A DNA stretch of 64,000 nt from Tateyamaria sp. ANG-S1 (lineage in GTDB: Bacteria; Pseudomonadota; Alphaproteobacteria; Rhodobacterales; Rhodobacteraceae). Location: contig NZ_JWLL01000005.1 of NCBI RefSeq assembly GCF_000814025.1, positions 1 through 64,000 on the forward strand. Reading direction: 5' to 3'. Every line of letters begins with the position of its first letter. Positions within the stretch are counted from its first letter, which is position 1. The position numbers and the translations under genes were made by a program. The notes below the pieces were generated by a model that saw only the letters and a program-made list of their open reading frames with translations, searched no databases and was not told where the DNA came from. This document shows positions 1 through 64,000 of the stretch, piece by piece.

Positions 1-75
1 CGGGCCAGGTGCCCGGCAAACAGCAAAAGGTGGCCCGTTTTACGGAGTGCCATAAAAGTGTTAGAGGAACACAAC

Positions 76-402
76 ATGTTCGACAAAGATGATGTCCGTT
101 CGGCCGATCTCTTCGCTCCTGTCAGATTCGGTGGCGGTGGCGGTGGGGGTGGGGGTGGCGGTAGCAACCCAAACATGCGCCAGATGACGCCGACAGGGAC
201 GACTTACAGCCCACACCACCCTGGATATGGTCCGCCAAATTATGGAGCCATGAGCGAAAGAATTGGCAACTGGGGCAGGGCTGTCGGATGGGCAGCCGCG
301 AGCACTGTGCCTGCATCCAGAGCCGGCGGTTTTGCGGTTGGTGTTGCTGGTGCCGCTTACGAAGGCTACCGTGCCGAGGCCAGAACCGGTGATGATGGAT
401 AG
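76..402 (+). CDS. Small glycine-run protein, possible exported peptide
   Basis: No family is recognised. The 108-residue product has a charged N-terminus, an uninterrupted run of 11 glycines at residues 19-29, a Pro/Tyr/His-rich middle, and a C-terminal small-residue stretch with GxxxG-like spacing (IGNWGRAVG, then AGGFAVGVAGAAYEGY) that could form a glycine-zipper helix. The ATG at 76 is chosen because GAGG lies 8 bases upstream; a GTG at 58 would add six residues but has no such site. It is followed by a strong hairpin and small membrane-protein genes, and faces a convergent HlyD/ABC export pair. A bacteriocin-like or secreted peptide role is an inference from composition and context only. 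The glycine codons form a GGT/GGC/GGG low-complexity tract prone to slippage. Confidence 0.6.
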   Translation: MFDKDDVRSADLFAPVRFGGGGGGGGGGGSNPNMRQMTPTGTTYSPHHPGYGPPNYGAMSERIGNWGRAVGWAAASTVPASRAGGFAVGVAGAAYEGYRAEARTGDDG

Positions 403-414
403 CCGCTACACATA

Positions 415-469
415 ACATCCTTGTAAGGGAGCTTCTCGTGATGAATTGGCTCTCTTACGCTAAGGATGT
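415..469 (+). promoter_or_regulatory. Long RNA stem-loop between small genes
   Basis: Bases 415-422 (ACATCCTT) pair with 462-469 (AAGGATGT). Bases 423-432 (GTAAGGGAGC) pair with 449-458 (GCTCTCTTAC) with one mismatch. A 3-base bulge and a 16-base loop complete an 18-pair stem. No U-run follows, so it is not a standard intrinsic terminator. It sits between the glycine-run gene and the small membrane-protein gene, where it could protect the 3' end of the first message, attenuate transcription, or be part of a mobile repeat. Confidence 0.6.
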
Positions 470-514
470 GTGTCCCACCAGGTGATTTGAGCAGTATAGC
501 GAGGAAGTAGTAAT

Positions 515-733
515 TTGGGCACCGATAGGATAAAAAAAATAGTATTGGGAATCTCTGTATTTTTAAGTATCGGGATAATTGGTGCGCAAAATTATGTGCG
601 GTTCTCTGACGGGATTATTCTTTATTCAATGTCCGCACTATTTTTAATATCTGTATTATATATCTCTTTGCTGGCGGTGATATATGTTGCCATCAAAGCC
701 TTAAAGAAAATAAAAAACGATAGAGATTCATAG
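515..733 (+). CDS. Small two-helix membrane protein
   Basis: The 72-residue product has two clear hydrophobic segments (about residues 8-24 and 35-59), a short polar turn between them, and a basic C-terminal tail (KALKKIKNDRDS). The start is TTG at 515, with GAGGAAG at 501-507 as ribosome binding site; no ATG fits. The gene is visibly AT-richer than the surrounding chromosome, suggesting acquisition. It lies just after the glycine-run gene and the 415-469 hairpin. Small two-helix proteins of this type often act as immunity or accessory proteins beside exported peptides, but nothing in the sequence proves that role. No named family is recognised. Confidence 0.55.
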   Translation: MGTDRIKKIVLGISVFLSIGIIGAQNYVRFSDGIILYSMSALFLISVLYISLLAVIYVAIKALKKIKNDRDS

Positions 734-880
734 AATTTGCATCAATCCTCAGCGATTTAGTAGGTCTAGAATTCTATCGTTGCCTATTGTGAGGTATGTG
801 ATACTAGGCCAAGCCGAGCTAACGAATACGTAACCCGCTCAAATACTATACGGGCTACTTGCAGTTTACACAAGGGCGCC

Positions 881-1027
881 ATGAACGACCTAGTTTTTCC
901 ACTCCTACTAACCGCATGCGTAATTCTTACTAGTAGATTTCTTGGCGGGGTAAGATTTAGTTTAAAGTCTTCGTTTGGATACTTAATCTTTCTCGCTATC
1001 GCCATTTTGGGAGGCTTATACTTCTGA
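881..1027 (+). CDS. Possible 48-residue membrane protein
   Basis: An ATG at 881 opens a 48-codon frame ending at TGA 1025-1027. The product has two hydrophobic stretches (residues 4-17 and 33-48) separated by a basic/polar turn, like the gene at 515. AAGGG at 872-876 is a weak, close ribosome binding site. A longer frame exists on the opposite strand over the same bases, but its product is low-complexity and basic with no recognisable features, so this strand is preferred. The segment 1032-1159 just downstream is bounded by the perfect 10-base inverted repeat CGGTATAAGC/GCTTATACCG. Confidence 0.35.
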   Translation: MNDLVFPLLLTACVILTSRFLGGVRFSLKSSFGYLIFLAIAILGGLYF

Positions 1028-1170
1028 TTTGCGGTATAAGCCTTATTGTAGTGTGTATGTTGGATGGTTCCCGATTTATAGGAAACAGTTTTGGCTTTGC
1101 CTTGGTGTATGGGGTAAAGATTTCCGTTTGGAGCGTGTACTAGAGTCAAGCTTATACCGACATTGATTTT

Positions 1171-2496
1171 TTAACGCTCGCCTAAAGCACCTTGTAGAGT
1201 TTCTACAATCGGCGCAAAAAAGTAACTGATCAGCCTGCGCTTATCAGTTGTCACATCCACCTTCGCCGTCATACCCGGCCTGATCTGAAACTCTTGCCCA
1301 CCGCTTTCAAGTACATTCTTTTCAGGGCGAATGCGCACGGCAAAAGCCCAGACCCCCTCGCTGACTTCTGTAGAGTCGGCGGCCACATCGGTAACAATAC
1401 CCCGCGCGAACCCAAACCGTGCCGATGGGTAGGCATCGAGATTGATGTTCGCCCGCTGCCCAACTTCCATGAACCCGATATCGCTGTTGCTAAAGGCAGC
1501 TTCAATCTCAACCGTCTGGTCGTCCGGCACAACTTTCAGGAGGTCTGCACCGGATTTGACGACAGCACCAATCGTGTAGGTTTGGAACTCATTGACTGTT
1601 CCCGACAAAGGCGCACGAAGCCGAGCGGCTTCGATGCGGCGTTTGGCGGTCACTAGCTGCTCGGTCAGCGTGGCGAGCCGGGCTTCGATTTCCGAACGGC
1701 GCGTTAGAAGTCTGCTGCGTTGTCCTGCGATCAGACTCCTGCGCTCCGCCCAGATTGCCCCTTCTTGCGTTTGCTTTTGCTGCAACTCCCGCAGATAGAC
1801 CTCCCGCTCCTTTTCCAGCGCGGTGAACGCTTCCTGGATATCCAGGAAAGAGGCGCGGCTTGTGATTTCACGCTCCAGCAAACCTTGCGCGACACTCAGC
1901 CTTTCATCTTGAATGCCGATGGCCGCGTCGACACGGTTGATGTTGGCTTGTGTCACCGCAACAGACTGTGAGTTGGCCTCGATCCTTGCTTTGAACTGAT
2001 TGAACGCTGCCTGCAGGTCGGCGATTTCGGCTAACAGCAGTCTGCGTTGCTCCCCATGGAACACTTGGTCGTCATGTTTGGCGAAGTCAAACGCTTCGAT
2101 AACACCCGCTGTTGCCGCGTCTTCATCAAGCAACCCGCTATCAATGCCCGCAACCAGGGCGGCGATGCGTGCACGCTCGATCACAAGCCGGTCCATTTCT
2201 GCCGCGACTGTGTTCGCTTCTGCTTCCGCGTCGGTCGTGTCAAATGCGACAAGCGTGTCACCGCGCTGGACCCGGGCACCGTTTGCCGTGTGGATGGCAG
2301 CAATCTTTCCGTCAAATTCGGGCTGTACGACCTGAACCCGACTGAACGGTACAACCTTGCCTTCACCGCGCGCGACCACTTCAACTTTGAAGATAAAGGC
2401 CATTGCGATGATCACGACGAAAACGGTTATTGTGAACCAGATGGTTGCGTGCAGCGTGGGGGATTTCACGCTCATCGGCTCAGGGATTGCGCTCAT
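1171..2496 (-). CDS. HlyD-family type I secretion adaptor
   Basis: A 441-residue periplasmic adaptor of the membrane fusion family, linking an inner-membrane ABC exporter to an outer-membrane channel. A single membrane helix lies near residues 18-38. It is followed by the first half of a lipoyl-like domain (VARGEGKVVPFSRVQVVQPEFDG), a long coiled-coil hairpin (about 85-290), the second lipoyl half (RLRAPLSGTV) and a beta-barrel domain. The ATG overlaps the stop of the upstream ABC gene by four bases (ATGA), so the two are translationally coupled. The pair converges on the glycine-run peptide genes, which makes those candidate cargo, although nothing proves it. No outer-membrane TolC partner lies in the window. 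Confidence 0.9.
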   Translation of the reverse strand: MSAIPEPMSVKSPTLHATIWFTITVFVVIIAMAFIFKVEVVARGEGKVVPFSRVQVVQPEFDGKIAAIHTANGARVQRGDTLVAFDTTDAEAEANTVAAEMDRLVIERARIAALVAGIDSGLLDEDAATAGVIEAFDFAKHDDQVFHGEQRRLLLAEIADLQAAFNQFKARIEANSQSVAVTQANINRVDAAIGIQDERLSVAQGLLEREITSRASFLDIQEAFTALEKEREVYLRELQQKQTQEGAIWAERRSLIAGQRSRLLTRRSEIEARLATLTEQLVTAKRRIEAARLRAPLSGTVNEFQTYTIGAVVKSGADLLKVVPDDQTVEIEAAFSNSDIGFMEVGQRANINLDAYPSARFGFARGIVTDVAADSTEVSEGVWAFAVRIRPEKNVLESGGQEFQIRPGMTAKVDVTTDKRRLISYFFAPIVETLQGALGER

Positions 2497-4157
2497 GATA
2501 GAGCCTCAAAATCAACCACCTGATCGGGTTTGTGAAAGACATCCGGCCGGTGGGTGATAACGATCACGGTCGTCGTTTGTTTGAGCCTCGTGAGCTCTTC
2601 AACAATGATGCGTTGGGCAGCGTCATCCAAAGCGCTGGTTGGCTCGTCCAATATCAAGACCTTGGGTTTCTTCAGCAACGACCGCGCAATTGCAATGCGC
2701 TGGCGTTGTCCACCTGACAAGGCTGATCCACGCTCTCCGACGTCTGTGTCCAACCCCAAGGGCAGGCGCGCAACCACGCTGTCCGCGGCTGCAGTGCGCA
2801 ACGCTGCTTGCAGATCGTCCTCGTCCGCGTGCTCTTCGCCAATCAACAGATTTTCACGCAGTGTTCCGGAAAACAAATAGGGCTCCTGCGGGATGTAAGC
2901 GATTTTTGAACGCACATCATGCGGCTCGAACTTACTGATGTCTTCACCTCCCAATCGAATATGTCCCTCTGACGGCACATCAATACCCGCCGCCAAACGG
3001 CCGAAAGTGGACTTTCCAATGCCCGATGGCCCAATGATCAGGGTCAGGGTGTTTGGATCTGCCACAAACTCAAAGCGCCGGAAGATAGGCGCACTGTCAG
3101 TGTACCCAAAAGAAACCTTTTCAAAACTCAGCCGAGGCTCCACATCAGACGGGAGTTTTGGGCGTGTGCCAAACGGTTCCATAGGCGTGTTGACGATGTC
3201 GCCCAATCGCTGCCGGGACACGCGAATATTCTGCCAGCTTTCCCACAAGCTGGAGAAGTTTGCGATAGGTGCAGTGACCTTTCCCGCCAAAAGGTGAAAT
3301 GCAATCAGCTGCCCAAGTGTCATTTCGCCTGCAAAAACCAGATTTGAACCGACAAATATGATTGAAATCGTGACACTGCGCTCAACGACAAATGTCAGCT
3401 TGTCGCTAAAAATGTTCAATAGACTGACGCGATAGCTTGCCTTGAGGCTGTCATGTAACGTTCTGTCCAGGCGTTCCAGCATCTTGCGCTCGGCGCTCAA
3501 CGCCTTGACCGCAGCGACACCCGAAATGTTGTCGACCATCTGAGACTGGTGGCGCGCGCCGGTATCAAACTGCGTCCGCAACCGGCGCCGCAAAAAGGGA
3601 CCAAATGCAAGATAGATAAAGGCTTGTAGGGGCAGCGCCACCAACACAATCATTGTCAAAGGCACTGACAAGGCCAGCAAAACAGCGATGTAAATGACAA
3701 CGAACAACAGATCGAGAAAGACACCGGTTGATGTTCCCACAAGGAAGTTCCGGATTGTATCCGTCTCTCCGATGCGGGCGATCGTTTCACCGACAGACCA
3801 TTTGCGAAAGTGACTGAAGGGCAGCTTGAAGAGGTGGTCAAAAATACGCCCGCCGAATTCCCGCGTTACCTTGTTTGCCGTCAGCACACCCAGAAGGCTG
3901 GACAGGACTTGAAATCCGATCTGGAACAGGCTCACCGCAGCAAAGACGGCAACGACCACGATCAGCGATGCCTCCCGCTGGAACGGCAGGATGCGGTCAA
4001 TAATCACCTGAAATATGAACGGTTCGACAAGCCCAAGGAGACGCAGACAGATCGCCAGAAAGACGAGTTCAAGATAAAGCGGGGAGTACTTCCAAAGCGA
4101 ACGCGTAAACCACGACAGAGGTATCTCGCGCCCCTGGTTTCGCTTCTCTTCCGGCAC
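2493..4157 (-). CDS. Type I secretion ABC exporter without N-terminal peptidase-like domain
   Basis: A 554-residue half-transporter: six-helix membrane domain (about residues 25-310), then an ATPase domain with Walker A (GPSGIGKST), signature (LSGGQRQRIAIAR) and Walker B (VLILDEPTSALD). The membrane domain opens with a HlyB/LapB-like segment (WFTRSLWKYSPLYLELVF, then PFIFQVIIDRILP). In those relatives it follows a C39 or C39-like domain of about 130 residues, which is absent here. Translation appears to start at GTG 4157; an in-frame TGA lies two codons upstream and there is no strong ribosome binding site, so 5' truncation is possible. An IS110 remnant lies about 660 bases upstream. Coupled to the downstream HlyD gene. 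Confidence 0.85.
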   Translation of the reverse strand: MPEEKRNQGREIPLSWFTRSLWKYSPLYLELVFLAICLRLLGLVEPFIFQVIIDRILPFQREASLIVVVAVFAAVSLFQIGFQVLSSLLGVLTANKVTREFGGRIFDHLFKLPFSHFRKWSVGETIARIGETDTIRNFLVGTSTGVFLDLLFVVIYIAVLLALSVPLTMIVLVALPLQAFIYLAFGPFLRRRLRTQFDTGARHQSQMVDNISGVAAVKALSAERKMLERLDRTLHDSLKASYRVSLLNIFSDKLTFVVERSVTISIIFVGSNLVFAGEMTLGQLIAFHLLAGKVTAPIANFSSLWESWQNIRVSRQRLGDIVNTPMEPFGTRPKLPSDVEPRLSFEKVSFGYTDSAPIFRRFEFVADPNTLTLIIGPSGIGKSTFGRLAAGIDVPSEGHIRLGGEDISKFEPHDVRSKIAYIPQEPYLFSGTLRENLLIGEEHADEDDLQAALRTAAADSVVARLPLGLDTDVGERGSALSGGQRQRIAIARSLLKKPKVLILDEPTSALDDAAQRIIVEELTRLKQTTTVIVITHRPDVFHKPDQVVDFEALS

Positions 4158-4821
4158 GTACCATCACCCTGCTCACGCCAACCGATACTACCGTAGGTTT
4201 AATTTTAGGGTAAGACAATTGCCGCGAGCCCATCATCTTAGGTCGTGTGGACCGCGGCATGCCTCCTGCGCGGTATCCTGCCATTCCGGTGTTTTCACAA
4301 AGCGCAGCTTGGCTCTGTCTGAGGTATTATTACGCTGCCGCACCAGATCAAGATAAAGCCCGCCACAAACGAAGACGCAGCATCAAGGCATTGCAGTTTC
4401 GGGGCTTATGACGCCACGCAGGGCAAATGACAGGGTCACCTCCCAAGGTCCGATTGCGCTCTAATACGCTTCAAAGACCCTTGGCTTCGATCAGCTCACA
4501 ATATTTCGGCGACTCGTCACGAAACACGTCTTTCACTTTGCGAATTCTTGCGACAGTGCGCTCGCCGGAGGCAACAATACACCATCGGAGATCGGAGTTT
4601 TCGCTATCGTCTACGGGCCTATTCGTGAGTTTTATCATCTATCGCGACTCAAGCTTGCAGAGCTTCGGGCACAGCGTTGAAACGACGCTGGGGGATAGAG
4701 CGCCCCGCTTTGTTTCGCGCTTTTAAGGCGCAGCAGACTTTCTCGGCGTCATCTATTACCCGGCAGTGCGTGTTTACACGCACAAGAGGGCACAGACCTC
4801 GTCTGGTGAGGGACGATCCCG
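4158..4821. other. Gap without recognisable gene
   Basis: No reading frame here has a plausible start, ribosome binding site and recognisable product. The stretch lies between the 5' end of the ABC exporter and the IS110 remnant. The only structure seen is a perfect 8-base inverted repeat GTGCGTGT/ACACGCAC at 4766-4783, just past the 3' end of the transposase remnant. It is probably decayed insertion-associated DNA. Confidence 0.5.
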
Positions 4822-5364
4822 TCATTGAACTTTGGAAGGCAGTCGGATCGTAGCAGCCTCCAAAGGTTTGTGACGAAACTCAATGTTGTCAGCCCACATG
4901 CGATGCATGACGACCGCCAGTTTTCTGTCGACAGCCACAACAGCGCGACGGCGGCCCTTTCGGCACATGAGGCGCAGACCCCAGCTCTTGATCTCGGAAC
5001 TTGCGACCGATCTCATCATCATTGCGTTGGCTGCCGCGTAAAGCGTTGAGCGGACATCACAGTCACCAGCCCTTGAGATGCGGCCTGGATTGTCCATCTC
5101 GCCGGACTGATATCGTCGCGGTGTCAGTCCGAAGTGGGCCGCGACCGTTCGGGAACTGCTGAACCGTGCCGGATCATCGACAGCAGCTCGGACGGTCAGG
5201 GCCGCAATAGGTCCCACTCCAGGAATTGCCATGAAGCGCAGGCAGTTCACGATATCCTCGATCTCGCAAGCTGCGACGCGTTTAAAGACATGCTTACCAG
5301 ATGCGTCCATTACGCAGACGGCCACAGTCCATAGCGATACGTCCAAGCCAACAAAGTAATCCAT
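4822..5364 (-). pseudogene. IS110-family transposase, internally deleted
   Basis: The 180-residue product begins like an IS110 DEDD transposase (MDYFVGLDVS, first catalytic Asp at residue 8). After about 42 residues it jumps in frame to the C-terminal transposase domain (AIPGVGPIAALTVRAAV, then FGLTPRRYQSG). Family members are usually about 300-400 residues; the missing middle carries the remaining acidic catalytic residues, so the protein cannot be active. The start at 5364 has GAGGAG seven bases upstream. IS110 elements lack conventional terminal inverted repeats, so the element ends cannot be set here. Confidence 0.85.
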
Positions 5365-5611
5365 CTCGTTCTCCTCAGGTTGCAGCAAATACCGCAACTC
5401 TATCGAGAACTCGGCCCAACTACGTGGTCGGCCCGATGACCCATGCTTTGTCCGCAATGCGGTCAGTCGAAGACATTGAGCCAATGACCGCTTCCGGCTT
5501 GAAGCAGCACATCCTTAGAACAATACCGCTGGTTGATCCGTGAGGTCTATGCTCACCACAAACCCTACTAACGAGCGAGATCGCACCCGACTGCAATCAA
5601 CGCTTGTGCGA

Positions 5612-5626
5612 GGGGGCAGCGCCCCC
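5612..5626. repeat. Compact GC palindrome downstream of rlmH
   Basis: GGGGGC AGC GCCCCC forms a 6-pair stem with a 3-base loop. It lies about 40 bases beyond the rlmH stop in the direction of rlmH transcription and could end that operon, but no T-run follows on the minus strand. It may equally be a small dispersed palindrome. Confidence 0.4.
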
Positions 5627-5665
5627 ATTCACAAAAACAGATCGCGTCGCGCAGCGGCCTTTGGA

Positions 5666-6136
5666 TCACACCCTATGATAGGGCGATCCGGCCAGGATCG
5701 ACGCAGCACGATAAAGCTGCTCAGCCAGCATCACCCGCACCAGCATATGCGGCCAAACCATCGCGCCAAATGATAACAGATGATCCGCCTGCCCCCGCAG
5801 CGACGGATCAATCCCGTCCGCCCCACCAATGACAAAGACAACATCGCCACGCCCCGCATCCCGCCACCCGGCCAAGCGCTTGGCAAAAGCGGGCGAGGCC
5901 TCGACCTTCCCCCGCTCATCCAGACAACACACCAACGCCCCTTTCGGCAGCGCGCGACGCAGCAGGTCGGCTTCGGCGGCCATGCCGCCACCTTTACGGT
6001 CTTCGACTTCATGTACGGAAAGCGGGCCTAGCCCAAGGGCCCGGCCCGTGCGGTCAAAGCGGGTGACATAGTCGGACACCAAATCGCTCTCTGGACCGCC
6101 CCGCAGGCGGCCCACCGCGCAGATATGCACACGCAT
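5666..6136 (-). CDS. rlmH: 23S rRNA pseudouridine-1915 N3-methyltransferase
   Basis: RlmH is a small SPOUT-fold methyltransferase that uses S-adenosylmethionine to methylate pseudouridine 1915 in helix 69 of 23S rRNA. The 156-residue length is typical. The SAM-binding motif VFVIGGADG and the C-terminal trefoil-knot segment (HMLVRVMLAEQLYRAASI, ending SPYHRV) are present. It starts 15 bases after the rsfS stop. rsfS and rlmH are commonly paired in bacteria as ribosome-maturation genes, and the spacing here indicates one operon with the lipoprotein gene upstream. Confidence 0.96.
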   Translation of the reverse strand: MRVHICAVGRLRGGPESDLVSDYVTRFDRTGRALGLGPLSVHEVEDRKGGGMAAEADLLRRALPKGALVCCLDERGKVEASPAFAKRLAGWRDAGRGDVVFVIGGADGIDPSLRGQADHLLSFGAMVWPHMLVRVMLAEQLYRAASILAGSPYHRV

Positions 6137-6151
6137 CAGTGCCGGGTCAGA

Positions 6152-6637
6152 TCAGTTGGCGGCAGCAGCGCTTGGCTGCCACATCTTCTCCAACTGATAG
6201 AACTCGCGCACCTCGGGCCGAAACACGTGGACGATCACGTCACCCGTGTCGATCAGGACCCAATCGCCTGTGTCCTTCCCTTCGGTCCGTGTCGCGATGC
6301 CGAAGGTCGCCTTCAGCCGCTCCACCAGCTTTTCCGAGATCGCCGCCACCTGACGGGACGAGCGGCCAGAGCAAATGACCATGTAGTCGCCCATAGCGGT
6401 CTTGCCGCGCAGATCGATCTGCACGATGTCTTCGGCCTTGTCGTCGTTGAGGGAAGAGAGCACAGCCTCAAGGATCGCCTCGCTTGTGGCTTGCGTTTTT
6501 GGGGCGGCCATCACAGCCGCGGCTCCATCAGCGGCTTGTGCCGCGTCAGCAGAGAATGACAGGACATTGTCCTCCTTGGTCAGCGCGCCGCCAAAACCCG
6601 CGGCGCTGGGGTATTGGAATGGTAGCAATGCTGACAT
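6152..6637 (-). CDS. rsfS: Ribosome silencing factor
   Basis: RsfS (DUF143/Iojap) binds ribosomal protein uL14 and blocks 30S-50S joining when nutrients are low. The core is at about residues 50-150 (EDIVQIDLRGKTAMGDYMVI, SSRQVAAISEKLVERLK, DWVLIDTGDVIVHVF). The 161-residue frame is longer than the usual 105-130. The ATG at 6637 has no convincing ribosome binding site, whereas a perfect AAGGAGG lies at 6577-6571. The only in-frame start at good spacing from that site is CTG at 6562; ATG codon 43 (6511) is another option. The true start is therefore uncertain. Followed 15 bases later by rlmH. Confidence 0.93.
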   Translation of the reverse strand: MSALLPFQYPSAAGFGGALTKEDNVLSFSADAAQAADGAAAVMAAPKTQATSEAILEAVLSSLNDDKAEDIVQIDLRGKTAMGDYMVICSGRSSRQVAAISEKLVERLKATFGIATRTEGKDTGDWVLIDTGDVIVHVFRPEVREFYQLEKMWQPSAAAAN

Positions 6638-6657
6638 GACATTTCAATGAATGCGGC

Positions 6658-7185
6658 TCACGGACATAAGGTCAGCTCCTCCAATGCCGCCATTTCCAGC
6701 GCGTCGGCCAATGGCGCGTCGCGCAGCAAGGGCAGGAATGGCCCATCTGCGGCAAGGCGGATATCCACCGACACAACGACCCTATCCGGGATGTCAGCTG
6801 TTTCGCTGCAGGGCTCGAAATCAATGCTCAGACTGCCTGTGACACCGTCGGGATCCGCCGCCTTCCGCGCCCGGATCTCCGCCTGCAATGCCCGCAGGTC
6901 GGCATGGGAGGCGGGCTCCACCTGCAGCACGTCGCCCACCATCGTGATCGGGTAGCTGCCAACCATCTCTGCCCCATCCGCGTCGGTGGCGCGCAGCCGG
7001 AGGCTGCCGGACCCGGGCAACAGCCCCAGCCCCTCGGGCAGATCGACACGCAAGGCGATGTCCGCAGGGTCAGCGGACAAGGGATCGAGCCCGCGCATCT
7101 GGTACAGGGTCGCAGGGACGACGGTGGAACAGGCCCCCAGCCCCATAGCCATCAAAAGAAGCGCGCCGAGAGCAATCTCTTTCAT
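6658..7185 (-). CDS. Putative lipoprotein of unknown function
   Basis: A 175-residue protein with a lipoprotein signal: basic start, hydrophobic core, and lipobox LGAC with the acylated Cys near residue 19 followed by STV. The mature part is acidic and beta-rich (IALRVDLPEGLGLLPGSGSL) with two further cysteines (FEPCSET and the C-terminal LTLCP). No family is recognised. It is 20 bases upstream of rsfS on the same strand and divergent from the DUF2975 gene, so it probably leads the operon that ends with rlmH. Confidence 0.75.
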   Translation of the reverse strand: MKEIALGALLLMAMGLGACSTVVPATLYQMRGLDPLSADPADIALRVDLPEGLGLLPGSGSLRLRATDADGAEMVGSYPITMVGDVLQVEPASHADLRALQAEIRARKAADPDGVTGSLSIDFEPCSETADIPDRVVVSVDIRLAADGPFLPLLRDAPLADALEMAALEELTLCP

Positions 7186-7255
7186 CAGAATTTATCCTTT
7201 CGAATCATTTTTTATTGTTTTACATTAAATTTTAGTAACCGAATGGGAAACACAG

Positions 7256-7789
7256 ATGCAAGACAGTTTGATCGCAAGACGCGCACGACAGTTCGAATGG
7301 GCCACAATCGGTTTGCTGACGGTGCTGATCGTCGCAGCCGCCATTGCCATCGCCGATGGCGGCCTGTCCGTCGCTGACCTGCGCGCGGAATACGACATCA
7401 GGCATTTCCCCGAGACGCCGACACTCTGGTCCGTGACCCTGTGGCGCGTGATCGAAATCGCCTCCTACATCCTACTCCTGTGGGTGCTTTGGTGCGTGCG
7501 CGGCTGGCTTGCGGCCTGCGCCGATGGCGAAACCTTTCAGGGCGACACCGCCCGCCGTGTGCTGCGCATCGGACAGGGCCTGCTGGCCCTCGCTGTGGTC
7601 GAGATCGTCAGTAACACGGTCATCATCCTTGCCCTGACGTGGAACAACCCGACCGGGGAGCGGACGCTTTCGATCACCATCGACGGCTCCGGTCTATTCC
7701 TGCTGCTGGCGGCGGCCCTGCTGACCCTGTTCGGCTATATCCAGTCCGAAGCCGCGCGGTTGATGGCCGAGAACCGGGAATTCATCTGA
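7256..7789 (+). CDS. DUF2975-type membrane protein
   Basis: A 177-residue membrane protein with four predicted helices (about residues 15-33, 62-82, 104-126 and 146-164) and the family-typical pattern of a GETFQGDTARRVLRIGQGLL segment between helices two and three. The function of DUF2975 proteins is unknown. Its stop overlaps the ATG of a small Cro/CI-type regulator by one base. This pairing recurs in many bacteria and suggests that the two proteins form one regulatory unit, perhaps with the membrane protein sensing and the HTH protein responding. Confidence 0.85.
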   Translation: MQDSLIARRARQFEWATIGLLTVLIVAAAIAIADGGLSVADLRAEYDIRHFPETPTLWSVTLWRVIEIASYILLLWVLWCVRGWLAACADGETFQGDTARRVLRIGQGLLALAVVEIVSNTVIILALTWNNPTGERTLSITIDGSGLFLLLAAALLTLFGYIQSEAARLMAENREFI

Positions 7790-8016
7790 TGGATATTGTT
7801 GTCCGTCTCGACGTGATGATGGCCCTTCACAAGATGAAGGGCCGCGATCTGGCGGCCCAGATCGGGATCACAGAACAGAACCTAAGCCTGCTGAAATCCG
7901 GCAAGGTCAAAGGCATCCGGTTCGAAACACTGGCCAAGCTGTGCGAGGCGCTGGACTGCCAGCCGGGCGACCTGCTCGAAGCCGTCGTGACGGAGGATAC
8001 GGGCACCGCCCCCTAA
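7789..8016 (+). CDS. Small Cro/CI-family DNA-binding regulator
   Basis: A 75-residue protein that is almost entirely one helix-turn-helix domain (RDLAAQIGITEQNLSLLKSG, then LAKLCEALDCQPGDLLE), as in the YozG-like XRE regulators. The ATG at 7789 is used because it overlaps the stop of the DUF2975 gene (TGATG) and because the domain begins immediately after it. Likely an autoregulator of this two-gene operon; no operator was identified. Confidence 0.9.
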   Translation: MDIVVRLDVMMALHKMKGRDLAAQIGITEQNLSLLKSGKVKGIRFETLAKLCEALDCQPGDLLEAVVTEDTGTAP

Positions 8017-8079
8017 GCCATCAAGGCCGAGGTGAGGGGGAGCGGCGAACGACATCACCGGCAGCACTTTCACACACCG

Positions 8080-8745
8080 TCAGGCGAGTGTGTCCGCAAA
8101 CGCCTTGAACGCGGCACCATCGACCGCCGGACCATGACCAAAGGCAACGCGCCGGGGCCGCAGATCCGCCAGCTTGCGGATAGAGGCGCGCGCGGCGTCC
8201 ATGTCCCAGGTCGCAATCTCCAACGGCAGGCCAAGGCGCGGCGCCGTTGTGAACAGGTTCATACCCACTGCCGCATCGCCCGCGATCAAAACCCCATCCG
8301 ACGCCCGCCAGAAGGAAATATGCCCCTGCGTGTGGCCAGGCGTTTCAACCACCTCGAACCCGCCGACCTTGTCCCCTTCGACAAGCGTTCGGGCGACCGG
8401 ATACCCCTCACCTGCAAAGAACCGTTGCTGCATCTGCGCCATCAGCGATGTCGGGTTGGGAAAGGAGCCAAGGACATAGCCCGTTTCTGCCGCCTCACGC
8501 TCGGCCCCATGGCACATGAGCGGCAGGTTCAGCGCGCGGCACATCTCGGCCGTGGCGCCCTGATGGTCGGGGTGGGCGTGGGTCAGCACATGGGCCGACA
8601 GGGCCTTGCCGCGCAGGGCCTCCAGCAGCTTGCGGCCCGACCGTTTGACGCCCGCATCCACCAGCACATCGCCCAGCAGGTAGCAATTCACCGACTGCCG
8701 CGGCATCACCGGGATCTGCCACGCCGCCTCACCGATTTGGATCAT
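8080..8745 (-). CDS. Metallo-beta-lactamase-fold hydrolase
   Basis: A 221-residue metallo-hydrolase with the zinc-binding motif THAHPDH, a downstream VETPGHTQGH histidine and an IAGDAA aspartate. These are the ligands of a dinuclear metal site as in glyoxalase II-like hydrolases. The ATG at 8745 overlaps the stop of the mscS-like gene by four bases (ATGA), which fixes the start. The frame continues far upstream but only as antisense of nothing meaningful. The substrate is unknown; co-translation with a mechanosensitive channel gives no clear hint. Confidence 0.88.
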   Translation of the reverse strand: MIQIGEAAWQIPVMPRQSVNCYLLGDVLVDAGVKRSGRKLLEALRGKALSAHVLTHAHPDHQGATAEMCRALNLPLMCHGAEREAAETGYVLGSFPNPTSLMAQMQQRFFAGEGYPVARTLVEGDKVGGFEVVETPGHTQGHISFWRASDGVLIAGDAAVGMNLFTTAPRLGLPLEIATWDMDAARASIRKLADLRPRRVAFGHGPAVDGAAFKAFADTLA

Positions 8746-10145
8746 GATCCGTCGTCCTGTTGCCCGCCCTCGCCCAACAACCGCACCTCGCGCTGCGGGA
8801 ATGGGATCGAGATATCGTTCTCTTTGAAAATGTCCCAAAGTGCCAGATAGACGTTCCCGCGAATGTTTGTCAGCCCCCCCGTCGGGTCCGTAATCCAAAA
8901 GCGCAGGATATAGTCCACCGAGCTGTCGCCAAAGCCCACGATATGACAGACGGGCGGACGAGACGACAGCACACGCTCCACCCCCTTGGCGGCTTCGATG
9001 GCCAGCTTGCGGACCTGATGCGGGTCGCAGCCATAGGACGTGCCGAAATAGATATCGAGCCGCACGAACTGATCGGAGTGGGACCAGTTGACGACCTGCC
9101 CGGTGATCAAATCCTCGTTCGGGATCAGGTACTCGCGCCCGTCGCGGGTCACAACCGAGGCATAACGCGCACCCAGCGTCTGGATCCACCCGAACGTGTC
9201 GCCCAGAGAAATCACATCCCCCGGCTTGATCGACTTGTCGAGCAGGATGATGACGCCGGAGACAAGGTTCGACACCACCTTTTGCAGACCAAAACCAAGG
9301 CCCACGCCAATGGCACCGGACAGCACCGCAAGGCCCGTCAGATCAATGCCCAGCGCCCGCACGCCCGCGTAAAACGCGATGGCGTAGAACACGATCTGCA
9401 CGACCTTGACGATCAGCACCCGCATCGAGGGCGAGATATCCTCGTTCGCCTGCACGCGGCTGGACGTGGTGACGGTGACAAAGCGGGCCAGCGCCAGCAG
9501 GCACCCGATGATGACCACACCCTGTACGATCAGCAGGGCCGAAATGCGCATCTCGCCAAAGCTGATGGCAGCCGCGTCCAGCAACTCCGCCGCCTCGTCC
9601 ACGACGCCCAGCACATACAGCGTTACGTAAATCGACGCGCCATAGCGCACGACCCGGCGCAAAAACAGCGACCGGATCAGCCGCGTGGCAAAGACCACCA
9701 GCAACCACGCCGTCGCCAGTGTCGCGATGACGCCCAGCACATAGGACCGCGACGGCCACGTCACCTCGCGCATGATCCAGACGACAATCCAGATCAGAAA
9801 AACGAAAAAGATGGCCCGCAACCGCTGGTGCACCACGACCAGCACACGCATGCGCCACTTGGGCCAGCCCTCGCGCGTGCCCATCCATTCACGGATGCGG
9901 GGGCCCAGCAGACGGCGCAGCAGGTGCGCGCCCAGAAACACGGCCAAGGCGATGCCAAGCTGGTAAGCCACCCAAGGGCGCAGCAAGGACGACACCAGCG
10001 TCTCGGCCTGCGCCAGCAGCAGGGTAAAGAGCGAGGTGACAACCTCGACCAGCGTCTCGCCATCCTGCGTTGCGCCCAGCGTTGCGGCCTCGGCCGCCGA
10101 ATTCAGCGCATCCGCGATTCCGTTGCCGCTGCCCTCGTTGCTCAT
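8742..10145 (-). CDS. MscS-family mechanosensitive channel
   Basis: A 467-residue channel with several N-terminal helices, the pore-lining helix rich in Gly/Ala (GLAVLSGAIGVGLGFGLQKV) and the MscS beta domain (KPGDVISLGDTFGWIQTLGARYASVVTRDG, then YLIPNED). The family releases solutes on hypo-osmotic shock. The ATG at 10145 is preferred over an upstream ATG at 10190 because GGAGGG lies just before it. The extended N-terminus (about 200 residues ahead of the pore helix) places it among the larger MscS-like proteins rather than the 286-residue E. coli MscS. Coupled to the hydrolase gene. Confidence 0.92.
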   Translation of the reverse strand: MSNEGSGNGIADALNSAAEAATLGATQDGETLVEVVTSLFTLLLAQAETLVSSLLRPWVAYQLGIALAVFLGAHLLRRLLGPRIREWMGTREGWPKWRMRVLVVVHQRLRAIFFVFLIWIVVWIMREVTWPSRSYVLGVIATLATAWLLVVFATRLIRSLFLRRVVRYGASIYVTLYVLGVVDEAAELLDAAAISFGEMRISALLIVQGVVIIGCLLALARFVTVTTSSRVQANEDISPSMRVLIVKVVQIVFYAIAFYAGVRALGIDLTGLAVLSGAIGVGLGFGLQKVVSNLVSGVIILLDKSIKPGDVISLGDTFGWIQTLGARYASVVTRDGREYLIPNEDLITGQVVNWSHSDQFVRLDIYFGTSYGCDPHQVRKLAIEAAKGVERVLSSRPPVCHIVGFGDSSVDYILRFWITDPTGGLTNIRGNVYLALWDIFKENDISIPFPQREVRLLGEGGQQDDGS

Positions 10146-10385
10146 CCCGCCCCTCCGCTCTGCACAACATGCAATGCCCGGGCCATGCAATCAATTGCAG
10201 CCTCGCTTGATCGGCGCATGGAATCCCGTTATCTGGCAGACATGACACGCCTCTTTGACATGGATGACCGCGCACGGCTGCGCGAACGCTTTTTCGGGGC
10301 GACGCACACGGTGCTCGCGCGCCTATAAGCGCGCACATTCCCGTCATCCATTTCAAATACAGCCAATCAAAGGGAGAGGACCAAC

Positions 10386-11789
<1,404 letters not shown>

Positions 11790-11808
11790 GGTGGGCAATC
11801 TGCCCACC
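11790..11808 (+). terminator. Hairpin directly after leuC
   Basis: GGTGGGCA ATC TGCCCACC is a perfect 8-pair stem with a 3-base loop starting one base after the leuC stop. No T-run follows. More likely it protects the leuC 3' end or reduces leuD expression than fully terminating, since leuD encodes the partner subunit. Confidence 0.45.
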
Positions 11809-11928
11809 ACCCCCTCCCATTCGTTAACGGTGTCTTACCGCACCATGACGATGGGGGTGCACAGGGGGTGTACGCATGGTGCACGGGGGGTGACAGGCCC
11901 TTTTCACGGCACCAACCACAAGATGTAG

Positions 11929-11947
11929 GGTGGGGTTTCACCCCACC
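11929..11947. repeat. GGTGGGG/CCCCACC palindrome before leuD
   Basis: GGTGGGG TTTCA CCCCACC is a perfect 7-pair palindrome 25 bases before leuD, preceded by GTAG. Palindromes of this kind are commonly dispersed between bacterial genes. It is close enough to the leuD start to influence ribosome access. Confidence 0.4.
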
Positions 11948-11972
11948 GCCTTTCCAGAAAAGGTTAACGAAA

Positions 11973-12578
11973 ATGGACAAATTCGAAACACTGACAGGGA
12001 TTGCGGCGCCCATGCCGCTGGTGAACATCGACACCGATATGATCATCCCCAAGCAGTTCCTGAAAACGATCAAACGCTCGGGCCTTGGCGCAAACCTCTT
12101 TGACGAGATGCGTTTTGACCGGCAGGGCAACGAAATCCCCGATTTCGTGCTGAACCAGGACGCCTATCGCAGCGCGGAGATCCTCGTGGCTGGCGACAAC
12201 TTCGGCTGCGGCTCCTCGCGCGAACACGCGCCCTGGGCGATCAAGGACTTCGGCATTCGCTGCGTCATAAGCACCTCATTCGCCGATATTTTCTACAACA
12301 ACTGCTTCAAGAACGGCATCCTGCCCATCGCCCTGCCGCAAGAGGCCGTGGACGTGCTGATGAAGGACGCGGAAAAAGGGGCCAACGCCCGCATGACCAT
12401 CGATCTGGAAAACCAGACGGTCACGACCTCGGACGGCGAAAGCTTCAGCTTCGAGGTGGACGCCTTCAAAAAGCACTGCCTGCTTGAAGGGCTGGATGAC
12501 ATCGGCCTGACCATGGAAAAGGCGGCCAGCATCGACACGTTCGAGGCGCAGGCCAGCCAGGCCCGCCCTTGGGTGTGA
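11973..12578 (+). CDS. leuD: 3-isopropylmalate dehydratase small subunit
   Basis: LeuD is the swivel-domain partner of LeuC in leucine biosynthesis. The 201-residue length is normal. Family motifs include [16 protein letters not shown] near the N-terminus and [20 protein letters not shown] near residue 75, whose loop contacts the substrate. The ATG at 11973 is used because the protein family begins here ([14 protein letters not shown]); the frame runs further upstream through the hairpin region without homology. Two strong hairpins follow the stop. Confidence 0.98.
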
Positions 12579-12606
12579 TCAAGGATTAACCAATCCGAAC
12601 TATAAA

Positions 12607-12658
12607 AGAGGCAGCGGTTATGCCTCTCGTGGGGCGCAAACACAACATGTTGCGCCCC
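12607..12658 (+). terminator. Tandem hairpins ending leuCD
   Basis: AGAGGCA/TGCCTCT (12607-12613 with 12621-12627) is followed immediately by GGGGCGCAA/TTGCGCCCC (12631-12639 with 12650-12658). Two adjacent perfect stems just past leuD are the most likely end of the leuCD transcript, although a classical T-run is missing. Confidence 0.5.
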
Positions 12659-12816
12659 GCCAGAATCCCGCCGCAGAAATGATGCACAAACGCACCACAC
12701 GCACCCTCAAAAAGTCCAAAGCTTAACGTTTCATTAACCCTGAGCTTGAGACACCGGGGCAATCAAGGCACAAATGTGTCGAGAATGAGGCACCCGCCTG
12801 ACCCGGTGGGATCAAG

Positions 12817-13710
12817 TTGGAACAAGTACGCGGCAACGTATCGCGGCTGGCCAGTTTGAAGGGATCGAGAGACGTGATTGCACGAATGTCAGGCGCAGTC
12901 TTGCGCGGATTCTTGGTGGCTTTGATGATCGCCATCCCGGCCCTCGTGGTGCCGGGCATGTCTGTGGAGACATCCCAAGCCACTGTTTTGATTGCGCTTC
13001 TTGCGGCCGTGATGACGTTCATTGAATACAATGCGCGCAGCCCCAGCATTGTGGAATTCCGCGACGCAGCCCCGTTCAACCGTCTGCGCTTTGCCGCACT
13101 TCTGACGACAGTTTTCCTGCTCAGCATGATCTGCCGGGGCAAGTTGGAACCGACCCTTCTGACCAATGCGCTCACCTCCGTGGGCACGATCATCGGCAAC
13201 AGCATCGACTTCCCCTACAGCCCTGTGCGGCTGGTGGTTCTGATGCTGCCACCAGACTCCGATGATAGCGTTGTCCAATCCGTGCGCACGGCCGCGGGCC
13301 TCTCCTACCTCATCTCTCTGACCGCCATGGCCATGTTCCTGTTCCTCGTCCGGGTGCTGGGCTGGCCGTCGCGCAACGGGTCGTTCAACGTGTGGATCAA
13401 CCTGCCGCTCTTTGACCCGACCGCGGGCGGCGACGTGCTGCATCGCCTGAACCGCGATGCACGGATCAACATCGCCCTGGGTTTCCTCTTGCCCTTCATC
13501 ATCCCGGCAGTGGTCAAGATGACCGCCGACCTGCTAAACCCGATCACACTAGAGAACCCGCAAACCCTGATCTGGACAATGAGCGCATGGGCCTTCCTTC
13601 CTGCCAGCATGATCATGCGCGGCATCGCGATGCAGCGGATCGCGGACATGATCAAGGACCAGCGCAAGCGGGCCTACGCCAACGCCGACGCGGATATGCT
13701 GCTGGCCTGA
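12817..13710 (+). CDS. Conserved-looking integral membrane protein of unknown function
   Basis: A 297-residue protein with about six hydrophobic helices (near residues 27-46, 54-70, 90-108, 165-186, 220-240 and 255-270). No family motif is recognised. The start is TTG at 12817 with a weak GGTGGG upstream; an ATG at codon 24 (12886) is an alternative. It overlaps the frame of the downstream exonuclease/phosphatase-family gene and sits between leuD and leuB. Its persistence inside the leucine gene block suggests co-transcription rather than a role in leucine synthesis. Confidence 0.7.
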   Translation: MEQVRGNVSRLASLKGSRDVIARMSGAVLRGFLVALMIAIPALVVPGMSVETSQATVLIALLAAVMTFIEYNARSPSIVEFRDAAPFNRLRFAALLTTVFLLSMICRGKLEPTLLTNALTSVGTIIGNSIDFPYSPVRLVVLMLPPDSDDSVVQSVRTAAGLSYLISLTAMAMFLFLVRVLGWPSRNGSFNVWINLPLFDPTAGGDVLHRLNRDARINIALGFLLPFIIPAVVKMTADLLNPITLENPQTLIWTMSAWAFLPASMIMRGIAMQRIADMIKDQRKRAYANADADMLLA

Positions 13711-13721
13711 TCGCAGCCCAC

Positions 13722-14744
13722 ATGGCCCTGCTGGTCGGGGCCATGGCACACGCAGAAGCGATCCGCATCGCCACCTACAACACCGAGTTGCAACGCGATG
13801 GGCCTGGCCTGTTCCTGCGTGATCTCGCGCGCGGCGGTGACGACCAAATCGACGCGGTTCTGGCCGTGATTGCCCACGCCAACTCAGATGTCCTCGCCCT
13901 GCAAAACCTCGACTATGACCTGACAGGCGAGGCCCTGAGCCGGTTTGCCGAAGCCGCCGGATACCCCCACCATTTCGCGCTGCGGCCCAACACGGGCTTG
14001 CCCACCGGGCTAGACATGGACGGGGACGGGCGGCTTGGCGGTCCCCGCGATGCGCAAGGGTACGGGCGGTTCTCGGGCCAGGGTGGCATGGCGATCCTGT
14101 CCCGTTTCCCCATTATCGAGGATCAAGTCCAGAACTTGTCCGATCTGCTTTGGACAGCGCTCCCCGGGGCCCTACTGCCTGAGGTCGATGGCACCCCCTT
14201 CCCCTCACCGGATGCACAGGCCACGCAACGGCTGTCCACAGCCGGCCACTGGATCGTGCCCATAGACACGTCGGACGGCCACTTTCACCTGATGACCTTC
14301 CACGCGAGCCCTCCCGTCTTCGACGGGCCAGAGGATCGCAATGGCAAGCGCAATCACGATGAAATCCGCTTGTGGCAGCACGTGCTGGAGGGAAACGTTG
14401 GTACGGCCCCGCCCGGTCCCTTTGTCATTGCGGGCGACGCGAACCTGGACCCCGAGGACGGCAGTGGATTGAAATCGGCCATCCAAAACCTGCTGGCCGA
14501 TCCGCGCGTGACGGATCTGTCCCCGCGGGGACACAGCGGCACGGATACAGTGGACTGGACCGATCCCGTTCCCGGCGATTTGCGCGTCAGCTATGTCCTG
14601 CCCTCGACGCATTGGCGCGTGGTGGACAGTGGCGTGCTGTGGCCCGCACCGGGCGATCCACTGGCCGAAACCGTTGCGACGGCAAGCCGCCACAGGCTGG
14701 TTTGGGCGGACCTGACCCTTGACCCCGCAGGCACTGGTGAGTAG
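13722..14744 (+). CDS. Secreted endonuclease/exonuclease/phosphatase-family protein
   Basis: A 340-residue metal-dependent hydrolase of the DNase I-like fold: [16 protein letters not shown] at the start of the domain, then [24 protein letters not shown] (the catalytic GD-N motif) and a C-terminal [13 protein letters not shown] short hydrophobic start ([11 protein letters not shown]) followed by EAIRI looks like a signal peptide, so a periplasmic or secreted location is likely. The ATG at 13722 is chosen because it precedes the signal; it lies 11 bases after the previous stop. The substrate could be nucleic acid, phosphoester or sphingolipid and cannot be told from sequence. Confidence 0.85.
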
Positions 14745-14778
14745 GCGAAACCCCAAGCAATCAAAGGAGTTTCGCCCC

Positions 14779-15882
14779 ATGTCCAATCCGTCGATCTTGA
14801 TCCTGCCGGGCGACGGCATCGGCCCGGAAGTGATGGACCAGGTGGTCCGCGTCATCGACTGGTACGGCGCGAAACGCGATCTGGCATTCGAGGTATCCAC
14901 GGACCTTGTGGGCGGTGCCGCCTATGACGCACACGGTGTGCCGCTGCACGACGACACGATGGCGAAAGCCCAAGAGGTCGACGCCGTCCTGCTGGGCGCT
15001 GTGGGCGGCCCGAAATACGACGATCTGGACTTCTCAGTTAAGCCAGAACGCGGCCTGCTGCGCTTGCGCAAAGAAATGGACCTCTATTCCAACCTGCGCC
15101 CGGCCCAATGTTTTGACGCGCTGGCAGACTTTTCATCGCTGAAAAAGGATGTGGTTGCCGGCCTCGACATCATGATCGTGCGCGAACTGACCTCGGGCGT
15201 CTATTTCGGTGAGCCCCGCGGCATCATCGAAGAAGGCAACGAGCGTGTCGGCATCAACACCCAGCGCTACACGGAATCCGAGATCGAACGCGCCGCACGC
15301 TCCGCCTTTGAACTCGCGATGCGCCGGAACAAAAAGGTCTGCTCGATGGAGAAGGCCAATGTGATGGAAAGCGGTATCCTGTGGCGTGAGGTCGTAACCA
15401 AGGTGGGCGAGGACTACCCCGAGGTCGAGCTGAGCCACATGTATGCCGACAACGGTGCGATGCAGCTTGTCCGCGCGCCCAAGCAGTTCGATGTGATCGT
15501 GACCGACAACCTGTTCGGCGACATCCTGTCCGACTGTGCTGCGATGCTGACCGGCTCGCTTGGGATGCTGCCCTCGGCCAGCCTTGGCGCGCCGATGGCG
15601 AATGGCCGCCCAAAGGCGATGTACGAACCGGTCCACGGCTCGGCCCCTGACATCGCAGGTCAGGGCAAGGCGAACCCCATCGCCTGTATGCTCAGCTTTG
15701 CTATGGCGCTGCGCTATTCCTTCGATCAGGGGGAAGAGGCTGCGCGTCTGGAAGGTGCCATCGAGAAAGTGCTGGCAGATGGCGCACGCACCGGCGACCT
15801 GATGGGTCCGGAGGGCGGCACGCCACTGTCCACGGCTGAAATGGGCGACGCGATCCTCGCTGCACTTGACGCCAGTCTCTAA
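14779..15882 (+). CDS. leuB: 3-isopropylmalate dehydrogenase
   Basis: LeuB oxidatively decarboxylates 3-isopropylmalate with NAD in leucine synthesis. The 367-residue product has the N-terminal [12 protein letters not shown], substrate-binding arginines in [17 protein letters not shown], the [14 protein letters not shown] loop, the metal-binding aspartates in [11 protein letters not shown], and the NAD segment [12 protein letters not shown]. The ATG at 14779 follows a good AAAGGAG. It lies 34 bases after the nuclease gene, so that gene, the membrane protein and leuB may be co-transcribed. Confidence 0.98.
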
Positions 15883-16091
15883 GCCAAACACGGGCGCGCG
15901 GGCATGGCCTCAGCGCGCCTGATCCGGCGTTTACCCAGTCATACCCATTGCCATGAACCGCCGGGTAACAGCCGCTTTACGCTCATTTTTGAGCAGTTGA
16001 CATTTAGCGCCTGACGCAACGGCATCCATCAGTGGACAATCCGCGCGGTGCCGCTATTGATCGGGCGACACCACCAACGAACTGATCCACC

Positions 16092-17075
16092 ATGTCTGCC
16101 AATGCCAAAGGGGCCGTGCTGGCCCTGATCGCCTTTGGGCTGTTTTCGACCCACGACGTTTTCATCAAGACCCTCGGCGCGACCTATTCGCCGATCCAGA
16201 TCGTGTTTTTCAGTGTTCTGCTCAGCTTTCCACTGGCGACGATCATGCTGATGCGGGACGCAAAGCCGGGTACCCTGGTGCCGGTGCATCCGTGGTGGAT
16301 GGCCGTGCGCACAGTTGGGGCCGTGATCACTGGTGTGTCGGCCTTTTACGCCTTTTCGACCCTACCTTTGACGCAAACATACGCGATCCTATTTGCAACG
16401 CCCCTGCTGATCACCGTGCTGTCGATCCCGATCCTTGGCGAGAGGGTACGCCTGCCACGCTGGTTGGCGGTGATTGTCGGGCTTCTGGGTGTCATGGTGG
16501 TGCTGCGCCCCGGTGCGACGGACTTGACGTTGGGCCATGCCGCGGCGATCCTCGCGGCCTTTTCCGGTGCCTTTGCGTCGATCGTTGTGCGCAAGATCGG
16601 AGCCGAGGAGCGCACGGTTGTTCTGCTGCTCTATCCGATGGTCGGGAACTTTCTTGTGATGGGTGTGGCCCTGTTTTTCGTGTACGAGCCCATGCCCGGG
16701 GAACACCTGGCCATGCTGGCCATCATTTCGGTCATGGCATGGATTGCGGGGCGCTTCATCATTGCAGCCTACCAGACGGGCGAAGCAGCTATCGTCGCCC
16801 CAATGCAGTATTCACAGATCCTGTGGGCAACGGCGTATGGTTTGATCTTTTTCGACGAAACGCCCGACATGTTCACGGGCATTGGTGCGGCGATCATCAT
16901 CGCATCCGGCTTGTTCATCGTGTTCCGGGAAAGCACGTCGGGCACCTCCGAAAACACACCGGTTCTACGCACCCGTAGCCGCATCGGCACCCCCGGCACG
17001 TTCCGCGTCAGCAGCCTGATGACCAGCGGGCGGTTCCGCGACAAGCCACTTGCCAAAACGCCGGACGCGGAGTAA
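16092..17075 (+). CDS. DMT-superfamily (EamA) transporter
   Basis: A 327-residue protein with two EamA repeats and ten predicted helices. The first repeat begins AKGAVLALIAFGLFSTHDVF and the second near residue 150 (GHAAAILAAFSGAFASIVV); both include the glutamate/proline helix pattern (ILGERVRLPRW; FFDETPDMFTGIG). The roughly 35-residue cytoplasmic tail is basic. Family members export metabolites, amino acids or drugs; the substrate is not predictable. The gene ends 15 bases before tRNA-Pro. Confidence 0.9.
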   Translation: MSANAKGAVLALIAFGLFSTHDVFIKTLGATYSPIQIVFFSVLLSFPLATIMLMRDAKPGTLVPVHPWWMAVRTVGAVITGVSAFYAFSTLPLTQTYAILFATPLLITVLSIPILGERVRLPRWLAVIVGLLGVMVVLRPGATDLTLGHAAAILAAFSGAFASIVVRKIGAEERTVVLLLYPMVGNFLVMGVALFFVYEPMPGEHLAMLAIISVMAWIAGRFIIAAYQTGEAAIVAPMQYSQILWATAYGLIFFDETPDMFTGIGAAIIIASGLFIVFRESTSGTSENTPVLRTRSRIGTPGTFRVSSLMTSGRFRDKPLAKTPDAE

Positions 17076-17090
17076 GCCGCCCGGCACGGT

Positions 17091-17167
17091 CGGAGTGTAG
17101 CTCAGCCTGGTAGAGCACTGTCTTCGGGAGGCAGGGGCCGGAGGTTCGAATCCTCTCACTCCGACCA
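17091..17167 (+). tRNA. tRNA-Pro (anticodon CGG)
   Basis: A 77-base cloverleaf with encoded CCA. The acceptor stem is CGGAGTG/CACTCCG, the D arm contains GCTC...GAGC, the anticodon stem is CTGTC/GGCAG with loop TTCGGGA (anticodon CGG, reading CCG), the T arm contains GTTCGAATC, and the discriminator base is A. No integrase lies next to its 3' end. Confidence 0.97.
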
Positions 17168-17319
17168 GATTGTCATGCAATTTTGTAGAGTTGCAGGGAC
17201 TTTGTCCCAGGAACCATCAATGTGTTCTCTATCTGCACACACTCTGTCCAACTGGTTGAAAACAAATGATCCCTTTTGGTGCCCTACCTGTTGCGTGCAC
17301 CAGACGCCGCTTGTCACGG

Positions 17320-18240
17320 TCAATTTTGGCCGTCTTTGGATCGCCTCTGCTGCTCGCGAAAACGTTCGAAAAAGAACTCGGTAAATCTGCGCGTCGCTGC
17401 GGAGCGGTAGGGTGTGGGTGGGAAAACGGCAGAAATTGTTCCAGACGGTAACGCAAACTCAGGGAGCAGTTCGACAAGCTCCCCGTTGCTGAGTGCGTCG
17501 ACAACCATGAAATCTGGCATATTTGCGACACCACCTCCGGCCTTGACCACCGACAGGACAGCCTGCGTCGTATCTCCAGTAACAGATGGTTGAAACGTCA
17601 TATCGCGGGTCCGGCCACGCTTGTCAGTGAAGGTTAGTTTGGACGGCGCCTTCAACGCTCTATTCTCAATGAAGGGAAGGCGTGCAAGGTCGTCGAGCGT
17701 TTGCGGCATCCCGAAAGCCTCGACAATGGACGGAGCCGCGACCACAACCTGAGAGAACCCGGTCAGTTTCCTAGCGGTATTGGACGAGTCCTCTAGCCAG
17801 CCGACGCGAAACGCGATGTCAAACCGCGCTTCCACTGGATTAAACCGCGTATCGCTCAGCGTCAGATCAATCCTGAGAGCAGGATGGATTAAGCTGAACG
17901 CCGCGACTGCAGGCGCAACATAGCCAACGCCAAACTCATGCGGAGCCGTCACACGGAGTTCTCCAGACGGCTCATCGCGACCTTTCCGTACCAGATGAAA
18001 GGCGTCCTTGGCCTGCGCAACTGCGGCACGTGCGGCCTCATAGAAACTCTCGCCCGTCTCGGTCAAATTGAAATGCCGGGAGTTTCTGAGAACAAGCGTC
18101 GCTCCCAGGTCATCCTCCAAGAGTTGAAGCTGTTTGCTGACGACCGCCTTGGACACCCGCAACCGCGCGGCGGCGGCGGTAATTGTGCCTTCCTCAGCGA
18201 TCGCCACAAAGTAAGCAAGCCGGTTCAGGTTCTCTGACAT
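17320..18240 (-). CDS. LysR-family transcriptional regulator
   Basis: A 306-residue LysR protein: winged helix-turn-helix in residues 1-60 (LNRLAYFVAIAEEGTITAAA, then AVVSKQLQLLEDDLGATLVLR) and a periplasmic-binding-like effector domain from about residue 90. It is divergent from a DsbA-like/membrane/AhpD-like gene set that starts 156 bases away, the usual arrangement of a LysR regulator and its target. A 7-base perfect inverted repeat lies in the intergenic region. The inducer is unknown; the thiol-redox nature of the neighbours hints at oxidants or electrophiles. Confidence 0.92.
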   Translation of the reverse strand: MSENLNRLAYFVAIAEEGTITAAAARLRVSKAVVSKQLQLLEDDLGATLVLRNSRHFNLTETGESFYEAARAAVAQAKDAFHLVRKGRDEPSGELRVTAPHEFGVGYVAPAVAAFSLIHPALRIDLTLSDTRFNPVEARFDIAFRVGWLEDSSNTARKLTGFSQVVVAAPSIVEAFGMPQTLDDLARLPFIENRALKAPSKLTFTDKRGRTRDMTFQPSVTGDTTQAVLSVVKAGGGVANMPDFMVVDALSNGELVELLPEFALPSGTISAVFPPTPYRSAATRRFTEFFFERFREQQRRSKDGQN

Positions 18241-18288
18241 ATCCGCTGTCTCTCTTTCGAAGGCACCCTAGCGAAGACGATATCGACT

Positions 18289-18305
18289 GTCAGCTTTTAG
18301 CTGAC
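18289..18305. promoter_or_regulatory. Inverted repeat, candidate LysR operator
   Basis: GTCAGCT TTT AGCTGAC is a perfect 7-base inverted repeat in the 156-base divergent intergenic region between the LysR gene and the DsbA-like gene. It lies 48 bases from the LysR start and 92 bases from the DsbA-like start. Its position suits a regulator site controlling both directions. Confidence 0.45.
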
Positions 18306-18396
18306 TCTGCTTACAAATAGTTTGCCTTTAGATGACATCGCCAGGCACCTAACTTCATTCCAACAGTTGAGACAGACTTAGGAAAAGGCCAAAGCG

Positions 18397-19005
18397 ATGT
18401 CCCGCCGATTTACCTACATTTACGACACCTATTGCGGTTGGTGTCGCGGCGCGCACCCCGTGATCGCCGCCCTGATCGACAGCGGTGCCGAGGTGGAGAT
18501 GCTCCACATCCACCTCTTTCAAGGCGCAAACGCCCACCGTATGGCCGATGGTTTTGGAAAGGTAGCGCTTGCCCATGATACGCGGGTTGCCGGGCTGTCC
18601 GGGCAGGCATTTGATCAGCGCTACGTCGATCACGTGCTCGGGTCGCCAACGGAAGTTCTGGACTCGACTTTCACAGCCTGGGCCGCTGCACTTGTGCACA
18701 ATCGGGGCGCCCGCGCAGAAATCAAGCTTGCGCATGACCTGCAAAACCAACGCTACACTGAGGGCGTATCTGCACAAGACCGCGCGGCCGTTGAAGCGGC
18801 GATGGCACGGCTTGGGGTGACCGCAGCCCTCGAAGACGGGGCGCAAGCCGCCGCGCAAACCGCGGCGCGCGCCGGGCAAATACTGGCAAGCCTCAACCTC
18901 GGCGGCGTCCCACAACTGTTTGTTGAAGAGAACGGACAGCGCCACGTCCTCTCAATCGCTGAATTCTACAAGTCACCCGCTGCTGTGACCGCCTTGGCCA
19001 GCTGA
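18397..19005 (+). CDS. DsbA-family thioredoxin-fold protein (CGWC)
   Basis: A 202-residue thioredoxin-fold protein with the active-site pair at YDTYCGWC (Cys near residues 13 and 16) close to the N-terminus, and the cis-Pro region GGVPQLFVEE near residue 172. No signal peptide is present, so it is probably cytoplasmic, like FrnE-type oxidoreductases. A clear paralogue lies at 33312-33968 (YDPLCGWC), also beside a LysR gene. It leads a set with a membrane protein and an AhpD-like protein, 28 and 41 bases apart. Role: thiol-disulfide exchange or detoxification (inferred). Confidence 0.88.
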   Translation: MSRRFTYIYDTYCGWCRGAHPVIAALIDSGAEVEMLHIHLFQGANAHRMADGFGKVALAHDTRVAGLSGQAFDQRYVDHVLGSPTEVLDSTFTAWAAALVHNRGARAEIKLAHDLQNQRYTEGVSAQDRAAVEAAMARLGVTAALEDGAQAAAQTAARAGQILASLNLGGVPQLFVEENGQRHVLSIAEFYKSPAAVTALAS

Positions 19006-19033
19006 ACCACGCACCCATTCCGGAGAAAGCCCC

Positions 19034-19432
19034 ATGAAGAAAATCACAAACCTCTACGCCTCGTTTCGACGCCTGACTGTGCCGACCCAAATCTGGATGA
19101 TGCTTGTTCTCGCGCCAGCGAACTTCCTTACGCTTGCGCTCATCGATGGGCCACTTGGACTGATAGTACCGCTTCTTTCCATGCTCGGCTTCCTCCCCAA
19201 TCTCGGCATCGCCTGGATACAAAATGGGTTTTCCGCAGCGATGGCGTTACCGCATCTGCTGTTCTGGGCCCCGCAGGTTGCGATCCTCGGCAACTATCTC
19301 ATCCAGACCCCTGCCAACGCGAGCTTCGCTTACATCGCCTACGCCATCGTTTTTGTCGTGAACACGATCTCCGTGCTGTTCGACATCCGCGAGACCACAA
19401 AATGGTTCGACGGTCAGAAAAGTATCGCCTGA
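19034..19432 (+). CDS. Small membrane protein of redox cluster
   Basis: A 132-residue protein with four hydrophobic segments (about residues 18-38, 44-64, 68-90 and 97-118) and a basic N-terminus. No family is recognised. The ATG follows GGAGAAAG. It is sandwiched between the DsbA-like and AhpD-like genes with short spacers, so it probably belongs to the same LysR-controlled transcript. Function unknown. Confidence 0.75.
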   Translation: MKKITNLYASFRRLTVPTQIWMMLVLAPANFLTLALIDGPLGLIVPLLSMLGFLPNLGIAWIQNGFSAAMALPHLLFWAPQVAILGNYLIQTPANASFAYIAYAIVFVVNTISVLFDIRETTKWFDGQKSIA

Positions 19433-19473
19433 ATCACCCCTTCCCCAACCCCTTACCAAATGGAGAAACCCCA

Positions 19474-20040
19474 ATGACCCGACTGACAAGACACACCGTT
19501 GAAACAGCACCAGAAGCATCCAAAGAGATGCTGGCTCAGACCGAAAAGACCTTTGGATTTGCGCCTGGCCTGTATCAAGTCATGGCCGGTGCGCCCCAAC
19601 TGTTCCAAACATACGGGGCCATCCATCAGGCTTTTCAAAAAACCAGCTTCAACGCAAAAGAGCAGACCGTCGTCTGGCAGACCATCAATGTGGAGCACGA
19701 ATGCAGCTACTGCGTGCCAGCCCACACCGCGCTTGCAGGCATGATGAATGTCGATCCTGCTCTGAACGAGGCGCTGCGCAACGAGACACCATTGAATGAC
19801 GCCAAGTTGGAAGCCTTGCGCACGTTTACGCTCATCGTGGTGCGCAACCGCGGCCATGTCGCACAAGCCGACTTGGACACATTCTATGCCGCTGGATATG
19901 GCGAACAGCAGGTCCTCGAAGTTATCCTCGGCGTGGCGCAGAAGGTGCTGAGCAACTACACCAACCACATCGCCCAAACACCGGTGGATCCTGCATTCAC
20001 ACAGTTTACTTGGGAGCGCAGCAAGTCAGAAGCTGCGTAA
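19474..20040 (+). CDS. Carboxymuconolactone decarboxylase/AhpD-like protein
   Basis: A 188-residue helical protein carrying the AhpD core motif Glu-x-x-Cys-x-x-Cys-x-x-x-His (EHECSYCVPAH, near residue 75), the redox-active pair of alkylhydroperoxidase-like enzymes. The start at 19474 follows TGGAGAAA and matches the family N-terminus; the frame continues upstream into the previous gene without homology. With the DsbA-like protein it forms a peroxide or electrophile response set under the divergent LysR gene (inferred). Confidence 0.9.
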   Translation: MTRLTRHTVETAPEASKEMLAQTEKTFGFAPGLYQVMAGAPQLFQTYGAIHQAFQKTSFNAKEQTVVWQTINVEHECSYCVPAHTALAGMMNVDPALNEALRNETPLNDAKLEALRTFTLIVVRNRGHVAQADLDTFYAAGYGEQQVLEVILGVAQKVLSNYTNHIAQTPVDPAFTQFTWERSKSEAA

Positions 20041-20254
20041 ACACTTGTTGCAGCGGACGGGCTAAGCCTTCATTTGTAACATCATGGTCCTGTCGAAACT
20101 TCGTTCGGCGGGGCTATTTGTTTGCAGCGCGTTGGACAAAGTGGATGAAACAGAAGGACACTTTGATTTTGCTGGCGCATTTTGGCATCATAATTTTCAA
20201 TGAGTTGTAGGGGCGCTATGGACAAAGTGATCGCGCCGCGACATCGCCGGAGCG

Positions 20255-21688
20255 CTACATCGACCGCGCGACATACGATCTGAGCATGTGCGCGTCGTAA
20301 AGCGGCATCGCGATCACTTCGGCGCCAATCTCGCTCACCGCGGGGGACAGGTAACGGACGTTTGGCGCAGATGTCTTGCATCCCGCACCGACCTGAAGAC
20401 CACCGCCAACGTGGCTGCGCGACAACAGGCCCTGGGCCAGCATGTCTTCGGTCAGCGGGTCAAAGCGCGACCCGGGACCTGCACCAGCGCAATTGACCAC
20501 AAAGCCGGTCTGAATGCTCTGCTGGTGGCCGGCGTCGTCGGTCACGACAACCTCCGCGCCGCCGTCATTGTGCCGGACTTCCTGCACCAACCCCTTGACC
20601 ACACGCGCTTTGCCTTCGCCAACAAGGCGGTGCATGTCCTGGATGGTGTCCCGCGTACCGCCGCGCAGCCAGAACCGGAGCGCGCCGGGCACCTTTCGCG
20701 CCTCTTCGACATCCGGCAAGTAAGACGACAGCGGGGTCTGCAGAAAATGCGCCCGGAACCCGGCGCGGATTTCGCGCATCTCATCACCGTCTGCCAGTGC
20801 CTTGTCGATCTCGCGCCGCACCTCGGCAAGAAAGGCATCGGCCGTCGCGTGCCCTTTGCTGAACGTTGGCACGGTCAACTTGCGCGGCAAGCGGGGTACA
20901 AGCGGCGTCGGAATTTCGCCATCGGGTGCGCAAGCGACGAAACGCAGGTCTTGTTCGGGGATCAGGCTTTGGCACAGCCGCAGCACGTCAAGCATCGCCG
21001 CGTTGCCGCCGATACAGAAAATCTCTGCCCCCGACTTGATATGCTCGGCAATGCGCGTTTCGAACCCGAAGACCGACGGGCTGCTGAAGGGGCCTTCATC
21101 TCCGTCAATGCGCATCGTGGACGGCCCGCCCGGCGCCACATCGACGGACTGGGCACGCAGGACGCGCCCGCCTTGGGTGGTGATCATCACCTGATTACTT
21201 TCAATGGCAAGCGCGGTCGCCATATCATCCAGAAGCGTGACTTTGACACCGCGCGCCTCGAAGGCTTCTACAAGGGCGCGGGTTTTCTCCTCCATGAAGT
21301 CGCCATAGAACTCTCGCGGTGCGTTCACACCATACAGGTCGTCGCTTTCAACAAGTGGGGCAGCGGCGGCCAGCCAATTGGGTGACCGGTTCTGCATCTT
21401 GGCCGCGATCGTGTCCCAGTGGTGGACAAGCCACTCCGCAAACTGCGGGTCGATGTCATCGGCAGGCGAATTCAGGAGATAAGCAAACCGCCACGGGACA
21501 TCCGCGTCCCCCTTGGCATAGGCCGCACCGCGCCCAAGCTGAGACGCCTGATTGCCGACGACCACGATGTGGTCCATGTCACGTTCCAAAGACGCTTCGA
21601 AAAAGGCGAGTGCGGTGATGCCGTCGCCGACAATCACATGCGTATGCTGGCCCTCGGGGCCAGGTGGGATCTGCTCGATTTTTGCCAT
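20255..21688 (-). CDS. FAD/NAD(P)-binding oxidoreductase
   Basis: A 477-residue flavoprotein-like protein of the NAD_binding_9 type. It begins with a Rossmann motif (HVIVGDGITALAFFEASLE) and a second nucleotide-binding segment near residue 215 (AEIFCIGGNAAMLDVLRLCQ), with a terminal FVVNCAGAGPGSRFDPL. It resembles the FAD-NAD(P)-binding proteins that oxidise small molecules outside the classic monooxygenase families; the substrate is unknown. No neighbour on the same strand within 500 bases, so it is likely monocistronic. Confidence 0.8.
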   Translation of the reverse strand: MAKIEQIPPGPEGQHTHVIVGDGITALAFFEASLERDMDHIVVVGNQASQLGRGAAYAKGDADVPWRFAYLLNSPADDIDPQFAEWLVHHWDTIAAKMQNRSPNWLAAAAPLVESDDLYGVNAPREFYGDFMEEKTRALVEAFEARGVKVTLLDDMATALAIESNQVMITTQGGRVLRAQSVDVAPGGPSTMRIDGDEGPFSSPSVFGFETRIAEHIKSGAEIFCIGGNAAMLDVLRLCQSLIPEQDLRFVACAPDGEIPTPLVPRLPRKLTVPTFSKGHATADAFLAEVRREIDKALADGDEMREIRAGFRAHFLQTPLSSYLPDVEEARKVPGALRFWLRGGTRDTIQDMHRLVGEGKARVVKGLVQEVRHNDGGAEVVVTDDAGHQQSIQTGFVVNCAGAGPGSRFDPLTEDMLAQGLLSRSHVGGGLQVGAGCKTSAPNVRYLSPAVSEIGAEVIAMPLYDAHMLRSYVARSM

Positions 21689-22231
21689 CGCAAGCTCATG
21701 TCACGAGAGCCTCCGGCAAGTCAACTCTTCCGGGGTTCATGGGCAGCGCGAATGGCGTAGCGTCAGCCCCGACAGGTGCGAAGCGCACATTCGATAGGCG
21801 ATGGTCAGCACCGTCAGGGACCTGTGCACGCCAATCACAGCAATGAGGTACCCCCCGCTACGTACCCCGCCCGATGCTGATCTGGTCATTGAGAGCCGTT
21901 CAGACCAGTTTGATATCATCCAGAAACGGGTTGGACGCACCGACACCACTATCGACGCCCCCCAAAAAACTGTGATGCTCCATGACAACGGATGACTGGC
22001 GGCGACCGACCTGGCCAACGCGATACCATTGTTCCGCAGGCGCACGCCGCTTTTCAAAGGTCATCAAGTTTTTCTATGGCGCTTCAGGCGTAACCACTCT
22101 GACAATGTATTGCTCCGCGCCAAAACAGGCGTCGCAGATAGGTAAGTTCGTGTCGCGAAAGCTTTGGACAGCACAGTACAGTGCGTTGGACGCTTGTACC
22201 GCGTGCAGCTTGAGTGGCCGGGGACAGACAT
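21689..22231. other. Gap without recognisable gene
   Basis: This 543-base stretch separates the divergent FAD protein and GcvT-type dehydrogenase genes and should hold both promoters. Frames here have no ribosome binding site or recognisable product. No hairpin or riboswitch-like fold was recognised. Confidence 0.45.
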
Positions 22232-24637
22232 ATGAACACACAATATCGCGTTGTTGTCATCGGGGGCGGCGTGGTTGGCGCCTCAGTACTCTACCACCTA
22301 GCCAAGATGGGATGGACTGATGTCGCGCTGATTGAACGGTCGGTTCTGACGGCCGGGTCAAGCTGGCACGCGGCCGGCGGCATTCATGCCCTGAACGCCG
22401 ATCCGAATATGGCCGCGCTGCAAGCCTATACCATCGACCTGCTGAGCGAGATCGAAGAGGAGAGTGGGCAAAACATCGGTCTGCACATGACCGGTGGCCT
22501 GACGCTTGCCGGTACGCCGGAACGCTGGGAATGGCTGCAATCAGCCTACCGTGTGTTCCAGTCCATCGGCATCGAGGATTGCGAGTTGCTGACCCCGCAG
22601 CAGGCGCAAGAGCGGTGCCCGATCATGTCCACCGATGGCGTGCTGGGCGCGATGTGGGCCGACCGCGAGGGGTATGTGGACACCACGGGCACCGTCCATG
22701 CCTACGCCACTGCGGCTAAGAAGCGCGGCGCATCCGTCTTTGAACACACCAAGGTCGAGGCGCTGGAACAGGTCCATGACGGTTGGATCGTCAAGACCGA
22801 CAAGGGCGACATCCGGTGCGAGCATGTGGTCAACGCTGCGGGTTTGTGGGCCAAGCAGGTCGGGCGCATGGCGGGTGTTGAACTGCCCGTGTCCCCGCTG
22901 AAACACCACTACCTGATCACCGATCAGATCCCTGAAGTTGCAGCAGCCGACTTCGAAATGCCCATGACCGTTGACCTCGAAGGGTTCACCTACATGCGGC
23001 AGGATCAAAAGGGCATCCTGATCGGCATCTACGAGGTCGAGCACCAGCACTGGGCCATGGACGGCGCGCCATGGAACTACGGGATGGAGCTGTTTCAGGA
23101 AGACCTCGACCGGATCGAGAACGAGCTGATGCTGGGCTTTGCCCGCTATCCATCCGCTGAAAATGTCGGGATCAAGACATGGGTGAACGGCGCCTTCACC
23201 TTCTCACCCGACGGCAACCCGCTGGTGGGCCCTGTGCCGGGCAAGCGCGGCTATTGGTCGGCCTGTGCCGTCATGGCTGGGTTCCTGCAGGGTGGCGGCG
23301 TGGGCAAATCCCTCGCCGAATGGATGATCGAAGGCGAGCCGGAAGCCGACGTCTTTTGCATGGACGTCGCCCGCTACGGCAAGTTTGCCGAGAACAAACA
23401 GTATATCAAAGAAACCACCGGCCAGTTCTATTCCCGCCGCTTCGTGATGTCCTATCCGAACGAACAGCTGCCCGCCGGGCGTCCGCTGAAAATGGCTCCG
23501 GCCCATGATGCGATGACAGCTGCAGGGTGCCGCTGGGGATCAAGCTGGGATTTGGAAACGCCGCTCTACTTCGCACCGTCGCCAGACTTCGAGGAAAACC
23601 TGACGCTGAAACGTTCAAACGCGCATGACATCGTCGGTGCAGAATGCCGGAACGTGCGTGAGAACGTTGGCATGGTCGACATCACCGGCTTTTCCCGGTT
23701 TGAAGTGTCGGGACCCAATGCCGAACTTTGGCTGAACAACGTCATGGCCTCGAAACTGCCCGCCCCAGGCCGGGCCAAGCTGGCACCAATGCTGGGCGAA
23801 GACGGGCGGCTCAAGGGCGATCTGACGATCCTGAACTGGGGCGACGGCACGTGGTGGATCATGGGGTCCTACTACCTGCGCGCCTGGCACATGCGCTGGT
23901 TCGACGATCACATGATCGATGGCGTGAAAATACGCGATTTGGGCGAGGAAATGTGCGGTTTTGCCGTGACCGGCCCCAACAGCCGCAAGGTGATCGAAAC
24001 GCTGTGCCATCAGGATATCGGTGCACTCAAGTTCATGGGCTGCGGTGATTTCGATGTCGGCATGATCCGGGCCAAGGTCGCGCGCATGTCCGTGGCAGGC
24101 GAGTTGGGCTACGAGATCAACTGCCGCTACGGCGACCACGTGAAGCTGCGGCGGATGTTGCTGGAGGCTGGGGAAGCGTTCGGACTGAAGGAATACGGCT
24201 TTAACGCGATGCTGTCGCTGCGGCTGGAAAAGAGCTTTGGCATATGGTCGGCCGAGTTCACCCAAGGCTACACGCCAGGCATGACCGGCATGGATCGGTG
24301 GATCGACTGGGACAAGGAGTTCGTGGGCAAGGCCGCTGCCGTGGCAGAACGCGATGGCAACGGCCCTGCGCAGAAACTGGTGACGCTGGAAATCGATGCC
24401 GAAGATGCCGATGCCAGCGGCTATGAACCGGTTTGGAACGGTGACGCCCGCGTGGGCTTTGTCACCTCAGGCGGCTATGGGCACACCGTACGGAAGTCAC
24501 TTGCCATGGCATTGGTGGACCGCGCCTATGCCACCCCCGGCACCGAGTTGACGGTCCACGTTGTTGGCGTCGAACGGTCCGCTCGCGTCATCCCGCCGTC
24601 GCCCTATGACCCGGAAGGCAAGGCCATGCGGGGATGA
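22232..24637 (+). CDS. Dimethylglycine/sarcosine dehydrogenase-like FAD protein with GcvT domain
   Basis: An 801-residue two-part enzyme: N-terminal FAD-dependent amine oxidase (VVVIGGGVVGASVLYHLAKM, and SSWHAAGG, whose His is the flavin-attachment position in dimethylglycine dehydrogenases) and C-terminal folate-binding GcvT domain (from about residue 420, with GFSRFEVSGPNAELWLNNV and MSVAGELGYEI). The family demethylates N-methylated glycines or related amines and passes the methyl group to tetrahydrofolate. The ATG at 22232 begins right at the Rossmann strand. It shares an ATGA overlap with a short TetR gene. The exact amine cannot be set; Roseobacters carry many paralogues. Confidence 0.9.
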   Translation: MNTQYRVVVIGGGVVGASVLYHLAKMGWTDVALIERSVLTAGSSWHAAGGIHALNADPNMAALQAYTIDLLSEIEEESGQNIGLHMTGGLTLAGTPERWEWLQSAYRVFQSIGIEDCELLTPQQAQERCPIMSTDGVLGAMWADREGYVDTTGTVHAYATAAKKRGASVFEHTKVEALEQVHDGWIVKTDKGDIRCEHVVNAAGLWAKQVGRMAGVELPVSPLKHHYLITDQIPEVAAADFEMPMTVDLEGFTYMRQDQKGILIGIYEVEHQHWAMDGAPWNYGMELFQEDLDRIENELMLGFARYPSAENVGIKTWVNGAFTFSPDGNPLVGPVPGKRGYWSACAVMAGFLQGGGVGKSLAEWMIEGEPEADVFCMDVARYGKFAENKQYIKETTGQFYSRRFVMSYPNEQLPAGRPLKMAPAHDAMTAAGCRWGSSWDLETPLYFAPSPDFEENLTLKRSNAHDIVGAECRNVRENVGMVDITGFSRFEVSGPNAELWLNNVMASKLPAPGRAKLAPMLGEDGRLKGDLTILNWGDGTWWIMGSYYLRAWHMRWFDDHMIDGVKIRDLGEEMCGFAVTGPNSRKVIETLCHQDIGALKFMGCGDFDVGMIRAKVARMSVAGELGYEINCRYGDHVKLRRMLLEAGEAFGLKEYGFNAMLSLRLEKSFGIWSAEFTQGYTPGMTGMDRWIDWDKEFVGKAAAVAERDGNGPAQKLVTLEIDAEDADASGYEPVWNGDARVGFVTSGGYGHTVRKSLAMALVDRAYATPGTELTVHVVGVERSARVIPPSPYDPEGKAMRG

Positions 24638-24981
24638 GCGCCCCCGTCCTGCACCGCGACAACCCGGCCAAGGATCCGCTTGTGGGCAATGCCAAAGTCA
24701 CCCGGGCGGACTGGTTGAACGCGGCCCTAGCGGTCTTGAAGTCTGACGGTGTGGAGTCGGTGAATATCTCGGAACTGGCAAGCAAGATGAGCGTCTCCCG
24801 CTCCAGCTTCTATTGGTACTTCAAGGATCACACTGACCTGCTGAACGCCCTGCTGGAGGAACGACTGGCCATGGTGCCCCGCTATCTTGTCGCCTTCACC
24901 GGAACCGAGCCGACAGAGGACGAAATACAAGCGTTCGCCGCTTACGCCCGGGACGTGACCGAAGCCTCGGCGTCGGCTTGA
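24634..24981 (+). CDS. Short TetR-family regulator, HTH domain only
   Basis: The 115-residue product has a complete TetR helix-turn-helix (VTRADWLNAALAVLKSDGVE, NISELASKMSVSRSSFYWYF, KDHTDLLNALLEE), then stops about 45 residues later; typical family members are about 190-220. The ligand and dimerisation domain is missing. The ATG overlaps the dehydrogenase stop (ATGA). pobA starts 43 bases after the stop. It could be a 3' deletion product now joined to pobA, or a functional mini-regulator; DNA binding without the C-terminal dimer interface would be unusual. Confidence 0.75.
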   Translation: MSAPVLHRDNPAKDPLVGNAKVTRADWLNAALAVLKSDGVESVNISELASKMSVSRSSFYWYFKDHTDLLNALLEERLAMVPRYLVAFTGTEPTEDEIQAFAAYARDVTEASASA

Positions 24982-25024
24982 CCGAACTGATATGACCTGT
25001 GACAAACCTCCGGGGGAGGATGTG

Positions 25025-26194
25025 ATGCGCACTCAGGTCGTCATTGTCGGCGGCGGGCCGTCCGGTCTGTTGCTGGGTCAATTGCTGCACAAGGCCGGGA
25101 TCGAAAGCATCGTGCTGGAACGCCAGTCACGCGCCCACGTGCTGGGCCGCATCCGCGCTGGCGTGCTGGAACGCGGTCTTGTTGACCTGATGGGCCAAGC
25201 GGGCGTCGATACCCGCATGAAAGCGGAAGGCTTTGTGCATGACGGCACGCTCATCGCCTATGATAACGATATGTTCCGCGTCGATTTTACCGCCCACACC
25301 GACGCGACGGTGCTTGTCTATGGGCAGACCGAAGTGACCCGCGACCTTTATGATGCGCGCGATGCAACCGGAGGCGACACACGGTTTGAGGTGGAAAACG
25401 TCGTGATCCACGACGCGGGCACCGATGCCCCCTTTGTCACCTTCGGTGAAAACGGGCATAGCGAACGGATTGACTGCGACTTCATCGCGGGGTGCGACGG
25501 ATTCCATGGCGTCAGTCGCAAGACCATTCCCGCAGACGTCAGGCAGGAATACGAGAAGGTCTACCCTTTTGGCTGGCTCGGCATCCTGTCTGAAACCCCG
25601 CCCGTGAATGACGAACTGATCTACGCCAATTCCGACCGGGGCTTTGCCCTGTGCTCCATGCGGAACGCGAACCTCAGCCGCTACTACATTCAGTGCGACA
25701 CCTCGGACGACCCAGCGAGTTGGAGCGATGATGCATTCTGGGACGAGCTGCGCCGCCGCATCCCGCCGCAAGCTGCTGAGGCGCTTGTCACCGGGCCAAG
25801 CATCGAAAAATCCATCGCGCCTTTGCGCAGCTTTGTCTGCGAGCCAATGCGTTGGGGGCGGTTGTTCCTGTGTGGGGATGCTGCACATATCGTCCCGCCC
25901 ACTGGGGCCAAGGGGCTGAACACGGCCGCGTCCGACGTGCATTATCTGAACCAGGGCCTGCGCCAGTTCTACGGCCAGGGCGACAGCGAAGGTATCGACC
26001 GATACTCGGAACGCGCGCTCGCTCGCGTGTGGAAAACCCAGCGTTTCAGCTGGTGGTTTTCCACACTCATGCACCACTTTCCCGACCAAACGGCGTTTGA
26101 CAAGAAAATGCAACGCGCCGAACTGGCCCTGCTGCGCGACAGCCGCGAGGCGCAGGCGGCCATGGCGCTCAGCTATGTCGGACTAGCCTACTGA
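25025..26194 (+). CDS. pobA: 4-hydroxybenzoate 3-monooxygenase
   Basis: PobA is the flavin monooxygenase that converts 4-hydroxybenzoate to protocatechuate, feeding the beta-ketoadipate pathway. The 389-residue product is full length and shows the family features in order: VVIVGGGPSGLLLGQLL (FAD), RIRAGVLERGLVDLM, the DG motif FIAGCDGFHGVSR, and LCGDAAHIVPPTGAKGLN (second FAD contact). The ATG at 25025 follows CGGGGGAGGA. No pca genes lie in the window and no AraC-type PobR is beside it; the upstream short TetR is the only candidate regulator. Confidence 0.96.
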   Translation: MRTQVVIVGGGPSGLLLGQLLHKAGIESIVLERQSRAHVLGRIRAGVLERGLVDLMGQAGVDTRMKAEGFVHDGTLIAYDNDMFRVDFTAHTDATVLVYGQTEVTRDLYDARDATGGDTRFEVENVVIHDAGTDAPFVTFGENGHSERIDCDFIAGCDGFHGVSRKTIPADVRQEYEKVYPFGWLGILSETPPVNDELIYANSDRGFALCSMRNANLSRYYIQCDTSDDPASWSDDAFWDELRRRIPPQAAEALVTGPSIEKSIAPLRSFVCEPMRWGRLFLCGDAAHIVPPTGAKGLNTAASDVHYLNQGLRQFYGQGDSEGIDRYSERALARVWKTQRFSWWFSTLMHHFPDQTAFDKKMQRAELALLRDSREAQAAMALSYVGLAY

Positions 26195-26753
26195 CAGCGC
26201 GCCGCCAAAAACGTCCACTCCAACGCGAATAAATACATCTGCCAATCCGTTGTCTCTGCACGAAGTCGAGGCAGCGGCTTACATGACCGTGCCGCGAGGA
26301 ACCAAAAGAGGCAATGCGTCCCGCTATCGCTCGACTGATGCCGCGATGCGCGGGGCCAGCCCCTTTTGAGAGCGGTGTTCACGCCAAGATGGAACGCACC
26401 GCTCGATACCTCAGCGTAGAACTCAAGGATGTCCGAGCTATTGTTGAAGCCATTGAAATCTAGTGCAGTTGGGTCGTCTTCACGGGCGGCCCCAGCGTGC
26501 CTTTCACCGCCGGTTCAAGATGTTGCGGTCGCAGCGCGCCTTGCGGTCATTTACAACCTAGTCACGGTATTTGGGCGCCGAATCTTAAAACCTTTCGCTT
26601 GCGCAGCAGGCTCTTAAGTATCGATCAAGTAGGCAAGGATGGCTGTTGGACTTGAAAGAGTATTCCTGAGTGCTCAGCACAGTTTTGGACGCTCCGCAGC
26701 GCAGTTGAGGTACTTTTGATCCGCCCGTAAACTCTTTTGGCGATGCTGGCGCT
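26195..26753. other. Gap without recognisable gene
   Basis: About 560 bases after pobA carry only short frames with no ribosome binding site or recognisable product. The base composition is mixed and the region looks like decayed coding DNA. No terminator was identified after pobA. Confidence 0.45.
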
Positions 26754-27077
26754 TTATTCCACCGTCGTCGTGATATGGTGGTGGACGCGGCAACGCCCGA
26801 AGGTCTCAAATATGCCTTCTGTAATGTCCTGGGCCCGCAGCCGTTGCTGACTTACCAGTGCCTGCGCCAATGCCTCTTTGTTTGGGTATGTCGTCACCAA
26901 AAACATTGCAATCTCGGGAGCGCCTGCATCGCGTTCAGCAGCAAAGCTGACGGATACTGATCCAATCGACGGTAGCTCCTCAACAGCTGGAATAAGGGTG
27001 TTAATGACGGCACATTGAAAGTCCGACCTACGATCAAACGGTATATGTCCCTCAAAGATTGCAAAACGCGTGATCAT
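26754..27077 (-). CDS. Small hypothetical protein
   Basis: A 107-residue product with balanced composition and an alternating strand/helix pattern (MITRFAIFEGHIPFDRR, then SIGSVSVSFAAERDAGAPE, then IAMFLVTTYPNKEALAQAL) reminiscent of dimeric alpha-beta barrel proteins such as antibiotic monooxygenase-like enzymes. The C-terminus carries the histidine-rich VHHHITTTVE. No ribosome binding site is seen before the ATG. It lies downstream of the TRAP genes on the same strand but beyond a hairpin. The family assignment is tentative. Confidence 0.5.
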   Translation of the reverse strand: MITRFAIFEGHIPFDRRSDFQCAVINTLIPAVEELPSIGSVSVSFAAERDAGAPEIAMFLVTTYPNKEALAQALVSQQRLRAQDITEGIFETFGRCRVHHHITTTVE

Positions 27078-27108
27078 TGGAGGAATGCTCGCCTTTTAAG
27101 ATATCGGA

Positions 27109-27132
27109 CCGGGCACGTAGTGTCGCGCCCGG
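27109..27132 (-). terminator. Hairpin after TRAP operon
   Basis: CCGGGC (27109-27114) pairs with GCCCGG (27127-27132), 18 bases past the dctP-type stop in the direction of transcription. There is no strong T-run. The location fits the end of the TRAP operon. Confidence 0.4.
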
Positions 27133-27150
27133 CGCTGCGCTAGAGCGCTC

Positions 27151-28122
27151 TTATTCCGCCGATGCTGCCAGGATCGCGTTGATCAAGTCTTCGCCGTGTT
27201 CGGCGATAAACCCATCCCATGCAGGACGCACGGCTGCCTGAAACGCCTGGCCATCAACATCATCGTTGATCTCAAGATGTGCGCTGAGCGTTTCGAGCAT
27301 TGCCGCTTCGCCATCGACTGCCAGATTCCGCTGATACGCCACGGCTTCTGCTGCGACCTCCATCAGCGTTGCCTGCGTTTCGGCAGGAAGGCTTTCGTAC
27401 TTGGCTTTGTTCATCACCCATCCCAGCGGCGAATAGGCGTGGCGTGTGAGTGACAGGTAATCCTGCACTTCATAGAAACGGAACGACAGTGTCACCGGAA
27501 TCGGGTGGTCCTGCGCGTTCACCACACCTGTTTCCAGCGAGGTATACAATTCGTTCACATCCAGCTGGGTTGGGTTCGCCCCAAGCGCCTGGAACATGTC
27601 TGACAGCGCCTGAGAGTTGTTCACCCGCATCTGTAGCCCTGCCACATCATCTGGCACCCGGATCGGCCCAGTGTTGTTGGTCATATTGCGGAAGCCATTC
27701 TCTGGATAGCCCAACAGGATCAGCCCGTGCTGTTCCAGATCAGCACCAACGCTTTGGCCCACCTCACCATCCAGGACTTTGTATGCGGTTTCCCGGGTGG
27801 GGAACATAAAGGGCAGCGTGAACGCCGCCGCTTCTGGGATCAGGCCGGTATAGTTGTTGAGGCCAGCAATGGTGATGTCGATTGTGCCCGACCGTGCGCC
27901 ATCAATCGCCTGCGCGTCAGAGCCAAGCTGACCACCCGGGAAAATCTGAACATCAAGGTCGCCACCGGTCCGTTCCGCAAGCGTTTCCGCGAAGAACTCC
28001 GCCATCTGATGCTGGATGTCAGCCTCTGGCACCGGGTGCGCAAATCGAAGTGTTTCCGCACTTGCCGGTGCGACAAGGATCGCAGCAGTAAACAAGGCTG
28101 CAACTGCGGTTTTCATGGTCAT
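27151..28122 (-). CDS. TRAP transporter substrate-binding protein (DctP type)
   Basis: A 323-residue periplasmic solute receptor with a signal peptide (AALFTAAILVAPASA, cleaved before ETLRFAHP). The DctP fold is shown by LRFAHPVPEADIQHQMAEFF, the conserved FPGGQLGSDAQ, and the carboxylate-binding arginine in AGLQMRVNNSQ near residue 165. It delivers an organic acid, probably a sugar acid or similar carboxylate, to the DctQM permease. It is the last gene of dctQ-dctM-dctP, 18 bases after dctM. A LacI-type regulator with twin operators faces the operon. Confidence 0.95.
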   Translation of the reverse strand: MTMKTAVAALFTAAILVAPASAETLRFAHPVPEADIQHQMAEFFAETLAERTGGDLDVQIFPGGQLGSDAQAIDGARSGTIDITIAGLNNYTGLIPEAAAFTLPFMFPTRETAYKVLDGEVGQSVGADLEQHGLILLGYPENGFRNMTNNTGPIRVPDDVAGLQMRVNNSQALSDMFQALGANPTQLDVNELYTSLETGVVNAQDHPIPVTLSFRFYEVQDYLSLTRHAYSPLGWVMNKAKYESLPAETQATLMEVAAEAVAYQRNLAVDGEAAMLETLSAHLEINDDVDGQAFQAAVRPAWDGFIAEHGEDLINAILAASAE

Positions 28123-28140
28123 TGTATTCCTCCCATAGGT

Positions 28141-29424
28141 TTACTTACCGATGAAAAATTCCATCGGAACGATGATGATGCTTGGAAAGGCGATGAAGAG
28201 GCCAAGAAGCATCAGGTAAGCCAGAATGAACGGGGCAGTGCCCGTCACGGCTTGCGATAAGGGCACACGGCTCACACCGCACACCACATTCAGAACATTG
28301 CCGACGGGCGGGGTGATCAGCCCGATGGACGTGTTGATGATGAACATCAGGCCGAAATAGACCTCGTTGATCCCGGCCTCCCGCACGATTGGCATCAGAA
28401 GCGGCACAAGGATCAGAACAGTTGGTGCAAGGTCCATCACCATTCCGATCAGCAGGACGCAGATCATGATGACGAGCATCAGGGTCTTGGGGTTGTCGAT
28501 CAGCGGCCCCAGTAAATCAGCCAATTGCTGCGGCAGTTGGGCGATTGTGATCAGCCAAGCGGCGACCATCGCACAGCCGACCAGGAACATGACCATAGCC
28601 GTGGATCTGCCTGCCGAAATCAGGACGTGGTACAGCTTTGCCAGCGTTAACTCGCGGTAGATGACCGTTGACACCACAATCGCGTAGACTGCTGCGACCA
28701 CTGCCGCCTCGGTTGGCGTGAAAACGCCGAAACGGATGCCGCCGATGATGATCAACGGCAGCAATAGTGCCCAAAAACCGTCCCGCAGGGCTGCGAGCCG
28801 TTCGGCCCCGGTGGCTTTGGGCAGAACCTCAAGGTCCTCCTTGCGCATAAGAAAGGCCCAAAGCGCAACCAGTGTCGCCCCCATCATTAGGCCAGGCGCA
28901 ATCCCACCCAGAAACAGGTCCTTGATCGAAATACCGCCAGCCACACCGATCAGGATCAGGGGAAGCGAAGGTGGGATGACAGGCGCAATGATGCCGCCCG
29001 ACGCCAGCAGGCCCAGCGACCGACCCTCGGGATAACCCGCCTTGCGCATCATCGGATAGATAATTGAGACAAGCGCTGCCGCATCTGCCACCGCAGACCC
29101 GGACAGACCCGCAAGCAGGACGGCTGCAAAAATCCCCACATAGCCGAGACCGCCCTTGCGGTGCCCCAAGAGCGATGTGGCCAGTCGGACAATGCGTTGC
29201 GACAGGCCGCCGACTGACATGACCTCACCGGCGACAAGAAAGAAGGGAATGGCCAGCAGGGGAAAACTGTTCACACCGTTGATCAGTGATTGCCCCATGA
29301 TGTCCGCGCTGAACATGTCCAGATGCAACATCAGCGCCATGGCCGACAACAGCAGTGAGAACGCGACAGGCAGGCCCAACAGGATCCCGACAATCAGGAC
29401 GGATAGAAAGATGAAAAGCGTCAT
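28141..29424 (-). CDS. TRAP transporter large permease (DctM type)
   Basis: A 427-residue membrane protein with about twelve helices. Family landmarks are the N-terminal LLGLPVAFSLLLS, FPLLAIPFFLVAGEVMSVGGLSQRI, GIIAPVIPPSLPLILIG, and the C-terminal GLITPPVGNVLNVV. It is the sodium-driven permease of the tripartite system. It overlaps dctQ by four bases and precedes dctP by 18. Confidence 0.95.
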   Translation of the reverse strand: MTLFIFLSVLIVGILLGLPVAFSLLLSAMALMLHLDMFSADIMGQSLINGVNSFPLLAIPFFLVAGEVMSVGGLSQRIVRLATSLLGHRKGGLGYVGIFAAVLLAGLSGSAVADAAALVSIIYPMMRKAGYPEGRSLGLLASGGIIAPVIPPSLPLILIGVAGGISIKDLFLGGIAPGLMMGATLVALWAFLMRKEDLEVLPKATGAERLAALRDGFWALLLPLIIIGGIRFGVFTPTEAAVVAAVYAIVVSTVIYRELTLAKLYHVLISAGRSTAMVMFLVGCAMVAAWLITIAQLPQQLADLLGPLIDNPKTLMLVIMICVLLIGMVMDLAPTVLILVPLLMPIVREAGINEVYFGLMFIINTSIGLITPPVGNVLNVVCGVSRVPLSQAVTGTAPFILAYLMLLGLFIAFPSIIIVPMEFFIGK

Positions 29425-29948
29425 TGATGCATCTCCGCCGCATAGCGGTCGTCATCGTGACCGCCATCAAGACGGGCGCCGGGATTGACGATGCGCACTG
29501 CGCCAATAGCGATCATCAGCACCGACGACACCACGCCAGACAGGTAGAACAAGCCAGATGGCAGCCCCGTCAAAGGGGAAATGTTGTTCCAGTTCGCAAG
29601 GGTCTGCCGCCACGCCCCCACAAACAGCATCAAAACGGCAGCAACCACGATGGCGTAAGCCAACCTGCGCAAAAACAGCACAAGGGGTGCGGGCAGAAGG
29701 TTCAGAACGTCGTGCACGGCCAGATGCTCATTCCGGCGCAGAACAACGGCTGCCCCCAGCATGACCAGCCAAACAAGGCTCAGCCGGGACAGCTCGATGG
29801 CCTCGCGAATGCCAGAGGAGAAACCATAGCGCAGCACGACATTGGCGAAGACCATGGCGATCATCCCAACCAGGATCAGCGCCATGATTCCGTCGATGCA
29901 GCGCCACAAAATGTTCAGGGTGCGGTTTAACACTTGGCCTCCCTCCAA
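29421..29948 (-). CDS. TRAP transporter small permease (DctQ type)
   Basis: A 175-residue four-helix protein with the DctQ signature (FANVVLRYGFSSGIREAIELS near residues 30-50 and LRRNEHLAVHDVLNLLP). It pairs with DctM. As the first gene of the operon it starts close to the twin palindromic operators at 29953-29992. The 3' end overlaps dctM by four bases. Confidence 0.93.
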   Translation of the reverse strand: MEGGQVLNRTLNILWRCIDGIMALILVGMIAMVFANVVLRYGFSSGIREAIELSRLSLVWLVMLGAAVVLRRNEHLAVHDVLNLLPAPLVLFLRRLAYAIVVAAVLMLFVGAWRQTLANWNNISPLTGLPSGLFYLSGVVSSVLMIAIGAVRIVNPGARLDGGHDDDRYAAEMHQ

Positions 29949-29952
29949 ACGT

Positions 29953-29992
29953 AAGGTTATCGATAACCTTCTGCTATGGGTTATCGATAACC
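29953..29992. promoter_or_regulatory. Twin LacI-type operators
   Basis: Two copies of the perfect palindrome GGTTATCGATAACC lie at 29955-29968 and 29979-29992, centres 24 bp apart, in the divergent region between dctQ and the LacI regulator. The first extends to 18 symmetric bases. The central CG and symmetry fit LacI/GalR-type sites. The first lies 7 bp from the dctQ start codon, so binding should block the TRAP promoter. Confidence 0.9.
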
Positions 29993-30066
29993 TAAACTTG
30001 TGTCAACCACGCTAATTTCTTGGAGTGAGCGGCATTGGGCGGTAGACGTGAACGGGGGGAGGCCGC

Positions 30067-31086
30067 ATGAGCGAACAGAACACACCCAGCAAACGGGTAA
30101 CACTCGCCGAGGTGGCCAAACTCGCGGGCGTCAGTCAGATGACCGCCTCAAAGGTGATGCGCGAAACTGGCAGCATCTCTGGCCCGACACATGAAAAGGT
30201 CAAGCAGGCGGCAAACCAATTGGGTTATGTTCCCAACCGGTTAGCAGGCTCGCTCAGGTCTAAATCCAGTGACATCGTCGCGGTCGTTCTCCCGTCGATC
30301 AACGACAGTATTTTTGGCGATGTTGTCAGCGGCATTAACTCAGTTCTACGGCCCAAGGGCTACATCACTTTCATCGGCGAAACGCAGCTCGAAAGCCAAA
30401 GCGAAGAAGATATGCTGCGCACTGTTCTATCGCTTCACCCGGCAGGCTTGATCTTGACCGGGGGCATCGCGCGTTCTGAAAATGCCACTCAAATGCTGCA
30501 AAGTTGGCGATGCCCTACGATTCAGATCTGGGGCGATTCAGCCTCCCGCGTGGACGGTACCGTCGGCCCAAATCATAAAGACGCGGGGTCACTAGTTGCC
30601 AATCATTTTTGCGAACGGGGGATCACAGCCCCGGCCTATATTGGTGCCGAATTGCAAAAGGATCTCTGCGCCGCCGAGCGGTTCGAAGCGTATCGCTCCG
30701 CTCTTCGCAGTCGAGGGATTTCAATCAATGCAATCGTTGAGGATGCAATGCCACGTCAATGGGAAACGGGCCGTGTTCTTGCCGAGCGTCTCATGCGCGA
30801 TCATCCCGAAACAGATGCGATCTATTGCTTGAACGACGCCATTGGGCTGGGTGCATTGTCCTGGCTCCATCAGGAAGGGTTCGATGTGCCAGAGCGTGTT
30901 GCCGTGGCCGGGTTCAATGGAACCTCCTGGATCAACGCAGTCCGAACCCGGCTGACAACCGTAAACGTTCCTCGTTACGAGCTTGGACAGATGGCGGCGA
31001 CATCACTCACGGATTTGCTTGATGGAAAAAGGATTGCGTCGACCTCACAGCTGCCAGCGGAGCTGATTTACGGCAATACCACATGA
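30067..31086 (+). CDS. LacI-family transcriptional regulator
   Basis: A 339-residue repressor: N-terminal helix-turn-helix and hinge (TLAEVAKLAGVSQMTASKVM, then LGYVPNRLAGSLRS), then a periplasmic-binding-like effector domain (IVAVVLPSINDSIFGDVVSG; DAIYCLNDAIGLGALSWL). It resembles GntR-type members. It is divergent from the TRAP operon with two palindromes between, so it very likely controls that operon and itself in response to the transported sugar acid. No catabolic genes accompany the transporter, so the substrate is open. Confidence 0.95.
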   Translation: MSEQNTPSKRVTLAEVAKLAGVSQMTASKVMRETGSISGPTHEKVKQAANQLGYVPNRLAGSLRSKSSDIVAVVLPSINDSIFGDVVSGINSVLRPKGYITFIGETQLESQSEEDMLRTVLSLHPAGLILTGGIARSENATQMLQSWRCPTIQIWGDSASRVDGTVGPNHKDAGSLVANHFCERGITAPAYIGAELQKDLCAAERFEAYRSALRSRGISINAIVEDAMPRQWETGRVLAERLMRDHPETDAIYCLNDAIGLGALSWLHQEGFDVPERVAVAGFNGTSWINAVRTRLTTVNVPRYELGQMAATSLTDLLDGKRIASTSQLPAELIYGNTT

Positions 31087-31648
31087 TTTTCCAAAATAGC
31101 GCCACTCCTTGAAACAACTCGGGTACGGGAGGCCGTAAGCTCTGCGATTTTGCCTTATAGGCGTTGAGTTGCTCTGATGGCCGCCGCCGCGTACTATAGC
31201 AATAACTAGTATTCTGCTTGCTCAACGGCACTTGAGTTTCAGCAATTGTAGCGGTTTTGACCTTGCGATCACGCACAGCCCAAAAGTACGAGTATCGCCT
31301 TGAGCTAATTCCTACTATCGGAGGTAGCGCAGCATCCACTGACGAGAAGCTTCAAGGACGGCCCATTGCCGACCTTTGGGGGATTCCGAATGCTGCGGAT
31401 GCAGCCCGCATTGCTGAATTTCGCTGCGGTTGCAGGAAGGAAGTCATCTGATTTTCGGACACTCCAGAATTACAACGAAAGATTAGAAACGGGGGGCTCA
31501 AAGCTCTCGCCAGTATAGCTTAAGCGGCAATTCCCAGTTTTGACGCCAGCCTGCCACAAGTTCTGCAAATTAGAGTGGTTCAGTGAATTCAACTTTATTG
31601 CGCGGGCAGAGCAAACCAGGATGTCAGATAAAAACTCGACCAGCTTTG
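31087..31648. other. Gap without recognisable gene
   Basis: The stretch after the LacI gene holds only short frames without ribosome binding sites or recognisable products. It leads into the SDR remnant and looks like decayed DNA. Confidence 0.4.
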
Positions 31649-31935
31649 AAGAAAGGCTTGACGGAGGCATTTACGCTGGAGCAGGCCCGATCCTGCTTTG
31701 ACGTGAATTTGTTTGGTGTGATCGCCATGACGCGGGCGGTTCTTCCACCGATGCGTCAGCAGAAATCAGGGCTGATCATCAATCTCAGCTCCTCTGCTGG
31801 ACGACTGAGCATCCCGTATTTCGGGCTCTACTGCGCCTCGAAATGGGCGTTAGAAACGTGGGTCGAAACACTCAACTATGAGCTTCAACCCCATGGTGTT
31901 GAGAGCATTCTTTTGGAACCGTCCGGCCACGGCAC
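31649..31935 (+). pseudogene. Short-chain dehydrogenase remnant
   Basis: The reading frame contains the central and C-terminal part of an SDR enzyme: FDVNLFGVIAMTRAVLPPM, then LIINLSSSAGRLSIPYFGLY with the catalytic Ser and the YCASKWALE active-site Tyr/Lys, then YELQPHGVESILLEPSGHGT. The N-terminal cofactor-binding part (TGxxxGIG) is missing and the end runs into unrelated sequence. Full-length relatives are about 250-290 residues, so about one third remains. Not functional. Confidence 0.8.
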
Positions 31936-32091
31936 CGATCGGCGCCCGCCCCGTCACCGTCGTGGCATACCGGAGTGGTTCAGGAGACGGCCTTCCTCGT
32001 TGGTGTCACAACGACGGGGACGCTCGAAAACGTCGGCCTTGGCGTCGTAGCGACCGATTTCGAACAAGGTCTCTGGGCATGACAGAAAAGA

Positions 32092-32113
32092 TGACCGGGC
32101 GATGGCCCGGTCA
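32092..32113 (-). terminator. Intrinsic terminator, minus strand
   Basis: TGACCGGGC/GCCCGGTCA forms a perfect 9-pair stem with a 4-base loop. On the minus strand it is followed by TCTTTTCTGT, a T-rich tract, which makes a good factor-independent terminator. It lies 30 bases beyond the possible porin tail at 32144-32205 and presumably served that gene. Confidence 0.6.
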
Positions 32114-32143
32114 CGTCAAATCCTTTGAAGGTCCGACACAGGC

Positions 32144-32205
32144 TCAGAACGCCAGTGTCACTATATGCGCCAAATCCAATTCACCCCCGCTTCCAGGAAA
32201 CTGAA
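32144..32205 (-). pseudogene. Possible 3' tail of an outer-membrane protein
   Basis: On the minus strand a frame ending at 32144 reads GSGGELDLAHIVTLAF then stop, the alternating pattern with terminal Phe seen at the end of beta-barrel porins. It lies just ahead of a good terminator. No upstream part of the gene is recognisable, so if real it is only a remnant. Weak evidence. Confidence 0.25.
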
Positions 32206-32386
32206 ATTCCGCGCAAAATAAGTTTTGCCGGATCTATCCGCGTTCCCGACGCCTACTTTTGCCAAAAGCGAGCAATATTTGGAATGGTGGCACCGTGGAC
32301 TGTACATGTCTCACCAAAAGACCATGCGCACAATCCGTAGAGGGTTGTTTAATTGGCCACCTCGATCTGAGCGGACTATCTTTCAG

Positions 32387-32782
32387 CTATGAACACACGG
32401 GTTTTGGCACGCGAAGCGGGCAATCGATGAAGTACGTCCAACCCCCATGATCCATTCGTTTGGTAACCTCGGTGGACACACCGCCACCCACGATGTTGCC
32501 GTCATGATCCTCAATGGTCCATTCCCCCTGCAGAAGCGCAGTGTCCCCATTGATCATCTCTCCGGAGACTGAGGGCTTTAGAATGAGCCGGTTTGCCACA
32601 AAATCCTGAAAGATTTGGCGCACACCATCGTGCCCTTCCATCGGTGCACCGTCTGGGTCCATTGCGACGCGGCAATCCGGGTGAAACATGGAAAGAACCC
32701 CCTCCATGTCTCCATCTTTTACAAACTCGGCGACGCGCTCCGCAATCTGGTGCGGATGTTCAGCGATCTTACGTTGGGTCAT
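32387..32782 (-). CDS. SnoaL/NTF2-like protein
   Basis: A 131-residue small alpha+beta protein with the SnoaL-like pattern: HPHQIAERVAEFVKDGDMEG, then VLSMFHPDCRVAMDPDGAP, then DGVRQIFQDFVANRLIL, and a strand-rich C-terminus. The fold serves isomerases, cyclases and binding proteins; no catalytic assignment is possible. It is the last gene after another SnoaL-like gene, a DsbA-like and a peroxiredoxin-like gene, all on the minus strand. Confidence 0.8.
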   Translation of the reverse strand: MTQRKIAEHPHQIAERVAEFVKDGDMEGVLSMFHPDCRVAMDPDGAPMEGHDGVRQIFQDFVANRLILKPSVSGEMINGDTALLQGEWTIEDHDGNIVGGGVSTEVTKRMDHGGWTYFIDCPLRVPKPVCS

Positions 32783-32812
32783 GATTTGGTCTCGATCAGA
32801 AATAGGGTGGTG

Positions 32813-33229
32813 TTAAGAGAAATCTGCAGGCGACACGTCAGGCGGCCTGTTATCCATGTCGAATAGGAGCTTCCATTCGCCCGCTGCATTGCGACGATAG
32901 GCCAGCAAAACCCTGCCTGTGAGGTGATCGTCGTCTTGCGTCGTGTCACCGGAAAGCGGTTCGAAGTAATAGACGCCAGACAGGATCGCCATCGTGCCTT
33001 CCAGGAAAGCTGTCTCTTCTTTGTAGTGCAGCGTGCTCTGAATGTTGGCAAAGGCCTGCGCATACCAGGGTTTGATCTGATCTACGCCGCGCATCAAAGG
33101 AAATTCCGCGTTCGCATAGACGCTTTCCGGATCGTAGAGTGTGACCAGCGTATCGATATCCTTGGCGTTAAAAGCAGCCAGCCATGTGTCGTGATTGGCG
33201 CGCACCTTCTCAAGTTCAGCGGTATTCAT
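32813..33229 (-). CDS. SnoaL/ketosteroid isomerase-like protein
   Basis: A 138-residue NTF2-fold protein (LAAFNAKDIDTLVTLYDPES, then GVDQIKPWYAQAFANIQ, and WKLLFDMDNRPPDVSPADFS). GGAAG lies six bases before the ATG. It sits between the DsbA-like gene and a second SnoaL-like gene in one strand-consistent group. Such proteins often accompany oxidant- or xenobiotic-responsive genes; the substrate is unknown. Confidence 0.82.
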   Translation of the reverse strand: MNTAELEKVRANHDTWLAAFNAKDIDTLVTLYDPESVYANAEFPLMRGVDQIKPWYAQAFANIQSTLHYKEETAFLEGTMAILSGVYYFEPLSGDTTQDDDHLTGRVLLAYRRNAAGEWKLLFDMDNRPPDVSPADFS

Positions 33230-33311
33230 AGTAAACTTCCGTTCGTCTGTTTCGTTTCATCTGCACGTGACGCCAGCACGTGTTAACTCGTTGTCCGCAC
33301 GCCATTTTGCG

Positions 33312-33968
33312 TTAGCTGATCGTATGGGGGACTTGCTGTGTTCCAAGCAGTTGGCGGACCCGCGAGGCAAATGCATCAGGGTCGTAGATGGAAGTGATGG
33401 CCCCGCGATTTTGACCTGCGTCATCCCAGACAATGGACGTCGGATAAGAGGTCACGCCCAAGTCCAACGCGTGCTGATAGGTCTTTGCGACCGTCGGATG
33501 ATCCTCGGTCGCTATGACAATCTCAGCGGTATTGAGGCGCGGCAAATCCAACGTATCGCACAAATCATCATAGGTCTTTGCCGCATTCAAATCTCGACCA
33601 TGCATAAAGTGCTCGACCAAAAGCGCCTCGGCAAACCGCACGACGTTTTTGGGCGAGGTCAGAGCTTTCATGTTCATCACGGCCAAACTGGGTGGGGCTG
33701 AAATGCTCATCGGCGTTTTGTCCTGACGCATCATGTCAAAAAACGCCTCACCCACAGGCTGGCCTGTGACCGCTGTCATCTTTGGGGCTGCCTTCGAAAT
33801 GTAGTCCAACATATCGCCATAGGGCCCGACCCGATCACCTCTGATCAAGCCAGCTGGAACAACATCAATTTCGATATCAGGATGCGTGTCTACAAAGTGC
33901 CGCAAGGCTGGCACAAACCCATAGCACCATCCACACAGCGGATCATAAACGTAGGATACCTTTGGCAT
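33312..33968 (-). CDS. DsbA-family thioredoxin-fold protein (CGWC)
   Basis: A 218-residue DsbA-like oxidoreductase with the active site at YDPLCGWCYG (Cys near residues 12 and 15) and the cis-Pro region LGVTSYPTSIVWDD. No signal peptide is seen, suggesting a cytoplasmic FrnE-like enzyme. It starts nine bases after the peroxiredoxin-like stop, with AAGGAG overlapping that stop region, so the two are co-translated. It is a paralogue of the protein at 18397-19005, and both clusters are next to a LysR gene. Confidence 0.9.
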   Translation of the reverse strand: MPKVSYVYDPLCGWCYGFVPALRHFVDTHPDIEIDVVPAGLIRGDRVGPYGDMLDYISKAAPKMTAVTGQPVGEAFFDMMRQDKTPMSISAPPSLAVMNMKALTSPKNVVRFAEALLVEHFMHGRDLNAAKTYDDLCDTLDLPRLNTAEIVIATEDHPTVAKTYQHALDLGVTSYPTSIVWDDAGQNRGAITSIYDPDAFASRVRQLLGTQQVPHTIS

Positions 33969-33977
33969 GATCGCTCC

Positions 33978-34553
33978 TTACGCGTTGGCCTTCATCCAGG
34001 CGTCAAACGCTTCATAAGCTGCGGGGTATTTCGCCTGCAAGAAGGCGGGATCAACAGTTGGACCATCAAATGTGACTGCATCGCTACCAGTGCGCGCCGC
34101 CGCGAAGGCCGCCCAGATGACCTCGGGTGTCGGACGACCAAGCGCCCCAAATCCGTTGATCTCTTGCGGATCAATGGCCCACCGCACCAGCACTTTGCCG
34201 GTCTGATCGACGATCACAACGCCCGGTTGGGCCATGCCATTTGGGTATTCTCCGGGCATCTCCTTAGGCGAAACAGCGATGTCAAAGCGCTGTGCTAACG
34301 TGTTTTCTACGTCCGACACCAGCTTGTAGTCCAAGGCCCAGTCCTGAGCCGCTTGGTCAACGCCTTGCTGCGATTGAGAGGTCACGGCATGGAGTTCTCC
34401 TCCCAGTGCGCGTAGATCTTTCAGGAAACGACCGTTCAGTTCGCGGATCTGACCTTCGCAAAACGGGCACCACTTGCCACGATAAAAGATCAGGGCCGTG
34501 TAAGGGCGCGATGCGATGTCTGCGTCGAACCATTCGCTGATATTCGTGTTCAT
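33978..34553 (-). CDS. Peroxiredoxin-like AhpC/TSA-family protein
   Basis: A 191-residue thioredoxin-fold peroxiredoxin relative with active-site segment IFYRGKWCPFCEGQI (CxxC), then LHAVTSQSQQGVDQAAQDW and GVVIVDQTGKVLVRWA. The ATG at 34553 follows GGAG at eight bases; the frame continues upstream through the intergenic region, which carries the regulator repeat and is not coding. It is first in a group with DsbA-like and SnoaL-like genes and divergent from a LysR gene. Likely peroxide or thiol-redox role. Confidence 0.87.
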   Translation of the reverse strand: MNTNISEWFDADIASRPYTALIFYRGKWCPFCEGQIRELNGRFLKDLRALGGELHAVTSQSQQGVDQAAQDWALDYKLVSDVENTLAQRFDIAVSPKEMPGEYPNGMAQPGVVIVDQTGKVLVRWAIDPQEINGFGALGRPTPEVIWAAFAAARTGSDAVTFDGPTVDPAFLQAKYPAAYEAFDAWMKANA

Positions 34554-34600
34554 GTGCCGTACTCCAACGTGTGATGGCCGCAACATAGGCCTGAGGATTG

Positions 34601-34649
34601 ATGTACAAAAGAACACGTAGTAGTCATGCTGTGCTGAAATTTTGTACAT
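34601..34649. promoter_or_regulatory. Inverted repeat, candidate LysR operator
   Basis: ATGTACAAAA (34601-34610) and TTTTGTACAT (34640-34649) are perfect 10-base inverted copies separated by 29 bases in the 103-base divergent region between the peroxiredoxin-like gene and the LysR gene. The right arm ends seven bases before the LysR start codon. Two half-sites about four helical turns apart fit a LysR tetramer. Confidence 0.6.
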
Positions 34650-34656
34650 ATGACAC

Positions 34657-35520
34657 ATGCAGAACTGGGCCGAAATACGCACTGCTTTCCAAGTCGCGGA
34701 ACTCAAGACCATCAGCGCCGCCGCAGAGGTCCTTGGGCTTCATCGTGCGACGGTGGTGCGCCATATTGATGTTTTGGAACAAGAACTTGGCGCCAAGATT
34801 TTCCATCGTCACAGCCGCGGGTATGAGCCAACCGAGGCCGGTCAGGATTTGCTGAATGTCGCGCGGGCAACGCAGGATCAGTTCAACCAACTGGCCGCCC
34901 GGACGCGCAATACATCTAGCGATCTGTCCGGCGACTTTATCGTGACATCCCATGAACATGTCGCCGAGCTTCTGATGCCTGCGCTGGCGCAATTTGGGTC
35001 TGAAAATCCAAACCTGCATGTGCAGTACGTCGCCAGTGCCGAGGTGCTAAAACTCGAGTACGGCGCGGCGCACATGGCTTTGAGAAGCGGGCCCAAACCG
35101 TCAGAACCGGATAACGTCGTTCTGCCGTTTACAGGCCTCAGTTTCGGTCTTTATGCACACCCGGAGTACTTGGACGTGCACGGCCATCCCAGCCTTCCAA
35201 AGGACATTAGCAGGCACAGATTTATTCGGTGGGATACGCCCAGCAGGACCATGCCATTTTCAGTTTGGTTTGATGAATATGTACCTGAGAACAACGTTGT
35301 TTTGTCTTCGAGAGACTTGAGCGTCGTGGAAAAAGCGGTGTCTAACGCTCTAGGTATCGGCCTCGTGGCAGAATTGCCCTCCTCCGCGCGATATGGGTTG
35401 CAAACTGTGTTTCCAACCCTTGCACACTGGCAAATGCCGCTGTGGTTGGTCACACACGTTGACCTCCATCGCTCACGTAAAATCCAAGCATTCTTGCACA
35501 CGCTGAAACAGATGGTCTGA
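34657..35520 (+). CDS. LysR-family transcriptional regulator
   Basis: A 287-residue LysR protein with the helix-turn-helix at residues 5-60 (AFQVAELKTISAAAEVLGLH, then RHIDVLEQELGAKIFHRHSR) and an effector domain. It belongs to the group that lacks the usual first-strand sequence. The start ATG has no ribosome binding site and lies seven bases from an inverted-repeat arm, so the message may be nearly leaderless or the gene tightly autoregulated. Divergent from the peroxiredoxin/DsbA-like/SnoaL set, its likely target. Confidence 0.9.
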   Translation: MQNWAEIRTAFQVAELKTISAAAEVLGLHRATVVRHIDVLEQELGAKIFHRHSRGYEPTEAGQDLLNVARATQDQFNQLAARTRNTSSDLSGDFIVTSHEHVAELLMPALAQFGSENPNLHVQYVASAEVLKLEYGAAHMALRSGPKPSEPDNVVLPFTGLSFGLYAHPEYLDVHGHPSLPKDISRHRFIRWDTPSRTMPFSVWFDEYVPENNVVLSSRDLSVVEKAVSNALGIGLVAELPSSARYGLQTVFPTLAHWQMPLWLVTHVDLHRSRKIQAFLHTLKQMV

Positions 35521-35579
35521 ACGACAAGATGAAAAACGCTCGATCTTTGGAAAAAAGGACCCAATCGCATGTGGCGCAC

Positions 35580-35850
35580 TGATCGTGTCGGACAAAGCCC
35601 ACTGGCGGGTCGATATACGCAGTGTTCTACGCAGGCGAACAAGCCATAGGTGCACGTCGCCAACCATCCGTTTGTCTTCCATCTACTTTTCAACCGAGGC
35701 ACGTGTCACTTTCCACGTCTCGAACTGAACAGGCTTGTCCTTCTTGCTCTGCAAAGCGAATGCTTGCTCTTTGATCTGGCCTCAAACCATAACATCAACC
35801 ACCTTCATCTTCATCAGGTCGCAGCTGCATAGCTTAATGTCGATACATAG
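35580..35850 (-). pseudogene. Decayed tyrosine recombinase, copy of the gene at 51831
   Basis: Bases 35670-35850 align base by base with 52104-52290, the middle of the intact recombinase (shared TTTGTCTTCCATC, TTTGATCTGGCC/TTGATCTGGCC and CTTCATCTTCATCAGGTCGCAG/CTTTCATTTTCATGAGATCGCAG tracts); weaker similarity extends left to about 35580. Indels and stops break the frame. It is therefore an old duplicate or a relic of a related element, next to the RTX cluster. Confidence 0.7.
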
Positions 35851-36265
35851 CGAATGGCCGCTTCGACGGGCCGCATCCCGGTATTGCCGAGGACCAGCCA
35901 ACGGCAGTTGTGGGCAGGCTTGTTTTTGCCGTTCCTACTTTGACCGTTGATGCACTGTTGATGCCGCGAGCTGCCATTTTAAAAACGTCCCCTGCTTTAG
36001 CTGTCAAAGTAAACTTCGCGAACAGTTTCGTGAAAAGACGTCAGAGAATAACTCAAGCTAGCAAGCGACTTATTTTAGAACGTTGTTTGTAAATGGAAAA
36101 ATCTTCCCCAGCCTCACATAGTTCGTGACTATTTCTAGAGCTTATACACCGCATTCGGACCAAGAATTTCCAATACATCCACGCATCCGCACTTGATTGC
36201 ACAGCGGAGAGGCCACGGTTTCGGTCTGATCTCCGCAGCAACCAAATCTCAAGCGGAGATCACCC
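35851..36265. other. Gap upstream of the RTX gene
   Basis: No gene is recognisable. The sequence is AT-rich compared with the flanks and should contain the RTX-gene promoter. Together with the recombinase relic it marks this side of the RTX cluster as a possible insertion boundary. Confidence 0.4.
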
Positions 36266-39200
36266 ATGCTTTCCGAACTACTTGCAAGCCTGCGCGCCAG
36301 ATTGCTGACGACCTCGTCCCTGGCTCAGGAAACTGTCCGCGACGGACAGACACTGACCAACGGCTTTTTCCAAAGCACCGTTGTCGACAACACACCTGCC
36401 TTCGTTCTGAACAACGATCTTTCCCGGCTTCTGAACTTCGGCGAAATCGAAACCAATGGCGCACCGTCCGCGGTGTCGGTCGAGGCCGAGGACGTATCGG
36501 TCTTCAACTTCCGCACAGGCAGCATTGAGGCCAACGGCCCAGACGCCACCGGCATCGAAGTGACTGACGGCTCCAGCGCCGACATTCGCAACTTCGGCAG
36601 CATTGCGGGCGAGTTGAATGGCGTTGAATTCAGCGGTCCAAACAGCTCCGGCACCCTCGACAACTTCCGTGGCGGTGTCATTTCGTCCGACAGCCGCGCG
36701 GTCGAGATCGAAGGTGAAGGGATCAGCGTTCGCAACTTTGGCGATATTGTCGGTACCGACAACCAGCGCAACGGCACCATCTACACCAACGCGACAGCGG
36801 AAGATGTCAGCATCTCGAACTTCACGGGCGGGACGATTGACGCAGGCGACGGGAACGACGGCGCAGGCATTTCGTTCCAGGTCGGCGACGAAGCGGGCGA
36901 CGTGGTGTCGAACGCTGTCTTCAACGGCTTTGGCGCCACCATTCAAGGACGCGGCCAAGCGGCGTCGAACACCGGCGGTGCGGGCGACGGCATTCGCATC
37001 AACAATGGCGCAGAGGGCACCGTGTCTGACACAGACATCGTGAACTCGGGCCTTATCTCGTCGGAAAGCAACAACGGCACAGCGGCAGGTATCCGTATCG
37101 CCGATGGCGCCGCTGCCGAAGGTCGTATCCTGAACACATCCACCGGTGTGATCGAGGGCGTGCGCAATGGCTTGTACATTGGCGAGGCCGAGCATGATCT
37201 CGATGTTCTGAACTTCGGGACGATCCAGTCGGACAGCCGCGCGGTGAACATCGATGGCACCGGCGTTGATCTGATCAACGCCGGTGACATTCTAGGCACA
37301 GGTGATCAGCGCAACGGCACCGTTTACGCTGATGGTACGGCGGATGACTTCAACGTCCGTAACCTTGCAAGCGGAACAATCGATGCCGGTGAAGGCAACG
37401 AGGGCTCCGGTTTCGGGGCCGAAATCGGCGGTGCCGCGGATGGTGCCAACACGTTCACGCTGGACAATGACGGAAGCATTCAGGGCCGTGGCAATGCGCC
37501 AGCGGGCAACAACCCGGCAGGCGACGGCGTGCGGATCGGCAATGTCGGCAACACCGGCACGACCGATGCCACCATCACGAACTCGGGCGAGATCCTCTCC
37601 GAAGGTGCCAACGGAACGGTCGCAGGTGTTCGCGTCGTCAATGGCGTTAACTTCCAGGGCGAGCTGTCCAACTCAGGTCTGATCGCGGGCGTTCAAAACG
37701 GTGTCTACTTCGGGACAGGCGACCACACAGGTGGTTCGTTCGTGAACGAAGCGGGCGGCGTTGTATCCTCGGACAGCCGTGCACTTAACATCGATGGAAC
37801 GGGTTTGAGCGTTGAAAACGCCGGTTCGATCCTGGGTACAGATGACCAGCGCAACGGTACTGCCTACGCCGACGGCACAGCAGATGACTTCTCCGTCGTC
37901 AACAGCGGTTCCATCGACGCCGGTGCAGGCAACCAAGGCTCCGGGTTTGGGGCCGAGATTGGCGGTGCCGCTGACGGGGTGAACAGCTTCACCCTCGACA
38001 ATTCCGGGACGATCCAAGGTCGCGGAAACGCAGCCGCGGGCACGCCGCTGGCAGGCGACGGTGTCCGGATCGGCAATGTCGGCAATATCGGTGTAACCGA
38101 TGCTGTCATCTCCAACTCCGGTACCATCACGTCCGAAGGCGCCAACGGTACTGTTGCTGGTGTCCGGGTTGTGAACGGCATCGACTTCAAAGGTGAGCTG
38201 AGCAACTCCGGGACGATCTCCGGTGTTCAAAACGGTGTCTACTTCGGCACAGGTGATCATACGGGCGGGTCCTTTGTGAACTCCGGCGTGGTGTCGTCTG
38301 ACAGCCGTGCGCTGAACATCGACGGCGAAGGACTGGACGTTGTGAACTCCGGCGCGATCCTTGGCACTGGCGATCAGCGGAACGGCACGGTTTATGCCGA
38401 CGGCACAGCCGACAACTACACCTTCACCAACACCGGTGTTGTAGATGCCGGGCTTGGCAACAACGGCTCTGCTGTGTCGCTGCAGACCGGAGACGTGGAC
38501 GGCGATGTCGTGTCGGCTGCGATCTTCAACGAAGGCGTGTTCCAAGGACGCGGCGATGCGGTTGAAGGCAACACAGTCGGCGATGGCCTGCGTCTCTTCA
38601 GCAGCCAGGAAGATGCGAGTTTTGCCGGTCTGGTGCAGAATGAAGGCGTCATTGCCGGGTCCGAAGACAGCGACGCCGCTGCGGGTATCCGCATCGATGG
38701 TGGTCTGAACCTGCTCGGCGCGATCCTGAACGACGGTGAAATCACGGGCACGGTCAACGCCATTGATGCCCGCGATGCAGGCGACGTGACATTCGTCAAT
38801 GACGATGAAGGTGTCGTAAATGGTAACGTGTTACTTGGTGCTGGAGATGACATCGTTGTAGACCTTGGTCAGATCAACGGTGTCGTCGACGGCGGCGCTG
38901 GCGATGACGTTCTGATTGCCGGTCAAGGCGACAACGTGATTGTCGGCGGTCTGGGCAACGACTTCATCGAAGGTGGTGATGGCATCGATACGGCCGACTT
39001 CTCGGACCAGGATGTTGCGGTCACTGTCAACCTCGGCGCCAACGGCAACGGCACAGCGACCCGCGAAACCGGGTTCACGGTGTCCGTCGAGAATGTTTTG
39101 GTCGGCGCATCCTTGCAGCCCACCCAGAACATCAACGACGCAGCCGGATTTGTCTCGGAAGCCATTGCCGGGAACCTCTACTACAACATTCACACCTCGG

Positions 39201-40003
39201 ACTTCCCAGGCGGTGAAATCCGCGGCCAGTTCGAAGTTGTCAGTGATGAGGGCGACGGGCACGGGCGTGTCATCGAACTAGTGGCGACACTCGACGCCAG
39301 CCAGGAACCTGGTCCGACCTCCGACAGCGATGCGACAGGCACGGCGACACTGACCATCTCGGTCGATGAAGCCACCGGTCAGGTTGTCTACTCTTCGGAG
39401 TTGACCGTGACGGGCCTGAACGAAGCCGACCTACAAACGCCGGTTTCGGGCGCCGTGTCGGCCATCCACCTGCACAACGCTCCTGCCGGGATCAACGGCC
39501 CCATCGCGCAGGACACGCTGGTGGACGCTGGCGCAACCATTGATGCAGATGCCCCTACGGGTGTGTCCGGCGTGGATGTCATCGACGAAGTGGTCGAGAC
39601 GGACGTCCTCAGCTCGATCGAGAACGTGATCGGGTCGGACGATGGCGACGTCATCATCGGGTCCAATGCCGACAACACCCTGTCGGGTGATGACGGTGAC
39701 GACCTGCTGAACGGTGGCCAAGGGGACGACCTGCTGCTCGGTGGCCAAGGGGACGACCTGCTGTTCGGTGGCGAAGGCTCTGACACCTTCACCTTCGAAG
39801 GGTTGTTCGGCAACGACACGGTCGGCGACTTTGAAGTGGGCGTGGACCGGTTAGACTTCTCCGACTTCGGCCCGGACTTCGCTGAGAGCCTTGTTGTGTC
39901 GCAAGACGGCGACGACGCCCTGCTGACCTTCTCCTCGGACGCCTCCGTGCGCCTCGAAGGGGTCAACAGCAGCGACTTCGCCGACGATGACTTCATCGCC
40001 TGA
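36266..40003 (+). CDS. Large repetitive RTX protein with CHRD-like segments
   Basis: A 1245-residue acidic protein, very poor in Lys/Cys, with no Sec signal. Residues 141-852 are four tandem repeats of about 176-181 residues, each starting SDSRA and containing GDQRNGT-type and QGRGNA-type strands typical of beta-helix adhesins. RTX calcium-binding nonapeptides follow at about 872-912 (GGAGDDVLIAGQGDN, GGLGNDFIEGGDG) and 1125-1172 (GGQGDDLLLGGQGDD). Between them (about 945-1092) are CHRD-like halves: NLYYNIHTSDFPGGEIRGQF and later AIHLHNAPAGINGPIAQDTL. The C-terminus (RLEGVNSSDFADDDFIA) fits an uncleaved type I secretion signal. GGAG lies seven bases before the ATG. The exporter genes follow directly. 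Confidence 0.92.
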   Translation: MLSELLASLRARLLTTSSLAQETVRDGQTLTNGFFQSTVVDNTPAFVLNNDLSRLLNFGEIETNGAPSAVSVEAEDVSVFNFRTGSIEANGPDATGIEVTDGSSADIRNFGSIAGELNGVEFSGPNSSGTLDNFRGGVISSDSRAVEIEGEGISVRNFGDIVGTDNQRNGTIYTNATAEDVSISNFTGGTIDAGDGNDGAGISFQVGDEAGDVVSNAVFNGFGATIQGRGQAASNTGGAGDGIRINNGAEGTVSDTDIVNSGLISSESNNGTAAGIRIADGAAAEGRILNTSTGVIEGVRNGLYIGEAEHDLDVLNFGTIQSDSRAVNIDGTGVDLINAGDILGTGDQRNGTVYADGTADDFNVRNLASGTIDAGEGNEGSGFGAEIGGAADGANTFTLDNDGSIQGRGNAPAGNNPAGDGVRIGNVGNTGTTDATITNSGEILSEGANGTVAGVRVVNGVNFQGELSNSGLIAGVQNGVYFGTGDHTGGSFVNEAGGVVSSDSRALNIDGTGLSVENAGSILGTDDQRNGTAYADGTADDFSVVNSGSIDAGAGNQGSGFGAEIGGAADGVNSFTLDNSGTIQGRGNAAAGTPLAGDGVRIGNVGNIGVTDAVISNSGTITSEGANGTVAGVRVVNGIDFKGELSNSGTISGVQNGVYFGTGDHTGGSFVNSGVVSSDSRALNIDGEGLDVVNSGAILGTGDQRNGTVYADGTADNYTFTNTGVVDAGLGNNGSAVSLQTGDVDGDVVSAAIFNEGVFQGRGDAVEGNTVGDGLRLFSSQEDASFAGLVQNEGVIAGSEDSDAAAGIRIDGGLNLLGAILNDGEITGTVNAIDARDAGDVTFVNDDEGVVNGNVLLGAGDDIVVDLGQINGVVDGGAGDDVLIAGQGDNVIVGGLGNDFIEGGDGIDTADFSDQDVAVTVNLGANGNGTATRETGFTVSVENVLVGASLQPTQNINDAAGFVSEAIAGNLYYNIHTSDFPGGEIRGQFEVVSDEGDGHGRVIELVATLDASQEPGPTSDSDATGTATLTISVDEATGQVVYSSELTVTGLNEADLQTPVSGAVSAIHLHNAPAGINGPIAQDTLVDAGATIDADAPTGVSGVDVIDEVVETDVLSSIENVIGSDDGDVIIGSNADNTLSGDDGDDLLNGGQGDDLLLGGQGDDLLFGGEGSDTFTFEGLFGNDTVGDFEVGVDRLDFSDFGPDFAESLVVSQDGDDALLTFSSDASVRLEGVNSSDFADDDFIA
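36686..38823 (+). repeat. Four tandem ~530-base coding repeats
   Basis: Units begin at 36686, 37229, 37769 and 38297, each at the SDSRA codons, and are 528-543 bases long. Units 2 and 3 are the most alike (shared SGFGAEIGGAADG, GDGVRIGNVGN, GVQNGVYFGTGDHTGGSFVN); units 1 and 4 share VVS-type endings and divergent middles. This points to duplication followed by drift, with possible recombination between units 2 and 3. Confidence 0.85.
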
Positions 40004-40015
40004 TTGAAACAGACC

Positions 40016-40041
40016 GAGGTGGCGGCGCATGTCGCCACCTC
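40016..40041 (+). terminator. Hairpin between RTX gene and exporter genes
   Basis: GAGGTGGCG/CGCCACCTC forms a perfect 9-pair stem just after the RTX stop and 25 bases before the exporter start. With no T-run it is probably a partial terminator or stability element that keeps RTX mRNA abundant relative to exporter mRNA. Confidence 0.5.
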
Positions 40042-40066
40042 TTCACGCTGAAAAGAGATCACCCAA

Positions 40067-41815
40067 ATGTTTCAGAAAAAATCCACCGTCAAATCCGCAT
40101 GGGGCAAGCTGCGCAGCGGCTTTTTCGCCATCGGCTTCTTCAGCATGATCCTGAACCTGCTGATGCTCGCAGGCCCCCTCTACATGTTGCAAGTCTATGA
40201 TCGCGTTTTGACCAGCCAGAACATGGACACCCTGATTGCCCTCAGCATCCTGCTGGGTGGCGTTTTCCTCGTGACCGGCCTTCTTGATCTGATCCGCATG
40301 CGAATCCTCAGCCGCCTTGGCGCGCGGTTTGAGCTAGAAATTGGCGCGCCAATCCTGCAGGCCTCGATCCGCCGCCGGGTTCAAGGCAAGGCCAGTGGCG
40401 ACAACCCCGCCGCTGATGTGAACGGGATGCGAGACTTCATTTCGGGGCCGACTCTGGTTGCATTCTTTGATGCGCCGTGGATCCCGCTGTATCTTGGCGT
40501 GCTTTATGTACTGCACCCCTATCTTGGCGCGCTTGGTCTGGCTGGTGCGCTTTTCCTGACAATTATGGCCCTGATCAACAACGCGCGCTCTGCCGATGTG
40601 ATGCAAGACGCTGCCCAAGCGCGCGCCAGGTCCGACAGTTTGTTCACCTCCAGTGAGCAGAACGCAGAGCTTGTCCACGCAATGGGTATGACTGGTGATC
40701 TCGCCCGGCGTTGGACAGCTCTGCAACACAATGCGCATCACCTGAAATCCCGTGTGTCTGACCGGCTGGCCAGCTTTTCGGTCATGTCCAAGACAACCCG
40801 GATGGCGCTGCAATCGGGTATGTTGGGTTTGGGTGCGGCTCTGGCTGTCAGCGGTCAGGCCACCGCGGGTGTGATGATTGCGGCCACCATCGTGCTGGCG
40901 CGCGCGCTGGCACCCATCGACCAGCTGATTGGTCAGTGGCGCACCTTCCTGGCCGCCCGCGGGTCGTACAAGACCTTGCGCGCCCTGTCGGAAACCTACC
41001 CCGAGCCACCCAAGCGGCTGGCACTGCCGCGTCCGCAAATTTCACTCAACGCAAACATTGCGCAGGCGGGCCCACCCTTGGCGCAGAACGCCACCATTGG
41101 CGGGATCGAGTTTGCCCTGTCGGCCGGCGATGTTTTGGCTGTGATTGGTCACAGCGGGTCCGGTAAGTCGACGCTGGCCAAGATGCTGGCGGGGATCTGG
41201 ACACCGCAACGCGGGGCCATTCGCCTGGACGGGACCCCCATGGCCAAATGGGATCCCGAAGAGCTTGGACAGTTGGTGGGGTATTTGCCGCAGGATGTGC
41301 ATCTGTTCGATGGGACCATTCGCGAAAACATTGCGCGGTTCTCAACGTCGATCGACGATGGCAAGGTGCTGGCCGCAGCCGTCGCTGCCGATGTGCATGG
41401 ATTGATCAGCAGCCTGCCCGATGGTTATGCGACCGAGATTGGCAACGGGTTCCACCTGTCTGGTGGCCAACGCCAACGGATCGCGCTGGCCCGTGCGCTC
41501 TACGATGATCCGTTCATTCTGGTGTTGGACGAGCCGAATTCCGACCTTGATGCCCAAGGCGAAGCGGCGCTGCGCAACGCCATTCGTGGCGCCAGCGCAC
41601 GCGGGGCCGTCACCTTCGTGATGACACATCGGCCCAGCACGTTGGAAGCGGTCAATAAGGTTTTGACACTTAATAAAGGTATGCAAACGGGCTTTGGGGA
41701 CAAGGAAGACATCCTGCGTCCGCGCCAGCAAGGGACACCCGTGGCCCAGACGGCCGCCGCGCAACTGGCCGCCTGGCGCTCGCAAAAACCTGCTTTGAAA
41801 GGAGCAGCACAATGA
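40067..41815 (+). CDS. Type I secretion ABC exporter (PrtD type)
   Basis: A 582-residue half-transporter without the N-terminal peptidase-like domain, as in PrtD-like exporters: membrane domain starting FFSMILNLLMLAGPLYMLQV, then an ATPase domain with Walker A IGHSGSGKST, signature LSGGQRQRIALAR and Walker B ILVLDEPNSDLD. It lies 63 bases after the RTX gene and overlaps the HlyD gene by four bases, so RTX substrate, exporter and adaptor form one operon. It powers direct cytoplasm-to-exterior export. No TolC gene is nearby. Confidence 0.95.
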   Translation: MFQKKSTVKSAWGKLRSGFFAIGFFSMILNLLMLAGPLYMLQVYDRVLTSQNMDTLIALSILLGGVFLVTGLLDLIRMRILSRLGARFELEIGAPILQASIRRRVQGKASGDNPAADVNGMRDFISGPTLVAFFDAPWIPLYLGVLYVLHPYLGALGLAGALFLTIMALINNARSADVMQDAAQARARSDSLFTSSEQNAELVHAMGMTGDLARRWTALQHNAHHLKSRVSDRLASFSVMSKTTRMALQSGMLGLGAALAVSGQATAGVMIAATIVLARALAPIDQLIGQWRTFLAARGSYKTLRALSETYPEPPKRLALPRPQISLNANIAQAGPPLAQNATIGGIEFALSAGDVLAVIGHSGSGKSTLAKMLAGIWTPQRGAIRLDGTPMAKWDPEELGQLVGYLPQDVHLFDGTIRENIARFSTSIDDGKVLAAAVAADVHGLISSLPDGYATEIGNGFHLSGGQRQRIALARALYDDPFILVLDEPNSDLDAQGEAALRNAIRGASARGAVTFVMTHRPSTLEAVNKVLTLNKGMQTGFGDKEDILRPRQQGTPVAQTAAAQLAAWRSQKPALKGAAQ

Positions 41816-43182
41816 CAACCGCACTCACCCCCGCCCGCAAAACCGGTGTTTTGCGCCTAGAGGACTATAACCGCGTTCAACCCAAAGCCTCTGGCGCTGG
41901 CATCACCGGCTTTGTGATCTTTGGACTGTTCGCCGTCATCGGCTTTCTTGGCGGTGCCGCCTACTGGGCGACTGCGTCCAAACTTGACGGCGCAGTTGTG
42001 GCCCAGGCGAGTTTTGTTGTCGAAGGCAACCGCAAGACGGTCGAGCATCTGGATGGCGGCATTGTCAGCAGCATTCTTGTCAGCAACGGCGACTTGGTCG
42101 AAGCGGGCCAAACCCTTTTGGAACTGGACAGCACTGATCTGGGCGTCGATCTGGACGTGATCGAAAGCCAGCTCAGCGATCTGTCCGTTCGCCGTGCGCG
42201 GCTGATGGCCCAATTGCAGGAGGCCGACACATTTAATCAAGCATCCGTTGCGCAGATGATGCGTGTCGAACTGGACCCGGCAACGTGGGCCACTGCGTTC
42301 GCCACTCAGAAGTTGCTATTCGATGCAGAACGCCGGTCGCGCGATGCCGAAGAGGCGCTGACAGCGCAACGCATCGCCAATCTTGAGGATCAAGTGAGTG
42401 GTCTGCAATCGCAACGCGCCTCCAACACCCGTCAGTTGGACATCACGCGGCAAGAGTTGGGCAACCTGCAAACTTTGCTGGACAAGGGGCTTGTCGCTGC
42501 GGCGCGGGTGAATGCGCGCCGGGTCGAGGTGGAACGCCTGATCGGTGTGGACGCGGCCCTGTCGACGCAAGAGGCACAGGCCCGCAACCAGATCAGTGAG
42601 TTGCAGCTGGCCAGCATCGGTGCACGCACCTTGCGGGACGAGGCCGCCTCGACCGAACTGGCTCAGATCGACGCCTCACTTGCCACGCTCGAGCCGCAGT
42701 TTATCGGGGCCTCGGAACGACTGAAGCGTGTGGCTATCACCGCGCCTGTCAGCGGCCGGGTGGTCGAGATGACGGTGTTCACCGCGGGCGGCGTTGTCCG
42801 TCCGGGCGCACCCATTCTGGACATCGTACCGATTGACCAGCCGCTGGTGGTTGAGGCCCGGGTGAATACGGCCGACATCGAAAAGCTCTATGTTGGTCAA
42901 TCCACACGCGTGCGTCTGTCTGCTTTTGATCAGGGCGATGTACCCGAGGCAGAGGGCCGTATCATCGACATCTCTGCCGACAGCCTCGAAGATGAGCGGA
43001 CCGGAGATTACTACTACACCGCACGCGTCAAACTGGATGATGTCCAGCCCGAAGAGGTCGCCGCACTGGATCTGGTGCCTGGCATGCCAGCCGACCTGTT
43101 CGTGAACACGGGAGAACGCACGGCCCTTAGCTACCTGACCCAGCCTCTGAGTGACCGGCTGGCCCGCACTTTTATCGAATAA
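41812..43182 (+). CDS. HlyD-family type I secretion adaptor
   Basis: A 456-residue membrane fusion protein: cytoplasmic N-terminus, one membrane helix (about 27-49), lipoyl half (VVAQASFVVEGNRKTVEHLDGG), a long coiled-coil region (about 110-300), second lipoyl half (VAITAPVSGRVVEMTVF) and a beta-barrel domain ending DLFVNTGERTALSYLTQPL. The ATG overlaps the ABC stop (ATGA). It is the partner of the exporter before it for RTX secretion. A bidirectional-looking hairpin follows. Confidence 0.95.
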   Translation: MTTALTPARKTGVLRLEDYNRVQPKASGAGITGFVIFGLFAVIGFLGGAAYWATASKLDGAVVAQASFVVEGNRKTVEHLDGGIVSSILVSNGDLVEAGQTLLELDSTDLGVDLDVIESQLSDLSVRRARLMAQLQEADTFNQASVAQMMRVELDPATWATAFATQKLLFDAERRSRDAEEALTAQRIANLEDQVSGLQSQRASNTRQLDITRQELGNLQTLLDKGLVAAARVNARRVEVERLIGVDAALSTQEAQARNQISELQLASIGARTLRDEAASTELAQIDASLATLEPQFIGASERLKRVAITAPVSGRVVEMTVFTAGGVVRPGAPILDIVPIDQPLVVEARVNTADIEKLYVGQSTRVRLSAFDQGDVPEAEGRIIDISADSLEDERTGDYYYTARVKLDDVQPEEVAALDLVPGMPADLFVNTGERTALSYLTQPLSDRLARTFIE

Positions 43183-43191
43183 GAGAACGCA

Positions 43192-43220
43192 GCGTCACGT
43201 CACAAATGTTGGCGTGACGC
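43192..43220. terminator. Hairpin between convergent genes
   Basis: GCGTCACG (43192-43199) and CGTGACGC (43213-43220) form a perfect 8-pair stem. It lies between the HlyD stop and the convergent LysR gene and overlaps the LysR 3' end. It could terminate both. Confidence 0.5.
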
Positions 43221-44115
43221 CTTTGGGCGGGTTTTGCTGAATATAGGCCCCGATCTTGGCAAGCAGGGGTTTTCTGGGACAGTTCAACCGCGATGCTGCA
43301 CCGAGATTGCGAAGGTTGCCGGGGCCTTCAAACGGGATGAAGGACAACGGCCAATTGTCCTTGCGGAACTGTTCGGCTGCGAGGGCGGACACGATGGTAC
43401 AATCGTCGGAGTGACAGATGTGCCGACAGATGGTTTCGAAACGGAGCGCGGTTAAGTCGAATTTCTTCGCCCCGCGTGATATCTGGTCAGGGGTCGGCAA
43501 CCGATGTTCAAGTTCGTATCCGAAAGAATGTGGAAGACGAATGAAGTCGTGTATTGGCACGTCTTCAGGTTTGATGGATCGCTGAGGCGCAAGCGGGTGG
43601 CCTTTGTTAACCGCCAAATACAAAGGCTCTTCCCAAATTGACGTGAATTCGAGCGTTGGATTGTGATTGAGTTTCGCGACCAAAGCCACGTCGAGGCTGT
43701 GATCCTCGACCTTCTTCAACATGTTCTGCGGCAGATCCTCGATCATGGTGACCCTCATGCTTGGAAAGAGGACACCAAAGAGGTTTGAGAAGTAGTCCGT
43801 CAGATACGGGGCCAGAGTTGGGGTCAGGCCGATTTTAAACGGCATCGCTTCCGGGTCTCGAAATTCTGTTGCCGTGTCCCTGATCCGTTGAGCGCTCAGT
43901 AGCATCTCTTCGGCAATTCTTACAATGCGTTGACCGCTCGCCGTCGGTCTTACCTCGCCGGTCAGACGCAGGAACAGATCAGTGCCCAGCTCATTTTCGA
44001 GTTTCTTAATTTGGTTTGACAGGGCGGGCTGTGAGACGTTGCAGTATTCCGCCGCGGCGCTGAAGCTTCCATATTTCGCAACTGCGGCGACGTACTCTAA
44101 ATCTCGTAAATTCAT
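43195..44115 (-). CDS. OxyR-like LysR-family regulator
   Basis: A 306-residue regulator of the OxyR branch: helix-turn-helix NLRDLEYVAAVAKYGSFSAA and YCNVSQPALSNQIKKLENEL (the family's CxVSQP pattern), then an effector domain (GLTPTLAPYLTDYFSNLF). A TTG at 44127 could add four residues; the ATG at 44115 is preferred by family N-terminus. In the OxyR region expected to hold the peroxide-reactive pair the protein has instead a C-x3-C-x4-C cluster (TICRHICHSDDC), so peroxide sensing by the classical Cys pair is unsupported. No adjacent target is evident. Confidence 0.88.
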   Translation of the reverse strand: MNLRDLEYVAAVAKYGSFSAAAEYCNVSQPALSNQIKKLENELGTDLFLRLTGEVRPTASGQRIVRIAEEMLLSAQRIRDTATEFRDPEAMPFKIGLTPTLAPYLTDYFSNLFGVLFPSMRVTMIEDLPQNMLKKVEDHSLDVALVAKLNHNPTLEFTSIWEEPLYLAVNKGHPLAPQRSIKPEDVPIHDFIRLPHSFGYELEHRLPTPDQISRGAKKFDLTALRFETICRHICHSDDCTIVSALAAEQFRKDNWPLSFIPFEGPGNLRNLGAASRLNCPRKPLLAKIGAYIQQNPPKGVTPTFVT

Positions 44116-44492
44116 TACTATCCACAATGCCTGTGTGGTTTTTCTTTAAGGGGCCTTTTTTGCAATGAAAAGAAACCTCCACAGGCGCGACTAGAGTAGG
44201 CTTGTGTGACAACGTCCGAGCCAAAGTCTTGTTTTACGCCAAGTATGCACAATGCCGTCGGCAGCTCGAAGGTCCAATACACGTTCGCTTGATCTCGTTG
44301 TGGACGGTTGTCCATGCTGCAATTCGTCAAAACAACCGTTGCGAAGCGCAAGCCTGTCACGTCCGCCGCCAAAGAGCGATACCACTGCCGGGCCAGTAGC
44401 AGGTGCATAGATCCGGTTCCTTCCGCCATGTTTGAATTCGAAGAAGCTGGGAGTTCGCGCCCGTAATCAGGTTCAAGGCGGACCTCACTACC
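44116..44492. other. Gap without recognisable gene
   Basis: This stretch lies between two LysR genes that are on the same strand. Short frames have no ribosome binding sites and no recognisable products. No hairpin stands out. Confidence 0.4.
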
Positions 44493-45389
44493 TCAGACCG
44501 TGACTTCACGCGATCCAAAGCAAGTCGAGATGAACTGGCCAAAGACGTCGGTTTTCGAGGCAGATCTTGCCTCGGGTGGATAGACAAACCAGATAGGTGC
44601 GCTTGGCTTCCAAAGGGAGCCAGGCAAGACTTCGACAAGTTCGTGTCGCTCGAGTTCGTCCATCACCGCCAAACGCGACTTGATGGCCATGCCGACGCCC
44701 TGGCAGACGGCATCGGTCAATGTATCGGAGTTCGACACGAGGACGTTGGACCGTACAGTTGCGTCCTGACGCTTTCCCTTGGGATCCACGAAGGACATCC
44801 GTGTCTGCCAGGGAAGGCAAACCCACGGAAAATCAAGTGCCTCTTGCCAGGTGTCTGGTGATCCGTGCTGAGACAGAAAACTGGGCGCTGCACAGATGAT
44901 GCGATCATTGTCTGTCAGCTTACGGGCCAAAAGCGCGCTGTCCGAAAGCTCCCCAACCCGAATGGCGCAGTCCTGCCCTTCTGCGGAAAGTGAAACGAAA
45001 CGGTCGACGGCCAAAAACTCCATGCGCAGTTCGGGATGCGCGCGCTGAAACGCTGGAAGGCGAGGCAGAATGAACCGGGACAGGATCCACGGTGACATCG
45101 TGGAACGGATTACGCCGCTGAACTTGGCGCTGCCGCTGCCGGCGTCGCGTTCGGCCTGCGCCAAATCCGCGAGGATGACTTCTGTCCGTTCGAGGAAAAT
45201 CTGCCCCTCGTCTGTCAGCATCAACATGCGGCTGTTGCGGTGAAAGAGTGTCAGCTTCAACGCTGCCTCCAACTTGCTCAGGCGATGGCTCGCGGTGGCA
45301 GGCGAGATGCTCATACGCCTGGCTCCGGCAGTCACGCCTTGGGCCTGGGCTATCGCAACAAAGGTCTTGAGATCGTCAATGGAGTACAT
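44493..45389 (-). CDS. LysR-family transcriptional regulator
   Basis: A 298-residue LysR protein with HTH at residues 2-60 (IDDLKTFVAIAQAQGVTAGA, then SHRLSKLEAALKLTLFHRNS) and a full effector domain (GVIRSTMSPWILSRFILPRL; VGELSDSALLARKLTDNDRI). It is divergent from the royal-jelly-type gene that starts 92 bases away, the most probable target. Inducer unknown. Confidence 0.93.
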   Translation of the reverse strand: MYSIDDLKTFVAIAQAQGVTAGARRMSISPATASHRLSKLEAALKLTLFHRNSRMLMLTDEGQIFLERTEVILADLAQAERDAGSGSAKFSGVIRSTMSPWILSRFILPRLPAFQRAHPELRMEFLAVDRFVSLSAEGQDCAIRVGELSDSALLARKLTDNDRIICAAPSFLSQHGSPDTWQEALDFPWVCLPWQTRMSFVDPKGKRQDATVRSNVLVSNSDTLTDAVCQGVGMAIKSRLAVMDELERHELVEVLPGSLWKPSAPIWFVYPPEARSASKTDVFGQFISTCFGSREVTV

Positions 45390-45481
45390 TTGATTTTTTC
45401 GAATGCTGGTTTCTTAGTTTGACCTATTCATTTCATTTCTTCAATCGGCGTACTAGGCGTCAGTAATTTGGAGGAGATATC

Positions 45482-46561
45482 ATGAAACGCCTGTTCGCCG
45501 CTGTCAGCATCATCGCCATTCTGGCCGGACCAGCCGCAGCACAAGGTCTGGAGACCTTCCTGGAGTTCCCCAAAGACACCCCGCCTGGAAATCTTGCCAT
45601 TGGTCCTGACGGCCGCATGTTCATGTCTGTGCACGAATTTTACGGCCCCGAGTTGCGCGTGGTCGAGGTGATGGCCGATGGCAGCACGAAGCCCTATCCC
45701 ACAGAAGCCTGGGCCCGCGCGCCGCAAGGCGACGGTGATGGCCTTCGCGGGGTTCTGGGGCTGCGGGCAGATCGCGAGGGCATTCTCTGGATGCTCGACG
45801 GGCAGGGCGAAGGCCAGACCGGGCGCGTGGTCGGCTGGGACACCAAGGCCGAAAAACTTCATGCGATCTACTATATCGGGCAACCTCTCGCCCGCTCGAC
45901 ATCGTTTCTGAACGATCTGGCAATCGACCGCGAACACGGCGCGATCTATATCTCAGACACAGGCGACGGCGCCAACTCGGCCATCATCGTCATTGATATG
46001 GACACCGGGCAGGCGCGCCGTCTTCTCGAGGGCAGCGCATTCACGGTGCCGGAAGACACGCCAATGATAATCGATGGACGCGAGATCACGCTGGGTGGCA
46101 GCCCCGCAAAGATCGGGATCAACCCAATCACAATCGACCCCACTAATACATGGGTTTACTTTGCGCCGATGACCGCAAATGCGATGTACCGTGTACGGAC
46201 CACCGATCTCCTGGACGCGAGCCTCAGCGACGATGCTCTTGCCGCCAAGGTCGAACGCTACGGCGACAAGGTGATTTCAGACGGATCCACCGTGGATGCC
46301 GAGGGCAACGTCTACATCACTGCGATGACCGACAATGCAATCGGGGTGACCAAACCCGATGGCACCTATGAGGTTCTGTTCCAGTCTGACGAAGACCTGC
46401 CCTGGCCGGACGGGTTCTCGATGGGCGTGGATGGCTTTGTCTATGCGACGGTCAACGAACTTCACCGGTCGCCGGTTTTGAATGGCGGTGTGGATGCGTC
46501 AAACGGCACCTACCGCATCGTTCGCTTCCCAGCACTCGGCACAGCCATTAGCGGACGGTGA
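45482..46561 (+). CDS. Secreted royal-jelly/Yellow-type beta-propeller protein
   Basis: A 359-residue protein with a signal peptide (LFAAVSIIAILAGPAAA, cut before QGLETF) and the six-blade propeller pattern of major royal jelly proteins and SMP-30-like lactonases (GNLAIGPDGRMFMSVHEFYG; FLNDLAIDREHGAIYISDTG; DNAIGVTKPDGTYEVLFQS). Bacterial members are usually annotated as L-dopachrome tautomerase-related; activity is unknown. GGAGGAG precedes the ATG. A divergent LysR gene and a following peroxiredoxin-like gene, 85 bases downstream, suggest a stress-induced unit. Confidence 0.88.
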   Translation: MKRLFAAVSIIAILAGPAAAQGLETFLEFPKDTPPGNLAIGPDGRMFMSVHEFYGPELRVVEVMADGSTKPYPTEAWARAPQGDGDGLRGVLGLRADREGILWMLDGQGEGQTGRVVGWDTKAEKLHAIYYIGQPLARSTSFLNDLAIDREHGAIYISDTGDGANSAIIVIDMDTGQARRLLEGSAFTVPEDTPMIIDGREITLGGSPAKIGINPITIDPTNTWVYFAPMTANAMYRVRTTDLLDASLSDDALAAKVERYGDKVISDGSTVDAEGNVYITAMTDNAIGVTKPDGTYEVLFQSDEDLPWPDGFSMGVDGFVYATVNELHRSPVLNGGVDASNGTYRIVRFPALGTAISGR

Positions 46562-46646
46562 CGTTGAAAGACAGACGTCCTACCAAAGGCGCGTGTTGTC
46601 ATGCGCGCCAGCCCTCACTGAAATGCTTCAAACATAGGAAAAGCCC

Positions 46647-47183
46647 ATGCTCCTGCCTCGCCAAAAGACGCCAGGCCTCACCTTGCCAACCCTGGATCAC
46701 GGAACGTTCGACCTTGCCGCCGAAACCGCTGAACGGGGCACTGTCATCTGTTTCTATCGCGGCCTTCACTGCCCGATCTGTGCAACCTACCTCGCGGAGT
46801 TGAAAAAGCGGGTCCCCGATTTTGCTGAGCGTGGTGTCAACACAATCGCAGTCAGCAGCGACGGAGAAGAGCGCACCCGTGCAATGTCCGACAAGATCGA
46901 AAACGACGGATTGCGCTTTGCCTATGATTTGACGCTCTCCAAAGCGCGCGAATGGGGGCTTTACATCTCGACGTCCCGTGGCAAGACCTCAATCGGGATT
47001 GAGGAGCCCCCGCTTTTTTCCGAGCCGGGCCTGTTCATGGTGACACCCGAGCAGACGCTCTACTACGGCTCAGTGCAAACCATGCCGTTTGTGCGGCCGC
47101 ACTTTTCCGAACTGGTCAGCGCATTGGATTTTGCGATTGCCAACAACTATCCGGCCCGCGGCGAATATGTCGGTGCCGTTTGA
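46647..47183 (+). CDS. Peroxiredoxin-like AhpC/TSA-family protein
   Basis: A 178-residue thioredoxin-fold protein with active-site segment ICFYRGLHCPICATYL (CxxC) near residue 50, then TIAVSSDGEERTRAM and a C-terminal VRPHFSELVSALDFAIANN. It is related to, but clearly distinct from, the protein at 33978-34553. The ATG follows AGGAAAAG. Likely a thiol peroxidase or bacterioferritin comigratory-like reductase in the LysR-controlled unit. Confidence 0.88.
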   Translation: MLLPRQKTPGLTLPTLDHGTFDLAAETAERGTVICFYRGLHCPICATYLAELKKRVPDFAERGVNTIAVSSDGEERTRAMSDKIENDGLRFAYDLTLSKAREWGLYISTSRGKTSIGIEEPPLFSEPGLFMVTPEQTLYYGSVQTMPFVRPHFSELVSALDFAIANNYPARGEYVGAV

Positions 47184-47492
47184 GGTTCGGATCGGTAGTT
47201 GTCGACTGGGGTATTTGCCGCCATCGTGAACGTTCGCTTTGCGGACCGCGAGCGCATCCTTGTGGAACACTGGCAAACGGCAGAATTGGACCGCCGTCGT
47301 AGGTCCTTACCGCTTTACGAAGGTCGATGCTGTAGACTCCCCAGCGTCAGGACAGAACTCAAGACGGATATGAGCCCATTTAGCCAATGCTGCGCTCTGC
47401 ACGAATGACGTTTGCTATTTAATCTGGTGAAACCGTGCCAAATATAACGCTGCATTTGTGAAGCTACATACCGCTCCCGAGCACGCCCAAAT
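47184..47492. other. Gap without recognisable gene
   Basis: About 310 bases between the peroxiredoxin-like gene and the 3' end of the MarR pseudogene. No coding, hairpin or repeat was recognised. Confidence 0.4.
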
Positions 47493-47986
47493 CAGCCTTC
47501 TTTGGACTTCAGAAGCTTCGAGAGAACGGTATCGAGTTGCCTGACTTCTTCATCCGACAGAACGGCCAAGAGCGATTTCTATGTCGCCACGTGCTAAGCG
47601 AGCGCGGCATCCATCAGGTTTAACCCTTTTCCTGTCAACTCTACCACAACGCGCCGGGCATCTTCGGGATGCTTACACCGTAAAACCAAGCCGGTCTTGG
47701 AAAGCTGTTCGATGCGGTTCGTCATCGTGCCCGACGTGATCATCATGGAAGACATCAGTTCTCCGGGTGAGAGGGCGTGCGGGCGCGGTGTCCGACGAAG
47801 TGTTGCGAGAACATCAAAGACCGCTGCAGTCAGTCCATGTCGGGCAAATGTCTCGCCCATACGGTTGGCCATGTGATGAAAAACACGAGAAAAGCGTCCA
47901 ACAGGACCCATTGGAGCGACATCAAGGTCGGGTCTTGCCACACACCATTGCTCCAAGATTTTATCGACAGCATCCATATTTTCCAC
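47493..47986 (-). pseudogene. MarR-family regulator with two in-frame amber codons
   Basis: Residues 1-130 read as a MarR winged-helix protein (VFDVLATLRRTPRPHALSPG, then TSGTMTNRIEQLSKTGLVLR, then DARRVVVELTGKGLNLMDAA). TAG follows at codon 131. Reading on in the same frame gives HVAT, a second TAG, then KSLLAVLSDEEVRQLDTVLS and a natural TGA at 47493-47495: exactly the missing C-terminal helices of the family. Both ambers stand where Glu is expected, each one base from GAG. The truncated protein lacks the last dimerisation helix. It is divergent from an equally decayed EamA gene. Confidence 0.85.
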
Positions 47987-48000
47987 ACTGTCGAGACATA

Positions 48001-48014
48001 TCTTGACGTCGAGA
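48001..48014. promoter_or_regulatory. MarR-type operator remnant
   Basis: TCTTGAC/GTCGAGA is a near-perfect palindrome (6 of 7 pairs) between the divergent MarR and EamA starts, close to the TATCTTGA..TCAAGATA-like sites of MarR regulators. GTCGAGACAT also occurs as a direct repeat at 47990-47999 and 48008-48017. Confidence 0.5.
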
Positions 48015-48032
48015 CATCATGCGAGGCACCAA

Positions 48033-48865
48033 ATGTCTCTTACCTTCAATGTCCTTCTGACCGCGCTTGCCCCAACCGTCTGGGGCAGCACCTACATTGT
48101 CACAACCGGGTTGTTGCCAGATGGGTATCCGATCGCGGCGGCGACGCTTCGCGCCCTGCCAGTAGGCCTCCTATTGTTGCTCGTCGTGCGGACACTGCCG
48201 TCTGGCCGGTGGATCGGCCGCGCCTTTGTCCTTGGCGCTCGAAATTTTGCTGTCTTGTGGTAGCTGCTTTTCGTTTCCGCCTATCGGCTACCAAGCTGAG
48301 TAGCGGCGACCATCGGCGCTGTTCAGCCATTGATTGCCCTATTTCTCGCGCGTCAAATGCTGGAACAGACAGTATCGACTGCAGCGGTGGTTGCGGGAGC
48401 GTGGGTGTCGGGCTTCTTGTCGCCACACCAAGTGCGACGCTGGATACAATTGGCATACTTGCCGCTTTTGGCGGTGCGGCTTCCATGGCGTTCGGGACAG
48501 TCCTCACAAAGAACTAGCAGCCCTCGGTTTCGCCGCTGACTTTTACCGCATTGCAGCTTACCGCGGGCGGGCTGATCCTGTTGCCAATGGCGCTTCTGTT
48601 TGAACCTCCGTTGCCTGAACTCTCCATAAAGATTGTTGCATGTTTCCTTTATCTCGCGCTGATCGGAGGAGTTGTAACCTACGTCCTATGGTTTCGAGGC
48701 ATCGCCTTGCTTGGGCCATCAGGGGTCGCACCATTGGGGCACCTGAGTCCAGTAGCAGCAGTGCTTCTTGGGTGGATTATCTTGGACCAGACCCTGAACG
48801 ATCCTCAACTCATCGGTATGGTTCCTGCGCTTGCCAGTGTATGGTTCGGACAAAGAAGCCAATAA
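48033..48865 (+). pseudogene. EamA/DMT transporter, decayed
   Basis: Starts well (SLTFNVLLTALAPTVWGSTY, then AAATLRALPVGLLLLLVVRT) but hits TAG after ARNFAVLW at 48261-48263. The same frame continues LLFVSAYRLPS, TGA, VAATIGAVQPLIALFLARQM. A frame change near 48400 then leads to GVGLLVATPSATLDTIGILA, TAG, and a final C-terminal half (LIGGVVTYVLWFRGIALLGP; SPVAAVLLGWIILDQTL) ending at 48865. At least three stops and one frameshift make it non-functional. It was the presumed target of the MarR gene. Confidence 0.88.
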
Positions 48866-49143
48866 AGGAGTCGTTTGTTCATCAAAACCGTGCCCCAAAA
48901 CGACAAAAATAGAATGGCTTAAACCAAAGTGCCGCCGCAGCGAAAGCTGATAATGCGGGCTGCTGAAACAGAACAAAAAGCGCAGAATCAGGCTTGAATT
49001 TGCGCAGGGCAATTGAAGCCGTTGAACTCAAGACCATCGTCTTATGGCAAACAAAAGCTCTGAACTTGTTGTGAGACACGCTGTGCAGGGCAGGACTGCG
49101 ACAATAGCGTGTTGTCTATGAAACGAACAAAAAGCTTAGACAG

Positions 49144-50478
49144 ATGAATGCGGACTGCTCCGGCAAGCACGGACGTCGCCAGCTTCGAGAAGGGTTGAAG
49201 GCTGCGGGCCAGTTCGATGAGTTTCAGGTCGCAGGACGCCTGTTCCCTGTGGCTTGCGTGGCGCTTGAAATCACGCAACGCTGCAACCTCGACTGCACTT
49301 TGTGTTACCTGTCCGAAAATGCCGAGCAAGCCTATGATGTACCGCTGGTTGTGCTTTTTCAACGCATTGCGATGGTTCATCGGCGTTATGGCCCTGGCGC
49401 AACAATTCAAATCACTGGCGGCGACCCTACCTTGCGGAAAGTCGAGGATATCGAAGCCCTTTGTCAGGAAATCCGACGTTTAAACATGCGCTCGTGCCTG
49501 ATGACAAATGGCATTCGTGCAAACCGACCATTCCTGGCCCGTCTCGCGCAGGCCGGCCTAAACGATGTCGCGTTTCACGTTGACCTCACGCAGGAACGGG
49601 TCGGTTTTGAGAGCGAAAGTGCACTGAACGCGGTGCGCAAGGACTACATCGGAAGGGCTCGAAATCTTGGCTTGCGCATTCTTTTCAATACAACTGTTTA
49701 CCCGGGGAATCTCGCCGAAGTTCCGGCACTGTGCCAGTTCTTCCGCAGCCAGGCCCGGTATGTTTCGCTTGTGTCGTTCCAGATGCAAGCTGACACCGGA
49801 CGGGGTGCTGCTGACAAGCGCGACATCGCACTGACGCAGGACGTTCTATCGGATCATATTAGCGCGGGCTTCAACGTAGATTTTCCTTCAAAGATGGGTA
49901 TCGGCCACTCTGAGTGCAGCCGCTACGACCATCTGGCCATATCCGGAGATCGGGCCGTGTCTTTTCTGGCAAACAAGGCCTTGCTCAAACGGGTTATCAG
50001 TACTCTGGAACATGTCGACACTTCAGGACGGGTTGTCGCCGATCTTCCCGACATGATCCGAAAAGCACCTTTGTGCGACCCAATTATGGTTCTGCGCTTT
50101 GCTACAGAATTGCTGAAAATGATCTGGCGACTGCGATCCGGGTTGTGGGCCGGGCGCGGGCGCGTCTCAAGAATGAGCGTGGTTCTGCACTCATTAATGG
50201 ATGCCAAAGCTCTGGTGACAGAGCGGTGTGAGGCCTGTGTTTTCATGGTGGCGACAAGTACCGGACCAGTTTCCATGTGCGAATTCAACGCTGAGCGTGA
50301 CGCACATCTGTTTAAACCCGTCTCTCTCAATGCGGATGGTAAAGAGACGTGGTGGAGCGCTGCGACCGGCCAGATGACCGACACGCCATACTACGGACTT
50401 CCACCTTCTCCTAAGTTTAAGCAAATGAAAGGCCGTGAACGTGCTGCGGAAATGCGCCGTCGCGGAAAACCGATATGA
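49144..50478 (+). CDS. Radical SAM protein of unknown function
   Basis: A 444-residue radical SAM enzyme: the CxxxCxxC cluster motif is CNLDCTLC (Cys 47, 51, 54), followed by the GGE-type motif TIQITGGDPTLRKVED and MRSCLMTNGIRANR. The C-terminal part has two further cysteine groups (CEACVF and SMCEFN near residues 356-375), possibly a second cluster. It overlaps by four bases (ATGA) a DUF547 lipoprotein gene, so the two are co-translated. The ribosome binding site before 49144 is weak. Chemistry unknown; the lipoprotein partner suggests modification of an envelope molecule or metabolite. Confidence 0.88.
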   Translation: MNADCSGKHGRRQLREGLKAAGQFDEFQVAGRLFPVACVALEITQRCNLDCTLCYLSENAEQAYDVPLVVLFQRIAMVHRRYGPGATIQITGGDPTLRKVEDIEALCQEIRRLNMRSCLMTNGIRANRPFLARLAQAGLNDVAFHVDLTQERVGFESESALNAVRKDYIGRARNLGLRILFNTTVYPGNLAEVPALCQFFRSQARYVSLVSFQMQADTGRGAADKRDIALTQDVLSDHISAGFNVDFPSKMGIGHSECSRYDHLAISGDRAVSFLANKALLKRVISTLEHVDTSGRVVADLPDMIRKAPLCDPIMVLRFATELLKMIWRLRSGLWAGRGRVSRMSVVLHSLMDAKALVTERCEACVFMVATSTGPVSMCEFNAERDAHLFKPVSLNADGKETWWSAATGQMTDTPYYGLPPSPKFKQMKGRERAAEMRRRGKPI

Positions 50479-51299
50479 AGAAGTTTCTGCTCATCTCCCT
50501 TTTGATGCTCCTTGGTGCTTGTGCGAGTATCGAACGCGTAGCCTTGCCTCAGTCAACTCTTCTGGCACCTAGTTTTGCTGCTTATGAAGAAACATCTCAG
50601 GCGCGTGTTGATCACGCACCGTGGGATGAGTTTCTTCAAAACTATGTGCGTGAGGACGTACAGGGTATAAATCGCGTCGCGTATGAAACTGTAACGGAAG
50701 CTGACCGAGCGCGCTTGCAGAATTACTTGGCGGAGCTTGAAGACACGGACGTCAATGCGCTGTCGCGGGATGAGCAACTGGCATTCTGGATCAACCTCTA
50801 CAATGCAGAAACGGTAGAGGTGATCCTGCAGAGCTATCCTGTCGCGTCCATTCGTGACATCAACGATGGATTCTTATCGTTCGGACCCTGGGACCGTCCC
50901 GTTACAACAGTTGGGGGCAGGAGTTTGACCTTAAACGACATTGAACATCGCATCATTCGTCCCGTCTTCAAAGAACCTCGCATCCACTATGCGCTGAACT
51001 GCGCTGCGGCGGGATGTCCGAACCTGATGGACCGTGCCTGGCGGGCGGCTACGCTGGAGCGCGATTTGACAGAGGCCGAACACGCATATGTGAATAGTTT
51101 TCGTGGTGTCAGTGTCGCACCAAACGGGAGCCTGACGCTCTCGAAAATATACATTTGGTTCCAAGAGGATTTCGGTGCGAACGAAGCGGACGTCCTCCGG
51201 CGCTTGCAGGGTGTAGCAGAAGCAGAATTGGCCGCCGCGATTGCCGCTCAGTCTCGGGTCAGCCGCTACCAATACGACTGGTCCTTGAACGAGTTCTGA
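50475..51299 (+). CDS. DUF547 lipoprotein
   Basis: A 274-residue lipoprotein with lipobox LLGAC (Cys16) followed by a full DUF547 domain: LSRDEQLAFWINLYNAETVE, then IHYALNCAAAGCPNLMDRAW (conserved NCAxxxCP motif), and ITL-like strand LTLSKIYIWFQEDFG. The Cys/His-bearing motif and papain-like fold predicted for some DUF547 proteins hint at hydrolase or transferase activity (family-level inference). It is coupled to the radical SAM gene by an ATGA overlap, implying a shared pathway. Confidence 0.9.
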   Translation: MKKFLLISLLMLLGACASIERVALPQSTLLAPSFAAYEETSQARVDHAPWDEFLQNYVREDVQGINRVAYETVTEADRARLQNYLAELEDTDVNALSRDEQLAFWINLYNAETVEVILQSYPVASIRDINDGFLSFGPWDRPVTTVGGRSLTLNDIEHRIIRPVFKEPRIHYALNCAAAGCPNLMDRAWRAATLERDLTEAEHAYVNSFRGVSVAPNGSLTLSKIYIWFQEDFGANEADVLRRLQGVAEAELAAAIAAQSRVSRYQYDWSLNEF

Positions 51300-51577
51300 C
51301 CGTTATCATGATCCTCAGTCTACACCGCGCGAAAATCGGAAAGCGACATTGCCTTAGATGCAGCGAAATCTCACTTCGGTCGCGATTTTCCCATTTGCAG
51401 ACCTAGAAATTTTGCTTCCGCAGTGAATAGCAGGTAGGCGGGCTACTCCCACAACAACCCGACGTTGACCACGGCAACATATCACACAATGCTGCGTTTG
51501 CTCCGAGGTCCGCAGTGAGCCCATTGTGTCGAATGCTGCGCGCAGCTCGAACGGCGGCTTAGTAATTGAAGTGTCCC

Positions 51578-51707
51578 TTACAGAGTTCCCCCGTGCCATT
51601 CAGGGTTTTTCCCGATCTGGTCTAAGAGAAAGTCCATAAACACTTGCACCTTCGCAGAGAGAACGTTTGCCTGCGGGTAGATCAGCCAGAGTGCCGTGTC
51701 GGCCACG
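51578..51707 (-). pseudogene. LysR C-terminal fragment
   Basis: On the minus strand a frame ending at TAA 51578-51580 reads [20 protein letters not shown] and VFMDFLLDQIGKNPEWHGG. This is the end of a LysR effector domain (typical [21 protein letters not shown]). Nothing of the gene remains upstream of about 51707, where SDR-like sequence on the other strand begins. Confidence 0.8.
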
Positions 51708-51834
51708 CAGGTGTGGTCGGCTCAGATGGCCGCAACCCATCCTGACGGACCGGTGTTCATTGCTGCCAATCCAGGGTCACTGCTGGCGTCGAAGATGCTC
51801 AAGGAAGGCTTCGGGGTAGCCGGAAACGACCTAC
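51708..51834 (+). pseudogene. Short-chain dehydrogenase C-terminal fragment
   Basis: [20 protein letters not shown] and [20 protein letters not shown] resemble the C-terminal region of retinol-dehydrogenase-like SDR enzymes (substrate loop and final helix). It is cut on the left by the LysR fragment and on the right by the end of the recombinase gene. Only about 42 codons remain. Confidence 0.75.
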
Positions 51835-52454
51835 AGGTCGGCGATAGCCAGAGCATCCTCGAGTTCCACGCCAAGATATCTGACTGTACTGTCCATCTTG
51901 GTATGACCCAACAAGAGTTGAACTGCTCTAAGGTTCCCCGTCTTCTTGTAGATCTGGGTGACTTTAGTTCGGCGCATTGAATGGGTGCCGTAAGCGCTCG
52001 CCTCAAGGCCGATCGAGGTCACCCAGTCTCGGACAATCCGTGCGTATTGTCGCGTTGAGATGAGCAGGCGCTCATGAAAGCGGCCAGGCCAAAGGTACTC
52101 CGAGCCTACCATAAGTTCGTCTTCCATCCATCTCTCAACCGAGGCTCTGGTGCCTTCGGAGATTTCAAAACGAACCGGCTTCTGCGTTTTGCTTTGCAAT
52201 ACCGACGCCCGTTCCTTGATCTGGCCGGACGCCATCACATCGACGACTTTCATTTTCATGAGATCGCAGCCACGCAGTTTGCTGTCGATTGCCATGTTGA
52301 ATAAAGCAAGATCGCGATGATTTTCGGCCAGCTCAAGGCGAACTCGAATGGCCCAGACATGCTTTGGTTTCAGCGGCCGCTTCTGGCCAACGATACGCCC
52401 CTTGTTCCATGCGGGGCGGAGTGCGCGAATGGCAGGTAAATTTGGTGTTTCCAT
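51831..52454 (-). CDS. Small tyrosine recombinase
   Basis: A 207-residue protein that is nearly all catalytic domain, with the site-specific recombinase residues in order: Arg in [11 protein letters not shown] (near 60), Lys in KTQKPVRF, HxxR as HSMRRTKV (near 157), His/Trp-position in [10 protein letters not shown], and nucleophile Tyr in VRYLGVE (near 193). The start has GGAGG at seven bases. It lacks the N-terminal core-binding domain of typical integrases. It is intact, adjoins two gene fragments at its 3' end, and has a decayed copy at 35580-35850. Confidence 0.9.
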
Positions 52455-52816
52455 GACGTATCCTCCGATCCGCCATTCCCTCCCATAACGACAACTCGAT
52501 GTTGACCGAAGTCAGCTTACCACAATGCGCGGCACTGCATCAGTCGTCAGAAGTGAGCCGTTATGGAAGTTTTGAATTGGTGCTGCGTGCGCTCACAATG
52601 ATAGATTTGTTGCATCTGCCTAGGAGGTAACTTCAAGAATCCGCCATGCCGATTTTGCATGATGCGGGCTGCGGGCGAGGTGGGACACTGGTCGTCAACA
52701 CTGCAATTGAAGAAGCTAACAACAAACCTGAGCCTCCAAAGCGCCATCGAAAAATTGTGGGGTGATGCCCGCCAGCAGCGTTTGCCAAGTGTCGTTTTTT
52801 TGTTCAATTTGGGCGC
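52455..52816. other. Gap before the cox regulator
   Basis: About 360 bases between the divergent recombinase and MHYT-LytTR genes. It has short frames only and no recognised product. It should contain the promoter for the cox regulator; no repeat matching the 53921-53954 site was found here. Confidence 0.4.
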
Positions 52817-53938
52817 ATGGAGCTTCTCGAGGTCAGCCATAACATCCTTCTTGTCGCCATGTCTTGCGTGGTGGCGTTGGTCGCGGGGTTCACTGGCTTG
52901 TCTTTGACACGCGACCTTGGTTCAAAACCTGACTTCGAGAAGAAGGCACTGATTGCTTTGGCTGCCATCGCGCTTGGTGGCGGGATATGGGCCATGCATT
53001 TCGTTGCCATGCTTGGGCTGCAGATGCCCATCCTGTTTTACTACGATGCAGCGATTACGCTGATCTCAGCGCTTACGGCGATCCTTATTGTCGGGGCCGC
53101 GTTGATCATCCTGCATTTCACGCATCGCACCCGTTTCACAGTATCCCTGGCAGGAGCCATTGTGGGTGTGGGCGTTCTTGCCATGCATTATATTGGCATG
53201 GCAGGGCTGCAGCTATGCCGGGCTGTCTACACACCGCTGGGTGTTGTCGTATCGTCGCTGGTGGCCGTTCTGCTTTGCGTTCTGGCCTTTGGCATTGCCT
53301 ATGGGCAAAGGACCAATCGGAACATTTTTCTCGGCACTATTTGTTTTGCTGTCGCGGTGGCGAGCGTCCATTTTTTGGCAATGGCCGGGACCGAATTTGT
53401 GGCGGTTTCGGATGGCACCGAGTTTGGTCCGCTTATGAGCAATGAGACACTTGCCCTTGGGGTCATCTTTTTCAGTTTCGTCATATTCGGGGCCTGTCTT
53501 TGGGTCGGTGTTACATATCTGCCCCGCCCGGCAGACGGCGCTGCGCAGCCTCAGGAAAACGGCCTGCCCAAGACCGAAACGCAGCTTTTGCAGGTTCCGT
53601 GCGAGCGTGACGGCGGCAAAGTTTTCGTGTCGGCCAGGGATGTCGTCTTTGTTCGGGCAGATGCACATTACACGCAGGTCTACACCCAGGACGAGCGGTT
53701 GTTTTGTACGTGGTCAGTGACGGAAGCCATGAAACGGCTTTGCCCGCTGGGTTTTCTGCAAACTCATCGTAGCTATTTGGTCAATCCTGAGCATGTCGTC
53801 CGATTTGAGCGGACCAAAGACAGCGGCAAATGCGTGTTCGAAGGTGCTGAAACACCCCCGGCCCCGGTAAGCCGTTCCAAGCTTAAGGCGATACAGGATG
53901 CTCTGGCGTCGCAGGTCGGTGCAATTCGTGCAACCTGA
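52817..53938 (+). CDS. MHYT-LytTR membrane regulator of CO oxidation
   Basis: A 373-residue regulator: seven predicted helices with three MHYT-type motifs (WAMHFVAM near 56, LAMHYIGM near 120, SVHFLAMAG near 182), thought to bind a metal and sense a diatomic gas, then a linker and a C-terminal LytTR DNA-binding domain (about 255-360: SARDVVFVRADAHYTQVYT; GFLQTHRSYLVNPEHVVRFE). This layout matches CoxC/CoxH of carboxidotrophs. The stop is 112 bases before coxM, and 21-bp-period direct repeats lie over its 3' end. It probably activates the cox operon on sensing CO (inference from family and context). Confidence 0.9.
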   Translation: MELLEVSHNILLVAMSCVVALVAGFTGLSLTRDLGSKPDFEKKALIALAAIALGGGIWAMHFVAMLGLQMPILFYYDAAITLISALTAILIVGAALIILHFTHRTRFTVSLAGAIVGVGVLAMHYIGMAGLQLCRAVYTPLGVVVSSLVAVLLCVLAFGIAYGQRTNRNIFLGTICFAVAVASVHFLAMAGTEFVAVSDGTEFGPLMSNETLALGVIFFSFVIFGACLWVGVTYLPRPADGAAQPQENGLPKTETQLLQVPCERDGGKVFVSARDVVFVRADAHYTQVYTQDERLFCTWSVTEAMKRLCPLGFLQTHRSYLVNPEHVVRFERTKDSGKCVFEGAETPPAPVSRSKLKAIQDALASQVGAIRAT

Positions 53939-53954
53939 GGCGCAACTCGTGCAA
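53921..53954 (+). promoter_or_regulatory. Direct repeats, candidate LytTR binding site
   Basis: GCAATTCGTGCAA (53921-53933) and GCAACTCGTGCAA (53942-53954) match at 12 of 13 positions with a 21-bp period. LytTR proteins typically bind two direct repeats spaced by two helical turns. The pair overlaps the 3' end of the LytTR gene and ends 96 bases before the coxM start, a suitable activator position. Confidence 0.7.
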
Positions 53955-54050
53955 AATGCCTGTTTTTCGTTGATTTTCTAAAGCCTCGGCATAGGGGCGT
54001 ATGCACTCCTGCCCTGCAGCAAGTTGAATCGCTTTTAGGGAGGAGAGCCG

Positions 54051-54905
54051 ATGATACCAGCGGCATTCGAGTATTATCGACCCAAGGACATGGCAGGCGT
54101 TCTGTCGATCCTGGAAGAACACGGTGACGACGCCCGCGTCATGGCCGGCGGTCATAGCCTTATTCCAATGATGAAGCTGCGCATGGCGGATGTGCCGCAC
54201 CTGATCGACCTTCAGGATGTGGGCGGGATGTCTGACATCGCCGTGACAGCCGACAGCATCCGCATCGGCGCGATGGTCACGCAGCATGATATTATCGATC
54301 ACGACGGCCTGGCCTCCGCTGCACCCATCCTGCGTGAAGCGGCGCTGCAAATCGCGGATCCGCAGGTGCGTTATATGGGGACTGTCGGTGGCAATGTCGC
54401 CAACGGTGATCCGGGCAATGACATGCCGGGCCTGATGCAGTGCCTTGATGCCGCCTTTACCGTCGTTGGCGCTGAGGGCGAACGGGACATTCCTGCGCGT
54501 GACTTTTACGAAGCTGCCTACATGACCGCGCGCGAGGACGAAGAGGTTCTGACCGCAGTTATGATCCCCGCGCCCCAGGGCGGCTATGCTTACGAAAAGC
54601 AGAAGCGCAAGATCGGGGACTACGCCACTGCCGCAGCTGCTGTGCAGATTGTGAAAGACGGCGGGTCTTGCGTGTCCGCGTCGATTGCGATGACCAACCT
54701 CAGCGATACGCCGATCTATTCCGAAGATGCTGGCGCCGCACTGGTCGGCACATCTGTGGATGATGCGGCGATCAAAGCAGCGATTGCGGCCATGCTGGGC
54801 GATATCGACCCGACCGAAGACAATCGCGGCCCTGTCGCTTTCAAAAAACACGTCGCCGGCGTGATCCTGCGCCGCGCGATCGAGCGCGCCTGGTCACGAG
54901 CATAA
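54051..54905 (+). CDS. coxM: CO dehydrogenase medium (FAD) subunit
   Basis: CoxM passes electrons from the Fe-S subunit via FAD to the quinone pool. The 284-residue product has the two FAD-binding motifs [15 protein letters not shown] (near 32) and [17 protein letters not shown] (near 110) and ends in a helical CoxM C-terminal domain. GGGAGGAGAG precedes the ATG. It is the first structural gene; coxS starts 11 bases later. The LytTR-type repeats lie in its upstream region. Confidence 0.96.
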
Positions 54906-54916
54906 AAGGTACGGAT

Positions 54917-55411
54917 ATGTCAAAGAAACAGCACTACACCATCACCGTGAACGGCAAAGAGGAGGAATTCCTCGCCGAGCCGCGCGAATTGCTGATTTAC
55001 ACGCTGCGTGAACGGCTGAACATCACCGGCCCGCATATTGGTTGCGAAACCTCGCATTGTGGGGCCTGCACCGTCACGATTGACGGCAAATCAGTGAAAG
55101 CCTGCACCATGTTTGTCGCACAAGCCGACGGCAAGGGCATCACCACCATCGAAGGCATCGGTGGGCCGGACGACCTGCATCCGCTGCAAAACGCATTCAA
55201 GGAACATCACGGGCTTCAGTGCGGATATTGCACGCCCGGGATGATTACCCGAGCGACCAAGCTGCTCGAAGAGAACCCCAACCCGACAGAGGAAGAAATT
55301 CGCTTTGGTATGGCTGGCAATATCTGCCGCTGCACCGGGTATCAGAACATCGTGAAATCCATTCAGGCCGCAGCCGCCGAAATGTCAGCCGCGAAGGAGG
55401 CCGCAGAATGA
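54917..55411 (+). CDS. coxS: CO dehydrogenase small (2Fe-2S) subunit
   Basis: A 164-residue two-cluster ferredoxin-like subunit. The N-terminal [2Fe-2S] ligands are in [17 protein letters not shown] with KACT later; the C-terminal four-helix domain cluster is in [12 protein letters not shown] and [12 protein letters not shown]. It relays electrons from the Mo-Cu site to CoxM. Its stop overlaps the coxL ATG (ATGA). Confidence 0.97.
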
Positions 55412-57837
55412 AAGACGAAGTAGACAGCCGCGAAGATCGCGTCGCCAACCTCAAAGGCATGGGATGCTCGCGCAAGCGGGTTGAGGATGCGCGCTTTACG
55501 CAGGGCAAGGGCAACTATGTCGATGACGTCAAACTGGACGGCATGTTGTTTGGCGACTTTGTACGCTCTCCTTATGCGCATGCGCGGATCAAGAGCATAG
55601 ACACCGAGGCCGCTTTGAAAGTGAAGGGCGTTCTGGCTGTGCTGACCGCCAAAGACCTCGAACCGCTGGGCCTCCATTGGATGCCAACCCTTGCGGGCGA
55701 CAAGCAGATGGTTCTGGCTGACGGCAAGGTGCTGTTCCAGGGTCAGGAGGTCGCCTTTGTCGTTGCCGAAGATCGCTATGCCGCCGCCGATGGGATTGAG
55801 GCGGTTGAGGTCGAATACGAAGAGCTTGAAGTGATTGTGGACCCGTTCAAAGCAATGGAGTCCGATGTTGTCCTGCGCGAAGATCTGGTGGCCGAAGACG
55901 GGTCGTTGCCCGATGGCGCGCATGGCCCGCGCAAGCACCACAACCATATCTTCACCTGGGAAGCAGGCGACAAAGAGCCAACTGAAGAGGTGATTGCCAA
56001 TGCCGAAGTGGTTGCCGAAGAAAGCATGTACTACCACCGCACCCACCCGTGCCCGCTGGAAACCTGCGGCTGCGTGGCGTCGATGGACAAGGTCAACGGC
56101 AAGCTGACGCTGTGGGGCACGTTCCAAGCGCCGCACGCCATTCGGACGGTTGTGTCTCTGATTTCCGGGATTGAAGAACACAACATTCGGGTCATAAGCC
56201 CCGATATTGGCGGCGGGTTTGGGAATAAAGTGGGGGCCTACCCGGGCTATGTGTGTTCGGTCGTCGCCTCTATCGTGACGGGCAAGCCGGTGAAATGGAT
56301 CGAAGACCGGATGGACAATTTGATGACCACCGCCTTCGCCCGCGACTACTGGATGAAGGGCCGGATTTCCGCCACCAAAGAGGGCAAGATCACCGGGCTG
56401 CATTGCCATGTCACCGCCGACCACGGTGGGTTCGACGCCTGCGCCGACCCAACGAAGTTCCCTGCCGGGTTCATGAACATTTGCACTGGGTCGTATGACA
56501 TCCCGACCGCGTTCCTTGAGGTCGATGGCGTCTATACCAACAAGGCCCCCGGCGGCGTCAGCTATCGCTGTTCGTTCCGTGTGACCGAGGCGGTGTATTT
56601 CATCGAACGCATGATCGAAGTCCTCGCGATTGAGCTGAACATGGATGCGGCAGAACTGCGCCGGATCAACTTTATCAAGAAAGAGCAGTTCCCGTACACG
56701 GCGGCGCTTGGTTGGGAATATGACTCGGGCGATTATCATACCGCTTGGGACAAGGCCCTGAAGACTGTCGATTACGAAGGGTTGCGCGCCGAGCAAGCGC
56801 AACGGGTCGAGGATTTCAAGGCTGGGAAAACCCGGTCGTTGATGGGCATCGGCCTCAGCTTCTTCACCGAAATCGTGGGCGCTGGCCCGGTCAAGAATTG
56901 CGACATCCTTGGCCTTGGCATGTTCGACAGCTGCGAAATCCGCATCCACCCCACGGGATCTGCGATTGCGCGGCTCGGCACCATCTCTCAGGGGCAAGGC
57001 CATGCGACGACATTCGCACAAATCCTCGCGTCCGAGATTGGTCTGCCTGCGGATAGCATCACCATCGAAGAAGGCGACACAGATACCGCACCCTACGGGC
57101 TGGGCACCTACGGTTCCCGTTCGACCCCGGTTGCCGGTGCGGCAACGGCGATGGCGGGCCGCAAAATCCGCGCCAAGGCGCAGATGATCGCAGCCTATCT
57201 GCTCGAAGTGCATGACGACGACGTCGAATTCGATGTGGATCGGTTCGTCGTTAAGGGCGCACCTGAGCGGTTCAAGACCATGAAAGAAATCGCCTTCGCG
57301 GCGTACAACCAAGCCATTCCGGGGATCGAGCCTGGTCTGGAAGCGGTCAGCTACTATGACCCGCCCAACATGACCTATCCGTTCGGGGCCTATATCTGCG
57401 TCATGGACATCGACGTTGACACGGGCGTCACGGATATCCGCCGCTTCTACGCGCTGGATGATTGCGGAACACGGATCAACCCGATGATCATCGAAGGGCA
57501 GGTGCATGGCGGTTTGACCGAAGCGCTCGCCGTCGCATTGGGGCAAGAGATTGCCTATGACGATATGGGCAACGTGAAGACCGGCACGCTCATGGACTTT
57601 TTCCTGCCAACGGCATGGGAGGTCCCGAATTACGAGACCGACTACACCGTGACCCCTTCACCGCACCATCCTATCGGGGCGAAGGGCGTTGGCGAAAGCC
57701 CGCATGTGGGCGGCGTGCCCTGCTTCTCTAACGCAGTCCAAGATGCGTTCCGGGCCTTTGGCAACCGGCATACCAACATGCCGCATGATCATTGGCGGAT
57801 CTGGAAGACAGCCAATGAACTTGGCCTGCACGACTAG
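55408..57837 (+). CDS. coxL: CO dehydrogenase large (Mo-Cu) subunit, form I
   Basis: The catalytic subunit oxidises CO to CO2 at a molybdopterin cytosine dinucleotide-Cu site. The 809-residue length equals that of Oligotropha CoxL. The active-site loop is SYRCSFR with Cys at residue 388, the Cu-S ligand position, and GVGES places Glu at 763, the catalytic glutamate position. This loop (form I pattern AYxCSFR, here with Ser for Ala) separates it from form II relatives (AYRGAGR). The start at 55408 overlaps coxS (ATGA), and the frame upstream is not homologous. A GC hairpin follows at 57849. Confidence 0.98.
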
Positions 57838-57848
57838 GGCGTAACGGT

Positions 57849-57878
57849 GGGGCGCGCGGCCTCTCCCCCGCGCGCCCC
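57849..57878 (+). terminator. GC hairpin between coxL and coxD
   Basis: GGGGCGCGCGG (57849-57859) pairs perfectly with CCGCGCGCCCC (57868-57878), an 11-pair stem with an 8-base loop. It lies 12 bases after coxL and 17 before coxD, with no T-run. It may lower downstream maturation-gene expression relative to the structural subunits. Confidence 0.6.
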
Positions 57879-57894
57879 AACCACGGAGACTTCG

Positions 57895-58770
57895 ATGACT
57901 TGGAACACCCTTCAAACTGCGCTGGCGGCGCACAACTATGTCGCGTCCGACGATCTATCAGTGGCGCTGCATCTGGCCTTGTCACTGGAACGCCCGCTTT
58001 TGCTGGAAGGGGCGGCTGGCGTCGGGAAAACCGAAATCGCCCGTACCCTCAGCCTGACCCAAGGTACCAAGTTAATCCGGTTGCAGTGCTACGAGGGGCT
58101 CGACGCGTCACAAGCCATCTACGAATGGAACTACCAGCGCCAGTTGCTGACCATCCGGTCGGCGGCCGAGGATGGCGAGACCGGCAAAGCCGTAGAGGAC
58201 CGGATATTTTCCCGCGAGTTCCTGTTGGAGCGCCCGCTTTTGGCGGCCATCACACAGGACGCGCCACCCGTCCTTTTGATCGACGAAATCGACCGCGCGG
58301 ATGAGGAATTTGAGGCTTACCTGTTGGAGGTTCTGTCCGATTACCAAGTCTCGGTCCCAGAGCTTGGAACGATCAAGGCCACCTGCAAACCCATCGTGAT
58401 CCTGACATCCAACGGCACCCGCGACCTGTCGGACGCGCTGCGCCGTCGTTGCCTTTACACGTATGTTGAGTATCCTGATCGCGCAACAGAACTTGCGATC
58501 CTTCAGGCCCGCTGCCCTGAGGTTGAGGCGCATTTGGCCGCTCAGATCATCGGTTTCGTGCAAAAGCTGCGCGAGGAGGAGTTGGAGAAGACCCCCGGCA
58601 TTGCCGAGATGCTGGATTTTGCGGCGGCGTTGATGGGGCTTGGCATCGCCGATCTGACCGATGATCCGGCTGTACTGCAATCCACGCTGACAACCTTGCT
58701 AAAGACCCAAAGCGATCAGGCGCAGATCACGTCTGAAGTCGCGGCACGGATCGCAGGGAAAGCCGCATGA
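57895..58770 (+). CDS. coxD: CO dehydrogenase maturation AAA+ ATPase
   Basis: A 291-residue MoxR-type AAA+ ATPase with Walker A GAAGVGKT (residues 39-46), Walker B LLIDEIDRAD (near 133), sensor-1 VILTSNGTRDLSDALRRR. In Oligotropha CoxD is needed to assemble the sulfur and copper of the active site. The ATG at 57895 follows CGGAGAC. It overlaps coxE by four bases (ATGA). Confidence 0.95.
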   Translation: MTWNTLQTALAAHNYVASDDLSVALHLALSLERPLLLEGAAGVGKTEIARTLSLTQGTKLIRLQCYEGLDASQAIYEWNYQRQLLTIRSAAEDGETGKAVEDRIFSREFLLERPLLAAITQDAPPVLLIDEIDRADEEFEAYLLEVLSDYQVSVPELGTIKATCKPIVILTSNGTRDLSDALRRRCLYTYVEYPDRATELAILQARCPEVEAHLAAQIIGFVQKLREEELEKTPGIAEMLDFAAALMGLGIADLTDDPAVLQSTLTTLLKTQSDQAQITSEVAARIAGKAA

Positions 58771-59948
58771 GCCGCGTCACCCGCTTTGCGTCCCGTGACC
58801 CAGGACCAGCCGCGCGGGTTGTGGGGTTCATCGCGCATTTGCGCGACAACGGCTTGCGTCTAGGCGTGGCGGAGGCAGACCTTGGCCTGACCGCGCTGAC
58901 CCATGTGAATGCTGCCGCCCCCGACGAGTGCCGCCGCGTTCTGCGCGCCATTTGCACAGGCAGTAAGGAAGAGGCGGACCAGTTCGACGCGCTTTTTGAT
59001 AGCTATTGGATGGATGCGGGCCGGGTGAAGCAACGCATCATCCCCAAACTGCACGCGGCCATGACCGATGATGCCCACAGCTCTCGCGATGGTAAGGGTG
59101 AGGATGCGAGCGCCAGCGGGACATCCACGACTCCAGATACGGAAGACGGCGAAGCCGACAGCGATGGCACGGGCAAGCTGATCGCGACGGAACAGCGCAA
59201 CCTCAGCCGCCGTGACCTGCGCGATCTGGTCCGCGGCGAAGAAATTGCTGAGGCCGAGGCCATTGCACGACGCATGGGTGCAGCCCTGCGCGACAAACGC
59301 TCCCGCCGCCGCATCGCGGCCCGCAAAGGGGACCGGCTGCATTTTCGCAAGACGATCCGGCGCAGCCTGTCCACAGGCGGGGAACCTCTGCGCCTGATGC
59401 GCAAGCGCCGGCCCGACCGGACCCGAAAGATCGTAGCGCTATGTGACGTGTCGGGGTCCATGAGCGTTTATGCTCAGGTGTTTCTGGCGTTCCTCGCGGG
59501 TCTGATGCGCGCGGATAAAGATACGGACGCCTACCTGTTTCACACCCGCCTTGTACGGATCACCGAGGCCTTGCGCGACAAAGACACCATGCGCGCCATT
59601 GGGCGGATGTCGCTGATGGCGAACGGGTTCGGGGGCGGGTCCAAAATCGGGCCGTCTCTGCAACGCTTCGCAGATACCTATGCCAAACGGTTCGTGGATG
59701 GGCGGTCAGTTGTGCTGATCCTTTCGGATGGGTGCGATACCGAACCGGCCGAACACATCGCTGCCGCACTGACGAAACTCAAGAAACGCGGTTGCAAGAT
59801 GGTCTGGCTCAACCCCTTGAAAGGGTGGCGGGACTACGCACCCGTGGCTGGTGGCATGGCCGCCGCGTTGCCGCACCTTGATCTGTTCCAAGCGGCCAAT
59901 ACGCTGGACGATCTGGCGGCGCTTGAACCCGAATTGGCAGCGCTATGA
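58767..59948 (+). CDS. coxE: CO dehydrogenase maturation VWA protein
   Basis: A 393-residue protein with a long variable N-terminal part and a C-terminal von Willebrand A domain whose metal site is at IVALCDVSGSMSVYA (DxSxS), followed by a conserved Asp near DGCDTEP. It works with the CoxD AAA+ ATPase, as in other MoxR-VWA pairs. Residues about 105-135 are acidic, low-complexity and probably disordered. Translationally coupled to coxD before and coxF after (ATGA overlaps). Confidence 0.93.
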   Translation: MSRVTRFASRDPGPAARVVGFIAHLRDNGLRLGVAEADLGLTALTHVNAAAPDECRRVLRAICTGSKEEADQFDALFDSYWMDAGRVKQRIIPKLHAAMTDDAHSSRDGKGEDASASGTSTTPDTEDGEADSDGTGKLIATEQRNLSRRDLRDLVRGEEIAEAEAIARRMGAALRDKRSRRRIAARKGDRLHFRKTIRRSLSTGGEPLRLMRKRRPDRTRKIVALCDVSGSMSVYAQVFLAFLAGLMRADKDTDAYLFHTRLVRITEALRDKDTMRAIGRMSLMANGFGGGSKIGPSLQRFADTYAKRFVDGRSVVLILSDGCDTEPAEHIAAALTKLKKRGCKMVWLNPLKGWRDYAPVAGGMAAALPHLDLFQAANTLDDLAALEPELAAL

Positions 59949-60724
59949 GCCCGGCAGAGATCCTTGACACCGATCTGGCGGATGCCGCACAGCAATTGCG
60001 CGCGCAGCAAGTGCCTTTTGCCTTTGCAACTATCGTACGTACAGCGGGGGCGACAGCTGCCAAGCCGGGGGCCAAGGCGCTGTTGAGTGCGGATGGCACC
60101 ATTGTTCATGGCTGGCTTGGCGGGGGATGCACGCGCGGTGCGGTCAAACGCGCGGCGCTTGACGCCTTGCAAAGCGGTGCGCCGCAACTCATCTCTGTCG
60201 CGCCGGAAGATATGCTTGCTGAAAAAGGTGTCGCGCCCGGCGATACCGTTGAAGGCACGCACTTTGCACGCAATGGCTGTCCCTCGCGCGGCACCGTCGA
60301 CATCTTTATCGAGCCTTGTCTTCCCATGCCCGAGTTGGTGGTCATGGGTACATCGCCGGTCGCGCAAGCGCTCAGCACGCTCGCGCCGCAGTTTCACTGG
60401 TCGGTCTCATCTGCTGTTACGCAGGATGAGGGCGGGCCACAGAAATTTATCGTCATCGCAACACAAGGTCAGGGCGATCTCGATGCGTTGACGTCTGCGC
60501 TGTCAGCAGACGCCGCCTATGTGGCTTTCGTCGGCAGCAGTCGGAAATTTGCGACGCTTGCCAACAAACTCCAAGACGGCGGGATCGGTCCCGACAAAAC
60601 CCGGACAGTTCATGCGCCAGCAGGATTGGATCTTGGCGCTGTCACGCCCGAAGAAATCGCGCTCTCGATCCTGGCGCAGTTGCTGCAGGTCCGTCGCGCA
60701 AAGACGGCACTGACACATGGATAG
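59945..60724 (+). CDS. coxF: XdhC/CoxI-family maturation factor
   Basis: A 259-residue XdhC-like protein: N-terminal domain FAFATIVRTAGATAAKPGAK, HGWLGGGCTRGAVKRAALDA, then a C-terminal Rossmann-like domain (LVVMGTSPVAQALSTL) with AAYVAFVGSSRKFATLA. Such proteins help insert sulfido-molybdenum cofactor into molybdenum hydroxylases. It follows coxE by ATGA overlap, the position of coxF in carboxidotroph clusters. The typical Cys of GGGC is present near residue 60. Confidence 0.9.
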   Translation: MSPAEILDTDLADAAQQLRAQQVPFAFATIVRTAGATAAKPGAKALLSADGTIVHGWLGGGCTRGAVKRAALDALQSGAPQLISVAPEDMLAEKGVAPGDTVEGTHFARNGCPSRGTVDIFIEPCLPMPELVVMGTSPVAQALSTLAPQFHWSVSSAVTQDEGGPQKFIVIATQGQGDLDALTSALSADAAYVAFVGSSRKFATLANKLQDGGIGPDKTRTVHAPAGLDLGAVTPEEIALSILAQLLQVRRAKTALTHG

Positions 60725-61325
60725 TGTCGCCGCAATTCTTTTGGCCGCTGGCCTGTCGCGGCGCATGGGTGCGCAAAACAAGCTGCTCTTGCCCGTGGCG
60801 GGCAAACCCATGGTGCGTCATCTGGCAGAAACCTACCTGTCGGTTCTGACAACGCCGCTGACCGTTGTGATCGGACATGAGGCCGACACGGTGCGCAATG
60901 CACTTGCAGGACTACCGATTGAATTTGCTCACAATGACGATTTTGAGGCAGGCCAGCCCGGTTCCGTGGCGGCTGGTGTCGCTGTGGCACCGGATGCGGA
61001 TGTGTTGCTCATTGGCTTGGCCGATCAACCGTGCCTGTCAGCAGACAACCTGATGCAGCTTGTGCACTGGCACCGCGTGCAGGACCCCATAAAGATCACC
61101 GTACCAAAACGCGGCATCAATCGGGGCAATCCTATCATTATCCCGCGTGCCATACGCTCGCGTCTTACCGAAAACTCCGAACGCCCGGGCTGTATGCGTC
61201 TTACTCGTGATGAACCGGATCTTGTTCAATGCGCCCCGCTTACTGCGGATGGCTTTTACTCCGATATCGACACACCGGACGATTACGCAGCCCTCACGTC
61301 CAAAGAGACGGAGGCCACACAATGA
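60717..61325 (+). CDS. MobA-like nucleotidyltransferase
   Basis: A 202-residue protein of the MobA/MocA type with the N-terminal GTP/CTP-binding motif AAILLAAGLSRRMGAQNKLL and LIGLADQPCLSADNLMQLV (the DxPxxS/T variant). It probably makes molybdopterin cytosine dinucleotide, the cofactor form used by CoxL. The ATG overlaps coxF by eight bases. A GGAGG near its 3' end (61310-61314) serves the small gene that follows. Confidence 0.9.
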   Translation: MDSVAAILLAAGLSRRMGAQNKLLLPVAGKPMVRHLAETYLSVLTTPLTVVIGHEADTVRNALAGLPIEFAHNDDFEAGQPGSVAAGVAVAPDADVLLIGLADQPCLSADNLMQLVHWHRVQDPIKITVPKRGINRGNPIIIPRAIRSRLTENSERPGCMRLTRDEPDLVQCAPLTADGFYSDIDTPDDYAALTSKETEATQ

Positions 61326-61414
61326 TGCGCATCGTCGTGGGACTGAAGGCCGTTCTCAAAAAACTAAAGATGACGCCTGAGCAGGCTGACAATGTTCGTT
61401 TTCCCTGTTGCTAA
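61322..61414 (+). CDS. 30-residue ORF ending FPCC in the cox operon
   Basis: ATG at 61322 overlaps the preceding stop by four bases and has a perfect GGAGG (61310-61314) at seven bases. The 30-residue basic product (MMRIVVGLKAVLKKLKM, then TPEQADNVRFPCC) ends in two adjacent cysteines. It is followed 18 bases later by coxG. Translation is well supported by spacing; the function is unknown. A thiol tail next to a Mo-Cu enzyme assembly operon suggests metal or sulfur handling, but this is speculation. Confidence 0.7.
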   Translation: MMRIVVGLKAVLKKLKMTPEQADNVRFPCC

Positions 61415-61432
61415 GAAAAGGACACCAGAAAT

Positions 61433-61885
61433 ATGGAACTCAGCGACGAAATCACCATCAACGCACCCAAAGCCCAAGTGTACGCGGCCCTTAACGACCC
61501 GGAGGTGTTGAAACAGTGCATTCCGGGCTGTGAAGAGCTGATCAAGCATTCTGACACAGAACTGGAAGCCAAGGTCGTGCTGAAAGTCGGCCCGGTCAAA
61601 GCAAAGTTTGGCGGCAACGTTGTTCTTGATCAAAGCGGCGCACCGGATGCGTTTTCCCTGACCGGTCAGGGCAATGGCGGGGCGGCGGGTCACGCAAAAG
61701 GTGGCGCTGAGGTCACCCTGACAGCTGACGGCGACACAACGATCCTGCGCTACCAGGCGAAAGCGGAAATCGGTGGCAAGCTGGCCCAATTGGGCAGCCG
61801 CCTGATCCAGAGCACAGCAAAGAAGCTTGCGGCAAAGTTCTTCAAATCCTTTGCAGATGTGGTCAATGAAGATGTTGCAGCCTGA
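61433..61885 (+). CDS. coxG: CO dehydrogenase subunit G, SRPBCC membrane-anchor family
   Basis: A 150-residue SRPBCC-fold protein: ELSDEITINAPKAQVYAALN, then CIPGCEELIKHSDTELEAKV, and LAQLGSRLIQSTAKKLAAKF, FKSFADVV. CoxG proteins help attach CO dehydrogenase to the cytoplasmic membrane and, in other lineages, carry quinones. It closes the conserved operon; AAAAGGA lies ten bases before the ATG. This short form lacks the long C-terminal tail seen in some homologues. Confidence 0.93.
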   Translation: MELSDEITINAPKAQVYAALNDPEVLKQCIPGCEELIKHSDTELEAKVVLKVGPVKAKFGGNVVLDQSGAPDAFSLTGQGNGGAAGHAKGGAEVTLTADGDTTILRYQAKAEIGGKLAQLGSRLIQSTAKKLAAKFFKSFADVVNEDVAA

Positions 61886-62040
61886 GGCTGGGATCTATGC
61901 CGAGCGTGTGGCCGACATCGTTGATGTGGCCGCGCGCCTTATTCGGGACGATAAGCAGTTTCGGTGAGTTAACCAATCGCGGGGCGACGCGTTCGCGTGC
62001 TTGGATTTCTGAAAGCTGAAGAAAATAGTGAGGATCTCGT

Positions 62041-62940
62041 TCACACGGTCTGAGCCAATCTGTCTTCAGAACCGTCTGAGCTTGCTATGTGAACCTCTGC
62101 AAGCTGCGAGGGGAACGTTAAATTGATTTCTGCCAGTGCAGAGACCGCTATCACTGACGCATCCCTCAGTGATCCGACCAACCCGATTGGGCCTTTCAAT
62201 CTGCTGATGTCAGCTTTGCTCGCCCCCAAACCAAAGAGCGTTTCACACCGCATCGCGTGCGTGCATCGACTGCCGAGCGAACCGATAAAGCCCGCGGATG
62301 TCCGTACCGCTTTCAGCAACAGATGGGGTTCCCAATCGTGATCGTGAAGCAGGGTCAGGAACGTGGTTCTTTGGTCGAGGCCGCTGAGGTCCAGGGCCTT
62401 ATCAAAAGACGTCAGATGGATTGGCGCCTGTGTTGAAAGATGCTGTGTGGCGGCCAGATCTTCGGTGTCTGGTGAGATCAGGGCAACCTCATATCCGGTT
62501 GCATGGCCAAGATGCGCCATGGACCGAAAGATTGCGCCGCGCCCCGCCAAGCATAGCCGGACACGCGGTTCGTAGGTAAAGCTGTAGCGTTTTTTGTCAG
62601 CCCCACCGCCGGAAAAGTGCAGCGTCGCTTGTCTGCGCACATCAAAATCCTACTTTGCTTTCAGCAGCACCTCGCGGTTAGGTGCGGGGTCAATCAAAAG
62701 CTCCAGCGCCCCGCCGTAGGGGAGTTTCAGTCAAGAAACCGTGATCCTTCGCCGTAACGAACAACCTCCTTACAATTGGCCTGCAACGCCATCAGCGCGC
62801 TATGCTGAATGTCCCGGTCGATACAGCTGTTAGACAGATACCCTGTCATCGTTTCATCCGGTTCTACGATCGCCAGTGAGCCGGCTTCACGCGCGGCCCC
62901 ACCTCCGATCGCAAGGGACGTGATCAGGGCAAGCCGATGT
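62041..62940 (-). pseudogene. XdhC/CoxI-family gene, frameshifted and truncated
   Basis: Reading leftward, ALITSLAIGGGAAREAGSLA and TGYLSNSCIDRDIQHSALMA with YGEGSRFLD are the N-terminal XdhC domain. A one-base loss near 62727 gives a stop; the other frame resumes as LKLPYGGALELLIDPAPNRE, TAG (62650-62652), then QATLHFSGGG and the Rossmann half (VRLCLAGRGAIFRSMAHLGH; FIGSLGSRCTHAMRCETLFG; LKGPIGLVGSLRDASVIAVS). The N-terminal methionine region is absent. It is convergent with coxG and was probably a coxI-like maturation gene. Confidence 0.85.
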
Positions 62941-63037
62941 TTCGCGCTTTTAGTAAATGACCGCAAAGCGGGCTGCAACTGCAGCAACTGGATTACGCGT
63001 TGAATGTCCGGTTTGGGCCGCCTCCCCGAGATGATGC

Positions 63038-63401
63038 CAAGGTACGTGACAGCCATGCGGTCTATGACGACCGCGTGTTCCAATGGAACGAACCTCCGGA
63101 GGGCGGGCATCCAGGCGAGGCCCACAATTGTCGTTGCTACGCTGAACCAGTTGTATCGAATGCACCCAGTAACGTTGTGCTTGCTGATTTCGCAGCAACA
63201 GCCGATGCACCCGTCCCAGAGCAGATTGGCGGCTTTTGGCGCGGGTTGGCGCGCAGCTTTCCCGCAATTGCCGGGCTACTCGGAGCACTTGAAGAGCAAG
63301 ACAGGCTCTCAGAGCTTTCGGGGTCCGCTGTAGGTCGTCAGCCTCAGCCAGATGAACGCCTTAGTTGCCTCCGGAAAGCTCATACCAATGATGGACCCTG
63401 A
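63038..63401 (+). pseudogene. Phage Mu gpF-like minor head protein fragment
   Basis: AKVRDSHAVYDDRVFQWNEP and PEGGHPGEAHNCRCYAEPVV match the C-terminal end of Mu gpF-like minor head proteins (S-H, HPG, NCRC pattern). The rest (IPEQIGGFWRGL-like tail) looks like the family's variable end. No head gene continues on either side, so this is a lone fragment of a lost prophage. Confidence 0.75.
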
Positions 63402-63479
63402 CGCTGTCAAACGTCCTTGGCGTCGCTCAGATGGAGATACTTTGGTATCAATGTTGAGAGCTCAAGCTCAGTGGATTGA

Positions 63480-63895
63480 CGCAGCCAGATTTGTTTTTTT
63501 CCTGCCTTGGTCGTGTCGAAACGACCATACGGCCCGCGTACTTGTACTACACCACCCGGCTGTAACTCTTCGCGGACCTTCCGGGTCCAGTCTCCCAGCA
63601 CCTTCATGGTGAACCGCAATCGGTCCTCTCCCGGCGCGCTGGAAATTGTGAATGGGTGCGGCTCGTTCCAGCCCTTCCCTTCGACTTCAACAAACGCGAA
63701 CTGCCCAGGCTTGAAGTCGAGCATCTTATCGACAGGTTTCAGCACCACCTCGGTTGCGCGTTCCAGCGCGTTCACCGCTTCGATGGTGAATGGAAGTGCT
63801 GTCCGCCTGTTCATCCCAAAGACAGAATGTAACAGTGCGATGATGCCAACCGCCGCTGCCACGATCAGGATGATAAAACTGATCCTGCAACGCTT
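63480..63895 (-). pseudogene. Ferredoxin-reductase-type flavoprotein fragment
   Basis: Reading leftward, a membrane helix (ISFIILIVAAAVGIIALLHS), then the FAD-binding domain of ferric-reductase/NADPH-oxidase-like enzymes: KPGQFAFVEVEGKGWNEPHP, FTISSAPGEDRLRFTMKVLG, VRGPYGRFD, KKQIWL. At about 63480 the frame departs from the family (the expected AGGIGITP cofactor-binding strand is replaced), and the upstream end reaches the window edge. A truncated remnant. Confidence 0.75.
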
Positions 63896-64000
63896 TGCAT
63901 CAAGGTCCGCGTCGAAACGTCAAGTGTCGGCAAGCAACGATCACTATCGCCCACCAACGTCAAACTCCATAGAGTTGGGTGGTCGCGGCTCCACCATCTG

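Follow-up and report, generated by a model that had tools for sequence, protein, structure and literature searches.

What controls the CO dehydrogenase genes of Tateyamaria sp. ANG-S1? Roseobacters have form I CO dehydrogenase, and the window we analyzed, a stretch of 64,000 nucleotides from this bacterium, places a gene for a likely regulator right beside the enzyme's genes. The regulator gene, coxC, encodes an MHYT–LytTR protein of 373 aa (52817-53938, plus strand). It is followed on the same strand by coxM (54051-54905), which encodes the FAD subunit of CO dehydrogenase, is the first gene of coxMSL and is the gene we presume to be regulated. A first-pass annotation of this DNA had picked out two short direct repeats ahead of coxM and suggested that they are binding sites for a LytTR domain. 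Our search of the open-licence literature for such a control site, or for a roseobacter CoxC, found no paper. The answer we came to, drawn from sequence comparison, is that positions 53921-53972 are very probably a three-box operator through which CoxC controls coxMSL; that CoxC acts there as a repressor is a likelihood of a lower order, argued by analogy.

The regulator, the genes and the boxes

The coxC open reading frame has Pfam matches to MHYT (1.8e-32) and LytTR (4.4e-17), the latter covering residues 269-363 (53621-53905). Two MHYT-like motifs are retained (MHFV and MHYI), together with a third variant, VHFL. The LytTR part has HYT, HRS and PVSR in common with the CoxC of Afipia, to which the window's protein is only 30% identical. 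No NCBIfam model scored above its cut-off for the protein, and a sequence search of the PDB with its LytTR part gave one weak match (E 0.61). The genes adjoining the site, besides that for the MHYT–LytTR protein, are form I cox genes: the coxL translation contains SYRCSFR, which differs in its first letter from the form I motif AYXCSFR. A stretch that by eye is the presumed ribosome-binding site of coxM, AGGGAGGAG, occupies 54037-54045 on the plus strand, and stretches resembling it can be seen, again by eye, in most rows of our comparison of coxM upstream regions. Just upstream of coxC, on the minus strand, is a gene of the phage-integrase family (51831-52454).

The two 13-base repeats are there as first described. 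GCAATTCGTGCAA (53921-53933) and GCAACTCGTGCAA (53942-53954) are identical at 12 of 13 positions with a period of 21, and the match widens to 14 of 16 in the window sequence when started at 53918 and 53939. There are, though, three boxes in all and not two, the third being degenerate. Nor do both repeats come after the MHYT–LytTR gene, as had been stated: repeat 2 is intergenic, but repeat 1 lies within the open reading frame, the stop codon of which is at 53936-53938. All three boxes are on the plus strand. Box 1 (GCAATTCGTGC, 53921-53931) is in frame within the 3' end of coxC, where it is read as A-I-R-A; box 2 (GCAACTCGTGC, 53942-53952) begins 21 bp further on, between the genes; and box 3 (GTTTTTCGTTG, 53962-53972) begins 20 bp after box 2 and 41 bp from box 1.

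Taken alone, the repeat pair is weak and insignificant against the 64-kb background. It is the sole 13-mer repeat at distance 21 in the window; distance 22 has three overlapping positions elsewhere, and distances 14-60 average 1.2 positions each when overlapping ones are counted apart. What raises the box pair far above chance is its conservation across relatives. The double box, allowing at most three mismatches, occurs once in the bacterium's own genome.

Conservation before coxM

A scan for CoxC yielded 78 loci, and the tandem order of coxC then coxM was found in 63 loci, the window's own among them. A second sample comprised 394 genomes of the family, of which 96 carry CoxC and 101 carry this kind of coxM; DNA was taken from 95 of the 96 CoxC genomes (G344 was left out), from the coxM genomes without CoxC and from four plasmid records. 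We excluded 19 of 187 loci for want of a usable coxM start (L065-L079, L105, L154, L175 and L182), which left 168, and then one member of each of 14 identical pairs, which left 154 distinct upstreams.

Two GCRNNTCGTG boxes, 20-22 bp apart and mismatched at no more than 3 of 16 positions, stand before coxM in 147 of these 154 upstreams, which come from interrelated loci, mostly picked for the presence of CoxC, and are therefore not independent events; the same search succeeds in 1.7% of 3080 dinucleotide shuffles. A perfect pair is found in 91 of the 154 (shuffles, 0.0). Exact boxes show only two spacings in more than one locus, 21 (61 loci) and 20 (30 loci). The consensus of box 2 over 148 loci is TTCGTGcA, and the columns between and after the boxes mostly carry about 0 bits. 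The first-pass annotation had proposed looking for the repeat before coxM wherever the regulator is present, and its expectation survived: where a CoxC match shares the locus with coxM, the two boxes precede 145 of 148 distinct copies (up to 260 bp upstream, spacing 20-21, at most 3/16 mismatches), and these 145 include a locus with divergent gene order (L064) and one genome with coxC 14 kb from coxM (G328, L174). Ruegeria pomeroyi (L016) has the site as well.

The seven upstreams out of 154 that lack the two-box pair (20-22 bp, at most 3/16 mismatches) are a mixed group. L083 has a box pair spaced by 19 bp, or a 21/20 triple further up; the upstream of L180 is 69 bases only; CoxC is missing from the L177 and L179 loci; and L063, L167 and L178 have CoxC-like matches at 31-37% identity.

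The third box emerges from the average. When a matrix made from boxes 1 and 2 is scored along the DNA, the average over the 94 loci of the 21-class peaks 20 bp past box 2 and that over the 53 loci of the 20-class 21 bp past it; either way the peak is 41 bp from box 1. The best layout at single loci (offsets 15-27) has the outer boxes 41 bp apart in 95 of 148, 42 in 21 and 40 in 7, and the score of the third box locus by locus exceeds the 95% null in just 23%. The third box is thus kept on average, yet degenerate: TTCATTGA- or TCGTTC-like in place of TTCGTGC.

The boxes also stay with coxM where coxC is divergent or kilobases away. In L064, where the two genes diverge, they are oriented toward coxM. 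Perfect boxes precede coxM in G328, with coxC 14 kb off, in G007, with coxC about 4 kb off, and in G279, where the sole CoxC match (the MHYT part, residues 3-242) is 30 kb off. A box site upstream of coxC itself was found in 0 of 61 cases at two or fewer mismatches.

Repressor or activator

How might such an operator work? Three direct boxes, each with the unit GCRNNTCGTG(C), would form the operator for the LytTR domain of the CoxC encoded just upstream, successive LytTR domains lying on one face of the DNA about two helical turns apart. CoxC on the three boxes would hold coxMSL repressed until the protein senses CO. If it works as its Afipia homologue does, the MHYT domain in the membrane would sense CO with copper, and CO would free CoxC from the DNA, so that the CO dehydrogenase genes are de-repressed. 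We infer the CO response, the binding and the repressor sign from the Afipia protein, a membrane repressor that lets go of DNA once CO is bound with copper (PMC11347149).

The sign is the part of this scheme of which we are least sure, because the aligned 21- and 20-class loci contain no convincing conserved sigma-70 promoter around the boxes. In the 21-class the best promoter pair averages 1.5 bits, where the median over positions is -10.2; the 20-class reaches -2.2 against a median of -11.9. These scores give no support to repression by overlap with a -35 element. That leaves room for CoxC to be an activator on the same operator, its binding promoted by CO, which we regard as possible though clearly the less likely sign. 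Most LytTR proteins are activators, and the lack of a strong core promoter near the boxes is what an activator-dependent promoter would show. Furthermore, box 1 fits the consensus of the RcoM1 operator, TTCNNGCA, the spacing fits its spacers of 12-13 bp, and RcoM1 is an activator, as quoted in PMC11347149. Against this, the MHYT–LytTR protein described in that paper is a repressor relieved by CO, and by eye a possible -35 element, TTGA-like in sequence, overlaps box 3. A repressor role for CoxC at coxMSL is, on this analogy, the one we would back, with moderate confidence.

Downstream of the boxes lies an imperfect inverted repeat, GCATAG-N4-GTATGC (window 53989-54004). Among the 94 loci of the 21-class, 42 have an inverted repeat of the form 6-N4-6 with at least five of six pairs, compared with 18% of base shuffles, and 20 of these repeats are at offset +68 from box 1; the 20-class has them in 22 of 53 loci, compared with 26% of base shuffles, with no shared offset. 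The window's repeat is possibly a second regulator site or a hairpin in the 5' UTR. Rfam gave no match on 53850-54100.

Which LytTR protein would bind?

A CoxC operator presupposes that CoxC, and not some other LytTR protein, is what binds. The rival reading makes CoxC a bystander and gives the site to an RcoM-like protein or to the genome's second LytTR protein, and we consider it improbable. The genome does have two LytTR genes, that for CoxC and one for a 279-aa protein (G000:C29:761575), and the exact fit of box 1 to the RcoM1 consensus could be read this way. Neither gene, however, has a Pfam PAS match such as a PAS–LytTR protein (RcoM) would have. In the second protein (L188 734-1573), LytTR is the sole Pfam match, with neither PAS nor MHYT; by eye it has a long hydrophobic N-terminal part. 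LytTR open reading frames of 279-305 aa, matched by length, recur in 11 of 12 other genomes of the genus; four of these genomes lack any further LytTR gene.

The genome scans argue in the same direction. Of the 394 genomes, 25 have an exact double box: 24 belong to the 96 CoxC genomes and one to the 298 others (Fisher P 3e-15). All 24 double boxes in the CoxC genomes are directly upstream of coxM. The reversed-pattern control gave about 21 matches (10 forward and 11 reverse, counted by eye) to the 25; with a control nearly as frequent, it is the place of the matches, not their raw number, that carries weight. The exact double box outside the CoxC genomes, in G382, we judge to be a chance match: the genome has no coxM match, and its neighbors look phage-like by eye. 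A looser scan with two mismatches was uninformative, since it matched 331 of 394 genomes and its controls were equally frequent; in the window's own genome it gave three matches against one for the control.

For six coxM upstreams, the locus as fetched contains no CoxC. Boxes are missing from three of them: those of G008 and G083, genomes with no CoxC match, and that of G102, a fragment of 69 bases. The other three do have boxes, and for two of these (G279 and G296) there is a CoxC match in another part of the genome. The last, G109, speaks for another binder, with a box pair at three mismatches and no CoxC found in the genome scan.

Box 1 in the coxC reading frame

Because box 1 of the window is coding, we compared codons at 76 loci, skipping L057, L063 and L105, which lack boxes, to leave 73. 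Box 1 lies inside coxC in 47 of the 73, always in the identical frame, and past the coxC stop codon in the remaining 26, where coxC ends earlier. The Arg place in box 1 encodes Arg in 37 of the 47 (another residue in 10), and the codon is CGT in 37 of 37, although CGT makes up 15.7% of Arg codons in the remainder of these coxC genes. The Ala place encodes Ala in 41 of the 47 (another residue in six) and uses GCA in 39 of 41, compared with 18.3% of Ala codons elsewhere in the same genes. This codon choice points to selection on the DNA rather than on the protein. That the repeats are a by-product of the C-terminal peptide of CoxC (GAIRAT) or a chance duplication, as the single frame of the coding boxes and a bare repeat that is not rare in 64 kb might suggest, is hardly credible and is already contradicted by the codon choice, the 26 loci with box 1 past the stop codon and the boxes that stand apart from coxC.

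Afipia and other Hyphomicrobiales

The three-box matrix was trained on 135 loci, with Afipia and other Hyphomicrobiales excluded, and scanned over the left-out DNA. On both strands of 11.2 kb of Afipia pHCG3, the top site is 3185-3237, which scores 22.5; the highest score in 12 block shuffles of that DNA is 10.7. It falls in the PcoxB region, where binding of CoxC has been shown experimentally (PMC11347149). The second-ranked site, a candidate second CoxC site, is at the coxC–coxM junction (L080 6225-6277), with a weak score of 3.8, below the best shuffle (10.7); in Bradyrhizobium L193 the top site falls at the corresponding position. Neither PcoxM nor internal promoter occurs as a term in the text of PMC11347149, and the parts of it covered here do not mention the junction site.

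The model and the published work set the Afipia repeats in different registers. The model boxes start at 3185, 3206 and 3226 of L080 (periods 21 and 20), and the repeats altered in PMC11347149 start at 3201, 3230 and 3256, that is, with periods of 29 and 26; the intervals of 18-21 bp given there are spacers. Of the substitutions published there, those at 3206, 3230, 3231 and 3235 fall within the model boxes and those at 3201, 3202, 3256, 3257 and 3261 outside them, so the published data decide neither register.

Seven of the 15 records H6-H20 of Hyphomicrobiales were fetched. In six of six loci other than Afipia (one Shinella, one Bradyrhizobium, three Rhizobium and one Sinorhizobium) the top site lies directly after a coxC-like gene; the scores for Bradyrhizobium (10.3) and Rhizobium leguminosarum (8.5) are below the best Afipia shuffle (10.7), and these two, like the Afipia junction, count by their place. 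On pSymA of Sinorhizobium meliloti (L195 5238) and in R. leguminosarum (L194 5209), a gene for a CoxC-like MHYT–LytTR protein is followed by the three-box site and then by a gene for an EAL-domain protein. No coxM was found at either locus, and the three-box score of L194 is weak. The arrangement is a possible gas-to-c-di-GMP switch.

Comparison with known systems

Tentatively, and as a proposition we would put at a little under even chances, a single MHYT–LytTR operator code may run through the Alphaproteobacteria: three GCRNNTCGTG boxes, the outer pair tending to 41 bp and the middle one at 20 or 21. Under such a code, the published Afipia register would be offset (the true one being 3185, 3206 and 3226 in L080), Afipia would have a second, unreported site before coxM, Sinorhizobium and Rhizobium would have re-used the sensor–operator unit for an EAL-domain gene instead of cox, and box 1 of the roseobacters would have been absorbed into the reading frame of the regulator. 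Through the predicted operator, more than 100 cox loci are tied to the MHYT sensor known from work on Afipia; the operator sequence predicts which cox clusters CoxC controls, and the three-box model puts in question the register of the Afipia operator as published in PMC11347149.

The first-pass annotation had likened the two-turn spacing to LytTR sites, and the likeness bears out: the spacing fits the RcoM1 operator and resembles the Afipia CoxC operator (PMC11347149). Canonical LytTR sites are direct repeats about two turns apart, and a spacing of 21 or 20 dominates here; they are pairs of 9-bp repeats 10-13 bp apart (PMC11347149), whereas the window has three boxes; the likeness seen here is one of layout. 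The RcoM1 operator of Paraburkholderia xenovorans, which stands before aerobic cox genes, as quoted in the same paper, has three TTCNNGCA repeats with spacers of 12-13 bp, a period of 20-21 bp. The window has that spacing, and its box 1 is exact, boxes 2 and 3 inexact. RcoM1, however, is a heme sensor as well as an activator, whereas the LytTR proteins of the window's genome are, by Pfam, one MHYT–LytTR and one LytTR-only.

Another close counterpart is the PcoxB operator of Afipia (Oligotropha) carboxidovorans OM5. There, too, an MHYT–LytTR regulator of cox genes has three direct repeats (PMC11347149), and a model trained on coxM junctions ranks the PcoxB region top. The box 1 unit of the window, TTCGTGCA, fits the Afipia repeat TTNNNGCN; box 2, CTCGTGCA, departs from that repeat at the first T, and box 3, TTCGTTGA, fits at the leading TT only. 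The two operators differ in place, the window's standing before coxM and partly in coxC and that of Afipia before coxB, and in period, 21/20 in the window against the published 29 and 26.
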